DNA from: Sordariomycetes sp. S80-01Y
Lineage: Eukaryota; Ascomycota; Sordariomycetes
Direction of reading: 5' to 3'
Length of the DNA: 64,000 nucleotides
Assembly: GCA_037042185.1 (NCBI GenBank)
Contig: JAXQJY010000033.1
Span: forward strand, 2,976,001 to 3,040,000
The number at the start of each line of letters is the position of its first letter. Within the stretch, counting starts at the first letter, position 1. The position numbers were made by a program, and so were the translations under genes. Positions 1 to 64,000 of this stretch are shown one piece after another. Under the pieces are notes generated by a model. It was given only the letters and a program-made list of their open reading frames with translations. It was not told where the DNA came from and did not search any database.

Positions 1-1087
1 GCGGAATGTTCAATTCAGGTCGGATTTGGAGACGCAGTTCCGAAAGAGTACATTTATTGTTTGCCAAGCACTGGGGCCCCCTGTGGTGAAATGGACGGCC
101 TGCCGTCTGCAACGCAGAGGGCAATCATTTACTCTCCGGAGAAAGCTGGACTGAGTGTCGCATCTCAAGATGTGTGGTACAAGACGGCGGACGGCTTGTC
201 TTCCACGATATGCTGTAAATAGATTGACCGCGCTGTGCGTTGGGGATGTTGTCTCCAACAATACCTGCGCAACCCACAGCAGGTCTAGAAGCCCACCGCA
301 ACCCCCGTCTCCGTGCCATTTCAGCTCAGAAAGGGGATACGAGTTTGAATACTGAGAAGGCTGAGCTTGAGAGCAGTCATCACATTTTCCAATATGCCAA
401 GCGCCGAGAAGGCAGGCCGAGATTGCCCTGGGCCTGGTGGAACTAATAGATCGCGGGCCGGACTGGCGCTAACTCAGGTGACAGGGTCCTCCCCAGGTAC
501 CTGACCTGCCGGCAAACGATACCGATCGGAAGTTTGACCACATTCACGAGGAAGCGGTTGGGTGTTGTTCTTGGCCTCTTGTATCGAAATGCTTCCTATC
601 GAGCTGCCTCCCTCGCTGTGCTGGTATGAGCACGACGACAAAACGTCGACGCCCCAGTCGGTGGCTAAACGATCTCGACTGCTAGTCTGTGCGCGCGCAG
701 CCCTGCGTCGGAGAGTTTTCCAGATTAACGCGTGGGGCTCACGGTTCGATAGCCGAGTTCACTAGAATGTTTCGTCCAGCCCAGACTCTGGGCACCGGTA
801 GGTACGGCGGGCTCAGGGGCAGGAGATGGACCCCGAATCGGGGCTGCGCTGCTTCAGTATCTGCTAGAGCTGCGTTGAATCGAGTCGTGCCACCGGTCTC
901 ACCGAAGTAGTTACATACTTACCTCTTTCCACTGTGAATTGGAGGGTATATGTATTCCTTGGATGTCCACTTGAGCATTGCTCATTCTCAGAGCTTGCTT
1001 CCTCACTCTCTTCCCACACATTCGTTTACCCCCACTGACCCTTAGGGCAGGTACTTTCTTTAATATCTTGAGACACTCCTGTTCATC
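1..1087. other. Non-coding left edge and promoter of the WSC gene
   Basis: I see no protein or RNA gene I can support here; the open frames are short and resemble no family. The last 150 bases, AT- and pyrimidine-richer, are the likely promoter and 5' leader of the WSC-domain gene starting at 1088. Confidence 0.5.
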
Positions 1088-3071
1088 ATGAGAGCTACTT
1101 TGGCTGCTGCTATTGCGGCCATTGTGCCGTTCGTTGCAGCCACAGGGACTAAGCCTCCCCTGCCGCCTTGCCTCGATGACCACACACCTTTTGTTAGCAA
1201 AGGCTGCTTCAAGGATGAGGGAGGAGAATCCCCTGCCCTCATCTACCGCTCCAGTCTTAACCAGCAGGACATGACCGTTGAGCAGTGTGTTGACGAGTGC
1301 AAAGGTAAGTCTTATTCCAAGTATTCCTACGTCTTTGACGCTAACATTAGCAGGAAACGGCTACCGCTATGCTGGTTTGAAGTACTACGGTGTTTGCTAT
1401 TGCGGCTCTTCGCTCAACGGTCCTCAGTTGGACGATTCCGAGTGCTCGTTCCCGTGCAGCGGAAACTCAGACGAGGTTTGTGGAGGTAACAACCAGCTTT
1501 CCGTCTGGGAGGACCCAACCATCCCGAACGAGCCCGTCGATGTTTCAGTCGACGACTACAAGTCCCTGGGCTGCCACACCGACGACGCCGAAGAGGGACG
1601 CGCCTTGTCGTTCGACATCACTGTCCCTGCCGACACTTTCACTCCTAGCACTTGTCTCGACGCCTGCCGTCTCCAGGGCTTCCCCTATGCAGGAACAGAG
1701 TACGGTCGTGAATGCTGGTGCGGCACGAACCTTGGTACTTACTCGAAGAAGGTCGACTCCGACGAGTGCAGCATCGCCTGCGCTGGCGATGAATCCAAGA
1801 CCTGCGGTGGCCGCTCGCGCCTAGAGGTTTTCTACGCGAAGAAGCTTGAGTCTACCGAGCTGTGCGGCATCCAGCCCCCGACGGTGCCTGAGCCATCCAC
1901 GACGTCTGCTCAGTCTACCACGGTCCCATCTTCCACCGTTGTTTCTTCCACCGTTGTTTCTTCCACCGTTGTCTCTTCCAGCGCTGTCTCTTCCACCTGC
2001 ACAGAGACGACCAGCGCCCAAGACATGACCAGCACATCCCAGGCGCCCGTCACCACGGAGAAGCCCGCCACTACCACTACGGAAGCCCCTTCAACCACGT
2101 CTCTCTGCACGGCGACCCAGACCTCCACCCCTGACTGCGAATTCAAGTACGGAAAGTGGTGTGCCCCCGCGATCCCCGACTGGGAAGACAAGAACGGGTG
2201 CCACACGGCCGCCAAGGCTTGCGCATTGCAGGTCAGCTCATGCTTCAAGTCGGCTGGCTGGCCTGGCGTTATGGACTGCTTCAAGTTCTCGGACTGGTGT
2301 GGCAAGGTCAAGGAGTACTGCTCCAGCGGCTGCCGTACCGGTAAGTGCGGGAAGAAGGACTGCTGGAACAAGCACAAGCCTGAGGGCGGCAAGGAGCCCA
2401 CCACGACCACTTCGGTCTACCCGTGCCCTACCTCGACTCTCTCGACCACAGTTGTCCAGCCTACCTCGACTTCTTGCCCTCCTCAGCCCACCAACATCTG
2501 CAAGCAGCCATCCAGCGACTACTGGGGGTACGGCCCCGACAAGCCGGTGGCTGGCATTGAGCTGCCAGTCGTGGGCTGCAACGACATCGAGAAGGACTGG
2601 AAGCAGAAGCCCTTCAAGCTGTACACCAGCCCCAACAGCCGCAACTGTCCCGCTTTCAAGTGGCACCAGCGCCCGGATGTCTGCGCCGACGCCTGCGAGG
2701 AGCAGTACGAGGATTGCCGCGAGACCTACGTCCAAGGCTGCCGCAACCAGAGCTGGCGCGGCTGGCACCACAAGCGCTCCGACGACGCCGACGAGGCCGC
2801 CGACGTTGAGCGCCGCACTTGGGGCTGGAGCTGGGGCAGTTGGTCGCACAGCTCGCACGGAGGCTCCAGCAAGGGTGACACTTGTGCCTCAAGCGACAGC
2901 CGCTGGGAATGGTCCAAGAAGGACTGCGATGTTGTCGACTGCTGGGGTAAGGGAGGAAACGATGCGAAGAACGCTGAGAAGCGTTGCAAGGCGCAGTACA
3001 AGGACTGCCTAGCTGTGAACAAGAAGGTCAAACCTGGAAGCATGTGCCAGCAATGGTGCCCGGCCGAGTAG
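1088..3071 (+). CDS. Secreted two-WSC-domain protein with Cys-rich tail
   Basis: Two exons, 1088-1304 and 1354-3071, join to 644 residues; the 49-nt intron (GTAAGT..CAG) falls inside the first WSC domain and restores its Cys pattern. Residues 1-18 form a signal peptide. Two WSC domains follow (about 36-127 and 140-235), each with spaced Cys and a CYCG or CWCG core. WSC modules bind carbohydrate and occur in fungal wall sensors and secreted wall proteins. Next come a Ser/Thr-rich stretch, probably O-glycosylated, with four copies of a five-residue repeat, and a Cys-rich half without a recognised family. There is no transmembrane helix, so this is not a Wsc1-type sensor but a secreted or wall-bound protein. 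KR and RR dibasic sites near residues 540-560 could be Kex2 sites. Domain calls are firm; the exact role is unknown. Confidence 0.88.
1931..1990 (+). repeat. 15-bp coding minisatellite, four copies
   Basis: A 15-base unit (TTCCACCGTTGTTTC and close variants) is repeated four times head to tail in the Ser/Thr linker of the WSC protein and encodes SSTVV-type repeats. The first two copies are identical and later ones diverge. Copy-number variation would change linker length without breaking the frame. Confidence 0.85.
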
Positions 3072-3235
3072 TGGGAGTCCCGTGAGTACCAGGCGAGACT
3101 CTGTGGCTCTCGTTCCGCGGCAACGATTTTATGTAGTGATCAAATGATGGGATGCGAAAGAAGATCTTATAATCAGACTAAGACACTGCACTATTTCGCA
3201 ACACTACATGTCATTGTCTTCTAAGCTCTTCGCAA

Positions 3236-4921
3236 TCATCCGTATCTCACTTGTTGATTGCCTTCCCGGAACCAATCTTCTTGTGCGAGGGCTTCCTCGG
3301 TGGAGGCGAAGTTGATGATAGTGCTCTTGGTGGTCGTGTACGCCTGGTAGGCTTCGGCTCCATTTTCGCTGCCCACACCACTGGAACTCGTTGCACCACC
3401 CCATGGGCTGCTAGGATCGTTGCGATGATGGGTGTTGACCCATACGATGCCAGCTTCGATGGCCTCTGAGATACGGTAAGCTTGGCTGAGATCTTTGGTC
3501 CACACCGCAGCGCCGAGACCGAACTCGCTGTCGTTCGCTAACTGAAGAGCTTCATCTTCAGTGTCGAAACCGGCCACTGCGAGAATCGGAGCGAAGGCTT
3601 CCTCTTTCCAGATGATCGACTTCTGGATCTGTCCCGCTACGGAACCAACCCCCTTCGAGGAAATTATTATCGTCGGACTGTAGTAGTAGCCTTTGGAGAA
3701 ATCTGTGCCATCCAACTCTGATTTCCCTGTCATTCTCTCACCACCGCAGATCAACTGCACATGCCCTTGCTCCCTCGACGCTTGCACCAAGAGTTCAGCC
3801 CTGGCAAGTTGTCTCTCCGAAATCATGGGACCCATCATAGACTCTGGATTGTTGGGGCTTCCCATGCGCCGTCTGACCGACGAAGCCTTCGACTTCAGCT
3901 TATCAAGCATGACCGGCAGAATGTTATTGTGCACAATAATTCTTGTTGCTGCTACGCACGTCTGGCCACTGGCCACGAAGCCGCCGAACATGACGCCATT
4001 GACAGCTGCGTCAAGATCTGCTTCTTCGAAGACAAGAACAGGGGCTTTTCCGCCAAGCTCGGCGGTGTAGCGCGCCAGGTTGCCACCAACAATACTCCCA
4101 ATCTTTTTTCCTGCTTCGGTTCCTCCCGTGACGTCGACCTTCCTGACGAGTGAGTGACTGACCAGCCACTGCCCAGTCGTCACCCCCGTACCAGGGAGGA
4201 CATTGAAAACCCCATCAGGCAAGCCCGCTTTTTGAAGGATAGGGCCTAGAAGAAGGCTTGTCAATGGGGTCAGTTCGCTTGGTTTGAGGATGACGGAGTT
4301 CCCTGCAGCAAGTGCCGGTGCGAGCTTCTTGACAGCAATTAGCAGGGGGTGGTTGAAAGGCGTGATCTGCACCACGACACCCAAAGGCACTCGATCAAGC
4401 CAATTGTGTAGCTTCCCGGACGTCGGTAACACAGAGCGCTCTTCTGTCCTCAAGAGCGCAGCATAGTACTTGAACCACCGAACCAGCGAGGGCACCTGCG
4501 CCTGCATCTCACGGATTGGCCTTCCAGTCTGCTTTACCTCAAGAGCGATTAGACCGGGGAGTTCCTGTGTCAGCATCTCGGCGGCTTTGTCGAGGACATC
4601 AGCCCGGACTTGTCGTGGCGCTTTGGACCAAACTCCCGATTTGAAGGCTTCTTGGGCTACCTCGACGGCAAGATTGACATCGACATCTGAAGCGGTTTGG
4701 ACCCTGTCAGCGCTAGGTCAGCACGGTCGCAAAGGGGTACCTGGGATGATGCTACTAACGCGGCGAACACCTCTCCAGTTGAAGGATCTTCGACTTCGAG
4801 CCTGAGACCATGGTCAGACATGCAATTACCGCAAAGGCTGGCTGGCGTTGCTCACTCACGCTCCTCCATGGCCTGGCCCTTCCTGGCCGTTGACCCACAT
4901 CATACGGCCGTTCGATGCCAT
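3236..4921 (-). CDS. NAD(P)-dependent aldehyde dehydrogenase
   Basis: Three exons on the minus strand, 4921-4860, 4801-4760 and 4703-3236, give 523 residues. The two small 5' exons supply the family's N-terminal strand (LEVEDPSTGEVFAAV) and join in phase. The ALDH fold is complete: cofactor-binding ITPFNHPL and LKPSE, the GGTEAGKKI loop, general base Glu250 in AELGGKAP and nucleophile Cys284 in GQTCVAATR. Enzymes of this family oxidise aldehydes to acids; the closest types are betaine-, vanillin- or salicylaldehyde-like, but the substrate cannot be read from sequence. There is no clear targeting peptide or PTS1 (C-terminus VRYG), so a cytosolic location is inferred. The internal Met at 4576 would drop the N-terminal strand and is not the start. 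Confidence 0.9.
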
Positions 4922-5842
4922 TGCGCGATGATTTCCGCCTGGAATGTATAGAATATATGTGTAAAACTTGGACTAAAACCCAGAGAAAAGAAGTATATGG
5001 GCCTCAAAAAGGCTTGATTTGTGTATTTGGTGGGTGTGAGAAAGACTATGCCACTGGGAGAGATCGGAATGGGTAAAGAGGGGAAGATGTATGATAAGGG
5101 GAGCTGAGCACGTGGTGCCCCTGACACATTGTCACCAAAAACAATTGTCGATGGTGGCATCAAATGCCATGCTTTTCCAAGGTGTTTCAATCCATTGAAT
5201 CTATATCTCGCATTGGAAGGGTGAATTTTCCGTAGAACTTACAGCCCGCTCGTACCAAAAGATCGAGCATCGCGAGCTCAGCTCCCATGGGAGATCTGTG
5301 TGGAGCTACATCTAACTGGACACAGCACGACGTATCACCGTTCCCGTACCTGGCCTGCAAGATCTGAATGAGCAAGACTACATCAGAGATCAGTGGGTGA
5401 TTATATTGTGTTCAAGTGATGTTTGAAGAAGATGGAGCCCTGAAAGAGGCTTTGGCCCCCCCTTGATCTCGTGTAAGTCGGGGCTGAGCACGACGAGCTC
5501 ACATGGAGGGGTCCGAATCAGGAATCCCCAAACGCTTGGATTACACCACCAGCCATCATCGACTTTCCCACTCTTTTCCCAACAATGCCCTCATTTCCCT
5601 GACACATAACAATCCAGGTCGTCCCATCCGGCAGGGAGATATATCTCTCAATCCATTATTCAAAATCATCTGATTTTGTTTTCCCATCGTCCGCCGAGAC
5701 CGGGCCTCTATAATAAGAAGCTGCCCCGCCATCCGGGATCGAGCTCCCTTATCAATCAGCGGTATCGATCCATCTCCAACTCCGATCGGCGTCGCGTCCG
5801 CCGTCTTCAGCCTTTCACCGGCACGGCTCTCTTTTCGTTAAG
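4922..5842. other. Divergent intergenic region
   Basis: This is the shared upstream region of the aldehyde dehydrogenase (-) and the F-box-like gene (+). It has no convincing coding frame. The final 200 bases are the likely leader of the plus-strand gene, and a 60-codon frame at 5676-5858 overlaps its start out of frame. Confidence 0.5.
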
Positions 5843-7105
5843 ATGGCGAGATTTATAGATCTGGATGATGAGGACAGCGATGCACCACAAGACGCTTCAT
5901 CCCGCGTCGAGCAGCACATACGCAATGCTGTCGTCAATCTGCCCTCGAAGCCCGATCAAGCCTCGAGTCGCGATGACGATGTCCAGCCAGAGAGCCAAAG
6001 ACCTCGCATCAGCAACGCCATAACTCGCGCCTTCGCCTGCTACCCCATCCTCCACACCGTGATCTCCCATCTCGACCTGATAACCCTCGATGCCCTCTCC
6101 CGCACCACCTACTACATCCACTCCTCGCTGATCCAGAACCGCAGCGTCCTATTGACATCAACCCTGCGCTGCTCAAACGAACATCTTCCTGTCGATCGAG
6201 ACGAAGCTCTGAGGTACAGAGCCAGAGCCGGCAACTGGTACTACATGGAGGATGGGCGCGGGTACAATGGCAAAGCTGGCGACTGTGCTCGGGATCTGGT
6301 GGGTGAGTGCCGGAGGTGTGGGGATGTGGTGTGCAGAAACTGCATCATCAAACCTCCTGCGCAGGTCACGCTCAAAGAACGACATAGACGCCTATGCTTG
6401 ACCTGCACGAGGGCGCCGATTCCCTTGTTGGCAAAGCCGCCGCTCCCGCCCACCCTGTCCCTGGCGTCGGAGCCGGTGCAGAGGGCGATCTGCCAGTGCA
6501 CAAAGGAAGTCTGGCTTTGCCAGCCGTGCGGACGCAGCATCCGCGCCACGGACTCCGAGTATCAGCGAATATGGCGCTGGAGGTCTCATTACGGTGAAGT
6601 CTTGGGTGGCCTAGGCACGGGGATTGGCGATGGCGACAGGGGGGTGATATGCGGACGGGAGGGTATGTGCTTGAATGCCAAGGAGAGGGAGACCGAGATT
6701 GATTGCGATGCGGCCGATCTGAAGGATCATCCCTTGCACTCGTGGGCTGAACTCTCGCCTTCGAACAGCAATTCCTCCACTCCCGAGAACCATCTCCTGC
6801 ACAACCCCTTGGATAACGTCTCGACCACGCCGCATACGCCGTCGCCGCTGGAGAACGCCATTCTCCAAGAAGAGAGGACGCCGAGTCCGCAAATCAGATG
6901 CGGGTATGAGCGGCATGAGATTGAGGGCATCGGGGGGGTGGTGAAGAGGAAGCTGGTGCAGATGGTCAGGGTGGGTGCTTGCGTGCCTGAGTGGGAAGAC
7001 GAAAGAGGGCCGGGCAAACGGGCTCTACAAAGAGAGGTCGACGGGACCATGAGGAGCTGGTGCGGGTGGTGTTGGAGGGTCATACCCGGACAGGATGACC
7101 ACTGA
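5843..7105 (+). CDS. F-box-like Cys-rich hypothetical protein
   Basis: A single exon of 420 residues starts at an ATG preceded by TTAAG. Residues 60-105 read like a degenerate F-box helix pair (YPILHTVISHLDLITLDALS, then a hydrophobic helix). Paired Cys follow (CRRCGDVVCRNC near 156-167, CLTC, CQCTKEVWLCQPCG), looking like zinc ligands. The last third is low-complexity and then basic. The layout fits fungal F-box-like proteins that would act as SCF substrate receptors. I base this on the hydrophobic pattern, not on a clear motif, so the function is tentative. No intron is needed. Confidence 0.65.
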   Translation: MARFIDLDDEDSDAPQDASSRVEQHIRNAVVNLPSKPDQASSRDDDVQPESQRPRISNAITRAFACYPILHTVISHLDLITLDALSRTTYYIHSSLIQNRSVLLTSTLRCSNEHLPVDRDEALRYRARAGNWYYMEDGRGYNGKAGDCARDLVGECRRCGDVVCRNCIIKPPAQVTLKERHRRLCLTCTRAPIPLLAKPPLPPTLSLASEPVQRAICQCTKEVWLCQPCGRSIRATDSEYQRIWRWRSHYGEVLGGLGTGIGDGDRGVICGREGMCLNAKERETEIDCDAADLKDHPLHSWAELSPSNSNSSTPENHLLHNPLDNVSTTPHTPSPLENAILQEERTPSPQIRCGYERHEIEGIGGVVKRKLVQMVRVGACVPEWEDERGPGKRALQREVDGTMRSWCGWCWRVIPGQDDH

Positions 7106-7296
7106 GCATCCTTTGGGCCATACGATCGACGACAGTAATGACAATGAAAGTGTATATTTTGGGTAATTCAGTTGTACAAATCTAGCATTGCGCCATGCCA
7201 AAACATCCAGTCGATCCTAATACACTGTACATGTACACCACGTATAATACATCTTCGTCCCCGTGTCATCCCGCTGGGCGCCAGGGGCCAGGGAGC

Positions 7297-7935
7297 CTAT
7301 ATTTCGCCTCTGTACAGCATCTCCTTCCTCGATGTCCTGTCTTCCCTGGCCTTCCTCTTCATCGGGCCCCATCTCTCCTGTTGCCGCTCCAGCTTGGCCT
7401 TCAGCCACTCCTTGTGCCCTTCTGGCGGCGGCGCCGCGATCCGCACAATGATATCACTGCAGTCGAACTTCTTCGCCAACTTGCTCACACTCCACGTTAC
7501 GGGATCCTCTTGCCGCAGACGTCTCATCTCGGCCATGTCCTCGGTCGTCAGATGATATCTCGCGGTGCGTTTCTGGTATGACATCGCCGGTGGAAGGTGT
7601 GCGCCTTTGGGCGCCTCCTTTATCGCGAGATCGCTGCCTTCTCCTGATGATAACCGCATGCGCAGGATAGCGGTGCGACGCGGGTCGGTTTCGGGCAGGA
7701 AGATGAAGGGGGTGTGTAATGGCGAGGCGGCCGACGAGGGCGGGTTGTAGATGATGTGGTCGCCGGCTGGAGCGGCAGGTGTTCTGTCGGGAAGAAAGGA
7801 GTCGTGCGGAGCGATCTTGAGGGAACGTTTCGTGCGGGAGGTGGTTTTGTGGCCACGAGTCGTGGTTAAGGGGAGAGATGCTCGTGAACGAACGAGCAGC
7901 TCTGCTGCAGGTCTGGCGAGGGAGCGGACGTCCAT
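7297..7935 (-). CDS. mrpl20: Mitochondrial ribosomal protein mL58 (MRPL20 family)
   Basis: A single exon of 212 residues. I chose the ATG at 7935 because residue 1 onwards (MDVRSLARPAAELLVRSRAS) is a good Arg-rich mitochondrial presequence; upstream in-frame codons back to 8292 look like leader. The body matches the fungal MRP-L20/mL58 family: a TKRSLKIAPHDSF segment, a FIFLPETDPRRTAILRM core and a YHLTTEDMAEMRRLR helix, followed by a long basic C-terminal helix. mL58 is a fungal-specific protein of the mitoribosomal large subunit. Its 3' end lies 191 bases from the convergent F-box-like gene. Confidence 0.88.
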   Translation of the reverse strand: MDVRSLARPAAELLVRSRASLPLTTTRGHKTTSRTKRSLKIAPHDSFLPDRTPAAPAGDHIIYNPPSSAASPLHTPFIFLPETDPRRTAILRMRLSSGEGSDLAIKEAPKGAHLPPAMSYQKRTARYHLTTEDMAEMRRLRQEDPVTWSVSKLAKKFDCSDIIVRIAAPPPEGHKEWLKAKLERQQERWGPMKRKAREDRTSRKEMLYRGEI

Positions 7936-9718
7936 TGTGGCGGGAGACAAAGAAGGCGTATTAAACAAGGTTTTGAGAATGAGATTCCGGTCGGTTAGGC
8001 TGTCGACATCACCGTGGTGAGAGGTCGTTGACGAAAAGCGCGTAAGATGGTGGACGGCGTGTTGGAGCTTCGCGATGGAGGATTGAAGTTTCTGAGAAAT
8101 TGAGATTACATAAGGTGATTGGGTGGGTCGCCGCGGGCATCTTGGTAAAGTCGCGAGGTCAGGTGTGTGATCACGTGCCACTTCTCTAGAATGGAATGAG
8201 GACCCCTGGACGGGCGTCAGTCCAGGGACCAATGACGTAGGGCCTTGTTGTACTCTTCGCTTGGGGTGCTGCCAATGGTGCAGTCCCAGCAATGTGATGC
8301 ATGACTTAGTGGCATGAAGTCTAGATCTCGGGACTTACGTCTGTGGTTCTTGCTTCCACAAGGTTATGTGTGTATTTAATTGAGCGAAAATGTTGGACTG
8401 AAACTCCAGTTTCGGTTCGTTTATGTGAAGTTCGCCGCCATCACGAACAGCCAACGAAACTGGACTCGGCTTCACCGAGTACTGTGACAGGCCTGCCTCG
8501 CAACTTTTCACAATCTTGGTGAACCGAAGTGTGACAGAGCGCAAGATCCTTTCGGCGCGATGACCTCACCGTCACTTTGGAGGAGGCACGAAGCTGTCAG
8601 TGATAAACGGCGGACCAACCAAACGTGCAGGGTAGACACAACCTCGAGGTGGAAATGGCTCCGTGAGGGGTCGCAGGCATCGTGACCGCCTCAGATACCA
8701 GAACCGGCCATACGTATATGGGCAAGATGCGTCGTTTCGGGGGCGGCCGGACGGGCTGAAGGCTGTCACACTGGCCGCGGCCGGGATGGGGCAGCAATAT
8801 TGCATCGGGTCATGTGCTTGGAAAAAGTGCTGGACAGTAAGGTAGACGGCCACTGCCCCTCTTCAATTGATCGAGCGTCCAAAGACTGCGAGCTCTTCGG
8901 CTTTTATCCGTTAGTCGCCTCGAGCGTTGGTTTCCGGAGGTGAAGCTATTCAGGGTTGCCCTGGTCTTAGTTGCCTCGCAGCTGGCAGCAGTGACGTGCT
9001 GATCCCCTGACGCGGCCTGTTCTCCCCATTTGGAGTTATTCAGCTTGATTCTCCCTGCCACCGACTCGTCCCTTACATCTACACGTCTCCGCCATTAAAT
9101 TTGACTCTTTGCTGGACCTGAATCAATTCTCAGCCCTCGATTCATCAGCAGCCGCTCTTGTCTCACCGTCCTCAAAAAAACCTCCGCTGACGCAAGGCGC
9201 CAGCCAGCACCACCAAGCACCAGCCAGAGCTTACGCCGCTCTGCCTCTTATCTTTCGCTGCGACACAGTGCTGTTGGTAGCAGATTGAATCGCTGGACTT
9301 GCTAAGGCGTTCCTTGTTTGAGTCGTCCCTCTCATTGCCAAACACAGTGTCAATCTCCAAGTTCTAGAGTGCCGTCAGTGGGACCAAGCAGGCACTGCTA
9401 GGTATGTGCTATTGTACTAGCTGACCCCGGCGCTCCCTCACGGCATCCCCTTGTGAAGGGCAGCCAATCTACTCCATCTCACTTAAAGCATCAGTCTTCG
9501 ATTCGCTGTTTTGAAAACCTTCACCTCTTCTTCGCATGAGCAGATCTGTCACTTAGCGATGTTGAGCTGCAACTAACGCACCTTGCAGCTGCAGATCCTC
9601 GCCATCCACCGTCCGCCCACCGCTCGCTCCGCCACCCGAGCCCCTACGCGTCCACCTCGAGCTCCTGTTTCGAGCTTCCCACACGCAACCAGTCCACAAC
9701 CAGAGACCAAAGCTCAGG
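7936..9718. other. Intergenic region between divergent genes
   Basis: No gene is supported here. It holds the leader of mL58 on the minus side and, from about 9060, the pyrimidine-rich leader of the gene at 9719. A 9-bp inverted repeat (CCAGTTTCG at 8406 and CGAAACTGG at 8455) is present but may be chance. Confidence 0.45.
9402..9588 (+). other. Candidate 5'UTR intron
   Basis: GTATGT at 9402 is followed by a CTAAC branch-like site about 14 bases before a TTGCAG acceptor ending at 9588. The interval lies just upstream of the ATG at 9719 and would be spliced from the leader of that gene. This is inferred from signals only. Confidence 0.45.
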
Positions 9719-10765
9719 ATGGCAAGCGAACAGAGCACGGGCGATACAACGCCTCGCCCTGCTGACGATTCCAACAACGACCCCAAGACCAAGGAGAAGG
9801 GCAAGATGCGCAGCTTGTTTGGACTCGGCAAGAAGAAGGACGACTCCAAGACCGCTGCAACGACGCCCTCTCTGCCAAAGGAAACTTCGCAGCTGTCCTC
9901 CACGACGAATCGATCAACGACCTCGCCGCACCCGCCTGCTTCGCCGAACCGAGCCCTGTCGAGTGAATCGCCACGCCTGGCTTCCCCTGCTCGCTCCCAG
10001 ATCTTTGAGCGGGACGTCCAGGATAGCACCGTCTTGCAGCCCAACTCGCCTGCGATCCCAACACACATCCAGACGGAGAACCACATCCCTCCCGTACTCG
10101 ACGATGCTTCCGAGGCAATTACGAACAACAAGCTGGACCCTGACTCTGTCGAAATCGTCACTCATCAGTCACATCAGCCTGCTGCCGTCACTGTTACAGG
10201 CACCACCAGCCCGCCTGTGGTAGGAACACCCGCGGAGCTGCAGCAACACAACCCCGACTGGACAGAGGAGCTTAACACCTTCACAAACCGCGAATCAGCT
10301 GTTGCGCCCGACAATGCCTCCAATTACGGCTCCCTCGACTCGGCCGACGTCCGTCGTCTCAGTTTCATCTCCTTCGCCGATGTTGTACAATCAGAGCATG
10401 CAGGCGGAACAGGTGTCGCCGGATCACGGGATAGCATCCACATGGCCGGCCTCACCTCGTTGCCTCCGGCTGGACTGAACCGCTCGCCCTCGCCAATCCG
10501 ATCGCCCGTCTCGAGCCCAGGCGTCGGCTCTAGCCCACCGACGAGCAACCCCAGCAGCATCAAGGGCCTGGAAATGAGCCCCGGGAGAAAACCACTGGGC
10601 AGCCTCAACAGCGGGAGCAACTTGGCTCCTACAAGCGGCGATCTGAACATTGAGACTATGAGCCAGGCTTTGCGGCGAACTACGAGCTCGGATCTCAGCC
10701 ACGTGCGCAGCATCCCCACGAGCCCGATTGATGCTGCGCCGAAGGAGCTGCCAGTGGTGAAATGA
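9719..10765 (+). CDS. Ser/Pro-rich fungal protein of unknown function
   Basis: A single exon of 348 residues. It is low-complexity, rich in Ser, Thr and Pro, with a basic patch near residue 30 (MRSLFGLGKKKDD) and many SP/TP sites of the kind proline-directed kinases use. One ordered-looking island, RRLSFISFADVVQSEH near residues 220-235, resembles a motif I associate with a conserved family in filamentous ascomycetes; its RRLS is also a basophilic kinase site. There is no signal peptide or transmembrane helix. Coding potential is supported by codon periodicity and a clean ATG-to-stop frame. I assign no function. Confidence 0.72.
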   Translation: MASEQSTGDTTPRPADDSNNDPKTKEKGKMRSLFGLGKKKDDSKTAATTPSLPKETSQLSSTTNRSTTSPHPPASPNRALSSESPRLASPARSQIFERDVQDSTVLQPNSPAIPTHIQTENHIPPVLDDASEAITNNKLDPDSVEIVTHQSHQPAAVTVTGTTSPPVVGTPAELQQHNPDWTEELNTFTNRESAVAPDNASNYGSLDSADVRRLSFISFADVVQSEHAGGTGVAGSRDSIHMAGLTSLPPAGLNRSPSPIRSPVSSPGVGSSPPTSNPSSIKGLEMSPGRKPLGSLNSGSNLAPTSGDLNIETMSQALRRTTSSDLSHVRSIPTSPIDAAPKELPVVK

Positions 10766-12110
10766 AAGATCGAATTTTCTGTTCCGTATTAGCGTTTTGC
10801 GTTTCTCCTTGGAGCTGCTCCTCGTTTGGGGCCGTTTTCAGTGCAGAAATTGGAGGAGTTCATTGGTAGACATACTTACTCCGCGAGTGAGGGCAATACT
10901 CGGGGTTTCTTACATTCTGATCAGCGAAGGACTTATTGCTTGACTTTGAACCTAGGAGCGAGGGGCTTGGACTTGACCCGAGGGTGCTGATTTAGCGAAG
11001 CAAAGACTGAGGACATGGCGAGATCCGGGTCCAGATAGCGGCTATGAATAATACCTGAAAAACATCTCGCGCAGTGCTTCGTTCTTCACTGAGTTGCATG
11101 AGGGCAGCCTTAGGTGTCGTGGAAGTAGGACCTGATTCGACTAAGCTCTAGCTATCGCCGCCGTTTCGTCTTCAACTGCTGGCCCGCATCACCGCCTCCA
11201 AGCTGCACGAATACCACCTACAACTTGACTGAGGAAATGTCGAAGACCTACGGCGTGAGGGGGCGGGACAGGTGAAAGCCCTCTCGTTCACGAACCACTG
11301 ACTAGCTGTGCAAAGCATGGTTTATTGCACGACTGCCACGCAAAAAACCTAAAGCAGAAGAGCTAGCGGACAAGAGCAATGTGCTGAGTGTTAACACCCC
11401 TCATCTAGGGTTAGAAAAGCCGGATGCGTCCAGCGTCGCTGGGGAGGTCTGGGAAAAAAGGAGGGCCGGAAAAAGGGGCTACGCTAGCAACCTCGAAGTA
11501 CACACCGTAGCTTTCCGCTTGGCTCCGACTACGACGGAGGAGCATCGCAACTCGGATCTGCAATCACGGAAAGATACATTATTGGTCGTTCAAGTGGAAC
11601 ACGATCACGCTCTCTCCCGCGGAAGGTCATTTTCTATGCGCCTCGACCTGGTCGCGACTGTTTCGTTCTGGCTTGGGTCTTCCCATTGACGTTGAGCGAC
11701 GGACAAGGTGGGAGGGGGGGATTTAAGACCTCACTAAACGTGAGAGAAAGCGACATAGCTGTTCTCATATCCGCTATGCGAGAAGGGCTACTCAGTATTC
11801 AGTTATCGGACGTGCTTTTTCAGCTCCGTCAGTGACTATCCTATACCGTTCACTGCGATATCGGGATGAACGGTGCTGGGTTTCAGGACAAGAAAGGGAA
11901 GCTTGATTAGAAGTTTTGGTCATCTTAGACGTGAAAAGAGATGATTCGTAAGGCACAGAGGCTCTACTCGGTTCTGAAGCTTGTCTCACAGCATGTTCAC
12001 CCGGTCGTGACGTTCAAAGTGTTTCGTTCCATTCTCGTCCTATCGTCACAACATGAATATACGCCAGCAATGCAAACCCACCCCGTTATATCACCCTCGA
12101 TCGGCGAACT
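10766..12110. other. Intergenic region, nothing recognised
   Basis: There are 1.3 kb between the convergent ends of the Ser/Pro-rich gene and the cyclophilin gene. It has only short frames without family resemblance, and no RNA gene or repeat I can recognise. Confidence 0.45.
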
Positions 12111-13217
12111 TTAAGCGAAGAACTTCTTGTACTGCGCTTTCTCCTTGGCAGCCCGCTCCTTGACCTTGTGCCTCACTGCATTCAGCTCGTTGACCACGCC
12201 CGCGTCCTGGGGTGCCAACTTGCCGGCCTCCTCCAAGTCCTCCAACGCAGCCTCCAAATCCTTGGCCTTGACCTTGGCGGAACCACGGCGGAAGTAAGCC
12301 TTGGCCTTCTGGTCGTTTGTCAGGCCGGCGACGCTCAGCGCGGAGGTGGCGAAGCGAATGACATCCTGCCACTGCTCCAGCTTTTGCGAAACCAGCGAGG
12401 CGTTGCTGTTCAGGCTGAAGCGCAGAGCGTCCAGGGACTTCTTCGTCTCAGGGGGTTCCTTGTCGAGCTCGGGCTCTTCGTTGAGGTAGCGGATGCCCTT
12501 CTGGTACTTGTCCAAGCTGATTTCGAGATTTCCTGCCTTCAGAGCCTTGGTTCCGTACTCCTTGCACGCGGTGGCGATCTTGAGAATGTTCTGTGCCTGG
12601 AGCTCGGACTCCTCACAGTCCTCGGGGAAGTCTTCGTAGGGGTCGCCCATGGCATCAGGCTGCTTGACGTCGGCGGCGAGGGCTTCTTCTCCCTCGAGCT
12701 GACCACAGTCCGTGATGACAATGTCCTTGACTGGCTTGTCACCGCTGGCCGTCTCTGTGTTCTCAATCTGACGCACAACACTCTTGCCGTTCAAGACGCG
12801 ACCAAAGACGACGTGCTTGTCGTCCAGGTGAGGTGTCTCGACCGTGGTGATGAAGAACTGACTCCCATTTGTGTTAGGCCCTGCATTGGCCATGGACAGC
12901 AAGAAGGGCTTGTCGTGCTTCTTCGGGAAGGCCTCGTCGTCGAACTTGGCCCCATAGATGCTCTCACCACCCGTACCGTCTCCTTTGGTGAAGTCACCAC
13001 CCTGGATCATGAACTGCTTGATGACGCGGTGGAAGATGGAGCCCTTGTAGTGCAGCGGGACACCCGTCTTGCCGATGCCCTTCTCGCCGGTGCAGAGGGC
13101 GCGGAAGTTCTCGGCCGTCTTGGGGACGAGGTCGGCGTAGAGCTCCATGGTGATGCGGCCGAGGGGCTTGGAGCCGACGCTGACGTCGAAGAAGACGCGG
13201 GGGTTGGTGTCGGCCAT
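12111..13217 (-). CDS. cpr6: Cyp40-type peptidyl-prolyl isomerase (Cpr6-like)
   Basis: A single exon of 368 residues. Residues 7-172 are a complete cyclophilin domain with the catalytic Arg in [16 protein letters not shown] and the [16 protein letters not shown] core. Residues 215-355 form the TPR repeats that bind the MEEVD tail of Hsp90. Proteins of this layout are Hsp90 co-chaperones (Cyp40, yeast Cpr6/Cpr7) that isomerise peptidyl-proline bonds and help client kinases and receptors mature in the cytosol. The position of the cyclosporin-binding Trp of cyclophilin A is His here ([12 protein letters not shown]), as in human Cyp40, which predicts weak cyclosporin binding. The length matches the family. 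Confidence 0.95.
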
Positions 13218-14564
13218 GTCTGCGGTGTCTTCAGGCGGTTTCGTAGGGATACGGGAGGAATTGATCAGAGGGTGAGAAAAGTGAGAGGGGAGTGAGGTAG
13301 GAGAGGCTGTGAGTGTTGGTCGATGGTGGGGCAGCGAATGCCTGATCTCAGCGCTTGCAGAATCGCGCTGCGGGGTACCAAGTGGCGCTGACAGAGTCTG
13401 CGAGAAGAGAGAATAGGCGATAGCTCAGTTGTACTCGAATTGCGTTGGTCTTGTTGGTGTACGAGAGAAGCGAGAATCCGGGGAAAGTTTTGGCGAGAGA
13501 AGAGTGGAAAGAACCGAAAGTCGAGGTTCAACCGGCAGTGGAAAGAGCGACTGGGAGTCGGACGAGCTTATGTGGGGGGGTTTTTGCGCCGGACAAGCAC
13601 CATAGAAACTTCTAGCTCTTGCGCGGCTATGAGTGGGACGATCGTCGTATGCAAGTCATGAACAGACAAGCGCCTCTCCAACTCGCTTGTCAGGCCATAT
13701 GATGTAGTGGCACTGCTCTTGTCTAACTTGAAGGTATCGCAAGAAGCACTCGCCAGGTTACACAACAGGCGGATGGTAGATCCATGACCAGATGAGAAGT
13801 CAACAAAGTAGTTTATATTATACGTCATCTCCTACTCCAACCAGGATTATCACCTGTAGCTTTCTTGCATATGTCCACTGTCATCCAAGATGCACTCAAT
13901 GCCGGGTAGGAATACTAACTGAGACGGCGCATAGGCTCTTGCACTTTTTTATTGCAATGAATTTTGGCCCAGGCTTTTGGACCCCAACTGTCCGCCCTCC
14001 TCGGCTGCTTCCAAGTTACGCGCGGCTCATGACTAGGTAGTAAGTACTTGGTACTGACTGAGCTACCTAGTCAGTAGTGCTTACAGCAGGAGAGACTGTA
14101 CTGAGAGCAGGTCAAATTGAGAGACTCAATACCCCGAGCATTTTGTTTCCCTCTGCGACATGGAGAGTCGCATACTGGCTATCAGCTCTACCTAACTCCT
14201 TCCTAGGCGCGCTGCAGACACGGCCGCACAGTGTTATGTTCCACGGCATTCACTATGTTGCAAGGCCGTACACGTCTCGATCACAAGCGTTCATGGCTCC
14301 CAGAGGTAAAAACTTTGCATATGTATTTTCATTCATCATCATCGTCAAAATTCTGCCTAAACATGCTCGCTCTAGCTCAGAAACACAAAAATGTGGTATT
14401 TCCCGCTCCCCGCCGAGTTCTCTAAACCAATCGCCCCGTTTTGTAGAAGAAGAAAGGAGAATGATGGTGTATATCTTTCTGAAGAAGTAGAGACGTCCTG
14501 TATGCTTCGTAAATCGTCAGCCCCCTTGTTGATTTCTCACCACCCTGTCGTCGAGATGAGTAAA
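13218..14564. other. Intergenic region with a short inverted repeat
   Basis: The first 300 bases are the leader and promoter of the cyclophilin gene; the rest lies beyond the 3' end of the RasGAP gene. It has no coding frame I can support. It contains the inverted repeat described at 14030-14073. Confidence 0.45.
14030..14073. repeat. 11-bp perfect inverted repeat
   Basis: TGACTAGGTAG at 14030-14040 pairs exactly with CTACCTAGTCA at 14063-14073, with 22 bases between that themselves contain GTAC twice. It could be a hairpin, a dyad regulatory site or the remnant of a small foldback element. I see no target-site duplication. Confidence 0.6.
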
Positions 14565-17500
14565 TCATTTCTTGCTGGATTCCTTGGAGTCGGGGCTCTC
14601 TGCTCGTCCACCCATCCTCATGATCCCGCTTAGGATATGGCGACCCATTTTACCGTTCTTGGCCTTGTGTGTACCGCTAATGTGGCGCGTGCTGCCTCCC
14701 TTCTTGACATCAAGCGTATCCCGACCTCTTCGAAGATCCTTGCTCTTCCGCCCTTGGACTTCGGGCGTCGCCTCGTCTCCTGAGCTGACTGCCTGGGCGT
14801 GGTGCTCGGCCGACTCGTCCCACAAAGTCGAACCGCCGTACGAGTAACTCAACGATTCAATCAAACTTGCCTGCTCAAGTATGTCGGCAAGCTCATCAGG
14901 TGCCACCGCGGGTGAAGTGAGCGCAGGCCGTAAAACAGACTCGTGCTTGGCGAGACAAGCATCCGCACGTTGCTGCAGCGCCTCGCACAAGTTGCTGAAG
15001 ACAAGCAGATCGCCCTCGATAGCCACCTTCTTGTTGTCAGTGGGCTTGAGATCCACCCAGAGTTTGATCAAACTCGCATAATTCCGGGACTGATCGATCA
15101 GGAATGGCAAGCTTGGGAAACCTTCCCGAGCGGTCGGGCTGAGGCGACTAAGGATCGTAATGGGCGTGCTGTAGCTCGCGTGGAGGGTGCGGGCACCGCG
15201 TTCGGCGGGGACGTCGCAGATCTGATCGATGTATTCTCTGAAGACGGTCCGCTGGACATTCAAAAAGCGGTTCATCGGCTCCATCCACTCCTCTCGCTTG
15301 CCGAATGTCGACAAGTTGGCCAACTTCTGCAATGCCTTGGCGATGAGCGTAAAGGTTCGTTGGGCACGGGGTCGAGGATGGTCGCGCAGGAGCCCAAACA
15401 GCTTTGGCGACAAGATCGCAGGGCAGATGAAGCGCAGGAACAAGAAGCCCGAGACCGCAGTGTAGGCAACTGGCCGCAAAAAGTCGCCATATCGGTCCTC
15501 TGCGACGGCGCGTACATACTTGAGGATGCCACGTAGTTCTGGATTGATCTTCTTTGCCGAGGCAGCGATGCATTGCCACACACTTGTGGTCAGTTCTATC
15601 AGTCTCGTCCAGTGCGCCTCGAGCTCGCCATTCTCCTTGGAGATCTTGCTTGGATCAACCTCGCAATCAGGATCAAGCTCGTTGATCTCGTAGAGCTTCT
15701 CTTGCAGTGTCTCTTCCAGGAACTCTTTACCGAGTCGTCGCATGTGTAGTTCCAGCGATTGGGTGAGCAGCGTATTGCCTCTAAAAAGGAGATTGGCTTC
15801 TCCTGCCAAATTCTTGCTCATGTCCCGCACAATCAGCTCGCGGTCGCTCGTTGACTCAGCAGACTCGTTCGACTTCAAACGGCTGCTGAAGCGATATTTC
15901 TTTAGCGTGGATTGGTTGCCAATTCCATCGATCTCATCCTCGACGAGCGCCATCAGCCACTCGCTAGCGGCACCCGAAACCTGGAAAATGTTGAGGAATA
16001 GCTCTGCAAGCCGACGTAGTTGGCCGGGAAGCGCCGTGGCGACGAGACTCGTTAGGCCCGCGTTGAAGTTGTGCAGAATCTCGCCCAGAGCACGGTATTC
16101 CTTCGCAAGCAGCACAATGTGTTCCTCATGCACTACCTTGATCAGCATTGTGCCAATCGCCTCTTGCTTATCATCCAAGATCTGAAGCCATTCCTCGTGC
16201 TCCCTGATACCGGCAGTCGTGGGTTGTAGAGGCAGCTCTACTGAGCCGACTATTGTCTCGTGTTGGCTTGCTGCCTTCATAGCAGCTGTGGCGGGTGATG
16301 GCCCGGGAGTGTCAGCGCCACCCTCAACCCTTTTCAACACGACAGACAGGTGCGTCGAAGTTGGGAGGTCGATAAACTCGCAGTCTTCCCGCCAGAAGGG
16401 ATTCTTTGTAGCCATCTTGGTGGTGGTCCGAGCCCTGACCTCGCCTTCTAGCATGACCTCAGCAAGGTAGTTCCCCACGAGAGTCTCATCAGACTTTCCA
16501 ATCTTGTCCACTTGCGTGGCGTCCATTGCTGACTTTCCCTTGATCTTTGCCTCCGTCACTCGGACAAGGATCGTCTTTTCCACGCGGAAGACCTCTCCTC
16601 CATGATCCTTCTCGACGTCGTCTACAGCATGGACCTCATTCCTCCTGGGGTTGTCCACCTTATACATGTCTGGTATAGCGAATGCTCGCAGCAGCGTGAA
16701 CCAGACTTCGAAGTGTATCCGATTATCCAAAGCCAAATATACAGGTCGGTATATACTGAAAGATTTTGATGTTGATGCATATGTCGGAAAGATGGCGATG
16801 CAATACTCTTCGTCGAGTACTGTTCGGTCTAGTTGTTGGATGGCACTTCTCGAAAGCTGTGCAAGATCGAGAACCGCCAAAATGGTAACATCATTCTCGG
16901 CCATAAGCTTGAACTCGCCGTTATCTTGCAAGATGCACGATACCCGACGCCACGCCAAGGCCGGTGAGCGAGTGTCCCTGGTCGATGAGCGCCTCGTCAT
17001 TGCTCTTGGTCCTGATGCTGGCCCCTTGTCCCACACCTTAAGCTTCCCGACCTTGATGATGTTGGTCGATCGATTGCTCTCAGCTGATAATCCGCGTCGT
17101 ATTAGCTCTGGACGTACCGGACTAACTGGACTGGCTGTCTTATTGCTCGTTAGCTTGAGGGCAGTTGGTCGCAGTTGTTGCCAACACAGCAGGGCTGCCA
17201 GCCACAGATCAAACTCCTCCAATATTAAAGGGTGCATCACGATTTCGATGACGGGGTTCATCGAGACCAGTTCCAGACACCTTTTGCCAGCTTCGGGGTA
17301 ATCGACTGGCAGGACCCTGCAGCCCCTCAAATCCGACACGAGCGGAATATGGAAGGGTCCGTTCTGGCCCGAATCGAACACGAGGCAGCCCCTTTCGTCA
17401 TCAATGTACGCCACCCCTGCATGCCATGGGCCTCCCGCCTCGCCCTGGTATTCAATCTCTCCTCTCATCTTGCCGCAAAGCGCCTTCATCAGCAGAGTCA

Positions 17501-18296
17501 GCATGTGCGGGTTCTCGGTCGGTATGGGAAAGGGCAACGAGTCGATCGACGGCGGCATTGTAACGTGCGGCGAGGTTGGTCGTGAGGATTGGCGCTTGAC
17601 GAGTCTCCTACTCGAGCCTTTCTTGTCGGTCTTCGAGGAGGACGGCGCCGAGGTGTCGGCGGGCCTTGCGCTCATAATCATAGGGAACCCAGTTGATTCG
17701 AGCCCCGCAGCAGGCTGTCTTTGATCGTCTCCCGAAGAGCTCACGCTCCCAACCCTATGCCTTTGCTCCATGCCCGGAGGCTGGGCCCTCTGTCCCGTCA
17801 ACATGGCGGTGTCCATGGTTCTGGTGCGGGGTCGTATTGTACCACTCGTCAGACGCTGTCCCCCAGGTGGCGGACTCGATTCGCTGCTCTCATAAGGGTC
17901 GCCGAAAGAGTCGTTAAAGACCATTCCCTGCCTCCTGCTCACCCCACCCGGTATTGATCTCGGCGATGTCTCGTGGGAAGCGACGCCGCGGGGCAGATAA
18001 GGCGCATCGACGACGGCGGTGGTGAGGTCGGGTATGTCGCCCATGTCGGGGGTGACAGCGCGAACAGTGACACCTGCGTCGTTTGCATTGGAGTTGTGAC
18101 TCGTGTTGGATCGAAATGCTGCGCGGAGGGAGGCGCCGCTAGGTCGTTCCATGGCGTTGCGGCCATGGTCGGGGTTGGTTGAGGTAGCAGCGCTCTGGGC
18201 CTTGTGGGTAGGGACTAGCCAGTCGGTCGAGTCACTGGCGCTGGCTGCAGCTCTTGGCCCGGCGCTGGTGTCCTGCGGACGGGCAGGCTGGTCCAT
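14565..18296 (-). CDS. BUD2: Bud2/Cla2-type Ras GTPase-activating protein
   Basis: A single exon of 1,243 residues. The first 250 residues are disordered and Ser/Pro-rich. Two PH-like regions follow (about 265-370 and 410-545), then a C2-like region (about 570-690) and the RasGAP domain (about 740-1100). The catalytic arginine finger is Arg839 in LLFRGNTLLTQ, and the structural GAP signature is FLFLRFICPAILSP. This order matches fungal Bud2/Cla2, which stimulates GTP hydrolysis on the Rap-like GTPase Bud1/Rsr1 at the cortex and so directs polarised growth; in filamentous fungi the family affects hyphal shape and septation. The C-terminal 130 residues are basic and low-complexity. An internal intron of three-fold length cannot be excluded, but none is needed. 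Confidence 0.92.
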   Translation of the reverse strand: MDQPARPQDTSAGPRAAASASDSTDWLVPTHKAQSAATSTNPDHGRNAMERPSGASLRAAFRSNTSHNSNANDAGVTVRAVTPDMGDIPDLTTAVVDAPYLPRGVASHETSPRSIPGGVSRRQGMVFNDSFGDPYESSESSPPPGGQRLTSGTIRPRTRTMDTAMLTGQRAQPPGMEQRHRVGSVSSSGDDQRQPAAGLESTGFPMIMSARPADTSAPSSSKTDKKGSSRRLVKRQSSRPTSPHVTMPPSIDSLPFPIPTENPHMLTLLMKALCGKMRGEIEYQGEAGGPWHAGVAYIDDERGCLVFDSGQNGPFHIPLVSDLRGCRVLPVDYPEAGKRCLELVSMNPVIEIVMHPLILEEFDLWLAALLCWQQLRPTALKLTSNKTASPVSPVRPELIRRGLSAESNRSTNIIKVGKLKVWDKGPASGPRAMTRRSSTRDTRSPALAWRRVSCILQDNGEFKLMAENDVTILAVLDLAQLSRSAIQQLDRTVLDEEYCIAIFPTYASTSKSFSIYRPVYLALDNRIHFEVWFTLLRAFAIPDMYKVDNPRRNEVHAVDDVEKDHGGEVFRVEKTILVRVTEAKIKGKSAMDATQVDKIGKSDETLVGNYLAEVMLEGEVRARTTTKMATKNPFWREDCEFIDLPTSTHLSVVLKRVEGGADTPGPSPATAAMKAASQHETIVGSVELPLQPTTAGIREHEEWLQILDDKQEAIGTMLIKVVHEEHIVLLAKEYRALGEILHNFNAGLTSLVATALPGQLRRLAELFLNIFQVSGAASEWLMALVEDEIDGIGNQSTLKKYRFSSRLKSNESAESTSDRELIVRDMSKNLAGEANLLFRGNTLLTQSLELHMRRLGKEFLEETLQEKLYEINELDPDCEVDPSKISKENGELEAHWTRLIELTTSVWQCIAASAKKINPELRGILKYVRAVAEDRYGDFLRPVAYTAVSGFLFLRFICPAILSPKLFGLLRDHPRPRAQRTFTLIAKALQKLANLSTFGKREEWMEPMNRFLNVQRTVFREYIDQICDVPAERGARTLHASYSTPITILSRLSPTAREGFPSLPFLIDQSRNYASLIKLWVDLKPTDNKKVAIEGDLLVFSNLCEALQQRADACLAKHESVLRPALTSPAVAPDELADILEQASLIESLSYSYGGSTLWDESAEHHAQAVSSGDEATPEVQGRKSKDLRRGRDTLDVKKGGSTRHISGTHKAKNGKMGRHILSGIMRMGGRAESPDSKESSKK

Positions 18297-18530
18297 GGTG
18301 AAGGTGTTGTGGTCGGGCTGCCGGTATCATTGGGGCTGGTGGTCCATAGCCGATGCAGTCGAGGCGGAATCAAGGAGCGAGCAATTTGAGCAATATGAGC
18401 AACGTGACACAATTATTACAGCCGATGAGAAGGAAGCTGTGCGCGCATAGGTCAGATCATGTCGTGGAGACTAAGCTGGAAGCCAAGAAAAGGCCAAAGG
18501 GCATGAGGAGTCGGCGTCTTGGGGAGAAAG

Positions 18531-18584
18531 GCCAAGGCAAGGCAAGGCACGGCAAGGTCAAGGTTAAGGTCCAAGGTCCAAGGT
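18531..18584. repeat. Tandem CAAGG-type repeat
   Basis: About 54 bases of imperfect CAAGGC, CAAGGT and CCAAGGT units in tandem, about 240 bases upstream of the RasGAP start. It is simple sequence inside a probable promoter. Confidence 0.75.
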
Positions 18585-18895
18585 ACGTGAATCCAAGTGA
18601 GGTGGGACAGGCTGGTGGGTCCCTGTGATTCGTCGACAGCGGGGCGCGGGCAGCTCAGTGCAGGTGAATGCGCAGGTGAATGCAGAGGTGCCCGCTGCGA
18701 TGCGCCTAGGAATCAAGACCAATAGGAACTGCCGGGCGCGAGCTCAGAATCTTCAACGGCATTCGAGCTAACTCGGTGCTTGCCCTCCGGGTTGGGGTCG
18801 CTGGCCATGTTGACAGCTCTGATTGCACTTACACCCGGGCAGCGCTCCGCAACATGGACGGTCGACAACTCATTGAAGTCACTCGCATCAGCGAT

Positions 18896-18919
18896 GGCAC
18901 TGGCACTGGCACTGGCAGT
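18896..18919. repeat. Hexamer microsatellite (GGCACT)n
   Basis: Three perfect GGCACT units followed by one GGCAGT, in intergenic DNA. Confidence 0.75.
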
Positions 18920-20963
18920 TGCCACAGTGGGCCGCCTTTCCAGGGTCCACATGACGCCGGAAGGGTCTTGGGGAAGCTGTCCGAAATCTCTCATCAAGAT
19001 CAGGAGGGGTTCACCACGGAAGTCTACAGTGAGCTTTTGGGCTTTCGGTGCAGTGCTTCTCCTGGGAGCAGTCTTTCATAACAGAACTGTCATCTCGTAC
19101 CATTCTAAAAGTGTGCACGCCGCAGTAGGGACGATAGCGGGTTTGCGGACAACTGGGAGGAGCGGGCAGGGACAGGGAGGAGCCCCGTATTTCCGGTGAT
19201 CGCTTCCCGTCTCTCGCTCTTCCTCTTGTCTTCATCAATGATCCTTGCTCAAACAACCCTGAACACGAACAATGCCACAGCCTCGCCCGCAGACTATCGT
19301 GGGAGCACTACTCTTTCAAGTCAGGACAGGGGCGACTCTATGTTTTGTTCAAGATGTTGACTGCTTACGCGAGCCTATGGTGCCAGCCACTAGTGCCGAT
19401 ATTGCCAACTTCGCCTCGCCGCTGCGGTTCGGACTAGTCCCATGGGATGTACAGCAGCAGAGCAGCACTCTGTAGGTATGCCCAACATGTTCGGCAATGG
19501 CTCATGATGCAATCACCCGCACAGGCCAGAGGCGTCAAAGTGTGACCCTTCCGCAAGGGTCCACTGTCTACCCAGGTGAAATAGAAGGTGATGCGTAGCT
19601 ACCTATCTGAGGAGATAAAACCAGTGTCAGAGCCGGGCCGGGAGCACTGTTTCAGCCTTGCGTCAGCCACTCGCCTACGAGCTGGCTACGGCTAGTACGA
19701 ACTAGGCTTTCCGAATGCGTGGGCACTGGCTTGCCGCCCAACCCCATGTACGACATTAGAGTCCACCTTTGACTCCCGCTTAGTAATAATGATGGCTCGA
19801 AAGTATTGAACAGAACTTTCCAGCTCAAAAATTGCTACCTCTGTATACTTCGCGCACCAATGCAACCCTAGGGAGAGTGGCGGGGAAGAGGAAGCGCTGG
19901 CTAAACCAGCTCGCTCGAGCCCAACGCTCGGCACTGCCCCCTTCAACTCGTCCACGATGCTCGCAAGACTGACTAGAATGAAATGAGAGCATGTGGTAAG
20001 GCAGTGTGGGAGGTACCTTCGTTCAAGTGCAAGATTGGCCTCCCCCAGCATGTGCAAGTCTCAAACTCATCACAATATCTGGGCTTCCATCAGGAGATCC
20101 GTTCGCTTGGGACCTAAGCGAAACTCCGGAACAGACAACATCCACTTTTTCACTATGCTCTCCGGCATTCGTGGGGGACCCGCAGGGCAATTTCCCTCGT
20201 CGTAATCGACAAGATCCCTACATTGCAGAAGGGAGGCTGAGCCTACTGGGGGGCATAGGTGGTTTAACCGCATACGGCCTTTGTTTCCTCACGATGGCGG
20301 CGCCTTCTGATCTCTTCCACCATCGAGGAAGCGCACGATCCCTGCTGCTAACTACACCGGTCGATGTTGTCCGCGACGCACCCTCAACTCATGTATTTAC
20401 GTTGGTAGATCCCTGGCCTAGTCTGCCCGAAACCCCACACATACTTCAGGCACATATATACCCTTGTGCAGGGCGCTGACAAACTATTGAGACTTGCTGT
20501 CGTCCCATTCACGAGGACGTCGCAATCTATTTTTCGCAAGCCTTCCCAAATGAAGAGACAAGTTCCGCCCTTGTGATTGGGCTGAGAGGATCAAGTCTGT
20601 CGCGTCCAGTTCGATGGCGGGACATGCGGGCTTCTCAGCCAATACACTCAGAATGTAGAGTAACCTGCGATGCAAGTGCCGGGATTTTACATATTCTCTC
20701 GATGCTCTTTTGCTTGCATGTATGATGAGCTAATTGATCGTACCAATTTGGCCAGAACGGGAAGAATAAGAGCCCATAAGACAGTTTCCCCTTTTGTTGT
20801 TGGCAAGGGCTACGCCGATATGCCCTGCTTCCCAACACTCGTGTCATCTCTGTGTCGTAGATCCAAGTGTCGCGACTTATTGGCAGTCATTCAACACATT
20901 TTTTACCCGAGTCTCTCCCTCACGCATTGAGTCTGATGTGTTCTACAGCCTCTGATCCTCCTT

Positions 20964-21608
20964 TCATTCTTCAATTTTGGCTCCAGCATTGAGCTCAAGA
21001 GTCACCTAGCAGAAATAAGTACTACTAGAGCACGTGGACCTCAAAGAGAAAACACTTACCGGTCCGTCATTCACCAGCCCGACCTCCATCATAGCCTGGA
21101 ACCTCCCGTCTCCGACCTTCGTAGGATCATACTCCTTTTTCACCTGGTTTACGAAGTACTCGTACAGCTTTTTGGCAACCTCAGGATCTGCGGCGCCATG
21201 GAAGTCCGGCTTCGTGCCCTTCTTCGTCCTGGCAAGGAGGGTGAATTGCGAGACTGGATCTGCCATCAGCTTCGTTTCCGCATCACCCCGCACATCAAGC
21301 AGACTCACCGCAAAGGACCTCTCCCCCGATGTCCATCACACTCTTCTTCCATCTACCGCCGTTGTCATCGTCCCAAAGCTTCATCTTGACGACCTTAGCG
21401 GCCATCTGATTCATCTCTTTCTCCGTGTCGCCTGGTGCGACAGCAGCGAAAACGAGCACGCCCTTTCCTATTGAGGAGACGACTTCCTTTTCGACGGTCA
21501 CGGAGGCTGAGATGACGCGTTGAATGATTGCTGTGAGGTGTCAGGACCGAGGTCCGGGACGCTATTGCGGAGGGAATGTACCCGCGACGGGGTCTCCATA
21601 CCCTTCAT
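20964..21608 (-). CDS. DTD1: D-aminoacyl-tRNA deacylase
   Basis: Four exons on the minus strand, 21608-21602, 21530-21309, 21253-21060 and 21005-20964, give 154 residues, the usual length of the DTD family. The first exon is only 7 nt (ATGAAGG) and supplies Met, Lys and one base of Ala before the universal AIIQRV start. Introns are 71, 55 and 54 nt with GTATGG, GTGAGT and GTAAGT donors; each removal restores a conserved block: LCVSQFTLLA across intron 2 and NDGPVTLEL across intron 3. The Ser-Gln-x-Thr motif and the Gly-cis-Pro motif (NDGPVT) that define DTD are both present. The enzyme hydrolyses D-amino acids (and Gly on tRNA-Ala) from mischarged tRNA in the cytosol as a proofreading step. 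Confidence 0.92.
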
Positions 21609-23403
21609 ATTGAACAACTTGACTCAATAACCAACAGTGGGAGGGTTTAAGGAGTCCAACGGACAATCTCTGGACCTGTTGCGTGAGTCGGATTCGAAAG
21701 GTGCGATGGGAAGCAAGAAGGGGGTCACGTGAGCCAGCAATCATTGTTGGAGGCGAAACGTATCGCATCACGTGAAAGTCGGCGACTACTCCAACTTGAA
21801 CCGCAACATTGATCCTTCGCTCCGCAGCTGGATCCTTCAATTCATGACTCCACCGACAGCCTCATCGCCATCGACATGGAGGCAGCGTGCAGGATCGCCT
21901 GGTAAGGTCATGGCGCTATAGGTTGAAAATCCACGAGCTTGAATCTTCCGTGTCGTGATTGACAGCTGTTCCTCTGGCTTGACTGTCTCCATCACATTCT
22001 AGCTTCTTCCTAACCGGAAGCCCGAGTGAATGCGGTCAACCATCGAGCCTCTTGATTGGCTCTGCTTCTCAACTGCCGATACAACCGGAACAGAAGCTGT
22101 GATCTACGTTAAAGCCTAAGTAGGTTTCGCCCTCGCTAAATTGCAGGACGTTCTTGGCTTGCCGCTGGAAGCCCAATGGGATCTCAGAGTTGGTTCCTGT
22201 AGCGCAACCCGAGCATTGACTTTGAATGACAAGCGAAGCTATTTCGGGATCCTTAGAAGACTGTTCGACTGCGTTGTCCATAGTTCTATAGGTCTCGCGC
22301 TGTCATAGTAGGATGACTACAATTTTGCCTTCATTCACACTGCATTCATGTTGTTGTCATGTAGCATCTCTGCTGGGCCAAGCAATTCATATTTTAAAGC
22401 GTTTCGAGCAATGCTCACGAATATAACATGGCATTCGTGGTGGGTTCTCTCGGTGGCCTTGCACATGATACATTGGGAACGTACCCGTGCTGACGTGCCC
22501 CTCCCTTTGATCTGTGTTCCTGGATCGAGGGGCACAGCAACGAGGGGCAGCGACGGATAATTCTGGTTGACCACATGACCAGTCCAGTTCACAGGCCAGA
22601 AGTGCTTAGATACTCACAAACACTACTATTGCCATCGTCCCAACATCTAAAGACCCCCTCAACACAAGAACTTACACTTTTCCAAGTAATACTGCCCAAT
22701 TGAGTAAGGTGGCGCCGGCACTCTCTCGCGAGCCCAGAATGCGGGATATTCCCACCGCTGGCGAATCCCATCTCGAACCACATGCAAACGATGAGCTTCG
22801 CAGCTAAAAGCATCTGTGGGGCAGTGGGGGGACAGCCACTAACGACATGATCTCATACTTGCTTTGCCGTCTTGCGGCGAGACCATCTGATAATCATGGG
22901 CCGGCGGATGTGCATGTAGTAATACACCTGGATCGGACCAGGAGGAATCGGGGATACCGCACCTGGTCTAGGTGCAAAGCTCTAGTCATCCTGAGCGTTG
23001 CAACACGTCCAGTGAACAGCCGTCCGCCGCCCCTCGGCGTGCATGAACTGACAATGATAATCCTGGATGATGAGGATGACATGCAGCACGCGCGGGTCGC
23101 ATTGCGACGTGTGCACATTTACGTAGCACCATCAGCAGTAGTAAGGAGCTCCAGCTTTCCAATGTGTATATCACTGCCATAGCTCCCTCCTTCTCATCCT
23201 GCGCTTCATATTTGAGAAACTTCTTTTACCATCCCATCCATCTTCTCCCAAGCTGGCTCCCCCATCTTCCTGTCTTCCCCTCCTGTCTCTCTCATTGTCT
23301 CCAGTTCACAGCAGGTCCTGAAGCCTGTCTCATTCACGATTGTATATACCGTCGTTTGATTCAACATACGTGGTTGCCACAATATTGAATTGCCCTGTAC
23401 ACA
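21609..23403. other. Intergenic region, nothing recognised
   Basis: There are 1.8 kb between the divergent deacylase and oxygenase genes. No coding frame or RNA is supported. The last 250 bases are pyrimidine-rich and are the probable promoter and leader of the oxygenase. Confidence 0.45.
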
Positions 23404-24587
23404 ATGGCCGTGACTGACTCGACTGCGAGCCTAACGCTGCCACCGCTGGACCTGAGTCTCTTCCTCTCAGGGACGCCGGAGCAGAAGAGGCAATTCGCCG
23501 ATGACTTCTGCAATTGTCTCAAAAGACATGGCTTCGCTAAACTCATAAACCATGGCCTGACTGACGAGAATGTCAAGGGTCTGTACCACTGGGTAAGAGT
23601 CCTAGTCGTGTAAGACCCATTGGAAAGGGCCTTCGATGTTGTGACTGCGAACACGCACTCGCTAACACGCCTTCGCGTTTAGAACGAGAACTTCTTCTCC
23701 CTATCGCCACAAGCCAAGTCTGATATTGCGCACCCTGGAGGCCCAATTCCCCAGCGCGGCTGGAGCCGTCTTGGTGCTGAGAACAGTGCGAAGCTCAACC
23801 ACTCCGGTGTCAACGGTGGAAAGGAGGGCAGGGAGGCACAAGGCGCCTCTGAGGTCGACTTATCTGACTCGAGAGTAAGCGACTCGTCGGAACTTTAGGA
23901 CCGAGCAGTGCTGACTCCGGACAGGAGCATTTTGACCAAGGCATGCGGACTGACAAGGAATACTCGAACCGGTGGCCGAAAGAGGAGCTGCTCCCCGGCT
24001 TCCGCTCCTTCATGGAGAAGCATTACGAATCGTGCAACTACATTTCTGTCGCCCTCCTCGAGGCCATCGAACTTTCCCTCGGTCTCGAGATCGGGTCTCT
24101 CTCAACCAAATGCTCCGGCGGCGCCTCCGAGATGCGCCTCAACCACTACCCACCCATCAAAGTCGCCCAGATGAAACAGGGCAAAGTCAGCCGCATCTGG
24201 CCACACACAGACCTCGGTGTTTTGACGCTGCTCTTTCAAGATACGGTCGGCGGCCTCGAGATCGAAGACCGCAAGAACAAGGGCCACTTTGCGCCAGTCC
24301 CACGCGAGAGGTGGAACGAGATGCTGGTCAATGTGAGCGAGACGCTCGAGCGCTGGACGAACGGCGTCTTGCCGGCAGGCGTTCATCAGGTCACCGTTCC
24401 ACCTGCGCTGAAAAACCAGGACGACGCGATCATTCCGGCGAGGTATTCGAATGCTTTCTTCGTCAAGGCTGATCGGGAGGCCGACGTGGGTGCGTTGAGC
24501 CACTTCGTTGCCGCTGGGCAGGAGCCGAAGTACAAGTCGATGACGGCGTTGGACTACCACAAGTATCGTGTTGCCACTGCTTACTAG
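23404..24587 (+). CDS. 2-oxoglutarate/Fe(II)-dependent oxygenase
   Basis: Three exons, 23404-23592, 23683-23874 and 23925-24587, all in phase 0, give 347 residues. The N-terminal DIOX_N region (PPLDLSLFLSGTPEQKRQF, then FAKLINHGL) is followed by the double-stranded beta-helix core. The iron ligands are His221 and Asp223 in WPHTDLGVLTLL and His281 in GVHQVTVP, with Arg300 in ARYSNAFF for 2-oxoglutarate. This is the isopenicillin-N-synthase/gibberellin-oxidase-like family, which hydroxylates, desaturates or cyclises small molecules using O2. The substrate cannot be told from sequence, and no biosynthetic core gene is adjacent. The introns are 90 and 50 nt, the first with GTAAGA and TTTAG. Confidence 0.9.
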
Positions 24588-25560
24588 ACAAATACCATTT
24601 GATGTTACAATGTACATATATGAGATTTAAAGCACGAACGATGGCGCCATGGTCGCTTCATCACGCGATCTTGGTTAGGAAGATGTGATAGCAAGGGGAT
24701 GGGTGCGGTCAAGGACACACACTAGGAATCCTCCAACGTCTCTCAAGCCAGAACAGACAATATCGCGATGAATGTGTAGTTTGTCGAATTCAATGCTTAC
24801 GGGCTGTTAGACGGCGGCAGCAAGGATTTGCCGGCGCATCGCTCTGCACTGGCGGCGTTGCGTGTGGGGACGGAGCAGGAAAAGGATCGGGACTTTGTTC
24901 GTTCCTTAGTGCTGAGTAGAGAGCAAACAAGGGCGGGCATCGCGATGCAGTCGCCAGCTGGCTTGAAGGATATTCATGAATCGGCCCGCAAGGGAAAGAT
25001 GAACTGGCGTGCCAGACCAAGGTCAGGTGACCCTGACGGCTCATCTTCGTTAACAGCGCGTCGTATCCGGCGATAGTGGGGTCCACGTAAACGTAGGACA
25101 AACACGCAGCTTCCACCTCAATGATATTGCCAAATCTTCAGAGAAAGCTGTTACACAAAGTGCCTACTCCTCAATTAATTGTAAATTTTGCGTCATTCAG
25201 GTGACTGGCGAAGCGCCCTCCGAGCTCACACTGAAGCTATCGCGCAAACTGCGCCGGTACTTTAATCCGCTAGTTCATCGCTTTTGATTGGCGGGTTCGC
25301 ATTGCTTCTTGCCAGCTGCCATCGGTTCCAACTAACGGCGCCAACCAAAGCTTCCCTTCATACCAATCCCCTCACCCTCTCAACATCAACGCTGGTACAC
25401 GATACCCTGAGGAATAGAACCTACACCTACAGAGCTTGCGAGCGACGTGTAACCTAGGCGACGGCGATTGAGGCCACGAAGATCCGACGACGTCTGACGG
25501 TCTGGCTGGTCCAGGCGTCCACAATATCCTTCACCACCCAGCGCGGGAGCGACCGGCACG
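24588..25560. other. Intergenic region, nothing recognised
   Basis: The 3' flank of the oxygenase and the promoter of the NOT3/5 gene lie here. No coding frame is supported. The 200 bases before 25561 are the likely leader of NOT3/5. Confidence 0.45.
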
Positions 25561-27593
25561 ATGGCAGCAAGAAAGCTGCAACAAGAAGTTGACAAATGCT
25601 TCAAGAAGGTGGCGGAAGGGGTGGCGGAGTTCGAGGCTATCTACGAGAAGATTGAGCAGTCGAATAATCCAGCACAGAAGGAGAAGCAGGAGGACAACTT
25701 GAAGCGCGAGATCAAGAAACTGCAACGGCTTCGCGATCAGATCAAGACATGGGCGGCCAGCAACGACATCAAGGACAAAGCTCCATTGCTGGAGCATCGG
25801 AGGCTGATAGAAACCGTGGGTTCAGCGTTGGAGTGACCTGGGACGGACTGACAGTCGCAGCAAATGGAAAAATTCAAGGCGGTCGAAAAAGCGATGAAGA
25901 CGAAAGCGTATTCGAAAGAAGGGTTATCAGCAGCCGCGAAACTCGATCCGAAAGACCAGGCCAAGGCGGATTGCAGCGAATTCCTTAGCAGTCAGGTCGA
26001 CGAGCTAGAACTACAGATCGAGACCATGGAGGCAGAGAGCGAGCAGCTGTCGGCATCTACAAAGAAGGGAAAGATCTCAAAGGACAAGGCGGAACGTATC
26101 GCTCGGATTGAAGAGATTATCGAACGACACAAGTTTCACCAAGGCAAGCTCGAGCTTATCCGAAGATCAATGGAAAATGGCGGCGTCGAACCGGATCAAG
26201 TCATGGACTTGGCTGATAGCATCAAATATTACGTCAGTGACGGTATGAACGACGATTTCATGGACGATGACGAGCTGTACGACGAGCTGGCGTTGGAAGA
26301 GGAGGAGGGCACTTTCGGCATGGCAGGGGACGGCGAGAAAGGGTCGTCACAAGACGCCGAGTCGACAGCAGCAGAGCCAACGCCCGAACCCGAACCAGCG
26401 GTGCTGCAGACAAAGGCGAAGAAGGTTGCAAAGGAGTCAGACCCTGTTGCTCTACGGAAATCTTCCGCTTCGACAAAGTCTCCTCTGCCCGCCCTCGCGA
26501 CGTTACATACGCCGTTATCGACCATCAGCAATGGGACGACTAGTGGCCCCGCCATGAAGCCTGCGCAAGCGCCCGCCCGACCGGCGGAGGGACTCAAGTA
26601 CGCCTCGGCAGCGGCGGCGGCGGCGGCGAGCGACAAGAATAGCGTCGGCATCGCTCCCTTACCGCCACCACCAGGACAACAAGCTCCCTCGCCGCTGCCG
26701 CCGATCCAGTCCAAGACGAGCGCCACAAATTCACCAGCAAGTATCTCGGCGCAACCGGTACGAGAAGCTGAGTCGAGACCATCACCGGCACCTGCGCAAA
26801 GCGAGCCCGAGATCGTCATCACGACGAGACCAAAGAAGGGCAAGGCGAAGTCGAAAGAAGAGAAGGCCGCGGCGGCAGCAGCCGCTGCAGAGCCTTCAGA
26901 GGTCTCGAAGGGTAGGTCGAATCAATACACGGGGCGAGCAGCTCTAACGAATTCCGCAGGTTCGCATATCAACGGCAACGCCAATGGCATCAAGCCCATT
27001 GAGGAGGAACCCGAAGAGGAGAGCGTTTACCACCTGCCCGCCTCATTACAAGACCTCGTCGATACTTACGAGACGACCAAGAAGCATCAGGCGCACCCGG
27101 CATCCGAGACCGCCATTCGGGCCATGAGTGCGAGCCGGCTGACGTGCCCTGACGCCAGCGACGCGGAATGCCCAAGGACCTACCGCCCTGAACACCCGGT
27201 TCACACCGCAGCTACGGCATGCTTCCCCAAAGAGCCCCTGCCCATCTTCGACGACCCTCGATTGTACAGCCGCATAGACCCGGACACGCTGTTCTACGTC
27301 TTCTACTACAAGCAGGGTTCGCCTCACCAATTCCTGGCCGCTAAGGCTCTCAAGGACCAAAGCTGGCGATTCCACAAGCAATATCAGACGTGGTTCCAAA
27401 GGCACGAGGAGCCCAAGAGCATAACGGATGAGTTTGAGCAGGGCACGTATCGTTTCTTTGACTATGAGAGCACATGGTATGTCACATTTCCGTTTTGTCG
27501 CCACCCGTAGGACGAGTACTAATACGGCGTAGGATGAACCGCCGGAAAGCCGACTTTAAATTTGCGTACAAATTCTTGGAAGACGACATCTAG
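25561..27593 (+). CDS. NOT3: CCR4-NOT complex subunit NOT3/NOT5
   Basis: Four exons, 25561-25815, 25861-26911, 26960-27476 and 27533-27593, give 627 residues. Residues 1-230 are the Not3 N-terminal coiled coil ([17 protein letters not shown], then [20 protein letters not shown] across intron 1). A long Ala/Pro/Ser linker follows, and the C-terminal 150 residues are the NOT box that packs with NOT1 and NOT2. The last 61-nt exon supplies the conserved [19 protein letters not shown] end; without it the protein would stop inside intron 3, which has a perfect TACTAAT branch site. Intron 2 (48 nt) has no stop and is a multiple of three, but its GTAGGT, CTAAC and CGCAG signals argue for splicing. 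The complex deadenylates mRNA and regulates transcription. Confidence 0.93.
26608..26628 (+). repeat. GCG-rich alanine-run repeat in NOT3/5
   Basis: A short GCA/GCG run encodes seven consecutive Ala in the disordered linker of NOT3/5. It is a typical slippage-prone coding repeat. Confidence 0.8.
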
Positions 27594-30477
27594 CGCTTGC
27601 TTGCCTACAACGGGTACCCGCTTGCGTTGGCGTACAGAGGGAAGCCGTCATGGCTGGATTCGGGAGCGGTGGCGACCTCTCCTGATGGTGTTTAGAGTTA
27701 TGTGTGCGTGTGTTTGTGCGTGTGGCATTATCAGGGTCTGCTTCTGCGCATTGATCATTGCACACCTAGTCGTTCTTAATCGAGGTCGGCAAGTCATGAG
27801 CTTGCCGATGTGTATTCTCCCGCAAAGGTGGTGTCCCGGCGGTGAACGTGAGGCTTGGAGGGTTGCCGAATGTGCTGAAAGCCTTCACCCAGGGCTCATT
27901 AATGGCTGAATTGTGAGAAATCAAGGTCAACAATGACACTTCAAGTTGTTCCCAAGAAGAGGTGCTTGCTTCGGCGAGTTTCACCTAGTGTAAGTCATTG
28001 CCTGTGCCGCCACCAGTTGCCTCACGACGGACCTTAGCAGGACGAAACAGCCGAGTGACACGCAGGTAACTGCAACGGGATAGCTTCCGCCGTTGCACTA
28101 TGACTCTGGGACAGGTTGGGGGAATTCTGGCCCGATGTTCTCGCCAGATGCCAATAGTGCTGTTTGGTGGCCGAGCTGTGGTAAAGTGGGATGCCCCAGG
28201 CAGATTGAGGCAGGCGGTGAGGTGAGGTGCTGGGTAGGTGGTGATTGATACCTTAGCTGGGAGACGCACCATCAGTGACGTTACTGGACAGCCTGAGTGG
28301 CTTGTCCATCTCCTTTCACCAATCCCAACTGCCAAATAATCTAGACTAGAAGATACCCCCCGTCCTCGTGTCAATCGAGCGCGCTCCAGGGTGTGCCCCG
28401 GACGCTTTTCCCCAGAGGCAGATCAGTCAAATCGACGGGTTGATCACGCGCGCCCTCCAGCGTGGGTGAGAGATAGCATGTCGTGCATCGCGTGCGGACG
28501 CTACGGTAATGAGCCCCCGTTGGCCGCCGATATCGCCTCACTGCACCTTGGTGAGTGGCCCTCTTTCCGAGGCTCGCTCGCTCTCTCTCTCTGTCTTCCA
28601 TCAAAGGGGGACGGAGGAACCTCAGCCATCAGGCAGCCAGCTAGCTTTGGGGGGGGTGGCCGTTGCGCGAGTTTCCAGCGCGGTGCCAGTGGTGCGCAAT
28701 CAGGCAAACGCCCAATCTGGATTCTGCCAGCTGGGCTCCCCCGCGGGCTTTTTCCGCCGCTGCCCTTCCTGTCCTTGGCGGAGACGGGAGGTCTACGAGG
28801 GGTCTATTTCTGTCGTTTGAAGCTCTCGTCAAAGGTTGAGCTGATTCTCTGTCTGCCTGGAAAATAGGGCGAAGACAACGCCGCATCGCTGCACGACTTA
28901 TGTCCTCCCACTCCGAGGCCCTCGACAGGCGTGGGTCACGATAGTCGGGGCTCTGTCCACTCACGCCTATCGTCTGCTTGGCCAATGGATTGTGGCTGTG
29001 TCTGCCTTGGAGAGGAGGCTGAAGATTGGCCTATGGGAGCCCGTGTTGTCGGGGCCGAGGGCTGAGAGCCGACTTCCACCGTGGCATTGACTGACTGAGC
29101 GGGAGAGAAGAGTAGCAGAGCCTCTTCAGCCAGTGGCTTACACCGTCATCCCGCATATTGCAGCTGCCAGCAGCCCAGCGGCCAGCAGCCATGTCAGCGA
29201 CCCTCTGAGCATCTACCTAGCAGGTACCTAGTTCCAGGCCTGTGTCTCGCGGAACAGTCACAGCACAGCCGCCGGCGTACAGACCCTGGACGGGGTCATG
29301 ATTACTGCTATCTGTCCACGGCCACTTCTTTCGGTGTTTGCCATGACTGCCGATGATGCATGACACCTCACTCTACCCTTTCCCCATGACTCCTTCTTGG
29401 CGTCTCCCAGGCTGTGTGCCACGCAAGTACCTACTTACAGCCCATTTACTCGTCCCACGGCTCCTCCTATCGTTTGTATGCACGTCCCCCGAGGTACCAG
29501 GACCGCGTCCACCTCTTCTGGTGACTGGTATCCTGGACACCCTTGCCCGATCCGGCAGACGTCCCCAAGAGCATGTGTTACGCCTACTTCTCACACCTCA
29601 TACGGCTGTCACCTCGGGTGGCTTGCTTTCCCCCCATGTCACCTTTCCTCGCTGCCTGTCTCTGTCAAGGCAAAGTGCAGCACGCTTTTTTTCCGGGCCT
29701 GCTGCAGCTACGGCGCGTTGCTTCGCCTCACATAGGACTTGGCCCGCCGTGCGCCCATTGGCGTGCTCTGACTTACACACGAATGAAGCACCCCGACTGC
29801 CTCCCTTACCGCCCTCTTGGATGAGCCCCGTTGATCGGGAAATCGTAGTGGGCACAGTTCCTGGTCTCTTCGTCTTGCATTGGACAAGGTCCCCTTGTGC
29901 GGCATCGTCGGGAGAATAAGCGCCCTTCCTGATCCCTGACGGCGCTCCGTTCTGGAAGCCCACCCGGCTGTCCTGCCCGTCTACATTCCCTGTTTCATGT
30001 CCTCATCGGTGTTGACCGTCAGTCGGTCCAAAGCACATGTACGGAGTACCTGCGGGAAGAGTCATGAGCCCCCTCCGCTCCCTCACCCTGGCCTTTCCGC
30101 TCACTTGCTCCTCGCTTGGCACCTCGAAGTAGTCCCGTGGTGCCCCATCGCCTCACTTCTGTCACCCTCACCGACTACATTCCGCAACGTGCAAATACTT
30201 AAGGGTCCTGGGCCTGGTGCATGCTTGCCTTACACATGAGCCTCCTCCTGAAGCACCAAGCATATAAACATTGCGGGCACACAGGAGCTTGATCCCCCTT
30301 TCTGACCCTGAGTACCCTCCAACACACACTGCAAGGGACGGAAAGATATATGTTTCCCTCACACGCATCCTTCAAGGTGGCTCCAGTACTTCCCCCTCGA
30401 CGGATCCTACTCTACACTCTCTGCCTTGAACCACCCTAGCTTGAGCTGCTCCACGCAAGCGAGGACCGCTGGCAACA
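27594..30477. other. Long intergenic region upstream of a zinc-finger gene
   Basis: There are 2.9 kb without a protein-coding frame I can support; the longest (29353-29919, +) is out-competed by an equally open antisense frame and resembles no family. The region contains CT microsatellite, CAGC-rich stretches and a GGTACCTAG-type motif near 29220-29235. The last part has a TATA box. It could be a long regulatory region or leader, or hold a non-coding RNA. Confidence 0.45.
30263..30268 (+). promoter_or_regulatory. TATA box of the zinc-finger gene
   Basis: TATAAA, about 210 bases upstream of the ATG at 30478, in an otherwise GC-rich region. Confidence 0.5.
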
Positions 30478-31258
30478 ATGACCTACTACGTCCAGGAGCC
30501 TTGGTACGATACCATGGGTGGCCTTGCTCCCGAGCAGGTCGACGCTGGTATGCTCGACTACGATAAGAACCAGGACATGGGCTGGGACTCCCCAACCTAC
30601 GACTTCCAAGTCGCCGCCGAAGACATGGTACAGTACGAAAGCTCCGGCGGCAGTTCCTACTCCGCCATGTCTCCAGGAGATCTAGACGCCTACGAGTACA
30701 TGTACGGAAGCCCTGCGGGGACCATCGACCCGAGCCTCACCTCCTACGATGGCGGCTTCGACTCGTACGGCAGCCCCATCAGCCCTTCAGCAACACCTCG
30801 CTCCCAGCGCATCCACACACAGTACGTTCTGATGCTCCCCTACCAGCGCCCTCTACTGACACGGCTCCAGACACGGCTCGAGCGCGGCCATCCGCTGCGA
30901 CATGTGTAACTCTACCTTCAAGCGCCGAGCCGACCTCAAGCGCCACAGGGACCACATCCACAACGCATCCGAGCTCCCCAGCATCTACTGCGACTACCCC
31001 AAGTGCGGCCGCGCTGTCGAGCCCTTCAAGCGCAAGGACCACTTCCGCGACCACCTGCGGAGCTACCACAGGGAGGACGTCGAGCCGCGCGGCGTCGAGG
31101 TCGGGGACGACTGGTACGACAACCGCAACACGAGCAAGGGCTGGTGGCGCTGCGGGAAGTGCCTGAACCGGATCGTGGTGAAGCAGTCCGGATTCAACTG
31201 CCCAAGCTGCGGCGGCGCCGCTGGGCAGAAGAGGCAGGAGGCTCGATGCCGACGTTGA
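30478..31258 (+). CDS. Zinc-finger protein, probable transcription regulator
   Basis: Two exons, 30478-30821 and 30871-31258, give 243 residues; the 49-nt intron (GTACGT..CTCCAG) restores the first Cys pair of the fingers. The first 114 residues are acidic and rich in Tyr, Ser, Gly and Asp, as in activation domains. Finger 1 is C2H2 (CDMCN, then RHRDHIH). Finger 2 is a looser C2H2 (CDYPKCG, then DHLRSYH). A C-terminal CxxC pair set (CGKCLNR, then CPSCGG) may form a zinc ribbon. The spacing resembles fungal C2H2 regulators whose fingers lie at the C-terminus. Target genes are unknown. The unusually long upstream region suggests complex control. Confidence 0.85.
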
Positions 31259-32276
31259 GCTTCTGCCGACGCATCGTCATCACCATTACCATCCTCTACG
31301 TGGACCCCCGGGAGGAAGCGGTGTGTGCCCGTGCGTGTGTGTGTCGTTGTGGGAGCCTAGTGCCACAGCGTCACAGTGGTAAGGCTGAACCACTCAGCCC
31401 GCGTATCTCGGTTCTTGCACATTTGCTTTCACGCCTTTGTCACTTCTTTGTACCTCTTGACCCCAGTTTCATGTACAGCTCCCCTGTTCTTTTCCTCGCT
31501 GTATTATCGACCACTGGTCTCCTGTTATTGCCTTGATATAGAACCTGTTTTCAATGATACCTCTCTGCATGTATACGCTCCGTCCCCAATCTGCCAAGTC
31601 CCCGCGCCCGTGCGTCGATGTACCTTTTGCTTCCTGTGACACCCTAAACCCGCCGTCACTGGCCAATGCCTCTGTGGCTCTCCGCCTCACCTGACTGCAG
31701 ACCCTTGCACCTAGGGCGGCTGGGCTGGAGGTTCGCCCGGTGATGGGACGACGCTCTTTCCCGATAAGACGCGACAGCCCCCTCACCCCCAGGACCGCGT
31801 ATGCACAATTGCGGAGTCGTCATGCATGGAATTCTTCTCGAAGACTTGGGGGTGGCGAAGTGTTCTGGGGCTAGGACTGGCAGGGGTGGCTGAGTGAACT
31901 TGATCCAATGGCCACGGACCGCTCAGAAGGTGTCAGCTGTCCACGGATCGAAATGCGGGATAAGGGCGCTCGGCGGAGAACGAATGGGAGACGCATGTGG
32001 CGGAGCAACTGAGCGTTATTTGGCCTTATCGGTTGCTCACCTCGCGCTGGATATTGTCGCGAAGAACGACTGGGAACGAGATCGGGGCTAGTATAAGGCA
32101 GCAAAAGGCAGCACATGACGCTTCAACGTCATCTCGCAGATTCGAGCTGAGCATGCACGACAGCTCAACCTCGCACGTAGCTATCATTTCCCCACAAGGC
32201 AGTCAATCTGACGCTGTGGTTTTCGTCCGCGACATTGTCCGTGTTCTACAACTCGAATGCCAATTTCCCAACCGCC
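31259..32276. other. Convergent intergenic region
   Basis: The 3' flanks of the zinc-finger gene (+) and the unrecognised gene (-) meet here. No gene is supported. A GT-rich stretch near 31320-31345 probably lies in the zinc-finger 3'UTR. Confidence 0.45.
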
Positions 32277-34760
32277 CTAGCCCTCCACGATATGCTCATT
32301 CCCGTTTTCATCGCTTTCAATGGGGTCGCCCTCAAAGCTCGGCATTGTCCGAATGTTTGGACGGCGAAACTCACGTCTTCTCAGCGAGCGGTGTGGTCGT
32401 CGCTTGTTTGGCAAGTGCGGTGGTTGGGGTGGTGGCACATCATATGCCCTGCGGCCGATGAAGGGTGGTGGTTGGTGGAAGCGCGATCCGTGGTCAGAGG
32501 ACCCTGGTTCGGCGGCCAGGGAGGTTGCAGATGTCATCGTCGGAAACACCGACGACGTAGCAGATCCGATGCTTTTTGCGCTAATTGAAGATGGTGATTC
32601 GTTCTGTGGGCCTTCTGGAAGCTTTCCAGAAGCTTTCCTAACGCGCTTTTGTGAAGTGGTGTGGTCGTGTACCGGAGACCTCACGCCTTGAATTGAGGAT
32701 CCCGGTGCTCCAGCAATGTCGCTCTTCGCGCGTCCTTCCATTTTGAGAAGCTCTAGTGTAGTTACCTCTCGGGCGTGTGCGAGCGCCTGGCGGCTGATCT
32801 CAGCAGTGTCGCCATCGCAGACGAATTTCATCCAGATCTCATCCTCGTCCTCGATGCTCTCGTGACGGGCGCCCAGGTCCTTGCTAGCCCCGTCTCCTTT
32901 TCCTTGGCCGATACGTTCCACCTTCGTGGGTAAGTCCTGTACATGGGGCGGCTTGTGAAGCCCGTGGCCGTGAGGCGCAAGCCCAATACTGTCACGCACA
33001 CCGGCAATATGAGGATGCGACAAGTTGACACGTTCTCCTCCACGTGCGGAGGGCACTGGATCTGGCTGTGCTTCCCCATCCTCACCTTCCTTCGAAATTG
33101 CAGTCGAGACTGCCAAATGCACCATGGAGGTTTCCTCTAGGTGGTGGGTATCGTCTTCGCCCGAGACGAGGGCTGAGTTTTGGGCTTCGTCGTGAGGCGA
33201 CCCGTCGAGCGCCCGCAATATCAATGATGGTCGTCGCAGCGTAGTATCGGGGGTGTCCGAAGCATTCAAAGCTTGGCTAAACCCGGGCGTGATACTACGG
33301 GCTGCCTGTTGATGGTCTCGTGCGATACCCCTTTCGAGCCTTTCGCAACTTGGCTCGATCCATCCCGTCCATTCATTGTCCTCCTCTCGACGAATTGCCC
33401 TCTGATCTTTTTGCTGCCCGCCAATTTCAGTAATAATGCTGCTCGGCTTTTCGAACCGCTCCTCATTACAAGTACTCGAGGCTCTGACAGTATGGCCTGG
33501 CTGGACGGGGTTGGGTCCATCTGGTCGAGTGAACAAAAACGAAGCGCTACTAGCGAGTGATGACGCAGCCTCAAAGGGGGACCCAGACGCCACAGCTTGC
33601 GACATATTCCCGGCTGCTTGTGTGGTGAGGCTGAGAATTGGAGGGATTCGAACGGTGTTGATTTGGTCTCGTGACGGATGCGGATGATGAATCGCCGGAG
33701 GGAAACTGTCTCCTTGATGGAATTCCTGATCTCTGGCGGTCGGCCCGCGATAGTGTAGTTTCGAAGCAAGCTCCTGACGAGGCGAGACACGATACATTGG
33801 AGACCTACGGTCCCACGGTTCACTCCAGTCTTCTTGTACGGAAGAGATCCGTGGCGGAGGCGACAGTGTAAGCTGGCGCGACGAGTCCCAGGCGTCCCGA
33901 GTTCTTTCGTCCTCGTCGTTCGTCAATGGTGAAATCCGCCTGCTTGCCGCCCTAAAGGTATTGTTATCTTGACTCCACTGCATACTCTCGCTACCAACAC
34001 GAAGCCTCATTAGAAGCTCATGTCTGCGAGATGGTTGTCCCTGTTCATACGGGCTGATGCCTGGGGATCTACCTCCAGTTGCCACGGCGTTTTGAGCATC
34101 GCAAGGGGCATGACTGTTCTTCGAGGGCTTGTGGTGCTTATCACGTAGTTCGCGGTTGCTTCCATCGTAGTCCACAACAAGAGGCTTCTGAACCTCGATC
34201 CCTGTCCAATCAGTCTGGCCCAAGAGCTTCCGTCTTTTGGCTTCCAATTCGGCCTTCACTTCCTTCTTGAAGGTGCTCTTTCTGCTTAGCGTATCGTAAC
34301 ATCCGTCGATCGGTGCCTGCGGAGAGGACTCGACTGACTCTGTAGAGACCCGACCCAGCAGCTGCGCCACATGATCGTGTGAGGAACTTGAGGGGTTCGA
34401 AAGTATCCCCTTCGATAAATCTAAGTTCGACTGTGGCTTTGGAGCTCGTTGTGGGACGTGGCTCGGTACAAACGGAACAGTCCTTTGGCTCGTTGACCTC
34501 GCAAGAGTAGCAGGATGAGCATGGGCCCGTGCTCGGGCGAAGCTTTTCTTCTGGCGCGCTTGATCTTTGCTCCAGCCTGTAGGACGCGAGAATCGGTTGA
34601 GGGAACTTTCCGTCCAATTCATCATGGGAGTTGCGGACGCATGAGAGTCATTCTTGGGTCCTGCAAGTGCTTCGACAGCGTGCTGCAGTCGAGAGGGGTA
34701 TGTTTGCTGAGCGCTGAAAATGGGTATCGGAAGTGTCGTGTGTCCTTCATGGAGTAGCAT
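32277..34760 (-). CDS. Unrecognised disordered protein
   Basis: A single open exon of 827 residues from the ATG at 34760; an alternative start is the Met pair at 34625 and 34622, just before NWTESSLNRFSRPT, where an ordered-looking basic segment begins. Most of the chain is Ser/Pro/Arg-rich and looks disordered. Three islands look conserved: a basic N-terminal block (WSKDQARQKKSFARARA), a KAELEAKRRKLLGQTDWTGI segment near residue 170 and an acidic DEIWMKFVCDGD segment near residue 665. It ends in ESDENGNEHIVEG. The pattern resembles fungal nuclear or cell-cycle proteins known only as hypothetical. I do not recognise the family and assign no function. It is divergent from the coiled-coil gene at 35244. 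Confidence 0.7.
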   Translation of the reverse strand: MLLHEGHTTLPIPIFSAQQTYPSRLQHAVEALAGPKNDSHASATPMMNWTESSLNRFSRPTGWSKDQARQKKSFARARAHAHPATLARSTSQRTVPFVPSHVPQRAPKPQSNLDLSKGILSNPSSSSHDHVAQLLGRVSTESVESSPQAPIDGCYDTLSRKSTFKKEVKAELEAKRRKLLGQTDWTGIEVQKPLVVDYDGSNRELRDKHHKPSKNSHAPCDAQNAVATGGRSPGISPYEQGQPSRRHELLMRLRVGSESMQWSQDNNTFRAASRRISPLTNDEDERTRDAWDSSRQLTLSPPPRISSVQEDWSEPWDRRSPMYRVSPRQELASKLHYRGPTARDQEFHQGDSFPPAIHHPHPSRDQINTVRIPPILSLTTQAAGNMSQAVASGSPFEAASSLASSASFLFTRPDGPNPVQPGHTVRASSTCNEERFEKPSSIITEIGGQQKDQRAIRREEDNEWTGWIEPSCERLERGIARDHQQAARSITPGFSQALNASDTPDTTLRRPSLILRALDGSPHDEAQNSALVSGEDDTHHLEETSMVHLAVSTAISKEGEDGEAQPDPVPSARGGERVNLSHPHIAGVRDSIGLAPHGHGLHKPPHVQDLPTKVERIGQGKGDGASKDLGARHESIEDEDEIWMKFVCDGDTAEISRQALAHAREVTTLELLKMEGRAKSDIAGAPGSSIQGVRSPVHDHTTSQKRVRKASGKLPEGPQNESPSSISAKSIGSATSSVFPTMTSATSLAAEPGSSDHGSRFHQPPPFIGRRAYDVPPPQPPHLPNKRRPHRSLRRREFRRPNIRTMPSFEGDPIESDENGNEHIVEG

Positions 34761-35243
34761 CTTCCCTAAGAGAGAACTCGCACTCTATGCTTTGAGGAAA
34801 GAAAGAGAAGGATGTCATGTGACGTGAACGGTGTCATAACGGAAGAGCGAAGGGGCACTTGCCCGATCTCTTCCAGTCGCAACATGGGTGCGTAAATCAT
34901 TGATTGTGCCGGGAACGGCGCACAGATTTTCTCCGCTGGGCACTAATCCGATTCCACTGGACACTCGTGGAAGAATCTGTAACATCGGCGCAGTGATAAG
35001 GTCATGATATTTAGATGCTGGTCTGAGAAGTACGTCGGGCTTGGAGCTCTACGAATACTGAGTACCTCTTTCGGAAAATAGTGGGGCGCTGTGAGCACCC
35101 CTGCAGAGGCCAGCTAACCTCCCGCGCGATGACGCTTTAGCTCCTGTCGTTGAGCTTCGACTGCAATCATCACCGCGCGAGCCGATCTAGCTGCGCAATT
35201 CATTCATTTATCACTCGCCTGAACAGACCGACGAACGAACACC
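34761..35243. other. Divergent promoter region
   Basis: There are 483 bases shared by the unrecognised gene (-) and the coiled-coil gene (+). I see no coding frame or element in it. Confidence 0.5.
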
Positions 35244-36995
35244 ATGGCAGACGCAGAGGAGAAGGCGAAGCAGGAGAAGATTGCCGCCGCCCGCAAGCGC
35301 GTAAGCTTTGCGACCTCGATCCCTCCATCGCGAGCTAACGCCCCTTAGGTCGAGGAGATGAAGAAGAAGAAAAAGAAGGGAGGCGCGTCGAAGAAGACCA
35401 AAGAAGAGCCAAAGGACGAAGCGAAAGGAGACTCCAAGGAAGAAGCGAAAGAAGAGCCCAAAGAAGAGACGCCTGCTGAGACGCCTGCCGAGACCACAGA
35501 GGAGGCTCCCGCCGAGTCCACTGAAGCAGACGACAAAGCCATTGAAGATGACAAGAACGACGACGCATCCCCGCCTTCTCTAGCTCAACAGTCAAAGCTG
35601 CGATCGACATCTTTCCGTGCAGGTGCTAGTCCTGGCTCGCCTGGACCCCTCAGTCCTGACGGCGGCGACACGGCACCCGATATCTACAGAAAGCACGTCG
35701 CTCGGATAGAAGAGCTTGAAAAAGAGATCAAGAAGCTGTCGAAGGATAATGAAGACTCGGAGAAGCGCTGGAAGAAGGCTGAAGATGAATTGGCGGATTT
35801 GAGGGAGGCTGAGGGTGGCGCCTCGAAGGGAGATGACGATACCGAGAAACTCGTACGTACGGTTTCATCATCCAAAGAGTCCAAGCTAACGTCTTCGCAG
35901 AAAAGCGAGATTGCTTCGTTACAGCGACAAAACACCCAGCTCCAGTCACAAGTCTCGAAGGGAGGCCACGGGCACCGCCCATCCGTCTCCGTCGCCTCGC
36001 CGCCAGCCGACCTACAAGCCGAGCTTGAATCCAAGTCGTCAACCATCGAGACCATGGAGATTGAGATCTCGAAGCTCAAGGCTCGCGTCGAACGTCAAGA
36101 ATCTGGCGCTGAGACCGAGAAGGAGCAAGTTACAGCGCTCGAAGAGAAGCTTGCGCGTGCCGAAGCCGCTGCCGGGAAAGCGCAGCGTGAGCTGCAGGAT
36201 CTCAAGCGCAACCTGGAGCGCACGTCAGAAAAGGCTGTGAAGGAAGGTAGTGAGCGATCGAGCGCCGAAACCAAGGTGCGCAGCCTGGAACAGGAGCTTG
36301 GGGAGATCAGACTGTCCAAGGGCGAGGCTGAGAAGAAGGTGGAGGCGCTAGAGAAGAAGGTGACCACTCTGACGACGCTGCACAAAGAACAGGACTCGAG
36401 ATCACAAGCACTGAAGAAGGAGAAGGAGGCCCTGGATACGGAAGTCAAGAAGCTCAAGACACAAGTCGAGAAGCTAGAAAGCGAAAACACCAAACTCAAG
36501 AGCCGCAAGTCCACCGAAGGGGGTGGGGGCCTAGATGACGAAGGCGTCGACGAACTCGAGAACGAAGAACGCCTCAAACTCGAGCGCAAGATCCGCAGCC
36601 TCGAATCCGAAATTCACGAACTGCGTTCTGGGCAATGGATCGGCAAGCGCCGCGAGCTGGAAGCCACATCTCCCGGATTCCAGGACGTTGACCTCTCGGG
36701 AAACAACCAAGGCGGCGTCGGCCACAAGAAAGCATCGCACGGCGGCGGCATCGGAGACTTCTTTACCAGCGGTCTCAATGCACTAGCTGGGACGGACGAC
36801 CAGCTGCTAGAAGACGATGACATGGACTTTGATGAGGATGCATTCAGACAGGCTCAGGAAGAGGAGAGCAAGAGGCGGCTGGAGAGGATCAAGGAGATCA
36901 AGAGGAGTTTGAAGCATTGGGAGGGGTGGAGGCTGGATATCGTTGATGTGAGGAGGGGCGGGGGAGAAGGGATTGGGGAGATATTCGAGATTTGA
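35244..36995 (+). CDS. Long coiled-coil protein (fungal 'M protein repeat' type)
   Basis: Three exons, 35244-35300, 35349-35852 and 35901-36995, give 551 residues. The first exon (MADAEEKAKQEKIAAARKR) runs straight into a Lys-rich stretch and an acidic Lys/Glu/Pro tract. From about residue 115 to 440 the protein is almost continuous heptad coiled coil. A Gly-rich segment, an acidic patch and a strongly conserved-looking end (HWEGWRLDIVDVRRG and GIGEIFEI) follow. Such proteins are usually annotated as golgin- or M-protein-like; a tethering or scaffold role is inferred, not shown. The second intron is 48 nt, three-fold and stop-free, with GTACGT, AGCTAAC and TCGCAG signals, so a 16-residue insertion isoform is possible. 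Confidence 0.85.
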
Positions 36996-37239
36996 GGCAC
37001 CGTCATAATCTCTCAGGAAGGGATTCAAGATGTATCATAGACTGTTGCGAATGGACGTGTTTGTTTACAGCCCTTTCCCTTCATTGTCCTCCTGGCGGCG
37101 TCGAATTCCGGGCCACTTTCAATGCCTCTCCTCTCTGCCTTAGTCAGCCCTAAACATACATCTGCAATGACGTGCATGAGGTTGACATCATCGTTCAGAA
37201 CTCGACGCAGATATCGTTTTGACACCAATTGCCAGCGCT

Positions 37240-38034
37240 ATGGCGGAAGAAAGGAAGAATTTCTTCATCACGGGCGCTGCCCGGGGTATTGGCCGCGGCC
37301 TAGCCCGGAGCCTCCTCGCCTCGGGCCACCGCGTGTTTCTCGTCGACAGCAACAACGCCGAGCTCAACAACACCAGCTCCCTGCTCGGCAAGAAACATAC
37401 GCTCGGCAAGGACTACAGCCTGATGCTTGCCGACGTCAGCGACCCCGGGTCCGTCGCCAAAGCCGTCGCCCAGGCCAAGTCCCTGTTCGGAGACAAGCTG
37501 CACTGCCTCGTGAACAACGCGGCTTACACGGGCGGCGTCGGCGGGACGTCGCTGAAGGACATGACGGTGGAGGAGTGGAACAGGTCGCTGCAGACGAACC
37601 TCACGGGGCCCATGCTCGTCACCCAAGCCTGCCTGCCGCTCCTCTCAGAGGCGCGCGGGTGCGTCGTCAACGTCTCGTCGACGCGTGCGCGCCAGTCCGA
37701 GCCCAACAACGAGGCCTACTCCACTACCAAGGCCGGCATCCTGGGCCTGACGCAGTCTCTAGCCGTGTCGCTCGCAGAAGACGGTGTGAGGGTGAATGCC
37801 ATCATCCCGGGCTGGATCCACGTAGAGGATGAGTGCAAGGAGGCTGACGAGAAGGGGAGGCGTTGGGAGGAGGGCCTGGCGGCGGATGATCACAAGTGGC
37901 ACTTGACCGGCAGGGTTGGCAAGGTGGAGGACATGGTCAGGGCGGTTGAGTATTTAGCCGGTGCGGATGGAGTTACGGGGAGTGAGGTGGTTGTTGACGG
38001 CGGTGTTACCAGGCGAATGGTATATCCAGAGTAG
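37240..38034 (+). CDS. Short-chain dehydrogenase/reductase
   Basis: A single exon of 264 residues; the ATG at 37240 is the first in frame. It has the classical SDR fold: TGAARGIGRGLA for NAD(P), DVSD after the fourth strand, LVNNAAY, and the catalytic Ser with Tyr and Lys in VSSTRAR and AYSTTKAG. The C-terminal GRVGKVEDMVRAVEYLAG and DGG segments are standard. An Asp (FLVDSN) at the end of the second strand suggests NAD rather than NADP. It lacks a targeting signal. The substrate is unknown; the family oxidises or reduces alcohols and ketones. It lies 244 bases after the coiled-coil gene on the same strand. Confidence 0.9.
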   Translation: MAEERKNFFITGAARGIGRGLARSLLASGHRVFLVDSNNAELNNTSSLLGKKHTLGKDYSLMLADVSDPGSVAKAVAQAKSLFGDKLHCLVNNAAYTGGVGGTSLKDMTVEEWNRSLQTNLTGPMLVTQACLPLLSEARGCVVNVSSTRARQSEPNNEAYSTTKAGILGLTQSLAVSLAEDGVRVNAIIPGWIHVEDECKEADEKGRRWEEGLAADDHKWHLTGRVGKVEDMVRAVEYLAGADGVTGSEVVVDGGVTRRMVYPE

Positions 38035-39525
38035 GAGACTCAGGGGTCGAGAGTTGGGCGCTCAACAAAAGGGGCTCTGGGTTTGGTCATAACGGCTGCT
38101 ATGCCCTCGAAATAAAAAAATGCAGCTGTCTGTCGACGTCTTCCCAGGGTTTGGACCTTATGATTCTCGGCGCACTGCCAGGTCGTGTCCGGGGATGATT
38201 CGTCAGATTGTGTTGCACGTCGCGTAACGCCGCTTGATCGTGTATGCAAATCGCAAGGTCTGATCCCAAACACATGACGTGGGTAACTAATCTGAGATAA
38301 AAAGCCTACATCTAAATGGAGCCTACCTTTTGGAGACCAGCACGAGATACTTATGTAGCTAGTAGCCATACGCCGGACTCCCGTCCCCACGTTCTTCGCA
38401 CCAAAAGTGTAGGGTAAGACGCCCTCGGACCACGCAGACCCGAAAGGCATCATCCATCACCCATGGACGTGCCACACCCTCCCGCACTTGCAACGTCGGA
38501 CTGGACGGCACCCGCGTCACCGAGACAGACCTCAGGCGCGCCCACCCACGACGACCTGCTAACCCCGGGGGAGGAAGGGTCGCATCGCATTGAGCCGACG
38601 GCGCGCGGGGGTGGTGGTTTGAGGGGGCACGGCGTATCAGCGACAGGAAGAGGCAGGTCGGTGGCTGCTTTCCCCGCATCCTCCCCCCCCAGATTCCAGG
38701 CGCATAACGTCGGGGGCGCTCGTCATGGATGGCACCTGGTGAGCCGTGGTCGTGGTCTGGTCGACTCGGTGCGATGGAGGCTGCTCAGGAAAAGAGAGCG
38801 TGGTTAATTGTGGTGCGCTGTACGGAGTAGCGCAGTGCTGGTGCGAAATAAATCACGGCGCGGGGCAGCGCTGGGAGGGGCCGTGAATTACGTGAGCTGG
38901 TGAGGATTGAGGTGAGAGGTGGACTTGAGCTTGAACTGAATGAGGTGAGTGAGGGACATCCAATGCTCGCCCCGGGCTCGGCCTCCGGTGACGTGGGAGC
39001 CGATGCTCGGCGGTCCGGTGCCACTGCCCACTGCTGCCGCTCACTGCCAGTGGATGGACGACCTCAGGCTGAGGGAAAAAGGGCAAAAAGGCGAGACAGC
39101 TGCCTTCCCTACCGTCGCCCCCAGATCCGGCCTCCTCCTCCTCCTCCCTCTACCGCGTCCACCGCAAAGGACCAGCCATCGCCACCAGCTTCAGCTTTCG
39201 CTTGGAAATACAGCTCGCGTCGTCTCGGACCTACATCTGCCCTCCGGTCTTGCACCTCCGTCCGCCCGCCGCCCGCCGTCCGCCGCCGTGTCGCCCCGTC
39301 CGTCTGCTGCAGATACCCGCACCACCACTGGCACTCGCACCCGCCGCCGGCAAACCATCGCCCGGCCTCAACCTCTACCCTCGGCTTAACCACAGCCTGA
39401 CGCGCCGCCCCTCTCGGCGAACCTCCGCCCTCTCTGCCTGCCAAACCCCCTCCCTGAACCTTCCGAAGAGCAGCTCTCTTGTCTTTTTCCTTCCCTTCCC
39501 TTTTTCTTCTTCCCTCTTCTTCACG
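38035..39525. other. Upstream region and leader of isocitrate dehydrogenase
   Basis: There are 1.5 kb without a supported separate gene. The last 400 bases are C- and CT-rich, as in highly expressed fungal genes. The open frame continues upstream of the IDP start to 39202 without a conserved sequence, so I treat it as leader. Confidence 0.5.
39466..39522 (+). promoter_or_regulatory. Pyrimidine-rich tract before the IDP start codon
   Basis: About 57 nearly pure C/T bases end just before the ATG at 39526. CT blocks of this kind precede transcription starts in strongly expressed fungal genes. Confidence 0.6.
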
Positions 39526-40878
39526 ATGAGCGCCCTCCGTTTCTCCCGCCTCCCCGCCGCCCGCATCGCTACCTCCGCCCTCCGTCCCGCTGCCGCCCTC
39601 TCCTTCGGCGCCGTCCACACCGTTTCGAACCAGTACCGAACCATGGCTTCCAAGATCAAGGTCAAGAACCCCGTCGTCGAGCTCGACGGCGACGAGATGA
39701 CCCGCGTCATCTGGAAGGACATCAAGGACAAGTTCATCCACCCCTACCTCGACATCGACCTCAAGTACTACGATCTCGGCCTCGAGTACCGCGACCAGAC
39801 CGACGACCAGGTCACCCTCGATGCCGCCGAGGCCATCAAGAAGTACTCGGTCGGTGTCAAGTGCGCCACCATCACCCCCGATGAGGCTCGTGTCGAGGAG
39901 TTTAAGCTGAAGAAGATGTGGCTGTCGCCCAACGGAACCATTCGCAATGCTCTGGGCGGCACCGTCTTCCGCGAGCCCATTGTCATTCCCAAGATCCCCC
40001 GTCTCGTGCCTGGCTGGCAGAAGCCCATCATCATCGGCCGTCACGCCTTCGGCGACCAGTACCGCGCCAAGGACAGCGTCATCAAGGGTCCCGGCAAGCT
40101 GTCCATGGTCTTCACCCCCGAGGGCGGCAAGCCCGAGGAGGTCGAGGTCTTCCAGTTCAAGAACGGCGGCGGTGTGTCGCAGACGCAGTACAACACCGAC
40201 GAGTCCATCTCCGGCTTCGCGCATGCTTCCTTCAAGCTGGCCCTCGCCAAGGGCCTGCCGCTGTACATGAGCACCAAGAACACCATCCTCAAGAAGTACG
40301 ACGGCCGCTTCAAGGACATCTTCCAGGAGATCTACGAGAGGCAGTACGCAAAGGACTTCGAGGCCAAGGGTATCTGGTACGAGCACCGTCTCATCGACGA
40401 CATGGTTGCCCAGATGATCAAGAGCACCGGCGGCTACATCATGGCCCTCAAGAACTACGACGGCGACGTTCAGTCCGACATTGTTGCCCAGGGCTTCGGC
40501 TCCCTGGGTCTCATGACCTCGGTCCTCATCACCCCCGACGGCAAGACCTTTGAGTCCGAAGCCGCCCACGGCACCGTCACGCGCCACTACCGCGAGCACC
40601 AGAAGGGCAACGAGACCAGCACCAACCCCATCGCCTCCATCTTCGCCTGGACCCGCGGTCTCATCCAGCGCGGCCAGCTCGACGGCACCCCCGAGGTCGT
40701 CGCCTTCGCCGAGAGCCTGGAGCAGGCCTGCATCGACACCGTCGACAAGGACGGTGTCATGACCAAGGACCTGGCGCTGGCCTGCGGAAAGAAGGGGCGC
40801 GAGGACTACGTCACCACCACCGAGTACCTGAACGCCGTGGAGAGGAGGATGAAGAACCTGCTCAAGGAGAAGCTGTAG
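39526..40878 (+). CDS. IDP1: NADP-dependent isocitrate dehydrogenase
   Basis: A single exon of 450 residues. Residues 1-39 are an Arg/Ala-rich mitochondrial presequence ([16 protein letters not shown]). A second in-frame ATG at 39643 (Met40, [10 protein letters not shown]) starts exactly where cytosolic IDPs begin. The body is a full eukaryotic [21 protein letters not shown], substrate-binding [12 protein letters not shown], metal-binding [17 protein letters not shown] and NADP-binding [11 protein letters not shown]. The enzyme decarboxylates isocitrate to 2-oxoglutarate and makes NADPH. In aspergilli one gene serves mitochondria and cytosol or peroxisomes through alternative starts, and the two ATGs fit that. 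The C-terminus KEKL is not a standard PTS1. It has no introns and strong C-ending codon bias, which suggests high expression. Confidence 0.96.
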
Positions 40879-41560
40879 ATGCGGAGCTACGGGTGTGCTT
40901 TGGTGTGAAAATATAGGATCATCTGGGAGGTAAAGCGGTGGATTTGGCTTAGGCGCGCTTTTGCGTAGACATGCTTCCCCTTGCGACGAGATACACGTGT
41001 ACATACTCGTTAGAGTACAGGTAGATACCGGAACGATCTATGCTTGTTTGCGTCATACGATTTGAGTGTCCCTGACGCCGTCTACCCCTGTTGCATATTG
41101 TACACTACACGTAGCTTGCCTTCCTCGCGCTTGTAGAACCATTACCTCGGCGAGATGCCCCGTCCCACCAAAACTCCCGAAAGAACCCCTCGTAACCCTC
41201 CAAAGCAGCAATCGTCACCCCTGGGAGTTGCGGCTGACTAGGGGAGTATGGAAGGCCCCCGTCAAGTCGAACCCTGTTGTGTGCCGTGACCCTCACTAGC
41301 TGCAATTCCACGGCTGAAGTAAGAGAGAATAGGCCAGCCAGGGTCTCCAAGCCTCACCCCGGACAAGAGCGTGCAGTTTCAGGGATGCCCGGTGTCCCAG
41401 GCACAGCTGATAGCGTCTGCCCTGCCTTAGCTACCGGCGAACTCGATTAGAGAAGATCTTCCCCTGTTGTCCTGCTCCTTCCCAAACGTGGAGCTCGAGA
41501 GCCACCCTTGTCTTCGTCAGATAGAGTCTCAAAACCGCCACCCCTCATAAGCTGCGACTT
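40879..41560. other. Convergent intergenic region
   Basis: The 3' flanks of IDP (+) and IEC3 (-) lie here. No gene is supported. Confidence 0.5.
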
Positions 41561-42655
41561 CTAGTCTCCCCCCTCCGCTGCCTCCTTGGGGGCCTTCTTC
41601 TTCCTCCCTTCGCTAGGCGTTCCCTCCACATCGCTCTTCCTCTTCTTCTTGTTCGGCCGAGCACCCGAGCCCCCCTTGGGCCTGTAACCCCCATCGTCAT
41701 CCCTCTTCCTCTTTCCCTTAGGAATAGGTGTCAGACCGACATCATCGTCCTCAGCTTGCGAGTCTACATGCTCCACCGGCTGAGCCCTCGCACCGGTGCT
41801 CTTCCTCCCTCCTCGCGAGCCGGCGCCCTTGCCTCCCCTCTCACCCTTGCCCCTGGACTTCTTGGGGCCGCCTTCATCGTCGTGGTTTCCGTGCCCGTCG
41901 GCGTGATCTGCATCGAGGAAGATGTGCGGCGCGTTGGCCCGCAGCCAGCTCGTCGAGCTGTTCGGGTTCCTCAGCAAGGGGTGGACAGGCGGGTTGGCCT
42001 CTGCGTTCGCAACGGGTGCCATGGTCGGGAGTCCCTCCTCGCCCATCTTGTTGTCAATCAAATGTAGATAGTTATCTAGGTCATCTGGTGATAGGAAGCT
42101 CGCGGGGTAGGCACCGGACTCGTCTTTTTGGGTGTCCGTCACGAGGGCGGGCTTCGATTCGAGGGCCTGCGCATAGGACAGATGCGGGACGTCTTTCAGC
42201 AACTCGCGAAGGGACTTTGAGCTCGCAGGGTAGGGGGATTCCCTGTCGATATCGAGAGTCGGTTCGCCTTCGACGGGTGATAGGCTGATGTCGATGCGTT
42301 TCTCGGGTGGAATTTGGGGTGTGATGTTGATCTCGTGCAGTAAATCCAACAGACGGCTAGTCATCATTAGCACAAGGTCCTGCCTGGTGGATCTTCACAC
42401 TTGATGGTGCCTGCACAGAAGCATGTGCACAGCGCGGAGGGAAGAAGGAAGCTAGACTCACTCGTTTTCGACGGCCAGCCTCTTCACGGTAGCCTGGGCC
42501 TTGGCCTCCTGTCGAAAGATGTCCTCGCCCTCGGCCATCTTCTCATCAAAGTCAATGCGCATCTTACGGTACTTCTTCTTCCAGGACTTGTAGCCCGCGC
42601 TGCGCCTGGGCACTGCGGCTTCGGTGTTTTTGGGCTGGGGAGTTGGGGATGCCAT
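41561..42655 (-). CDS. IEC3: IEC3 subunit of the INO80 chromatin remodeller
   Basis: Two exons on the minus strand, 42655-42462 and 42356-41561, give 329 residues. The 105-nt intron (GTGAGT..GACTAG) splits a GAC codon and rejoins the diagnostic block VKRLAVENDRLLDLLHEIN. Before it lies YKSWKKKYRKMRIDFDEKM, the hallmark of the Ino80_Iec3 family. The C-terminal half is basic, Gly/Lys/Arg-rich and disordered (KGKRKRDDDGG, RPNKKKRKSD) and would act as a nuclear localisation and DNA-contact region. IEC3 is a fungal-specific subunit of the INO80 complex, which slides nucleosomes during transcription and repair. The start MASPTPQPKN is the first ATG before the conserved block without an upstream conserved extension. 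Confidence 0.9.
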
Positions 42656-43094
42656 GACGGCGGTGCGCGCGTTGCGTCGCGTCCGAGCGAGGTAACGCCT
42701 TATCGAAGAAGCCGGAGTTATTTCAGCGTGCAAAGTGCGTGGTATCGAACAATTCTTAGCAGGCCGGTGGTGGATAGTCGAGTTAGGAGGACAGGGTGGA
42801 AGTTTGATGGTGGATGCTTGTGTTGGGTGAAGGGGAAGGCGACGTCGCTGGCTCTTCCGAGGCGCTCCGTCATTTTCTGGATCGCGTCTAGGTACCAAAT
42901 TGGGCGACGGTGTTGCATGTCACGCACGGCGCAGTGAAAGAACACCAGCTTCCTGACAGACTCGACTTGACTTTGTTTTTCTCAGGGCAAGAACAGTAGA
43001 AACACTTTTCGTTCATGATCCCGATCTGGCAAAATATTACTTTGAATGCGTGCATGCGTCGATGTGTCTATATCGAGCAGCACCTCGTGCTCCT
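42656..43094. other. Short intergenic region
   Basis: There are 439 bases between the start of IEC3 and the end of SLY1, both on the minus strand. It is probably the IEC3 promoter and leader; nothing else is seen. Confidence 0.5.
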
Positions 43095-45411
43095 TTACGA
43101 AGCTACCTCCTTTCCTAACCTCTCCAATTCCTCCTTGACAAACTCCTGTGCATTGATGATTTCCGTGCTGCCATACACAATCTTCTTCCTCGCCTTGTCG
43201 CCGCCGGTCCGGGAAACCCAGTCCTGCAAATTACCGTACTCCTCCATACTACCCCCGCCAATCGTAAACACAATGGCCTCGCTATACCCTTGCCGTCTTT
43301 GCCCAAACGAAGCTGCTTGCCCCACGCCTTGCGAGCCGGGCAGCCCACCGGGCGCGTTGCCTCCACCACCCCCTCGCATAGAGCTTGGGGGCGGCATCGT
43401 CCCCCGGGCGTTGGCAGATCTAGGGTCGAAGTACAGATAGTGCTCTGTTTTCGAAATTGCCGATGACGAAGCCGTCGAAGGATCCATGATAGATTCGACG
43501 ATCTTGGTGACTGTGAGGTCCTTGTCAACGGGAAGGAAGTTCTTCACACCGCTGACGAGCGATTCAAAGTTGGCATTAAGACCAGTGTGGACACCGGTCT
43601 CCTTGAGACGGTCGGTAAGGCGAGAAGAAATGGAGGAGAAGCGGCCGAAGAGATCTGAGGAGCCTTGTTGAGGGGTGTTCTTGTTGATCGTGGCGAGTTG
43701 AGTCATTTTGGTGGTTGCGCGGACCCTGGTATTGTCAGACATATTCTATTCGGTAAAGGCAAACGGGGCATACTCACTGTCGAATGTATGGCAAAGACGA
43801 GACATCTGCGCCAGCGGCTTCCAACGCTTTCCCAAACGACTCGAAATCAGCGCGGCTGAGTTCTTGTTCTGTACTGAGGAACCAGATGATGAACAGCCGC
43901 AGCTTATCAACAGGGTTGTTGCCCCTCTCCTCTCCCTTGATCACTTCCATGATCTGATCCTTAGTTTGCTTCATGACCTCTTCCTCCAACTGAAAGTAGT
44001 TGTCCACTTGTCGGGCCTTGATGCCGTTGAAGATCGCAGTGAGAATGTTCATGTGCATATCAAGTGTGGCCTTGCGCTCCTGCATCTCGGGCAGTTCTCC
44101 TATCACCGCCTTGAGATGCTGTGTGGTCGCGCTGGTTTCGTTCTGTAGATCTTCGAAATTCGATGCGCCGGCCTTCTTCGTCATGGCTGCTGACTCTTCC
44201 CTCCACTTCAGCAGTTCTGTGTCCACCGAGTCTGCCGCCTCAACAACTGGTGCGCCAGCATGTTTCGACCAGAAGAAATCGCCGGAGCTCACGTCGTAAA
44301 CCCTTTTTGTTGTGCCCTTGCTCAGATTGTGCTCATCGACTGGCGTCTCGACAGTGATCTTGTTCAGCCGCATGTCAAGAACGTCATGCACGAGGGACTG
44401 GTAAGTCCAGCTATGCGACAGCATGGCTGTGAGATCAACATTTCGGTCCAGTAGGACAAGAACCGGTCGCGAGCTTGGTGTTGAGCCGGCTGCTTGCCGT
44501 GTGTTGGAGAAAAGGTTGTCTTTCGAGTTGAGGATATGGTCTCGGAGCTTGCGGTCGAGTCTTTGAGCGACCATCTCAGCAGCGGCGTCCTTGGGGCAGC
44601 GAATGATTGGGATAACACCTAGTAATACGTTAGTGGGCTTGAAAGAACAGCTTCAAGACTTAGAATACCCATTGTTACCACCACACTGAATAGACCGCTG
44701 ACTATCCTGTCCACGACACGGTCAAGCTCCGCATCGCTAGTTGCAGCGCTGTTCAAAGCCCAGTACGTGTGCTCCTTCTGCATCCCTAAGCTGAACAGAT
44801 CCGGCTCGGTCACAATGAAGTTGAGGTATTGGTCGTATAGTTGCGCAATAAGCTCGGATGTACCCGCCGTCGCGGTTTGTGTCGCAAAGTCCTCCAGCAG
44901 CTCCCGCCTGATAGACGACAGGAAGTTGATGTATGCTGGTGAGTACAAGCCCTTCTCGAGATCGCTCGTAATCGCTTTCGTATTTTCGGAGTTGGGTTCG
45001 ACGAGATATATGACCGGTACGTCTGGAATGGCGGATCGTGAAGTCCCAATGTGCCTTGACGTTGTTAGCTCATGGTCCAGCTTCGCTCAGATGGCCGCTA
45101 ACTTGTGCATTGTGACGCCCATTGTGCGCAAGTCAGAGACTCGCAGAACGCTGCTGACCACATCGCGACCGAAATCATCAAAGACCAGGACCTTCCAAAT
45201 TGGATTTCCGTCTGAATCGAGGATGGGCGCTACAGGCGCCAACAGAGCATGGGCTTGTGCTTCGTCCTTATCGTTTGTTTCGACACTCTCGTTCAAATTG
45301 AGTATTCGCTTGAGGGAAGCTACAGCATGTCAGGATCCTCCTAGAGCTGGCATAGTCTTTGGTAAACTTACCAATTTGGCGATCCCGCAACGTCTCCCCA
45401 CGAGTTGCCAT
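43095..45411 (-). CDS. SLY1: Sly1, Sec1/Munc18 protein of ER-Golgi fusion
   Basis: Five exons on the minus strand, 45411-45372, 45319-45103, 45054-44669, 44618-43778 and 43725-43095, give 704 residues. All introns are 48-53 nt and each removal restores the family sequence, for example RDRQIASLKRILNLN across intron 1 and SVVVTMGVIPIIRCP across intron 3. The N-terminus, KVLVFDDFGRDVVSSVL, PVLVLLDRNVDLTAML and YDVSSGDFFW are Sec1-family landmarks; the order and the Gly-rich loop near the C-terminus (SSMRGGGGGN) fit Sly1 rather than Sec1, Vps33 or Vps45. Sly1 binds the SNARE Sed5 and promotes assembly of the fusion complex for ER-to-Golgi and intra-Golgi transport. It is essential in yeasts. Confidence 0.94.
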
Positions 45412-47365
45412 GATGGCTGCGGTTGGGAGGTTATTCTGTAGCAGCGCAGCGGGGCGTCCTCGATTGCAAGTTGGTAAGGGCTGCTTATGAGAGCTCGTTC
45501 AGTTCGAGAAGGCCAGGGTTAGAAGAAGCTGTATCAGAACATAAAAACACTGAATAGATAGATTGCGACAGCTCTCGACAGCTCTGGACCGTAACGGTGG
45601 CATCAATTGGCCAAGAACCCGTCGGAGTTACGTAGGCCGACATAGCAAGGTGGGCTGCCGCGGGCCGACCTCAGCTCCGTCTGAGCTTTGGCCGCGGAAT
45701 GGCAGGTCCCCCGGTTGGGTGCCTGATTCTTCAGGCGACATCCCCTGCATTGACTCTCGAGACCATCCCGAAGCTAATCTTTTCCCCCAATCCCCAACGT
45801 CACCTTATCAACCACCAAGCTTCTCCGCCATCCAAACGCGGCCGTAAAGACATTAAAGCCATTGTATTCTCTGTCGCAGAGTCTCGTTAAAGTTCAGAGA
45901 CCAGCTGCTCGTGCGTCATTGCTGCGGCGTACTCGGGGGCACGCGCTCTTTGTTCATTTGACCTTTTGGTCGGTGTTGGCCCGGCCAGCGCGGTTTACGC
46001 ACTTTGGCCAGTCTCTGTAGCCGGCGCGACAAAAGACCATAGCATGCTTCACCTCCCATAAGGCTACGGTAAAAGCGGTGGAAAGGTCCAGTGAGACTCG
46101 GTCAGTCCAGGTAGGCATCAGCTCCCGAAACCCGACACCCAACCCAACCTGCATTTTCCTGCGCCACGCGCATCATCAGCACCTCTGCCCAGCGCGTCTG
46201 CCACAGGTGCAACCGCACCCTCTGGTCGACCGTGCGGCTTCTTCTACATCATGTGATCGGAATGGCGACACCGCCTTGGACTGCAATATTTAAAATGCAA
46301 GTCTGGAGCTCAACCAGAAATGGCATCAAATGACTATACCATATCACTGTCGCAGCATGGCTTTGGTGCTCGCTGAGGTGGAGGTGGACTGCTTGCTTGC
46401 TCTAGGACAAGCCTAAGGTGTTGGGCGCTGGCGCGTATAAGGCGACGAAGAGAACTCGACGTGGTCATTCTCAATGAGCTGTTCATCCTAGGACACTCAG
46501 GGTTTGCACCGTTTTGCGTTTCCGTCGAGGTCATGAATCAACCTGATTATGTGGTCGGCGCTACACCCCAGCGGCATCTGGCCACGACGGGCAAATGAGC
46601 TACAGCGGGCGCTGCCTGCGGCGCTTGTGTGCATCAGAAGCAGCCGTGGCCGGCTTGAGTCCTTGTTGGACTGATCATATTTGGTCTTTGCAACTAGCCT
46701 CCAAACCATTCCGCTCAAGATGTATCCGTACAACGAGCGGGTTTTCAGGGCGAGTCGCTGTCCTTGTTGCATCATCCAGAATGGTACTCCTTAGCGCCTA
46801 TCTCGACATCACCAATCCTGGCTATTGTCGACACAAAGTCTTTGGTCATATTCTTTCCTTCCCACTCAACGTCGATTACCGCCCTCTTTTGCCTTATCAT
46901 CATAATCTGACATATTTTTCTTCCCAGACTCCCTCGTCGATCTCCAAGATTGCATCCATTCACGACGCATCGTCACATGCAACATCCTGGCGGATTCGAC
47001 CTTTCCGGCTTAGCGTACATCTGTCGCACTGTCTGTCAATCGACCCTCCCCGATACCCGATCATTATCCGTAAGCTTTGACACCCCTAATCCTCTTTGTT
47101 TTCACGGAACTTCGTCGCCCTGCCTTAACACTTTCATCAATTGCCCCACTTCACTGTGGATCGGCTGCCGTTGCCCACTCATTTCGTCCTCCCTTGTTGA
47201 CTTCACAACATCATCCGTTGCCTTCATCTTGGGGTTCGACTTTGACATTAGCAAGCCGTCATGGTGCTGCAACTCAGTAGCGATAATTACTGACATATAG
47301 TGGCTCTGCAGAATTTCTCTAGTGCCAGATAGGATCTTCGCGACAGCCCCAGGCTTCGCGCCAGG
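45412..47365. other. Divergent intergenic region, long leader
   Basis: There are 1.95 kb between SLY1 (-) and the PNUTS-like gene (+). No gene is supported. The right half is CT-rich and may be a long leader of the plus-strand gene, with a possible spliced intron from GTAAGC at 47070 to an acceptor at 47300 or 47311. Confidence 0.5.
47070..47311 (+). other. Candidate 5'UTR intron of the PNUTS-like gene
   Basis: GTAAGC donor at 47070; acceptors TATAG (ending 47300) and TGCAG (ending 47311) follow a TTACTGAC branch-like site. Signals only; the start codon at 47366 is unaffected. Confidence 0.4.
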
Positions 47366-50300
47366 ATGCAGTCCTGGCAAAGCCAGAACGGCGGCGACGG
47401 CAATAACTCGTGGCAGCAAGACTACAATTTCACGACACAAAATGGGCAATTCGACCAGACCCAGGCTTGGTCGCAGCCTATGCCTGGACAAAACCAGAAC
47501 GCCTTCACCCGGCAGCTGAACCCATCCGATCCTTCCAACAACTTGTTTCATGATCCAAACATGCTGTCCTCCTATCAGGATGGCCATGCCACCTTCGATT
47601 TGAATCAGCAGTTCTCTGGCCAGGATGTAATCGACCCGGCTTTTAGTGATCTACATCCTGAATTGTACTCCCAGCAAAACAACAAGATGGACCTCGGCGG
47701 GAGTAACATGCATCATCTTGGTCAGGTTCAGGGTCACACTCAGAGCCAGACGCAGAGCTTTTCGCCGCAGACATTCAGTAACTTTGATGCCCAGAGCCAG
47801 CATGGACAGCAATTCCGCTCCAACACGCCCCAGTACACTCAAGCACAGCTGTTACCGCAGACATCGCGTCAGCAAACTCATACGCCCACACAGCAGTTCA
47901 GCAACATCCAGCCCAACTTCGCGACGCAACTTCGACCATCACATACCCCCCCTGCACAGCAACAGCATCAGTACCGCTCGGGCGATGCCTTTGGTGCCTC
48001 TCAGGTTAACGGCCATAGTGCGCAATATCAGCAAGGCCACAGTTCGCAGATGAACTTCCAGCAGCCGTCCCAATATCCTCAAACCAATTTTAACCCTGCC
48101 CAGTTCCAGCAACAGACGCAGCAGACCTTCACTCCTCCTCCTCAACAGCAACAGCAGCAGCAACAGCAGCAAGTGGATCCGGGCCTAGTACAACATATTC
48201 CTAGTCAGGATGGAACACCACAATCCCAGTCAGCTCCGTTCGAATCGCCAGTGGTATCTGGGGAACCAGCGAAGAAGAGGCAAAGAATCACGAAGGCAGT
48301 CACACCCACCACGTTTTCACCCGCACCCGAGGCTCTTCCGCAGTCTGTAGGCTCGCCAATTGAGCAACCTGGGAAGAAGATGGAGGAGCTTGATGCGCTT
48401 GTCGCCCCTGTCGCAACTCCAGAGGAGGTCAAGCTTATTCAAAAGTTCCAAAAGCGCGGAAAAGCTGCTCAAGCCAAGTTTCCAACGATCAAAGGCTTGC
48501 CTCATCTGGCACAAGAAGGGACTATCAGGCTTCCAGCTCCAAAAAGCTACGATAAGCTGGCACCCCTGGTGGCCATTCCTTCACGAAGCAAGAAGCCAAT
48601 TAACCCCGAGGCTGGTGTTGATCTGCCATCTGAAATCCAGGGCCGATTCACCAGTCAATATCGTCCTGCTTTTGATCGCATCGGATTGGATGAGAGGAGG
48701 AGCGAGGCTAGCACGTTGTTGGATGACTTTGACAAATCAATGAAGGCACTGGGCAAGCGTCGTCCCAAATACACGGAATATCCTCGTAAGTTTATTGGAT
48801 CATTTGGTTCGACAGTACTAACACGGTCAGACTCTTTCAAAGAACAGCTCAAAGCAGATGAAGCGACTAAAAACAAGGCTGAGAAGAAAGCCAAGCTAGC
48901 TCAAGGGGGAGAGCGCAACAAGCCTGTAAGTTTTATAGCACACGGAAAGCAGACATGGAGTGCTGACTGTGAAATAGATCCGCCCAGCTCAACGGCCCAT
49001 TGACCCCATCGAGGCAGCCGCTTGGGATATAATTGGCATCGTGCACCTTGATCCCAACGTGCAGAAGAGCAGTAGCCTAGTTGCGCAAAGGGTACAACAA
49101 GCCGGCGACTTCTTCATCAAGCTCCGAAGCGAGGTCAACAAGTCGAAGCAGGAATTGGATAAAGCCACCGAGGAGAAGAAGCCCGACCTTGACATCGACC
49201 AGCTCAAGAAGCAGCATGAAATCAGCAAAGAAGCTCTTCACCGAGCTTATGACGCCACGATCGAGCATGCCGATGACTCGGTTATGGACAATCTGGGCGG
49301 GCATCAGAAGCTGGTGTTAAGTCTGGTCAACGTTCTCATTTCAAGTATCAAAGCCGGTGATTTCAACGGCAAGCTGCCGAAAGTGGTTTTGGAACTATTC
49401 ACTCACTTCCCGATGACGAAAAAGATTGCCGAGACGACGAATTTCGACACTGTACGAAAGAGGTTTCTCGACAAAGGCGACGACGACATGAAGGAGCTGG
49501 CACGAGAGATCACGCAAAAAATCAAGAAGATGAAGCAGGCCGAAGAATCCACAGGGTATCAAGGAACTTCATCCGCGAGCCGCGCGAAAGCTGCCGCTAA
49601 GACAGCACCTGCGTCCGCGAAGAGAGGCCGAGATGATGAAGAAGCAAGTGACGGGCGTACGGCAAAGAAGGTGGCCGTCGGTGCGGGCAGCAGCTCGCTT
49701 AGCAAGAAATTGGCACAGCCCAAACTGCAGCTGGCCTCTGCGTCCAAGAGCTCTGCCGCCAAAGCTAGCTCAAATATCGTTGGTGATAGGGGTCGTCCTG
49801 TAGCGAAACCTGCGGCAACAACAAGGCCGGAGTCTACACCAAGGACCGACAGCCCGGACGATCAGGGGAAGGCTGGAGCGAAGCAATCTTCAGTGAAAGC
49901 TGATGCCGCCAAGATCGCGCCTTCAAAGTCTAGTGGGAAGCCACCGGCTCCTTCAATGGGAGCCGCGCCATCCTCGAGCGCGCTTTCCGGCATTGCTTCC
50001 CTCCTCGACTCCATCAACACTAAACAGCCAAAGACACCTCCGACAGCAGCTAAGGACTCAAAGGAGTCCGATACACACGAGACTCCAGAGGAGAAGGCCA
50101 GAAGGTTGCGCAAGGAGGCTCGGCGGAAGCTTCGCGTCTCATGGAAACCTGAGGCTGAGCTTGTCGAAACAAGGGTGTTTGAAAAGGAGGACGATGAGGA
50201 TGAGGGGCGCGATTCGAACATGGTCCGCGACGCTGGCGACGACAAATCCGAAGGTATGGTCCTCAAGCAGAGAGGCCATATCGAGGAGGACGATGACGAT

Positions 50301-51707
50301 GACGATGAGCTTGCTTCTCAACCTTGGACGGTGCCGTATCCGGTCGATTTCTCACCTCTTGAAGACTCGGCAAAGGAAAAGAACTATATCTCACGGGGTG
50401 GTGCCGTGGAATTGACCAGCAACGAGCCAGAGCGGATTCGCCAGCACGAAAATGACTCGCTCCTGGCCATCTACACTAGTGTCGACGACATTCCCTTTAC
50501 ACCGAAGTCCCCAGGACCTGAATCGGTTACTGCGGCCCCCAATGTCGTTCACGTGCCGTCAGATGGTCCTAAACTCCAAGAAGTCCAAACTCGCTGGAGG
50601 GACGAGCAGCAGATGGGCGCTGATAGTGCCTTCTACACCGCCACTAGTAGAATGGGCGCAAGGAGCAAAGCAAGCCCATTGAACAGCAATCTTGGCTCGT
50701 TGCAAGGGGCCGCGTCTCAACCCCAAGCTGCAGCGCAACAGTCGTATGGCTCTCATGGTATGGGAGGCGGGGATACCAATGTGCCGCTCGTATTTGGTGC
50801 TGCCATGACCGAAGAGGTTCTTGCGTGGCTCAGGTCCGACAAGGCAAAGCGCTGGCTCGACCCGAACCCTTCACACTCAGATCCGGCTCGAGCTTACAAC
50901 TACGTCAATGCCAGTATGGCTTCCATTGGCGCCTTTATCGAGCCGATCTCGAAAGCACTTGCTGACAAACCTTACCCGGCGACAAGACCCCCTGACTGGA
51001 TGGCGCATGACCCGGAAAGGGTTCGAGAGTGGTGGACGGGTTTCGTCAAGGAAGCCGCCGTTCGTCAGAAGCGGGCTGCAGACGAGGAGCGGGCGAGAAT
51101 CGAAGCCGAGGCGGCTGCACACCGGAATGCTGCTCCAGCTGCTACAGCTCAGGACCAGGCTACACGGGAGTGGCTTGCGTGGTATGCTCAACAGCCCCCT
51201 GAACAACAAGCAGCATATGCTCCTTACTTGGCTGCACTGCAACAAATGAACGGCGGCCAGTCTCAGCATGCAGCTCAGCCGCCACCGGCTCAGCATCAGC
51301 CTCAGCATCAGGATCCTCAGCTAGCGGCTATTTACTCGGCTTTGGGTGGGCAGTCTACTTTGTCGAGCGGACAGTATCCCGCTCAACTGGTGCCGCCACC
51401 TGCTGAAGCAGGCTATGACCCATACCAGCACAGGGCGGACCCGTCGCCTGTTGATAACTCATCACACAGGGATTGGGAACGCGATTATGATCCTGAGCCC
51501 CACGACCGACGTCACCGCGAGCGTGGTTTCGACACCATAGACGATGATCACAACCGCGGCAACAAGGATAAGAACAAGGCTAAGAAGCCTGGTCCTTCGA
51601 CGATTCATAAGCCACCGAATGCTTCGCTGATTGGGACAAAACCGTGTACATTTTGGCAGCAGGGAAAGTGCGCTAGGGGTGACAAGTGCACCTTCAGACA
51701 CGATTAA
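47366..51707 (+). CDS. ppn1: PNUTS/Ppn1-like CCCH protein, PP1 regulatory subunit
   Basis: Three exons, 47366-48785, 48831-48925 and 48978-51707, give 1,414 residues. The first 300 residues are Gln/Asn/Ser-rich, with ten Gln in a row. Residues about 610-690 form a TFIIS N-terminal (LW-type) helical domain (HQKLVLSLVNVLISSIKAGD, then LPKVVLELFTHFPMTKKIA). Residues 890-894 (LRVSW) are an RVxF-type PP1-binding motif, followed by acidic sequence. The chain ends in one CCCH finger: Cys1395, Cys1403, Cys1409 and His1413. This order (LW domain, RVxF, C-terminal CCCH) is that of human PNUTS and fission-yeast Ppn1, which anchor phosphatase PP1 in the cleavage/polyadenylation machinery and control Pol II termination. 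The identity is by architecture, not alignment. Intron 1 (45 nt) is three-fold and stop-free. Confidence 0.8.
48143..48172 (+). repeat. Polyglutamine CAA/CAG tract
   Basis: Ten consecutive Gln codons (mixed CAA and CAG) in the Gln-rich N-terminal region of the PNUTS-like protein. The mixed codons make it less prone to slippage than pure CAG. Confidence 0.9.
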
Positions 51708-52048
51708 GGTTGTATATTGCTTCAATACGATGGGCTCGAAAGACGGGACAGGGGCATTTACTTTGTACAATTTGCATGGGTACAGGAGTTTGTGTTGTCT
51801 CCTTGGCGCATGGCGGGATGTAAACTAGTAGAAGCATCGGGTCGCGGGCGCCAGAGCATTTCAAGCCGATCGCGTAGATATCTCATGTAATCAAAATCTT
51901 TGGGTTGAAAATTCCTCACTGTCGTCGACATGACATGCTGAGACACTACGAACACAAGACCGGGCGTGGCTACTCTTTTCATTCTGCCCATCACCTACTT
52001 AGTAGGGGTTATATTTGCCCCCATCTCAGGATGCAATGTTCAGGCAGC
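51708..52048. other. Convergent 3' flanks
   Basis: There are 341 bases between the ends of the PNUTS-like gene (+) and translin (-). No gene is seen. Confidence 0.5.
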
Positions 52049-52954
52049 TTACTCGTGCTTCATTTCCGTATCCCCTGCCTCACCGTTTCTCTTCACCAAC
52101 CCTCTCAAACTGAGATCATAAACCACGTCCTCCACCCTCTTGACATCGTACTTGACCGCATCCGCCCTCTTGCGAAGTATATCATTCTTCAGGTTCAACA
52201 GCTGGAAACCCGCGAATAGGTCCTTGATGAAGGCGGATATGGTGAGGGGTAGATCGAAGTCGCCGAGGGTGACGGCGTTAGTGGCTAGACGGGAGAGCTC
52301 CGAGGTCATGTCGGTGAGGGAGAGGAGATATTCCTCAAGGGTCAGGTGAAAGGTGTCCTTGTCTTTAACATTTACGGGCACTTAAGAGGCCCAAAGTTAG
52401 CATGGGCTGCGCTGCGTTGGGAGTGAAAGGGAGAGGTACCGTTGAAGATGACGCCGCACTCCTCGAGGGTGAGCAAACGCCCCAAGGCTGGCTCATTTGC
52501 CGGCGTAGGCAGACCGCCCAGCCAAGCTGTCATGAGAGCGGTACCGATGGCATTCTGCATTGTCCTGGACCACTTTTGGTTGTACTTGTAGTAGGGGTGC
52601 TTGGAAGCAACCTCGTTGAGTTCCTTGACGATGGTGACTTCATCCTGAATCGACTTCTCAACTTGGGCGATGAGCTCGGGGTCTAAGGGTCGTCAGTCAG
52701 CCAGTCACCAATGAAATTTGGCCTTCTCTCCTCTATGGGAAGTGCCAAGGAGAGCCGAAGGACGCTGCATCGTGGATGGGGGGAGACGTACAGCGCGCAC
52801 GGGGCGTAGAGTGAACCCGGGACAAGAGAGCCTGCGCAGTGGCGACGGCTCGATTGAGGCGCTCAATGATCTGGCTGAGAGATTCGCGGACAACAGTCTC
52901 CTCCTCCAGCTTGGATTGGAGGGTGCTGAAGATTTCGGGATCGAGGAGGGACAT
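52049..52954 (-). CDS. tsn1: Translin
   Basis: Three exons on the minus strand, 52954-52792, 52682-52440 and 52380-52049, give 245 residues; introns of 109 and 59 nt are removed in phase. Translin landmarks are all present: HSTPRARYPELIAQVEKSIQ across intron 1, HPYYKYNQKWSRTMQNAIG, GRLLTLEECGVIF, VPVNVKDKDTFHLTLEEYL across intron 2, and LATNAVTLGDFDLPLTISAF with KDLFAGFQLLNLKND and KYDVKRVEDVVYDLSLRGL. Translin is an all-helical octameric RNA- and DNA-binding protein. With its partner Trax, which is not in this window, it forms the C3PO RNase that trims tRNA leaders and passenger strands. The length matches other translins. Confidence 0.95.
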
Positions 52955-53369
52955 TGTGGCGGCTGAGGAGTGGTGACGTTGATGAGGGAGGTGAGTGAGG
53001 TTGAGATTTCGGTGTGAGGCGGGTGGGGTGTGGGAGCTTCAAAGGTTGTGTACTAATTACCATGGACCTTCAAAAGTACACGACCGACAGACCTCAAGTG
53101 GCGACCACAAAAAAGGCAGAGACCATACAGCAAACAGGTTTTAGGAAATCACAAGATCATATCTCGAAATGTCTGCATTGCATTGTCTGCATTGCATTGT
53201 CTGCATTTGTAGGTCGGGACTTAGCTCAACTCAGATTCGAAGCTTGGGGTAGAATGGATGTCTCAGCGGAAGGCAACCGACATACGTCCCTTTCAAAAAG
53301 CACTACGGGGGAGAAAAAATTGGCAATAGAAAAACAGATAACGCTCTATGAAACGTTGGCACTCGCCGT
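52955..53369. other. Short intergenic region
   Basis: There are 415 bases between the start of translin and the end of the dehydrogenase, both on the minus strand. A TGTCTGCATTGCAT-type direct repeat occurs near 53168-53205. No gene is seen. Confidence 0.5.
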
Positions 53370-54468
53370 CTACCACGCGGTATGGCCCCCGTCAATCACC
53401 AAATTACCGCCCGTCATGAAGCTACTGGCATTGCTCAACAGAAACAGTCCTGCGCCCTTGAACTCACTCGTCGTCGCAAGCCGGCCCATCATATTCTCCC
53501 GACACCACGTCCTCTTCAGCTCGGGGTTCTTCTCCATGTCCCTGTTTATCATCGGGGTCATGATGTGGCCCGGGCTGATGCAGTTGACGCGGATGCCACC
53601 CGTGCCATCCTCCTTGATGGGCGTCCATTCCATGGCTAGGTTGCGCGCGAGCTGGATGACGGCCGCCTTGGAGGAGTTGTACACTGGCGTGATGAGCCCC
53701 TTGTTGGCGATGCTGCCGGACATGCTGGCGATGAGGCAGATGCTGCCACGGCACTTGTACTCCATCATCTTGCGCGCCGATATGGTCGCCGTCATGAGCA
53801 GGCCCGTATAATTGATGCTCAGCATCTTGTTGGCGTCCTCGCTGGTATACTCCGTTGCTGGCTTGATTTGCTGGATACCTGCAGCTGCGACGACTCCATC
53901 GAGGCCCTGATTCTCCTCTGCGATCTCGTCGATGACCGTCTCAAGATGCCTTGTGTCCTCGACATCTACCTGACGATATACTAGCGAGCCTCCCCACTCG
54001 GGGTTGACGCGACTCTGGGCCTCGGACCATTCCTCGTCCGGCTTCTCCGCGCGGTCGAGGCAATACACTTGTTCCCGTCAGTAACCGTTGCGATGCCTGC
54101 GCCTACGTCCACGATTTAAACTCACCTCTTCCACCAGCCTCGACGAGCGCCTCCGCCAGAGCAAGACCCAGACCTCTCGCACCGCCAGTGACGAGGTATG
54201 TCTTGCCAAGTAGGTCGAAGTCTGCGAAGCGCTTGGCTCCTACATTTTCATTGCGAGGCAAGGGTTCCGTGCTGTAACGCGCACCCTTGACTCCCTCGCT
54301 TGCGGCGGTGGAGTGTGAGCAGCGGAGTTGTGGTAGATGGATGTTCGCAGCAGGCAACGCATTGCGGTGCGGCGCGTACTTTGTTGTGGAGTTTAACCCG
54401 AGGGAACGGGGACGGGGTGCTTTCACGAAGAGAGCGCGGGAAAGGATGCGGCGGGATACGACCATCAT
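53370..54468 (-). CDS. Short-chain dehydrogenase with mitochondrial-type presequence
   Basis: Two exons on the minus strand, 54468-54126 and 54067-53370, give 346 residues; the 58-nt intron (GTGAGT..CAAG) joins GGRVYCLDRAE in phase. The first 70 residues are Arg/Ser-rich and free of acidic residues at the start (MMVVSRRILSRALFVKAPR), as in mitochondrial presequences. The SDR core follows: TGGARGLGLALA, an AAAG in place of NNAG, IASMSG and catalytic YNSSK, with ISPGHIMTPM. The core is closest to fungal sorbose/L-xylulose reductase-like or arabinitol dehydrogenase-like enzymes, which interconvert sugars and polyols. A mitochondrial place for such an enzyme is inferred from the N-terminus only. 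Met1 and Met2 are adjacent ATGs. Confidence 0.87.
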
Positions 54469-55044
54469 GGCTCACGATGCTTGGGATTTAGCGACCATGA
54501 GTATCTTGATGGACCGACGAATGTAGTTTTATACCTACTCTACTATGCTAGGGTCATACGACTACATGATGCAATGCAATTTCACGTCGAAACGCAAACA
54601 GGATTCCGTCACTCTCACCATGGAGTAGAATCCTCGTCCCCGCGGTTGTTGGTGGTTTGTCTCAGCGGACAAGGGGAGAGGGGCAGGTTGACGTTAGACA
54701 GGTGTCAATCGACATGTTGCGTCGATCTCGATAAACATACGTAGCCACTCAAGGTACGCATTGGAGTCCCCACGACTGTTGATTGGACTCTGACAGCGGG
54801 ACAGCGCATGGATTATGGCAGCCAACGTTGGTGACACGACCCTCCTTCGACGTCAATCATAGGAAATGCCCAGGCCAATACCAAGCAGCGCGACCGTTGC
54901 AAGAGCCTCACGCCTTGAACGTGCTTCCATGGAACGAGTGCGCGTGATGGTCATGATGCACGCTGGGGGGCAAATCTCGACTCTCATAATTACAGCTCAA
55001 CCTCTTCACAGCCTGGGACCAGCCCAGCCAGCAATGAGGTCGCG
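54469..55044. other. Intergenic region before U2
   Basis: This is the promoter of the dehydrogenase on the left and the 3' flank of the U2 gene on the right. No coding gene is seen. Confidence 0.5.
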
Positions 55045-55045
55045 T

Positions 55046-55226
55046 CGCCCAGAAGCAGTGTAATACTGGGGACACAGTGGGCAGGCGGTCATGTGCGAGC
55101 ACAGCGGACGCGCCACCCGGGATGCAAAAATAAGAATAATATTGTGAGGGGTCCGTGACCCCGTAACAGATATTAAACTGAAAAGAACAGATACTACACT
55201 TGATCTAAGCCGGAGGCAAAGAGAGC
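55046..55226 (-). ncRNA. U2: U2 spliceosomal snRNA
   Basis: The minus strand carries the U2 signature: a CTCTTTGCC 5' start, then GGCTTAGATCAAGTGTAGTA, in which GTAGTA (55192-55197 on the plus strand) pairs with the intron branch site, and then TCTGTTCTTTTCAGTTTAAT. Stem-loop IIa/b follows (GGGGTCACGGACCCC), then the Sm site ATTTTTG (55125-55131) and stem-loop IV, 55048-55070, where CCCAG and CTGGG pair. The length of about 181 nt is typical of fungi. Ends are set from stem-loop IV and the 5' consensus and may be off by a few bases. U2 recognises the branch adenosine, and GTAGTA matches the CTAAC/CTGAC-type branch sites of the introns in this window. Confidence 0.95.
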
Positions 55227-55272
55227 TAAAGAGGAAAGAAAAAGATATGAAAAGCAGGAGGAAGGACGTGGT

Positions 55273-55278
55273 TATATA
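55273..55278 (-). promoter_or_regulatory. TATA-like box of the U2 gene
   Basis: TATATA about 47-52 bases upstream of the U2 5' end, in the position expected for an snRNA promoter TATA-like element. Confidence 0.45.
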
Positions 55279-56007
55279 GCACCCGTGTTGACTCGATATG
55301 CGTTTAGGCGAGGGATCCACTCTGAGCAGGCAGCTGCAGGCAGCCGTTCAGCCTCACGATCCGGACATCGTCGTTGGTTGAAGATGTCGAGCGATGATGG
55401 GTTGGCGACGACAAATTGAAGGGACGGTGCCCACTTCGTCGACTTCAAGTTGAAGTTGACGTCAATGACTCACGGCCGAAGGAAGCGGTGAGCATTGACT
55501 CTGGCCGCCGCATCTGAGCCTCGTCTCGTCCGTATCCGACGGCGGCTGACATCCATCAACGCAACCATGAGCTCTGCACCAGCACACACCATTCCAACAG
55601 ACCCAACAGGTCGGTTCTGTAGAAGAAACGACCCTCAGCGCATCGAATGAGTGCCTCCCACGCGGCATCCCCATCTTCGCCCAACGGCTCTGTCTCAGCT
55701 TTTGGTTGGCTGACCGTGACATGATGGCTTCCGCACGGGCCGGGTTGTTGGCTGTGTTGATGTATCGGCGCGGATCTCCGGCTGCTCGATCCAGTGGTTT
55801 CATGCATCTCGTCCTTTAGAATGTTCGATAGTCAGTCTCGCGAGTGTCTCCCTGCAGAACAATACTAAAGGCCCGGGAGGGTTGGGTATTGTTGTTGGCC
55901 ACGGGAAGTTACATGGGAGGAAGTGTCTTGGATGTGAGGCAGACCACGGCCAGCATTAGACCCTGTAACGAGATGATGATGGTGTAGGTAGGTCGCGGGC
56001 TCGAGGA

Positions 56008-56015
56008 TATAAATA
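56008..56015 (+). promoter_or_regulatory. TATA box of the sedolisin-like gene
   Basis: TATAAATA, 68 bases upstream of the ATG at 56083. A consensus TATA box so close to the start suggests a regulated gene with a short leader. Confidence 0.65.
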
Positions 56016-56082
56016 CGCGTTTATCTGTTTTTTTGGTTCTATGCATCACCACATTCAATAAGTGCTTCCAGATCCCATCAAC

Positions 56083-57928
56083 ATGCATTGGTTCGTCACA
56101 GCCGCCGTGGCCTCTTTGGCTGCAACTGTGGTAGCTCAGCCTGTTGAGGCTGATGATGCCACCGAAATCTTCATTGGCATCCACCCAGAGGACCATGATC
56201 TCTTTGAACGAACCCTGTACGTCATCTCCGACCCCCACCACAAGAGATACGGCCAGCACCTGTCCGCTGCAGAAGCGAGAGACCTGCTTCGACCTGTGCC
56301 CGGCACAACTGAAAACATCAAGAGATGGCTGCTGGACGACGTAAACGTTGGAGAGCATCACATTGAGGACGGCGGCGGCTACATCCGAGCTCGTGTTCCC
56401 ACTCAACATGCTCAATCGCTTTCCAAAAGGTCTACGGCTGGTTACGACCAAGTGCCTGGGCATCTTCGTCGTCACATTTCCCTCATCCAGCGCATGGAAC
56501 CTCAAGTTTCTGGAACTGGTACCAGCTTTGGAAAAAGAGCCTCTCAACGTGACTCTCTTACCCCTCGCGTCAAAGGCTTCGACTCCAAACCTGACTTGGA
56601 GGCTTGCAAGGATACCCTGATTCCCGAATGCGTCTTCGAGCTCTACAATATCGATTCACCCCCGGCTAAGCCTCAAGCCAAAACCAAGTATGGAATAGCT
56701 GGCTTCAATGGCGTAAGTCTCCTCCTCGGATTATATCCATGCCGTGTGCTGACCGCCCCAGCAAACCGCTCAGTTCGATCAGCTTGAGCAGTTCATCGAC
56801 CGTTTCGCCCCCTATGCAGACGGCGGCAACTTTACTGAGGACCTCAGCGCCGGGGATAACCCACAGGGCGAATATCCCAGTGGCGAAGCTAATCTGAACA
56901 TACAGTGGGCTGTTGCCATGGCCTTCAAAACCTCTGTCGAGTACATTCCCATCGCCGGAGAAAACCACAACATCATCCCCGACCTTGACATCCCGGACCC
57001 TGACCAGGTCTCGATCGAGCCGTACCTAGATCTCACCACGCACCTGCTGTCCCTTCCAGACGATGAGCTGCCTCAGGTTGTGTCGATATCGTACGGCGTC
57101 AACGAGCAACACATTCCATTCGACTATGCCAACACCGTCTGCGACCATTTCGGTCAGCTTGGTCTTCGCGGCGTCAGCATGATCACCTCTTCTGGCAACC
57201 TCGGTCCTGGATATTCCTGCTTATCAAACGACGGAACCAACACCACAAAGTTCCTGCCTGGATTCCCGCAAACCTGTCCGTACATTACCGCTGTTGGGGG
57301 CACCATCGACCCTACTCACGAGAAGGCGATCAACTACAGCGGTGGCGGCTTCTCAGACTACTGGAAGAGACCCGAGTGGCAGGAAACTGCCATTGGGGCT
57401 TACATCCAGGAGCATGGAGTTGAGTGGAAGGGTTACTACAACGAGACTGGGCGGGCGATTCCTGATGTTGCGATGATCGCAGATGGCCACCAAATCGTGA
57501 ACCATGATGTGGTTGAGAGAACTGGTGGTACGAGGTCAGTGTTCCCACGTCCCAATTCAGAGTCCATCATTGACAGATGCAGTGCTGCATCACCTGCTTT
57601 TGGCGCTCTCATCAGCCTCATGAACAACGACCGCTTCAAGAAGGGTAAGAAGCCAATGGGCTTCCTCAACCCCTGGATCTACTCCATTGGGGATGTTGGC
57701 TTCACCGAGTATGTTGCTTTTTCTCCCCTCTTCATCTCTATTCCATAACTGATCGACAACCATAGCATCACCGAGGGCAAGTCAGTCGGGTGCCAAGGAC
57801 AGAGCATCGCGGGCCTTCCGTCACCTTACATCCCCGATGCGGGCTGGTCTGCCGTCAAGGGCTGGGACCCTGTCACTGGCTTTGGAACTCCCGACTATGC
57901 CAAGTTAAAGAAGCTAGCATGCAAATAA
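56083..57928 (+). CDS. Secreted sedolisin (S53) family protein, active site altered
   Basis: Four exons, 56083-56712, 56762-57534, 57577-57708 and 57766-57928, give 565 residues. A signal peptide (MHWFVTAAVASLAATVVAQ) precedes a sedolisin propeptide (to about 190) and a catalytic-type domain. By spacing with human TPP1, Glu252 is the family Glu, but Asn256 replaces the triad Asp and Asn356 (TSSGNLGPG) replaces the oxyanion Asp. Ser470 (GGTRCSAAS) fits the nucleophile. The C-terminal calcium site (GFTDI, then WDPVTGFGTPD) is kept. Active members are secreted acid tripeptidyl- or endopeptidases; this one may be inactive or changed in function. The 42-nt intron 57535-57576 is three-fold and stop-free, and I call it because removal restores the Ser motif spacing. 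Confidence 0.85.
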
Positions 57929-58174
57929 GCGTTCTAGCTGCTGGCCGCTGGCTACTTGTTTGACTGCAGCACTTGGGGATTGGCGCCAAGCTTTTCTTTC
58001 GTACTCGCTGCTGTCCAGCGTTGTGGCTTAGGGGTTAGGGGGAGTGGACGTATTGAATTTGCAACCTGGACTTCTCTTACAAATTTGGGTCATTTTTGGT
58101 ATCTTTACTACCAGATGAAGAGCTTGATGACTAGTGATTTCATTTGCGCCAGTTACATGCGACAACTCAGAGGT

Positions 58175-61100
58175 CTAGGAAGACAACCCAGCGTTCCCCA
58201 ACAGCCACTTCACCTCATCAATGACACTTTCCAGATTTCCTTCGGCATCGACCGGCAATACATCCACTTCGCCCGGGCCGGCGCCTTCGTATACATCCAT
58301 TTGTCCTTCTACCATCTTGGCGCTCATGTAATGTCCCTGTCTGGCCTCCAAGCGCTGCATGAGAACATCCTTGCTGGCTTGCAGATCCACGAATACAGCG
58401 TTGATACCTTGTTTCGCCAGACCCTCACGAATTGAGGACCGATAAGATGATTTCAGAGCGGAGCAGCTGATCACAGCGAATGAGTAGTCCAACTCCTTGA
58501 CAGTCTCACAAGCATGCGCGCAGACACGATTTAACCAGCCAGCGCGATCTTCGTCTGAAAGAGCAGTGTTAGATCGCATCTTCTCCACTGCGCTACGGCT
58601 GTGAAGGGAATCGCCTTCGATAAAGGGTACGCCAAGCCAGCCCGCGACGGCGGTGCCGGCGGTTGACTTGCCAGTGCCGCAGGGGCCGGCCATGAATATC
58701 GCGGTTTTGGGCGACGCTCTTGTGGACGGTTTCCATGAGGTTTCGAGGAAGTAGCTGACGAACTTCTTGACGAATGATGGTTCAAGAAGTGGAGCGTTTG
58801 CGAGAGCTGGTGAAAGAGAGCACGCAACATCCGTGGCGAACTCCTTCGACGGGCCAAACTCGTCCTTGTCGTACTTTGAGGCGAAGAAGTCAACCAGCTT
58901 GATTGGGGGGTTGACTTTGGGATCGGGATTTGAAGAGCGGAGTCTTTGCACCCACTCCTTCGGCTCGACCTCCTCGAACTCCAACCCTGCTGAGCGCAAA
59001 GCTGGGAGCAAGTCCTGTGTGAAGCTGAACATCTTGGGGTGGGTAACGTTGGTGAATCCACTGCCTGATTCCGAGAGAGAAATGTCGGCAATGGCCTCAG
59101 CAACCGTATCGACTGGTAGCCACGAAGGGGTTTCCTTGAGCTTGGGGAGAGCACCGATGGTGACAGCGGTCTGCATCATCATCGGCACCGCCTCCTGTGC
59201 GTTCCAAACACCGTGCTTTGTATCACCCACGATCTGGCCAACGCGAAGCACGCGCGACGTGATGCCCTGATCAGCGGCCTTGGCGCAGATATGTTCAGCA
59301 ACGGACTTCGACTGAGCGTACCCCATACCCTGAGCCCACTCCAAATCCGGCAAAGACTCTGGGACCGGAAGTGTCGTGGCCCGGGTGCACGTGCTGACCG
59401 ACGAGCAGAAGTTCATCGAAGCCTTGTTAGGCGAGGACTTGCACAGAGCGAGCAGGTGGTTGACGCCGGCAATGTTTCCCTTTTCGAAACTCGAAAGCTG
59501 CATGTTGAAGTTGACAGACCACGCGCAGTGGATGACAGCACGCAGGTTTTGGGAGACCCTGTCGTAGTCACCCGGGGAGAGGCCGAGCTTAGAGTCAGAG
59601 AGGTCCGAAGGTAGGGCAGTAATCTTGCGGCGGGACTCGAGGGGAAGAGTGTGGTATACCCTGCGCTGAATCATGGACTCTTTTACTCGCTTGAGGGCCG
59701 AGGCGGAGTCAGAAGCGCGGACCAGGCAGTAGATCTTGGTGATGTCCGCTCGGGTTGAGAGTTGTGCGGCGACGTGCGCGCCGAGGGAGCCAGTAGCACC
59801 AGTGATGGCCTATTCCGGTCAGATCAGATGTTATATCAACAAAGAGCGGGGTCGAGTGTTTATTTGGAAGGGGGCTCAGGGGTTGTAATCTTGGAAAACA
59901 GGAGCACTCACCACCGAGGACATTGACTCCACCGTTATGCTTCCGTACTGCTGAATCAGAGCCTGCATTTGCGACTCTATCGAAACAGCTTCCGCGGACT
60001 CGCCCTTTCTTTGCGCAAGCAGGAACTTGGCGAGCTTAGCGATCGAGGGGTTTTCGAAGACTACGTTCTGCCCAAGCTTCCCGCCACCAACGTCGATGGT
60101 CTTCAATATTTCACTGCGCATCTGTATCGCTTGTAGCGAATCGAGACCGAGAAGAAAGAAATCGGTATCATCGTTGACCTCAGCCTGCGACGACAAAGTT
60201 TCGGAAAGTAGCTTGCGCAGGAAGTGAAGAAGCTCGGGCAACTCCAGAGTTTGAAGCTCACCGGAGCCGACATCCTGCGCGTCATATATCTCATCAATCT
60301 GCGTCTTGAAGGTTTTGTAGAAGGCCTGTCGGATGATGCTGCCCTTGTCGGTCCTCGGATATTCGCACTCGGGCTGTAGCAAGCAGACCATGCCCTTAGA
60401 GATGCGAGCAAAGGCGTCGACGTCTTTGTTAGCGGCCTCAACCACGGGCCAAATGATGTCCAGGATCTCCTTCTGCGACTTTCCCGTCAAGCTCGGCGCA
60501 GGTACAATCAGAACACCAAGGTAAGGACGCCCAGCACCGAAAACCACCGCTTCGGCAACGTGCTTGTTAGATCGGATCTGACCCTCCATGGCTACTGGGC
60601 CGAACTTCTCGCCATTGACCAAGACGAGAGTGTCATCCAGACGAGCGATGTACTTCCAAGCGCGAGCAATGGTGGGATGGGGCTCGAACAGGTCCTTGGT
60701 TGCGTATGTGCCATCTGGCTGGTTTGACTGAACCTTAGCCGGCCATCCATTCGTGACGGTACACTCGTAAAGGTTGGGACCGCGCGGAATCCACCTCAGA
60801 TATGGAGATAGCTTGTCGTGTTCGCGGACATAGTTCCACGCCTTGTCGCCCTCTGCCCGGAACGATGTCATGAGCTGCCCAACTTCAGTCGCGCCATAGT
60901 GCCCAACGAGATTGACACCGTTCTCGACTAAAAAGTTGCCCAACTCGTCTGGACAGGCTGAGCCGCCGTACATAACGATCTTTAGTTGCTGCAAGAGCCG
61001 GATGCCTTCCTCCGACTCGGAGAGCAGCTTGAGCGCATAAGGCACGCCGTAGAAGATCTCGAATTGATGCTCGCGCATGATCTTTGCAAGGTAGTCTTGC

Positions 61101-61993
61101 GTCAACGGAAGATCGGCGTTGTACATGTGCAGTGACTTCCGCGAATAAATTGCTCGGAAGAAGTTGCAGATGCCGTGGTTGTGGAAGAGCGGCAGAGTGA
61201 TGAAGGCCTTCATGTTCATGCTGAAGGCGTAGTTTGCGATGCACGACTTTTGAGTCTGGTAGATGGGCTTTGGCAAGCCAGTAGATCCTACAAAGAGTCA
61301 ACGACATGTCTATCTCATACAGCAAAGTGGCTTACCGCTTGAGTGGATAATGAAGGCGATGTTGTTCTTCTCAACCTCGATATCCAAGTGCGCATCCAGT
61401 CGCGTGTCGCCACGGAAGTCAACAGGGAACTCGAACACACTCCGCCCGGCGATTTCAGCGAGCTGGAGGGAGGGTATACTCTGCTGAACTTGGCCTGCAA
61501 GCTCGAGGAACCTCGCTTCTGCCACAATTGCACCCGCATTGGTCATGCTGATGAGGTTCTCTATCGCAGGCTGCGGTATCCTCGTTGATAATAGAAGAAC
61601 AGTGTGGCCGAGCTTGCTCAATGCGAGCTTTGTGACGAGGTATTCCAGGTTCGAAGGACCGAGCAGAGCAACAACCGTTGGCTTCTCCTCCGATGACCTC
61701 CGCACCGGAAGACGGCTCTCGTAGTGCTTTGCGACTCTCCACGCAAAGACATCCAAGTCCTGCATGGTGTAATCGACAAACTTGATCCCTTCGCTGGGAT
61801 ACGAGACAGCGTGATCATGCGGGTGCAGCCGTGCTCGTCTCCTCATCAGTCCGTCAATGGTCTTGAGACTTGAGTCATCTTCGTCTGTCTCTGGATCGAT
61901 GCTCAATGAGTGACTCTGGGGCGCCGGTTTGACATTTTCACTCTCAACCTGGAGAGTCTCGAGCGGACTCGGCACGTATACTGAAGCAGGCAT
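58175..61993 (-). CDS. NRPS-like adenylate-forming reductase fused to gluconokinase
   Basis: Three exons on the minus strand, 61993-61336, 61287-59912 and 59809-58175, give 1,222 residues. Residues 40-480 are an adenylation domain (SSGSTGLPKPIYQ across intron 1, YGGSACPDELG, HYGATEVGQL). A carrier domain follows with Ser603 in LGLDSLQ for phosphopantetheine. Residues 679-1035 are an NAD(P)-binding thioester reductase (ITGATGSLGAHVAAQL, catalytic YAQSK at 842-846). A linker of about ten residues leads to residues 1046-1222, a complete gluconokinase: Walker A GPCGTGKST, EGDSLHSRSAVEKM, SDEDRAGWL, SCSALKSSYR, LEARQGHYM. The first three domains normally activate a carboxylic acid, load it and release it reductively as aldehyde or alcohol. 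Reductase and kinase share one exon without a stop. The acid substrate is unknown. Confidence 0.92.
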
Positions 61994-62931
61994 GGTGGTT
62001 TATGGAACGAGCGCACTTCGACTTGCTCATCTAGATTATTTCGTGAAGCCAAGGTCCATGAGAGGAACAATGGCCATTATGAGGACTCGAGCTTTGCTGC
62101 TACGAGATGTCGATCGGGCTCGTTGAGTGAGCACACCTTGGACGGAAAAGCAGGCCGATCGTCGTGGCAATGCCAGACACCAATGTTTCGCAGCCGGCAT
62201 ATCCGATTGTGTCCTGCATGTCGTGTCTGGAAGTGGGTGAACGGATAAAGGGGTGCCTTTTGAAGAGGACTTGGCGCAGAGGTAGGATATTAATCCGCCG
62301 TGTCTAAGCCGAGGCAAACAATGGAAGTGGGTGACGGATTTCCCACCCGGCCACATTCTGCATCTTGCTGGAGGCATCAATCTGAGCGGCCGGAAATATC
62401 TCGTCTGAATTAATCGTGAAATTTTCACGCCTTGGTCCAGCTAGAACCGCGCTCCCCACTGCTAAGCATATCCTACCATATCCGTCAAGGACGGATTCCT
62501 CTTCACCCCCAGCTCCCCCGCTCCAGCTTCCCCAGATACAGACCTCTGAGCACGGAGAACGTCTGGGTCTTTGGGGATGTGGATCTCAACGGCACTTTGG
62601 GGTGGAAATGCCCTTACGGATTCTTCCCCTTCTCGCGCTTAGACTGATGCGACGGCACTCCTAACCGGCATTCACATCCGTCTTAGCCCGGCTGCCTCTC
62701 TTCTCATAATGGTTGAGCTGAAGAGTGAAAAGGCTGTGTGTTGAGCCCGCACTCTTATAAGAAGCCAAGCTCGCCATTCAATATTGAAGAACTGCGAGCA
62801 GTGGCAAGGATTGCCCAATCTGGTTCTTGTTCAACCCTCCCTGAGTTCAGGCTCCCTTGACGTCGCTGTCATCATCCCTTTTCATTGCCCCTTTTGTCCA
62901 GGAAAGAAGACGTTTCGTTTCATTTCCAAAG
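61994..62931. other. Divergent promoter of the reductase and permease genes
   Basis: There are 938 bases between oppositely transcribed starts. No gene is seen inside. The layout would allow joint control of the enzyme and the transporter. Confidence 0.55.
62755..62760 (+). promoter_or_regulatory. TATA-like box of the permease gene
   Basis: TTATAA (in CTTATAAG), 172 bases before the permease ATG at 62932. Position is plausible; no further evidence. Confidence 0.4.
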
Positions 62932-64000
62932 ATGGCCACCGCCACGGCTGTCGACAAACCTGACGTTGTCATGGTTGACGACCGGTCGTCCATCAACAAA
63001 CCTACCGACGCCGAGAACGGTCGCGGTCAGATTCACACTATAGATAACATCCGAGTCTTGGGGCTTTCAGACGAAGATGCAGAGTTCTACAACAACCACT
63101 CAGAGGCCCAGAGGAAGAAGATCACGCGCAAGGTCGATATCCGGCTGGTGCCTATGCTGGCTATCTTGTACTTGATATCCCACCTGGATCGCGCCAACAT
63201 CGGAAATGCGAAGATCGAGGGCCTCGGTACTGATCTCGGTCTTGATGATTTGCAGTACAACATCGTGCTGTCACTTTTCTTCATCCCCTACATCTTGCTC
63301 GAGATCCCGAGTAACATCTTGCTCAAGAAGTTCAAGCGACCGTCGGTGTACCTGGGCATCTTGGTCACATCATGGGGTGTTATCATGACTCTTCACGGCG
63401 TTGTGAAAAACTTTGCTGGTCTCCTGGTTGTACGATTGTTGCTCGGTGTATTTGAGGCCGGCTTCTACCCCGGCGCTGTGTACTTGTGCACATTCTGGTA
63501 CATGCCCCGGCAGTTGGCAACGCGCATTGCGTACTTTTACTGTACCTCTGCTCTTTCTGGTGCTTTCTCTGGTCTTCTCGCTGCTGGAATTGCCCAGATG
63601 GACGGCGTTGGAGGATACGAGGGATGGCGCTGGATTTTCATCCTGGAGGGTATTGTCACCGTTGCCCTCGGAGTTTCTTGCTTCTTCTTCCTCATCGACT
63701 CACCCACTCTCTCCGGAAGGTGGCTCAAGCCAGAGGAGATTCGGTTCCTCGAGCTACAGACCTTCATCAAGCAGGGAGGTCGCTTCAGCCATGAGTCAAA
63801 GGAGAAGGCCTTCAACTGGCACGATCTCAAGATGGTCGTCACCAACTGGCGGCTATACATGCAGGCTTACATCCTTATGTGTATTTCTGCTTGCTCCTAC
63901 GGTACCAAGTTTACACTGCCCAGCATCGTCAAGGGAATGGGCTTCACCAATACCAACGCGCAGTTGATGACCGCCCCAGCTTACGTTGCTGGAGCCATCT
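62932..64000 (+). CDS. Major-facilitator permease, Dal5/allantoate type (partial)
   Basis: The frame is open from the ATG at 62932 to the window edge (356 codons so far), so the C-terminal part is missing. After a polar N-terminus with TRKVDIRLVPMLAILYLISH and LDRANIGNAKIEG, typical of the anion:cation symporter (Dal5/Tna1) family, it shows transmembrane helices around FFIPYILLEIPSNILLKKF, VVRLLLGVFEAGFYPG and a GWRWIFILEG loop, all landmarks of this family. Members import small organic anions such as allantoate, nicotinate, pantothenate or sugar acids at the plasma membrane. It is divergent from the reductase-gluconokinase gene, so import of a sugar acid or export of a product are both possible; the family fits import better. 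No intron is seen in the visible part. Confidence 0.92.
   Translation, partial: MATATAVDKPDVVMVDDRSSINKPTDAENGRGQIHTIDNIRVLGLSDEDAEFYNNHSEAQRKKITRKVDIRLVPMLAILYLISHLDRANIGNAKIEGLGTDLGLDDLQYNIVLSLFFIPYILLEIPSNILLKKFKRPSVYLGILVTSWGVIMTLHGVVKNFAGLLVVRLLLGVFEAGFYPGAVYLCTFWYMPRQLATRIAYFYCTSALSGAFSGLLAAGIAQMDGVGGYEGWRWIFILEGIVTVALGVSCFFFLIDSPTLSGRWLKPEEIRFLELQTFIKQGGRFSHESKEKAFNWHDLKMVVTNWRLYMQAYILMCISACSYGTKFTLPSIVKGMGFTNTNAQLMTAPAYVAGAI

Follow-up and report, generated by a model that had tools for sequence, protein, structure and literature searches.

A predicted fungal adenylate-forming reductase with a C-terminal gluconokinase domain: a new example of the A-T-R-gntK architecture

Adenylate-forming enzymes with the domain order adenylation-carrier-reductase (A-T-R) adenylate an acid, load it as a thioester and release it reductively, while gluconokinases of the GntK type carry out an ATP-dependent phosphorylation. 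Lys2, the alpha-aminoadipate reductase (TIGR03443), shares the A-T-R order and, to our knowledge, carries no kinase. The two kinds of domain are combined in AFLA_054270 of Aspergillus flavus, which is listed as 'A-T-R-gntK', with a length of 1251 aa and a place in SMURF cluster 18, in Table 2 of a 2014 paper that used NCBI's CDD to identify domains and reciprocal best BLASTN to find homologues (PMC4073137). The homologues given there are A. flavus AF70 307.m000171, A. oryzae AO090009000033 and A. parasiticus 9.m006043, and expression of AFLA_054270 is given as RPKM 0.0-0.3; the available parts of the paper assign it no function, and 'cluster 18' is absent from the text (PMC4073137). In open-licence PMC full text, this paper alone contains the locus tag, and it was the one relevant paper for gluconokinase or gntK together with NRPS terms. 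Judging from the portions available, the A-T-R rows of the same table share the A-T-R core and lack the kinase domain, and RcNPSL4, a single A-PP-TR module that groups with AN8105, has a similar core. The NPS10 subfamily of fungal NRPS-like enzymes, as far as its available description goes, likewise carries an extra domain C-terminal to A-T-reductase, but there it is a dehydrogenase (PMC5118889).

We analysed a 64,000 nt window (GC content 55.4%) from Sordariomycetes sp. S80-01Y, in which a gene of 1222 residues matches AFLA_054270 in its four domains and their order, both being single gene models; this likeness is one of domain order and length alone, as far as the table entry goes. The predicted cluster that holds AFLA_054270 includes a transcription factor, whereas no cluster was recognised here among the 40 neighbouring frames scanned. 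A preliminary description of the window knew of no enzyme described with such an architecture, a view that the entry in Table 2 overturns: by that table, the A-T-R-gntK architecture is a known kind without a function in that paper, and the gene described here is a new example of it (PMC4073137).

The fusion gene lies on the minus strand at 58175-61993, where the preliminary description had rightly placed it, with an ATG at 61993, a stop codon ending at 58175, and three predicted exons separated by introns with GT...AG ends. Exon 1 (61336-61993) runs from the start codon to residue 220, whose codon is split, and encodes the first part of the adenylation domain as matched by Pfam AMP-binding. 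Intron 1 (61288-61335; 48 nt, GTAAGC...TAG) interrupts the adenylation core motif SSGSTG (residue 218), such that the motif is correct only in the spliced reading. Exon 2 (59912-61287) encodes the rest of the adenylation domain, AMP-binding_C_3 and the carrier domain, identified from Pfam and motifs. Intron 2 (59810-59911; 102 nt, GTGAGT...TAG) carries an in-frame stop, and its removal is therefore required to join carrier and reductase. Exon 3 (58175-59809, stop codon 58175-58177) leads from the thioester reductase to the gluconokinase, as identified from NCBIfam and motifs. Since the NADP-binding motif of the reductase begins at the third residue of exon 3, this exon is not a complete gene alone. 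It consists of 544 codons without an internal stop, in agreement with the earlier account of one open exon running from the reductase into a full gluconokinase; when the region was simulated 500 times with a first-order Markov model, the longest open frame on either strand had 300 codons and the maxima averaged 175. The A-T-R-gluconokinase fusion is real as a gene model, and its splicing into a single mRNA is predicted.

Pfam matches to the protein include AMP-binding (residues 51-370), AMP-binding_C_3 (437-557), PP-binding (575-642), NAD_binding_4 (680-918) and a P-loop match, AAA_33 (1049-1182); no condensation domain is among the eight Pfam families matched. NCBIfam models recognise a thioester reductase (TIGR01746; residues 678-1034, 223.2 bits against a cut-off of 213.35) and a GntK/IdnK gluconokinase (TIGR01313; residues 1050-1210, model positions 2-157 of 164, 137.2 bits against a cut-off of 113.75). 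Every domain carries the core motifs that we sought: besides the adenylation motif, these are the carrier motif LGLDSL at residue 599, with Ser603 as the predicted phosphopantetheine residue, the reductase motifs TGATGSLG at 681 and YAQSK at 842, and GPCGTGKS at 1053, GDSLH at 1077, DRAGWL at 1099 and SCSALK at 1126, the last four accounting for all of the kinase motifs that had been named before. A, T and R domains with their core motifs thus occur in one protein, as in fungal adenylate-forming (A-T-R) reductases. The label 'Lys2-like', which had been applied to such enzymes, fits the domain order but not the family: the Lys2 model TIGR03443 scored 140.9 bits against a cut-off of 1030.1, a partial match over the carrier and reductase part. 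The bacterial carboxylic acid reductase model NF041592 scored 65.3 bits against a cut-off of 1300. Among solved proteins, the R domain matched MxaA (4u7w_A) best and an 'Acetyl-CoA synthetase-like protein' (8aep_A) second. The best reading of these matches would be a fungal adenylate-forming reductase that is neither Lys2 nor a bacterial carboxylic acid reductase.

The gluconokinase domain and its linker (58175-58738 on the minus strand; residues 1036-1222 and the stop codon) were delimited from TIGR01313, column conservation, a structural model and PDB matches, and the TIGR01313 score exceeds the curated cut-off with almost the full model length matched. With a kinase alignment as query, bacterial and archaeal genomes yielded at least 593 relatives among at least 594 matches, from which we kept the best 80. 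All 16 columns that are invariant among these best 80 bacterial relatives are kept in the fusion kinase (G1053, G1058, K1059, D1078, H1081, M1089, L1095, D1097, R1100, W1103, S1128, L1130, Y1134, R1135, R1168 and Q1181), although the 80 loci were found via two of the same motifs and the conserved columns lean on that. For columns conserved in at least 90% of the 80, the fusion kinase keeps 28 of 34, and the lowest relative keeps 29. The six changed columns are A1052 and P1054, in or beside the P-loop, A1085 and N1092, after the GD-LH motif, and V1178 and Y1185. These changes could reflect a different acceptor or mere divergence, measured as they are with a bacterial yardstick where fungal stand-alone kinases would be the proper one. 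We dropped a supposed loss of an invariant Asn at 1085, which had been counted on 61 of the 80 loci, as Ala occupies this position in 6 of the 80 relatives.

By sequence, the kinase matched the solved proteins 1knq (E 3.1e-25, 38% identity), 3t61 (E 1.5e-24, 37%) and 4eun (E 4.8e-19, 32%). An AlphaFold2 model, made from an alignment of 26 sequences (the fusion kinase and 25 of the 80 loci), had a mean pLDDT of 89.6. The ten PDB chains that best matched the model were nine gluconate kinases or gluconokinases and 4eun, which is titled a sugar kinase, with TM-scores of 0.78-0.83 by query length; the first adenylate kinase came after a jump in E-value from 2.4e-13 to 3.5e-08. The domain is accordingly predicted, on this model, to fold like solved gluconate kinases. 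It resembles 1knq, 3t61 and 4eun in signature motifs and predicted fold; those chains, however, are kinase only (175-202 aa), whereas here the kinase is the C-terminus of a reductase.

We also looked for related fusions in bacteria, archaea and viruses. The whole 1222-aa protein gave six pattern matches and no confirmed relative in bacterial and archaeal genomes, and exon 3 found no relative in viral contigs. The exon-3 protein matched 75 of 198 genomes (E <=0.001) sampled from the phylum of Amycolatopsis bullii, the source of one of the 80 loci (L079); among the matches listed for these 198 genomes of one phylum, with at most seven candidates scored per genome, none had reductase and kinase in one row, and none had a reductase row and a kinase row at one place. 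We regard this as a weak negative for a bacterial fusion. At five of the 80 bacterial loci (L015, L023, L044, L058 and L075), from the genera Paenarthrobacter, Arthrobacter and Pseudarthrobacter, the gluconokinase is near the N-terminus of open frames of 771-839 aa. In L015, the one locus scanned with Pfam, a glycosyl hydrolase family 3 domain comes after the kinase, and the L023 frame is visibly similar. A candidate C-terminal kinase fusion at L022 (a 508-aa frame) was rejected: its upstream part is overlapped by a 766-aa frame on the opposite strand and is probably no real domain.

The preliminary description also suggested that the fusion might couple a cluster to gluconate metabolism. We find no support for this, since no obvious biosynthetic cluster appears in the 40 neighbouring frames that we scanned with Pfam, from a filtered list of 91 open frames of at least 110 codons outside the exons of the fusion gene; none of these 40 matched polyketide synthase, terpene or P450 families. 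Seventeen of the 40 had matches, one of them (Filament, 35349-36992) below cut-off. They include WSC, aldehyde dehydrogenase, mL58, cyclophilin, RasGAP, Not3/5, two short-chain dehydrogenases, isocitrate dehydrogenase (NADP type), an INO80 subunit, a CCCH zinc finger, a pro-kumamolisin domain and the Sec1 family in two frames, the first of which matches Sly1 best; a 2OG-Fe(II) oxygenase lies at 23868-24584. Roughly half of the genes with matches appear to serve housekeeping functions. The mitochondrial ribosomal protein mL58 scored 127.2 bits to 6ywe, from Neurospora crassa, versus 46.7 and 46.3 to 5mrc and 3j6b, from yeast, which points to a fungal window, probably that of a filamentous ascomycete. 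Long open frames without a Pfam match lie at 32280-34784 (835 aa), 5717-7102 (462 aa) and 47333-49000 (556 aa).

Closer to the fusion gene are a short-chain dehydrogenase (53373-54471; Pfam and NCBIfam) and a likely protease gene convergent with it (56062-57929), which, from its pro-kumamolisin activation domain, probably encodes a secreted protease of the sedolisin type; the 331-aa frame following that domain had no Pfam match. About 940 bases separate the fusion gene from a divergent MFS transporter gene (62932-63999, plus strand; Pfam and NCBIfam), which is cut by the window end. The best NCBIfam model for this truncated gene is the D-galactonate transporter (158.9 bits against a cut-off of 395), followed by 4-hydroxyphenylacetate permease (128.8 against 615.4). 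These scores would fit a transporter of organic acids in general and pinpoint none; the gene is a possible partner of the fusion gene.

What the two halves of the protein do together can be proposed from their families. The A domain would use ATP to activate a carboxylic acid, the activated acid would be carried as a thioester on the phosphopantetheine of Ser603, and the R domain would use NAD(P)H to reduce the thioester to an aldehyde or alcohol. The kinase, with less certainty, would phosphorylate a hydroxyl of the same small molecule, either on a hydroxy acid before activation or on the product after release. We put the chances at about even that kinase and A-T-R share a molecule in this way, be it a hydroxy acid or the product made from it; a coupling of reductive release to phosphorylation had also been suggested in the preliminary description. 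Gluconate-like polyhydroxy acids seem the most likely class of acceptor, given that the kinase retains all invariant columns and most of the gluconokinase signature; the changes in the P-loop and GD-LH regions suggest that the acceptor may nonetheless be other than gluconate. A more specific form of this proposal is a single-chain sugar-acid reductase, whose kinase would phosphorylate an aldonate-like acid that the A-T-R part reduces, or the reverse, to yield an aldose or a secondary metabolite in phosphorylated form, the acid being brought in by the divergent transporter; we think this specific form unlikely.

Alternatively, the two halves may act on different molecules, with the kinase making 6-phosphogluconate from which the pentose phosphate route supplies NADPH for the reductase, so that the fusion would have no purpose beyond co-expression or the supply of a cofactor. 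In favour of this, reductases of the R-domain family use NAD(P)H, the gluconokinase signature is mostly intact, and gluconokinases occur in longer frames elsewhere, as at the five bacterial loci described above. Fusion to an enzyme of the secondary-metabolism type would, however, seem an odd route to NADPH, and the kinase has drifted slightly from the bacterial set; we consider cofactor supply possible, though doubtful. The kinase domain may instead have no catalytic role, being either a remnant or a regulator that binds ATP or acts as a scaffold. Its count of 28 conserved columns, below that of every one of the best 80 bacterial relatives, and its lower GC3 than that of the reductase are consistent with this, but all 16 invariant columns are kept, the frame is open to its end, and, by Table 2 of the A. 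flavus paper, AFLA_054270 carries a gntK domain too (PMC4073137). On balance, a kinase without catalytic use strikes us as quite improbable.

Lastly, the reductase and kinase could be two separate genes, or have been joined in assembly, but this is scarcely credible given that one open exon spans the junction, that the kinase has no start codon and the intervening ~45 nt are too short for a terminator and a promoter, and that the A-T-R-gntK order is already in print for A. flavus, in Table 2 of PMC4073137. Indeed, only ~15 residues separate the R match, which ends at 1034, from the kinase match, which starts at 1049-1050. Near the kinase, the first Met is residue 1051, which falls within the first predicted strand (model residues 12-17, corresponding to 1047-1052), and the next is residue 1089, leaving the kinase without a usable start of its own; this and the short gap make a separate kinase gene appear very unlikely. 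At the junction, a pattern search leaves room for two introns that lie entirely upstream of the kinase: 58874-58807 is out of frame, while 58874-58755 is in frame and would do no more than shorten the end of the reductase. In 40-codon windows, GC3 ranges from 0.62 to 0.80 across the reductase as far as about residue 1017 and from 0.53 to 0.72 in the remainder, being lower over the kinase with no sharp break; the lower values might be taken to mean that the kinase domain arose separately, but they do not demonstrate it. An error of gene prediction or assembly is also unlikely because the architecture is common to this gene and the A. flavus group.

The fusion protein is an orphan enzyme that would both reduce an acid and phosphorylate a sugar acid. 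We know of no characterised enzyme that joins thioester reduction to sugar-acid phosphorylation, nor of a pathway shared by acid reduction and the phosphorylation of sugar acids. The substrate of this enzyme would tell whether fungal carboxylate reductases feed, or draw on, sugar-acid metabolism.
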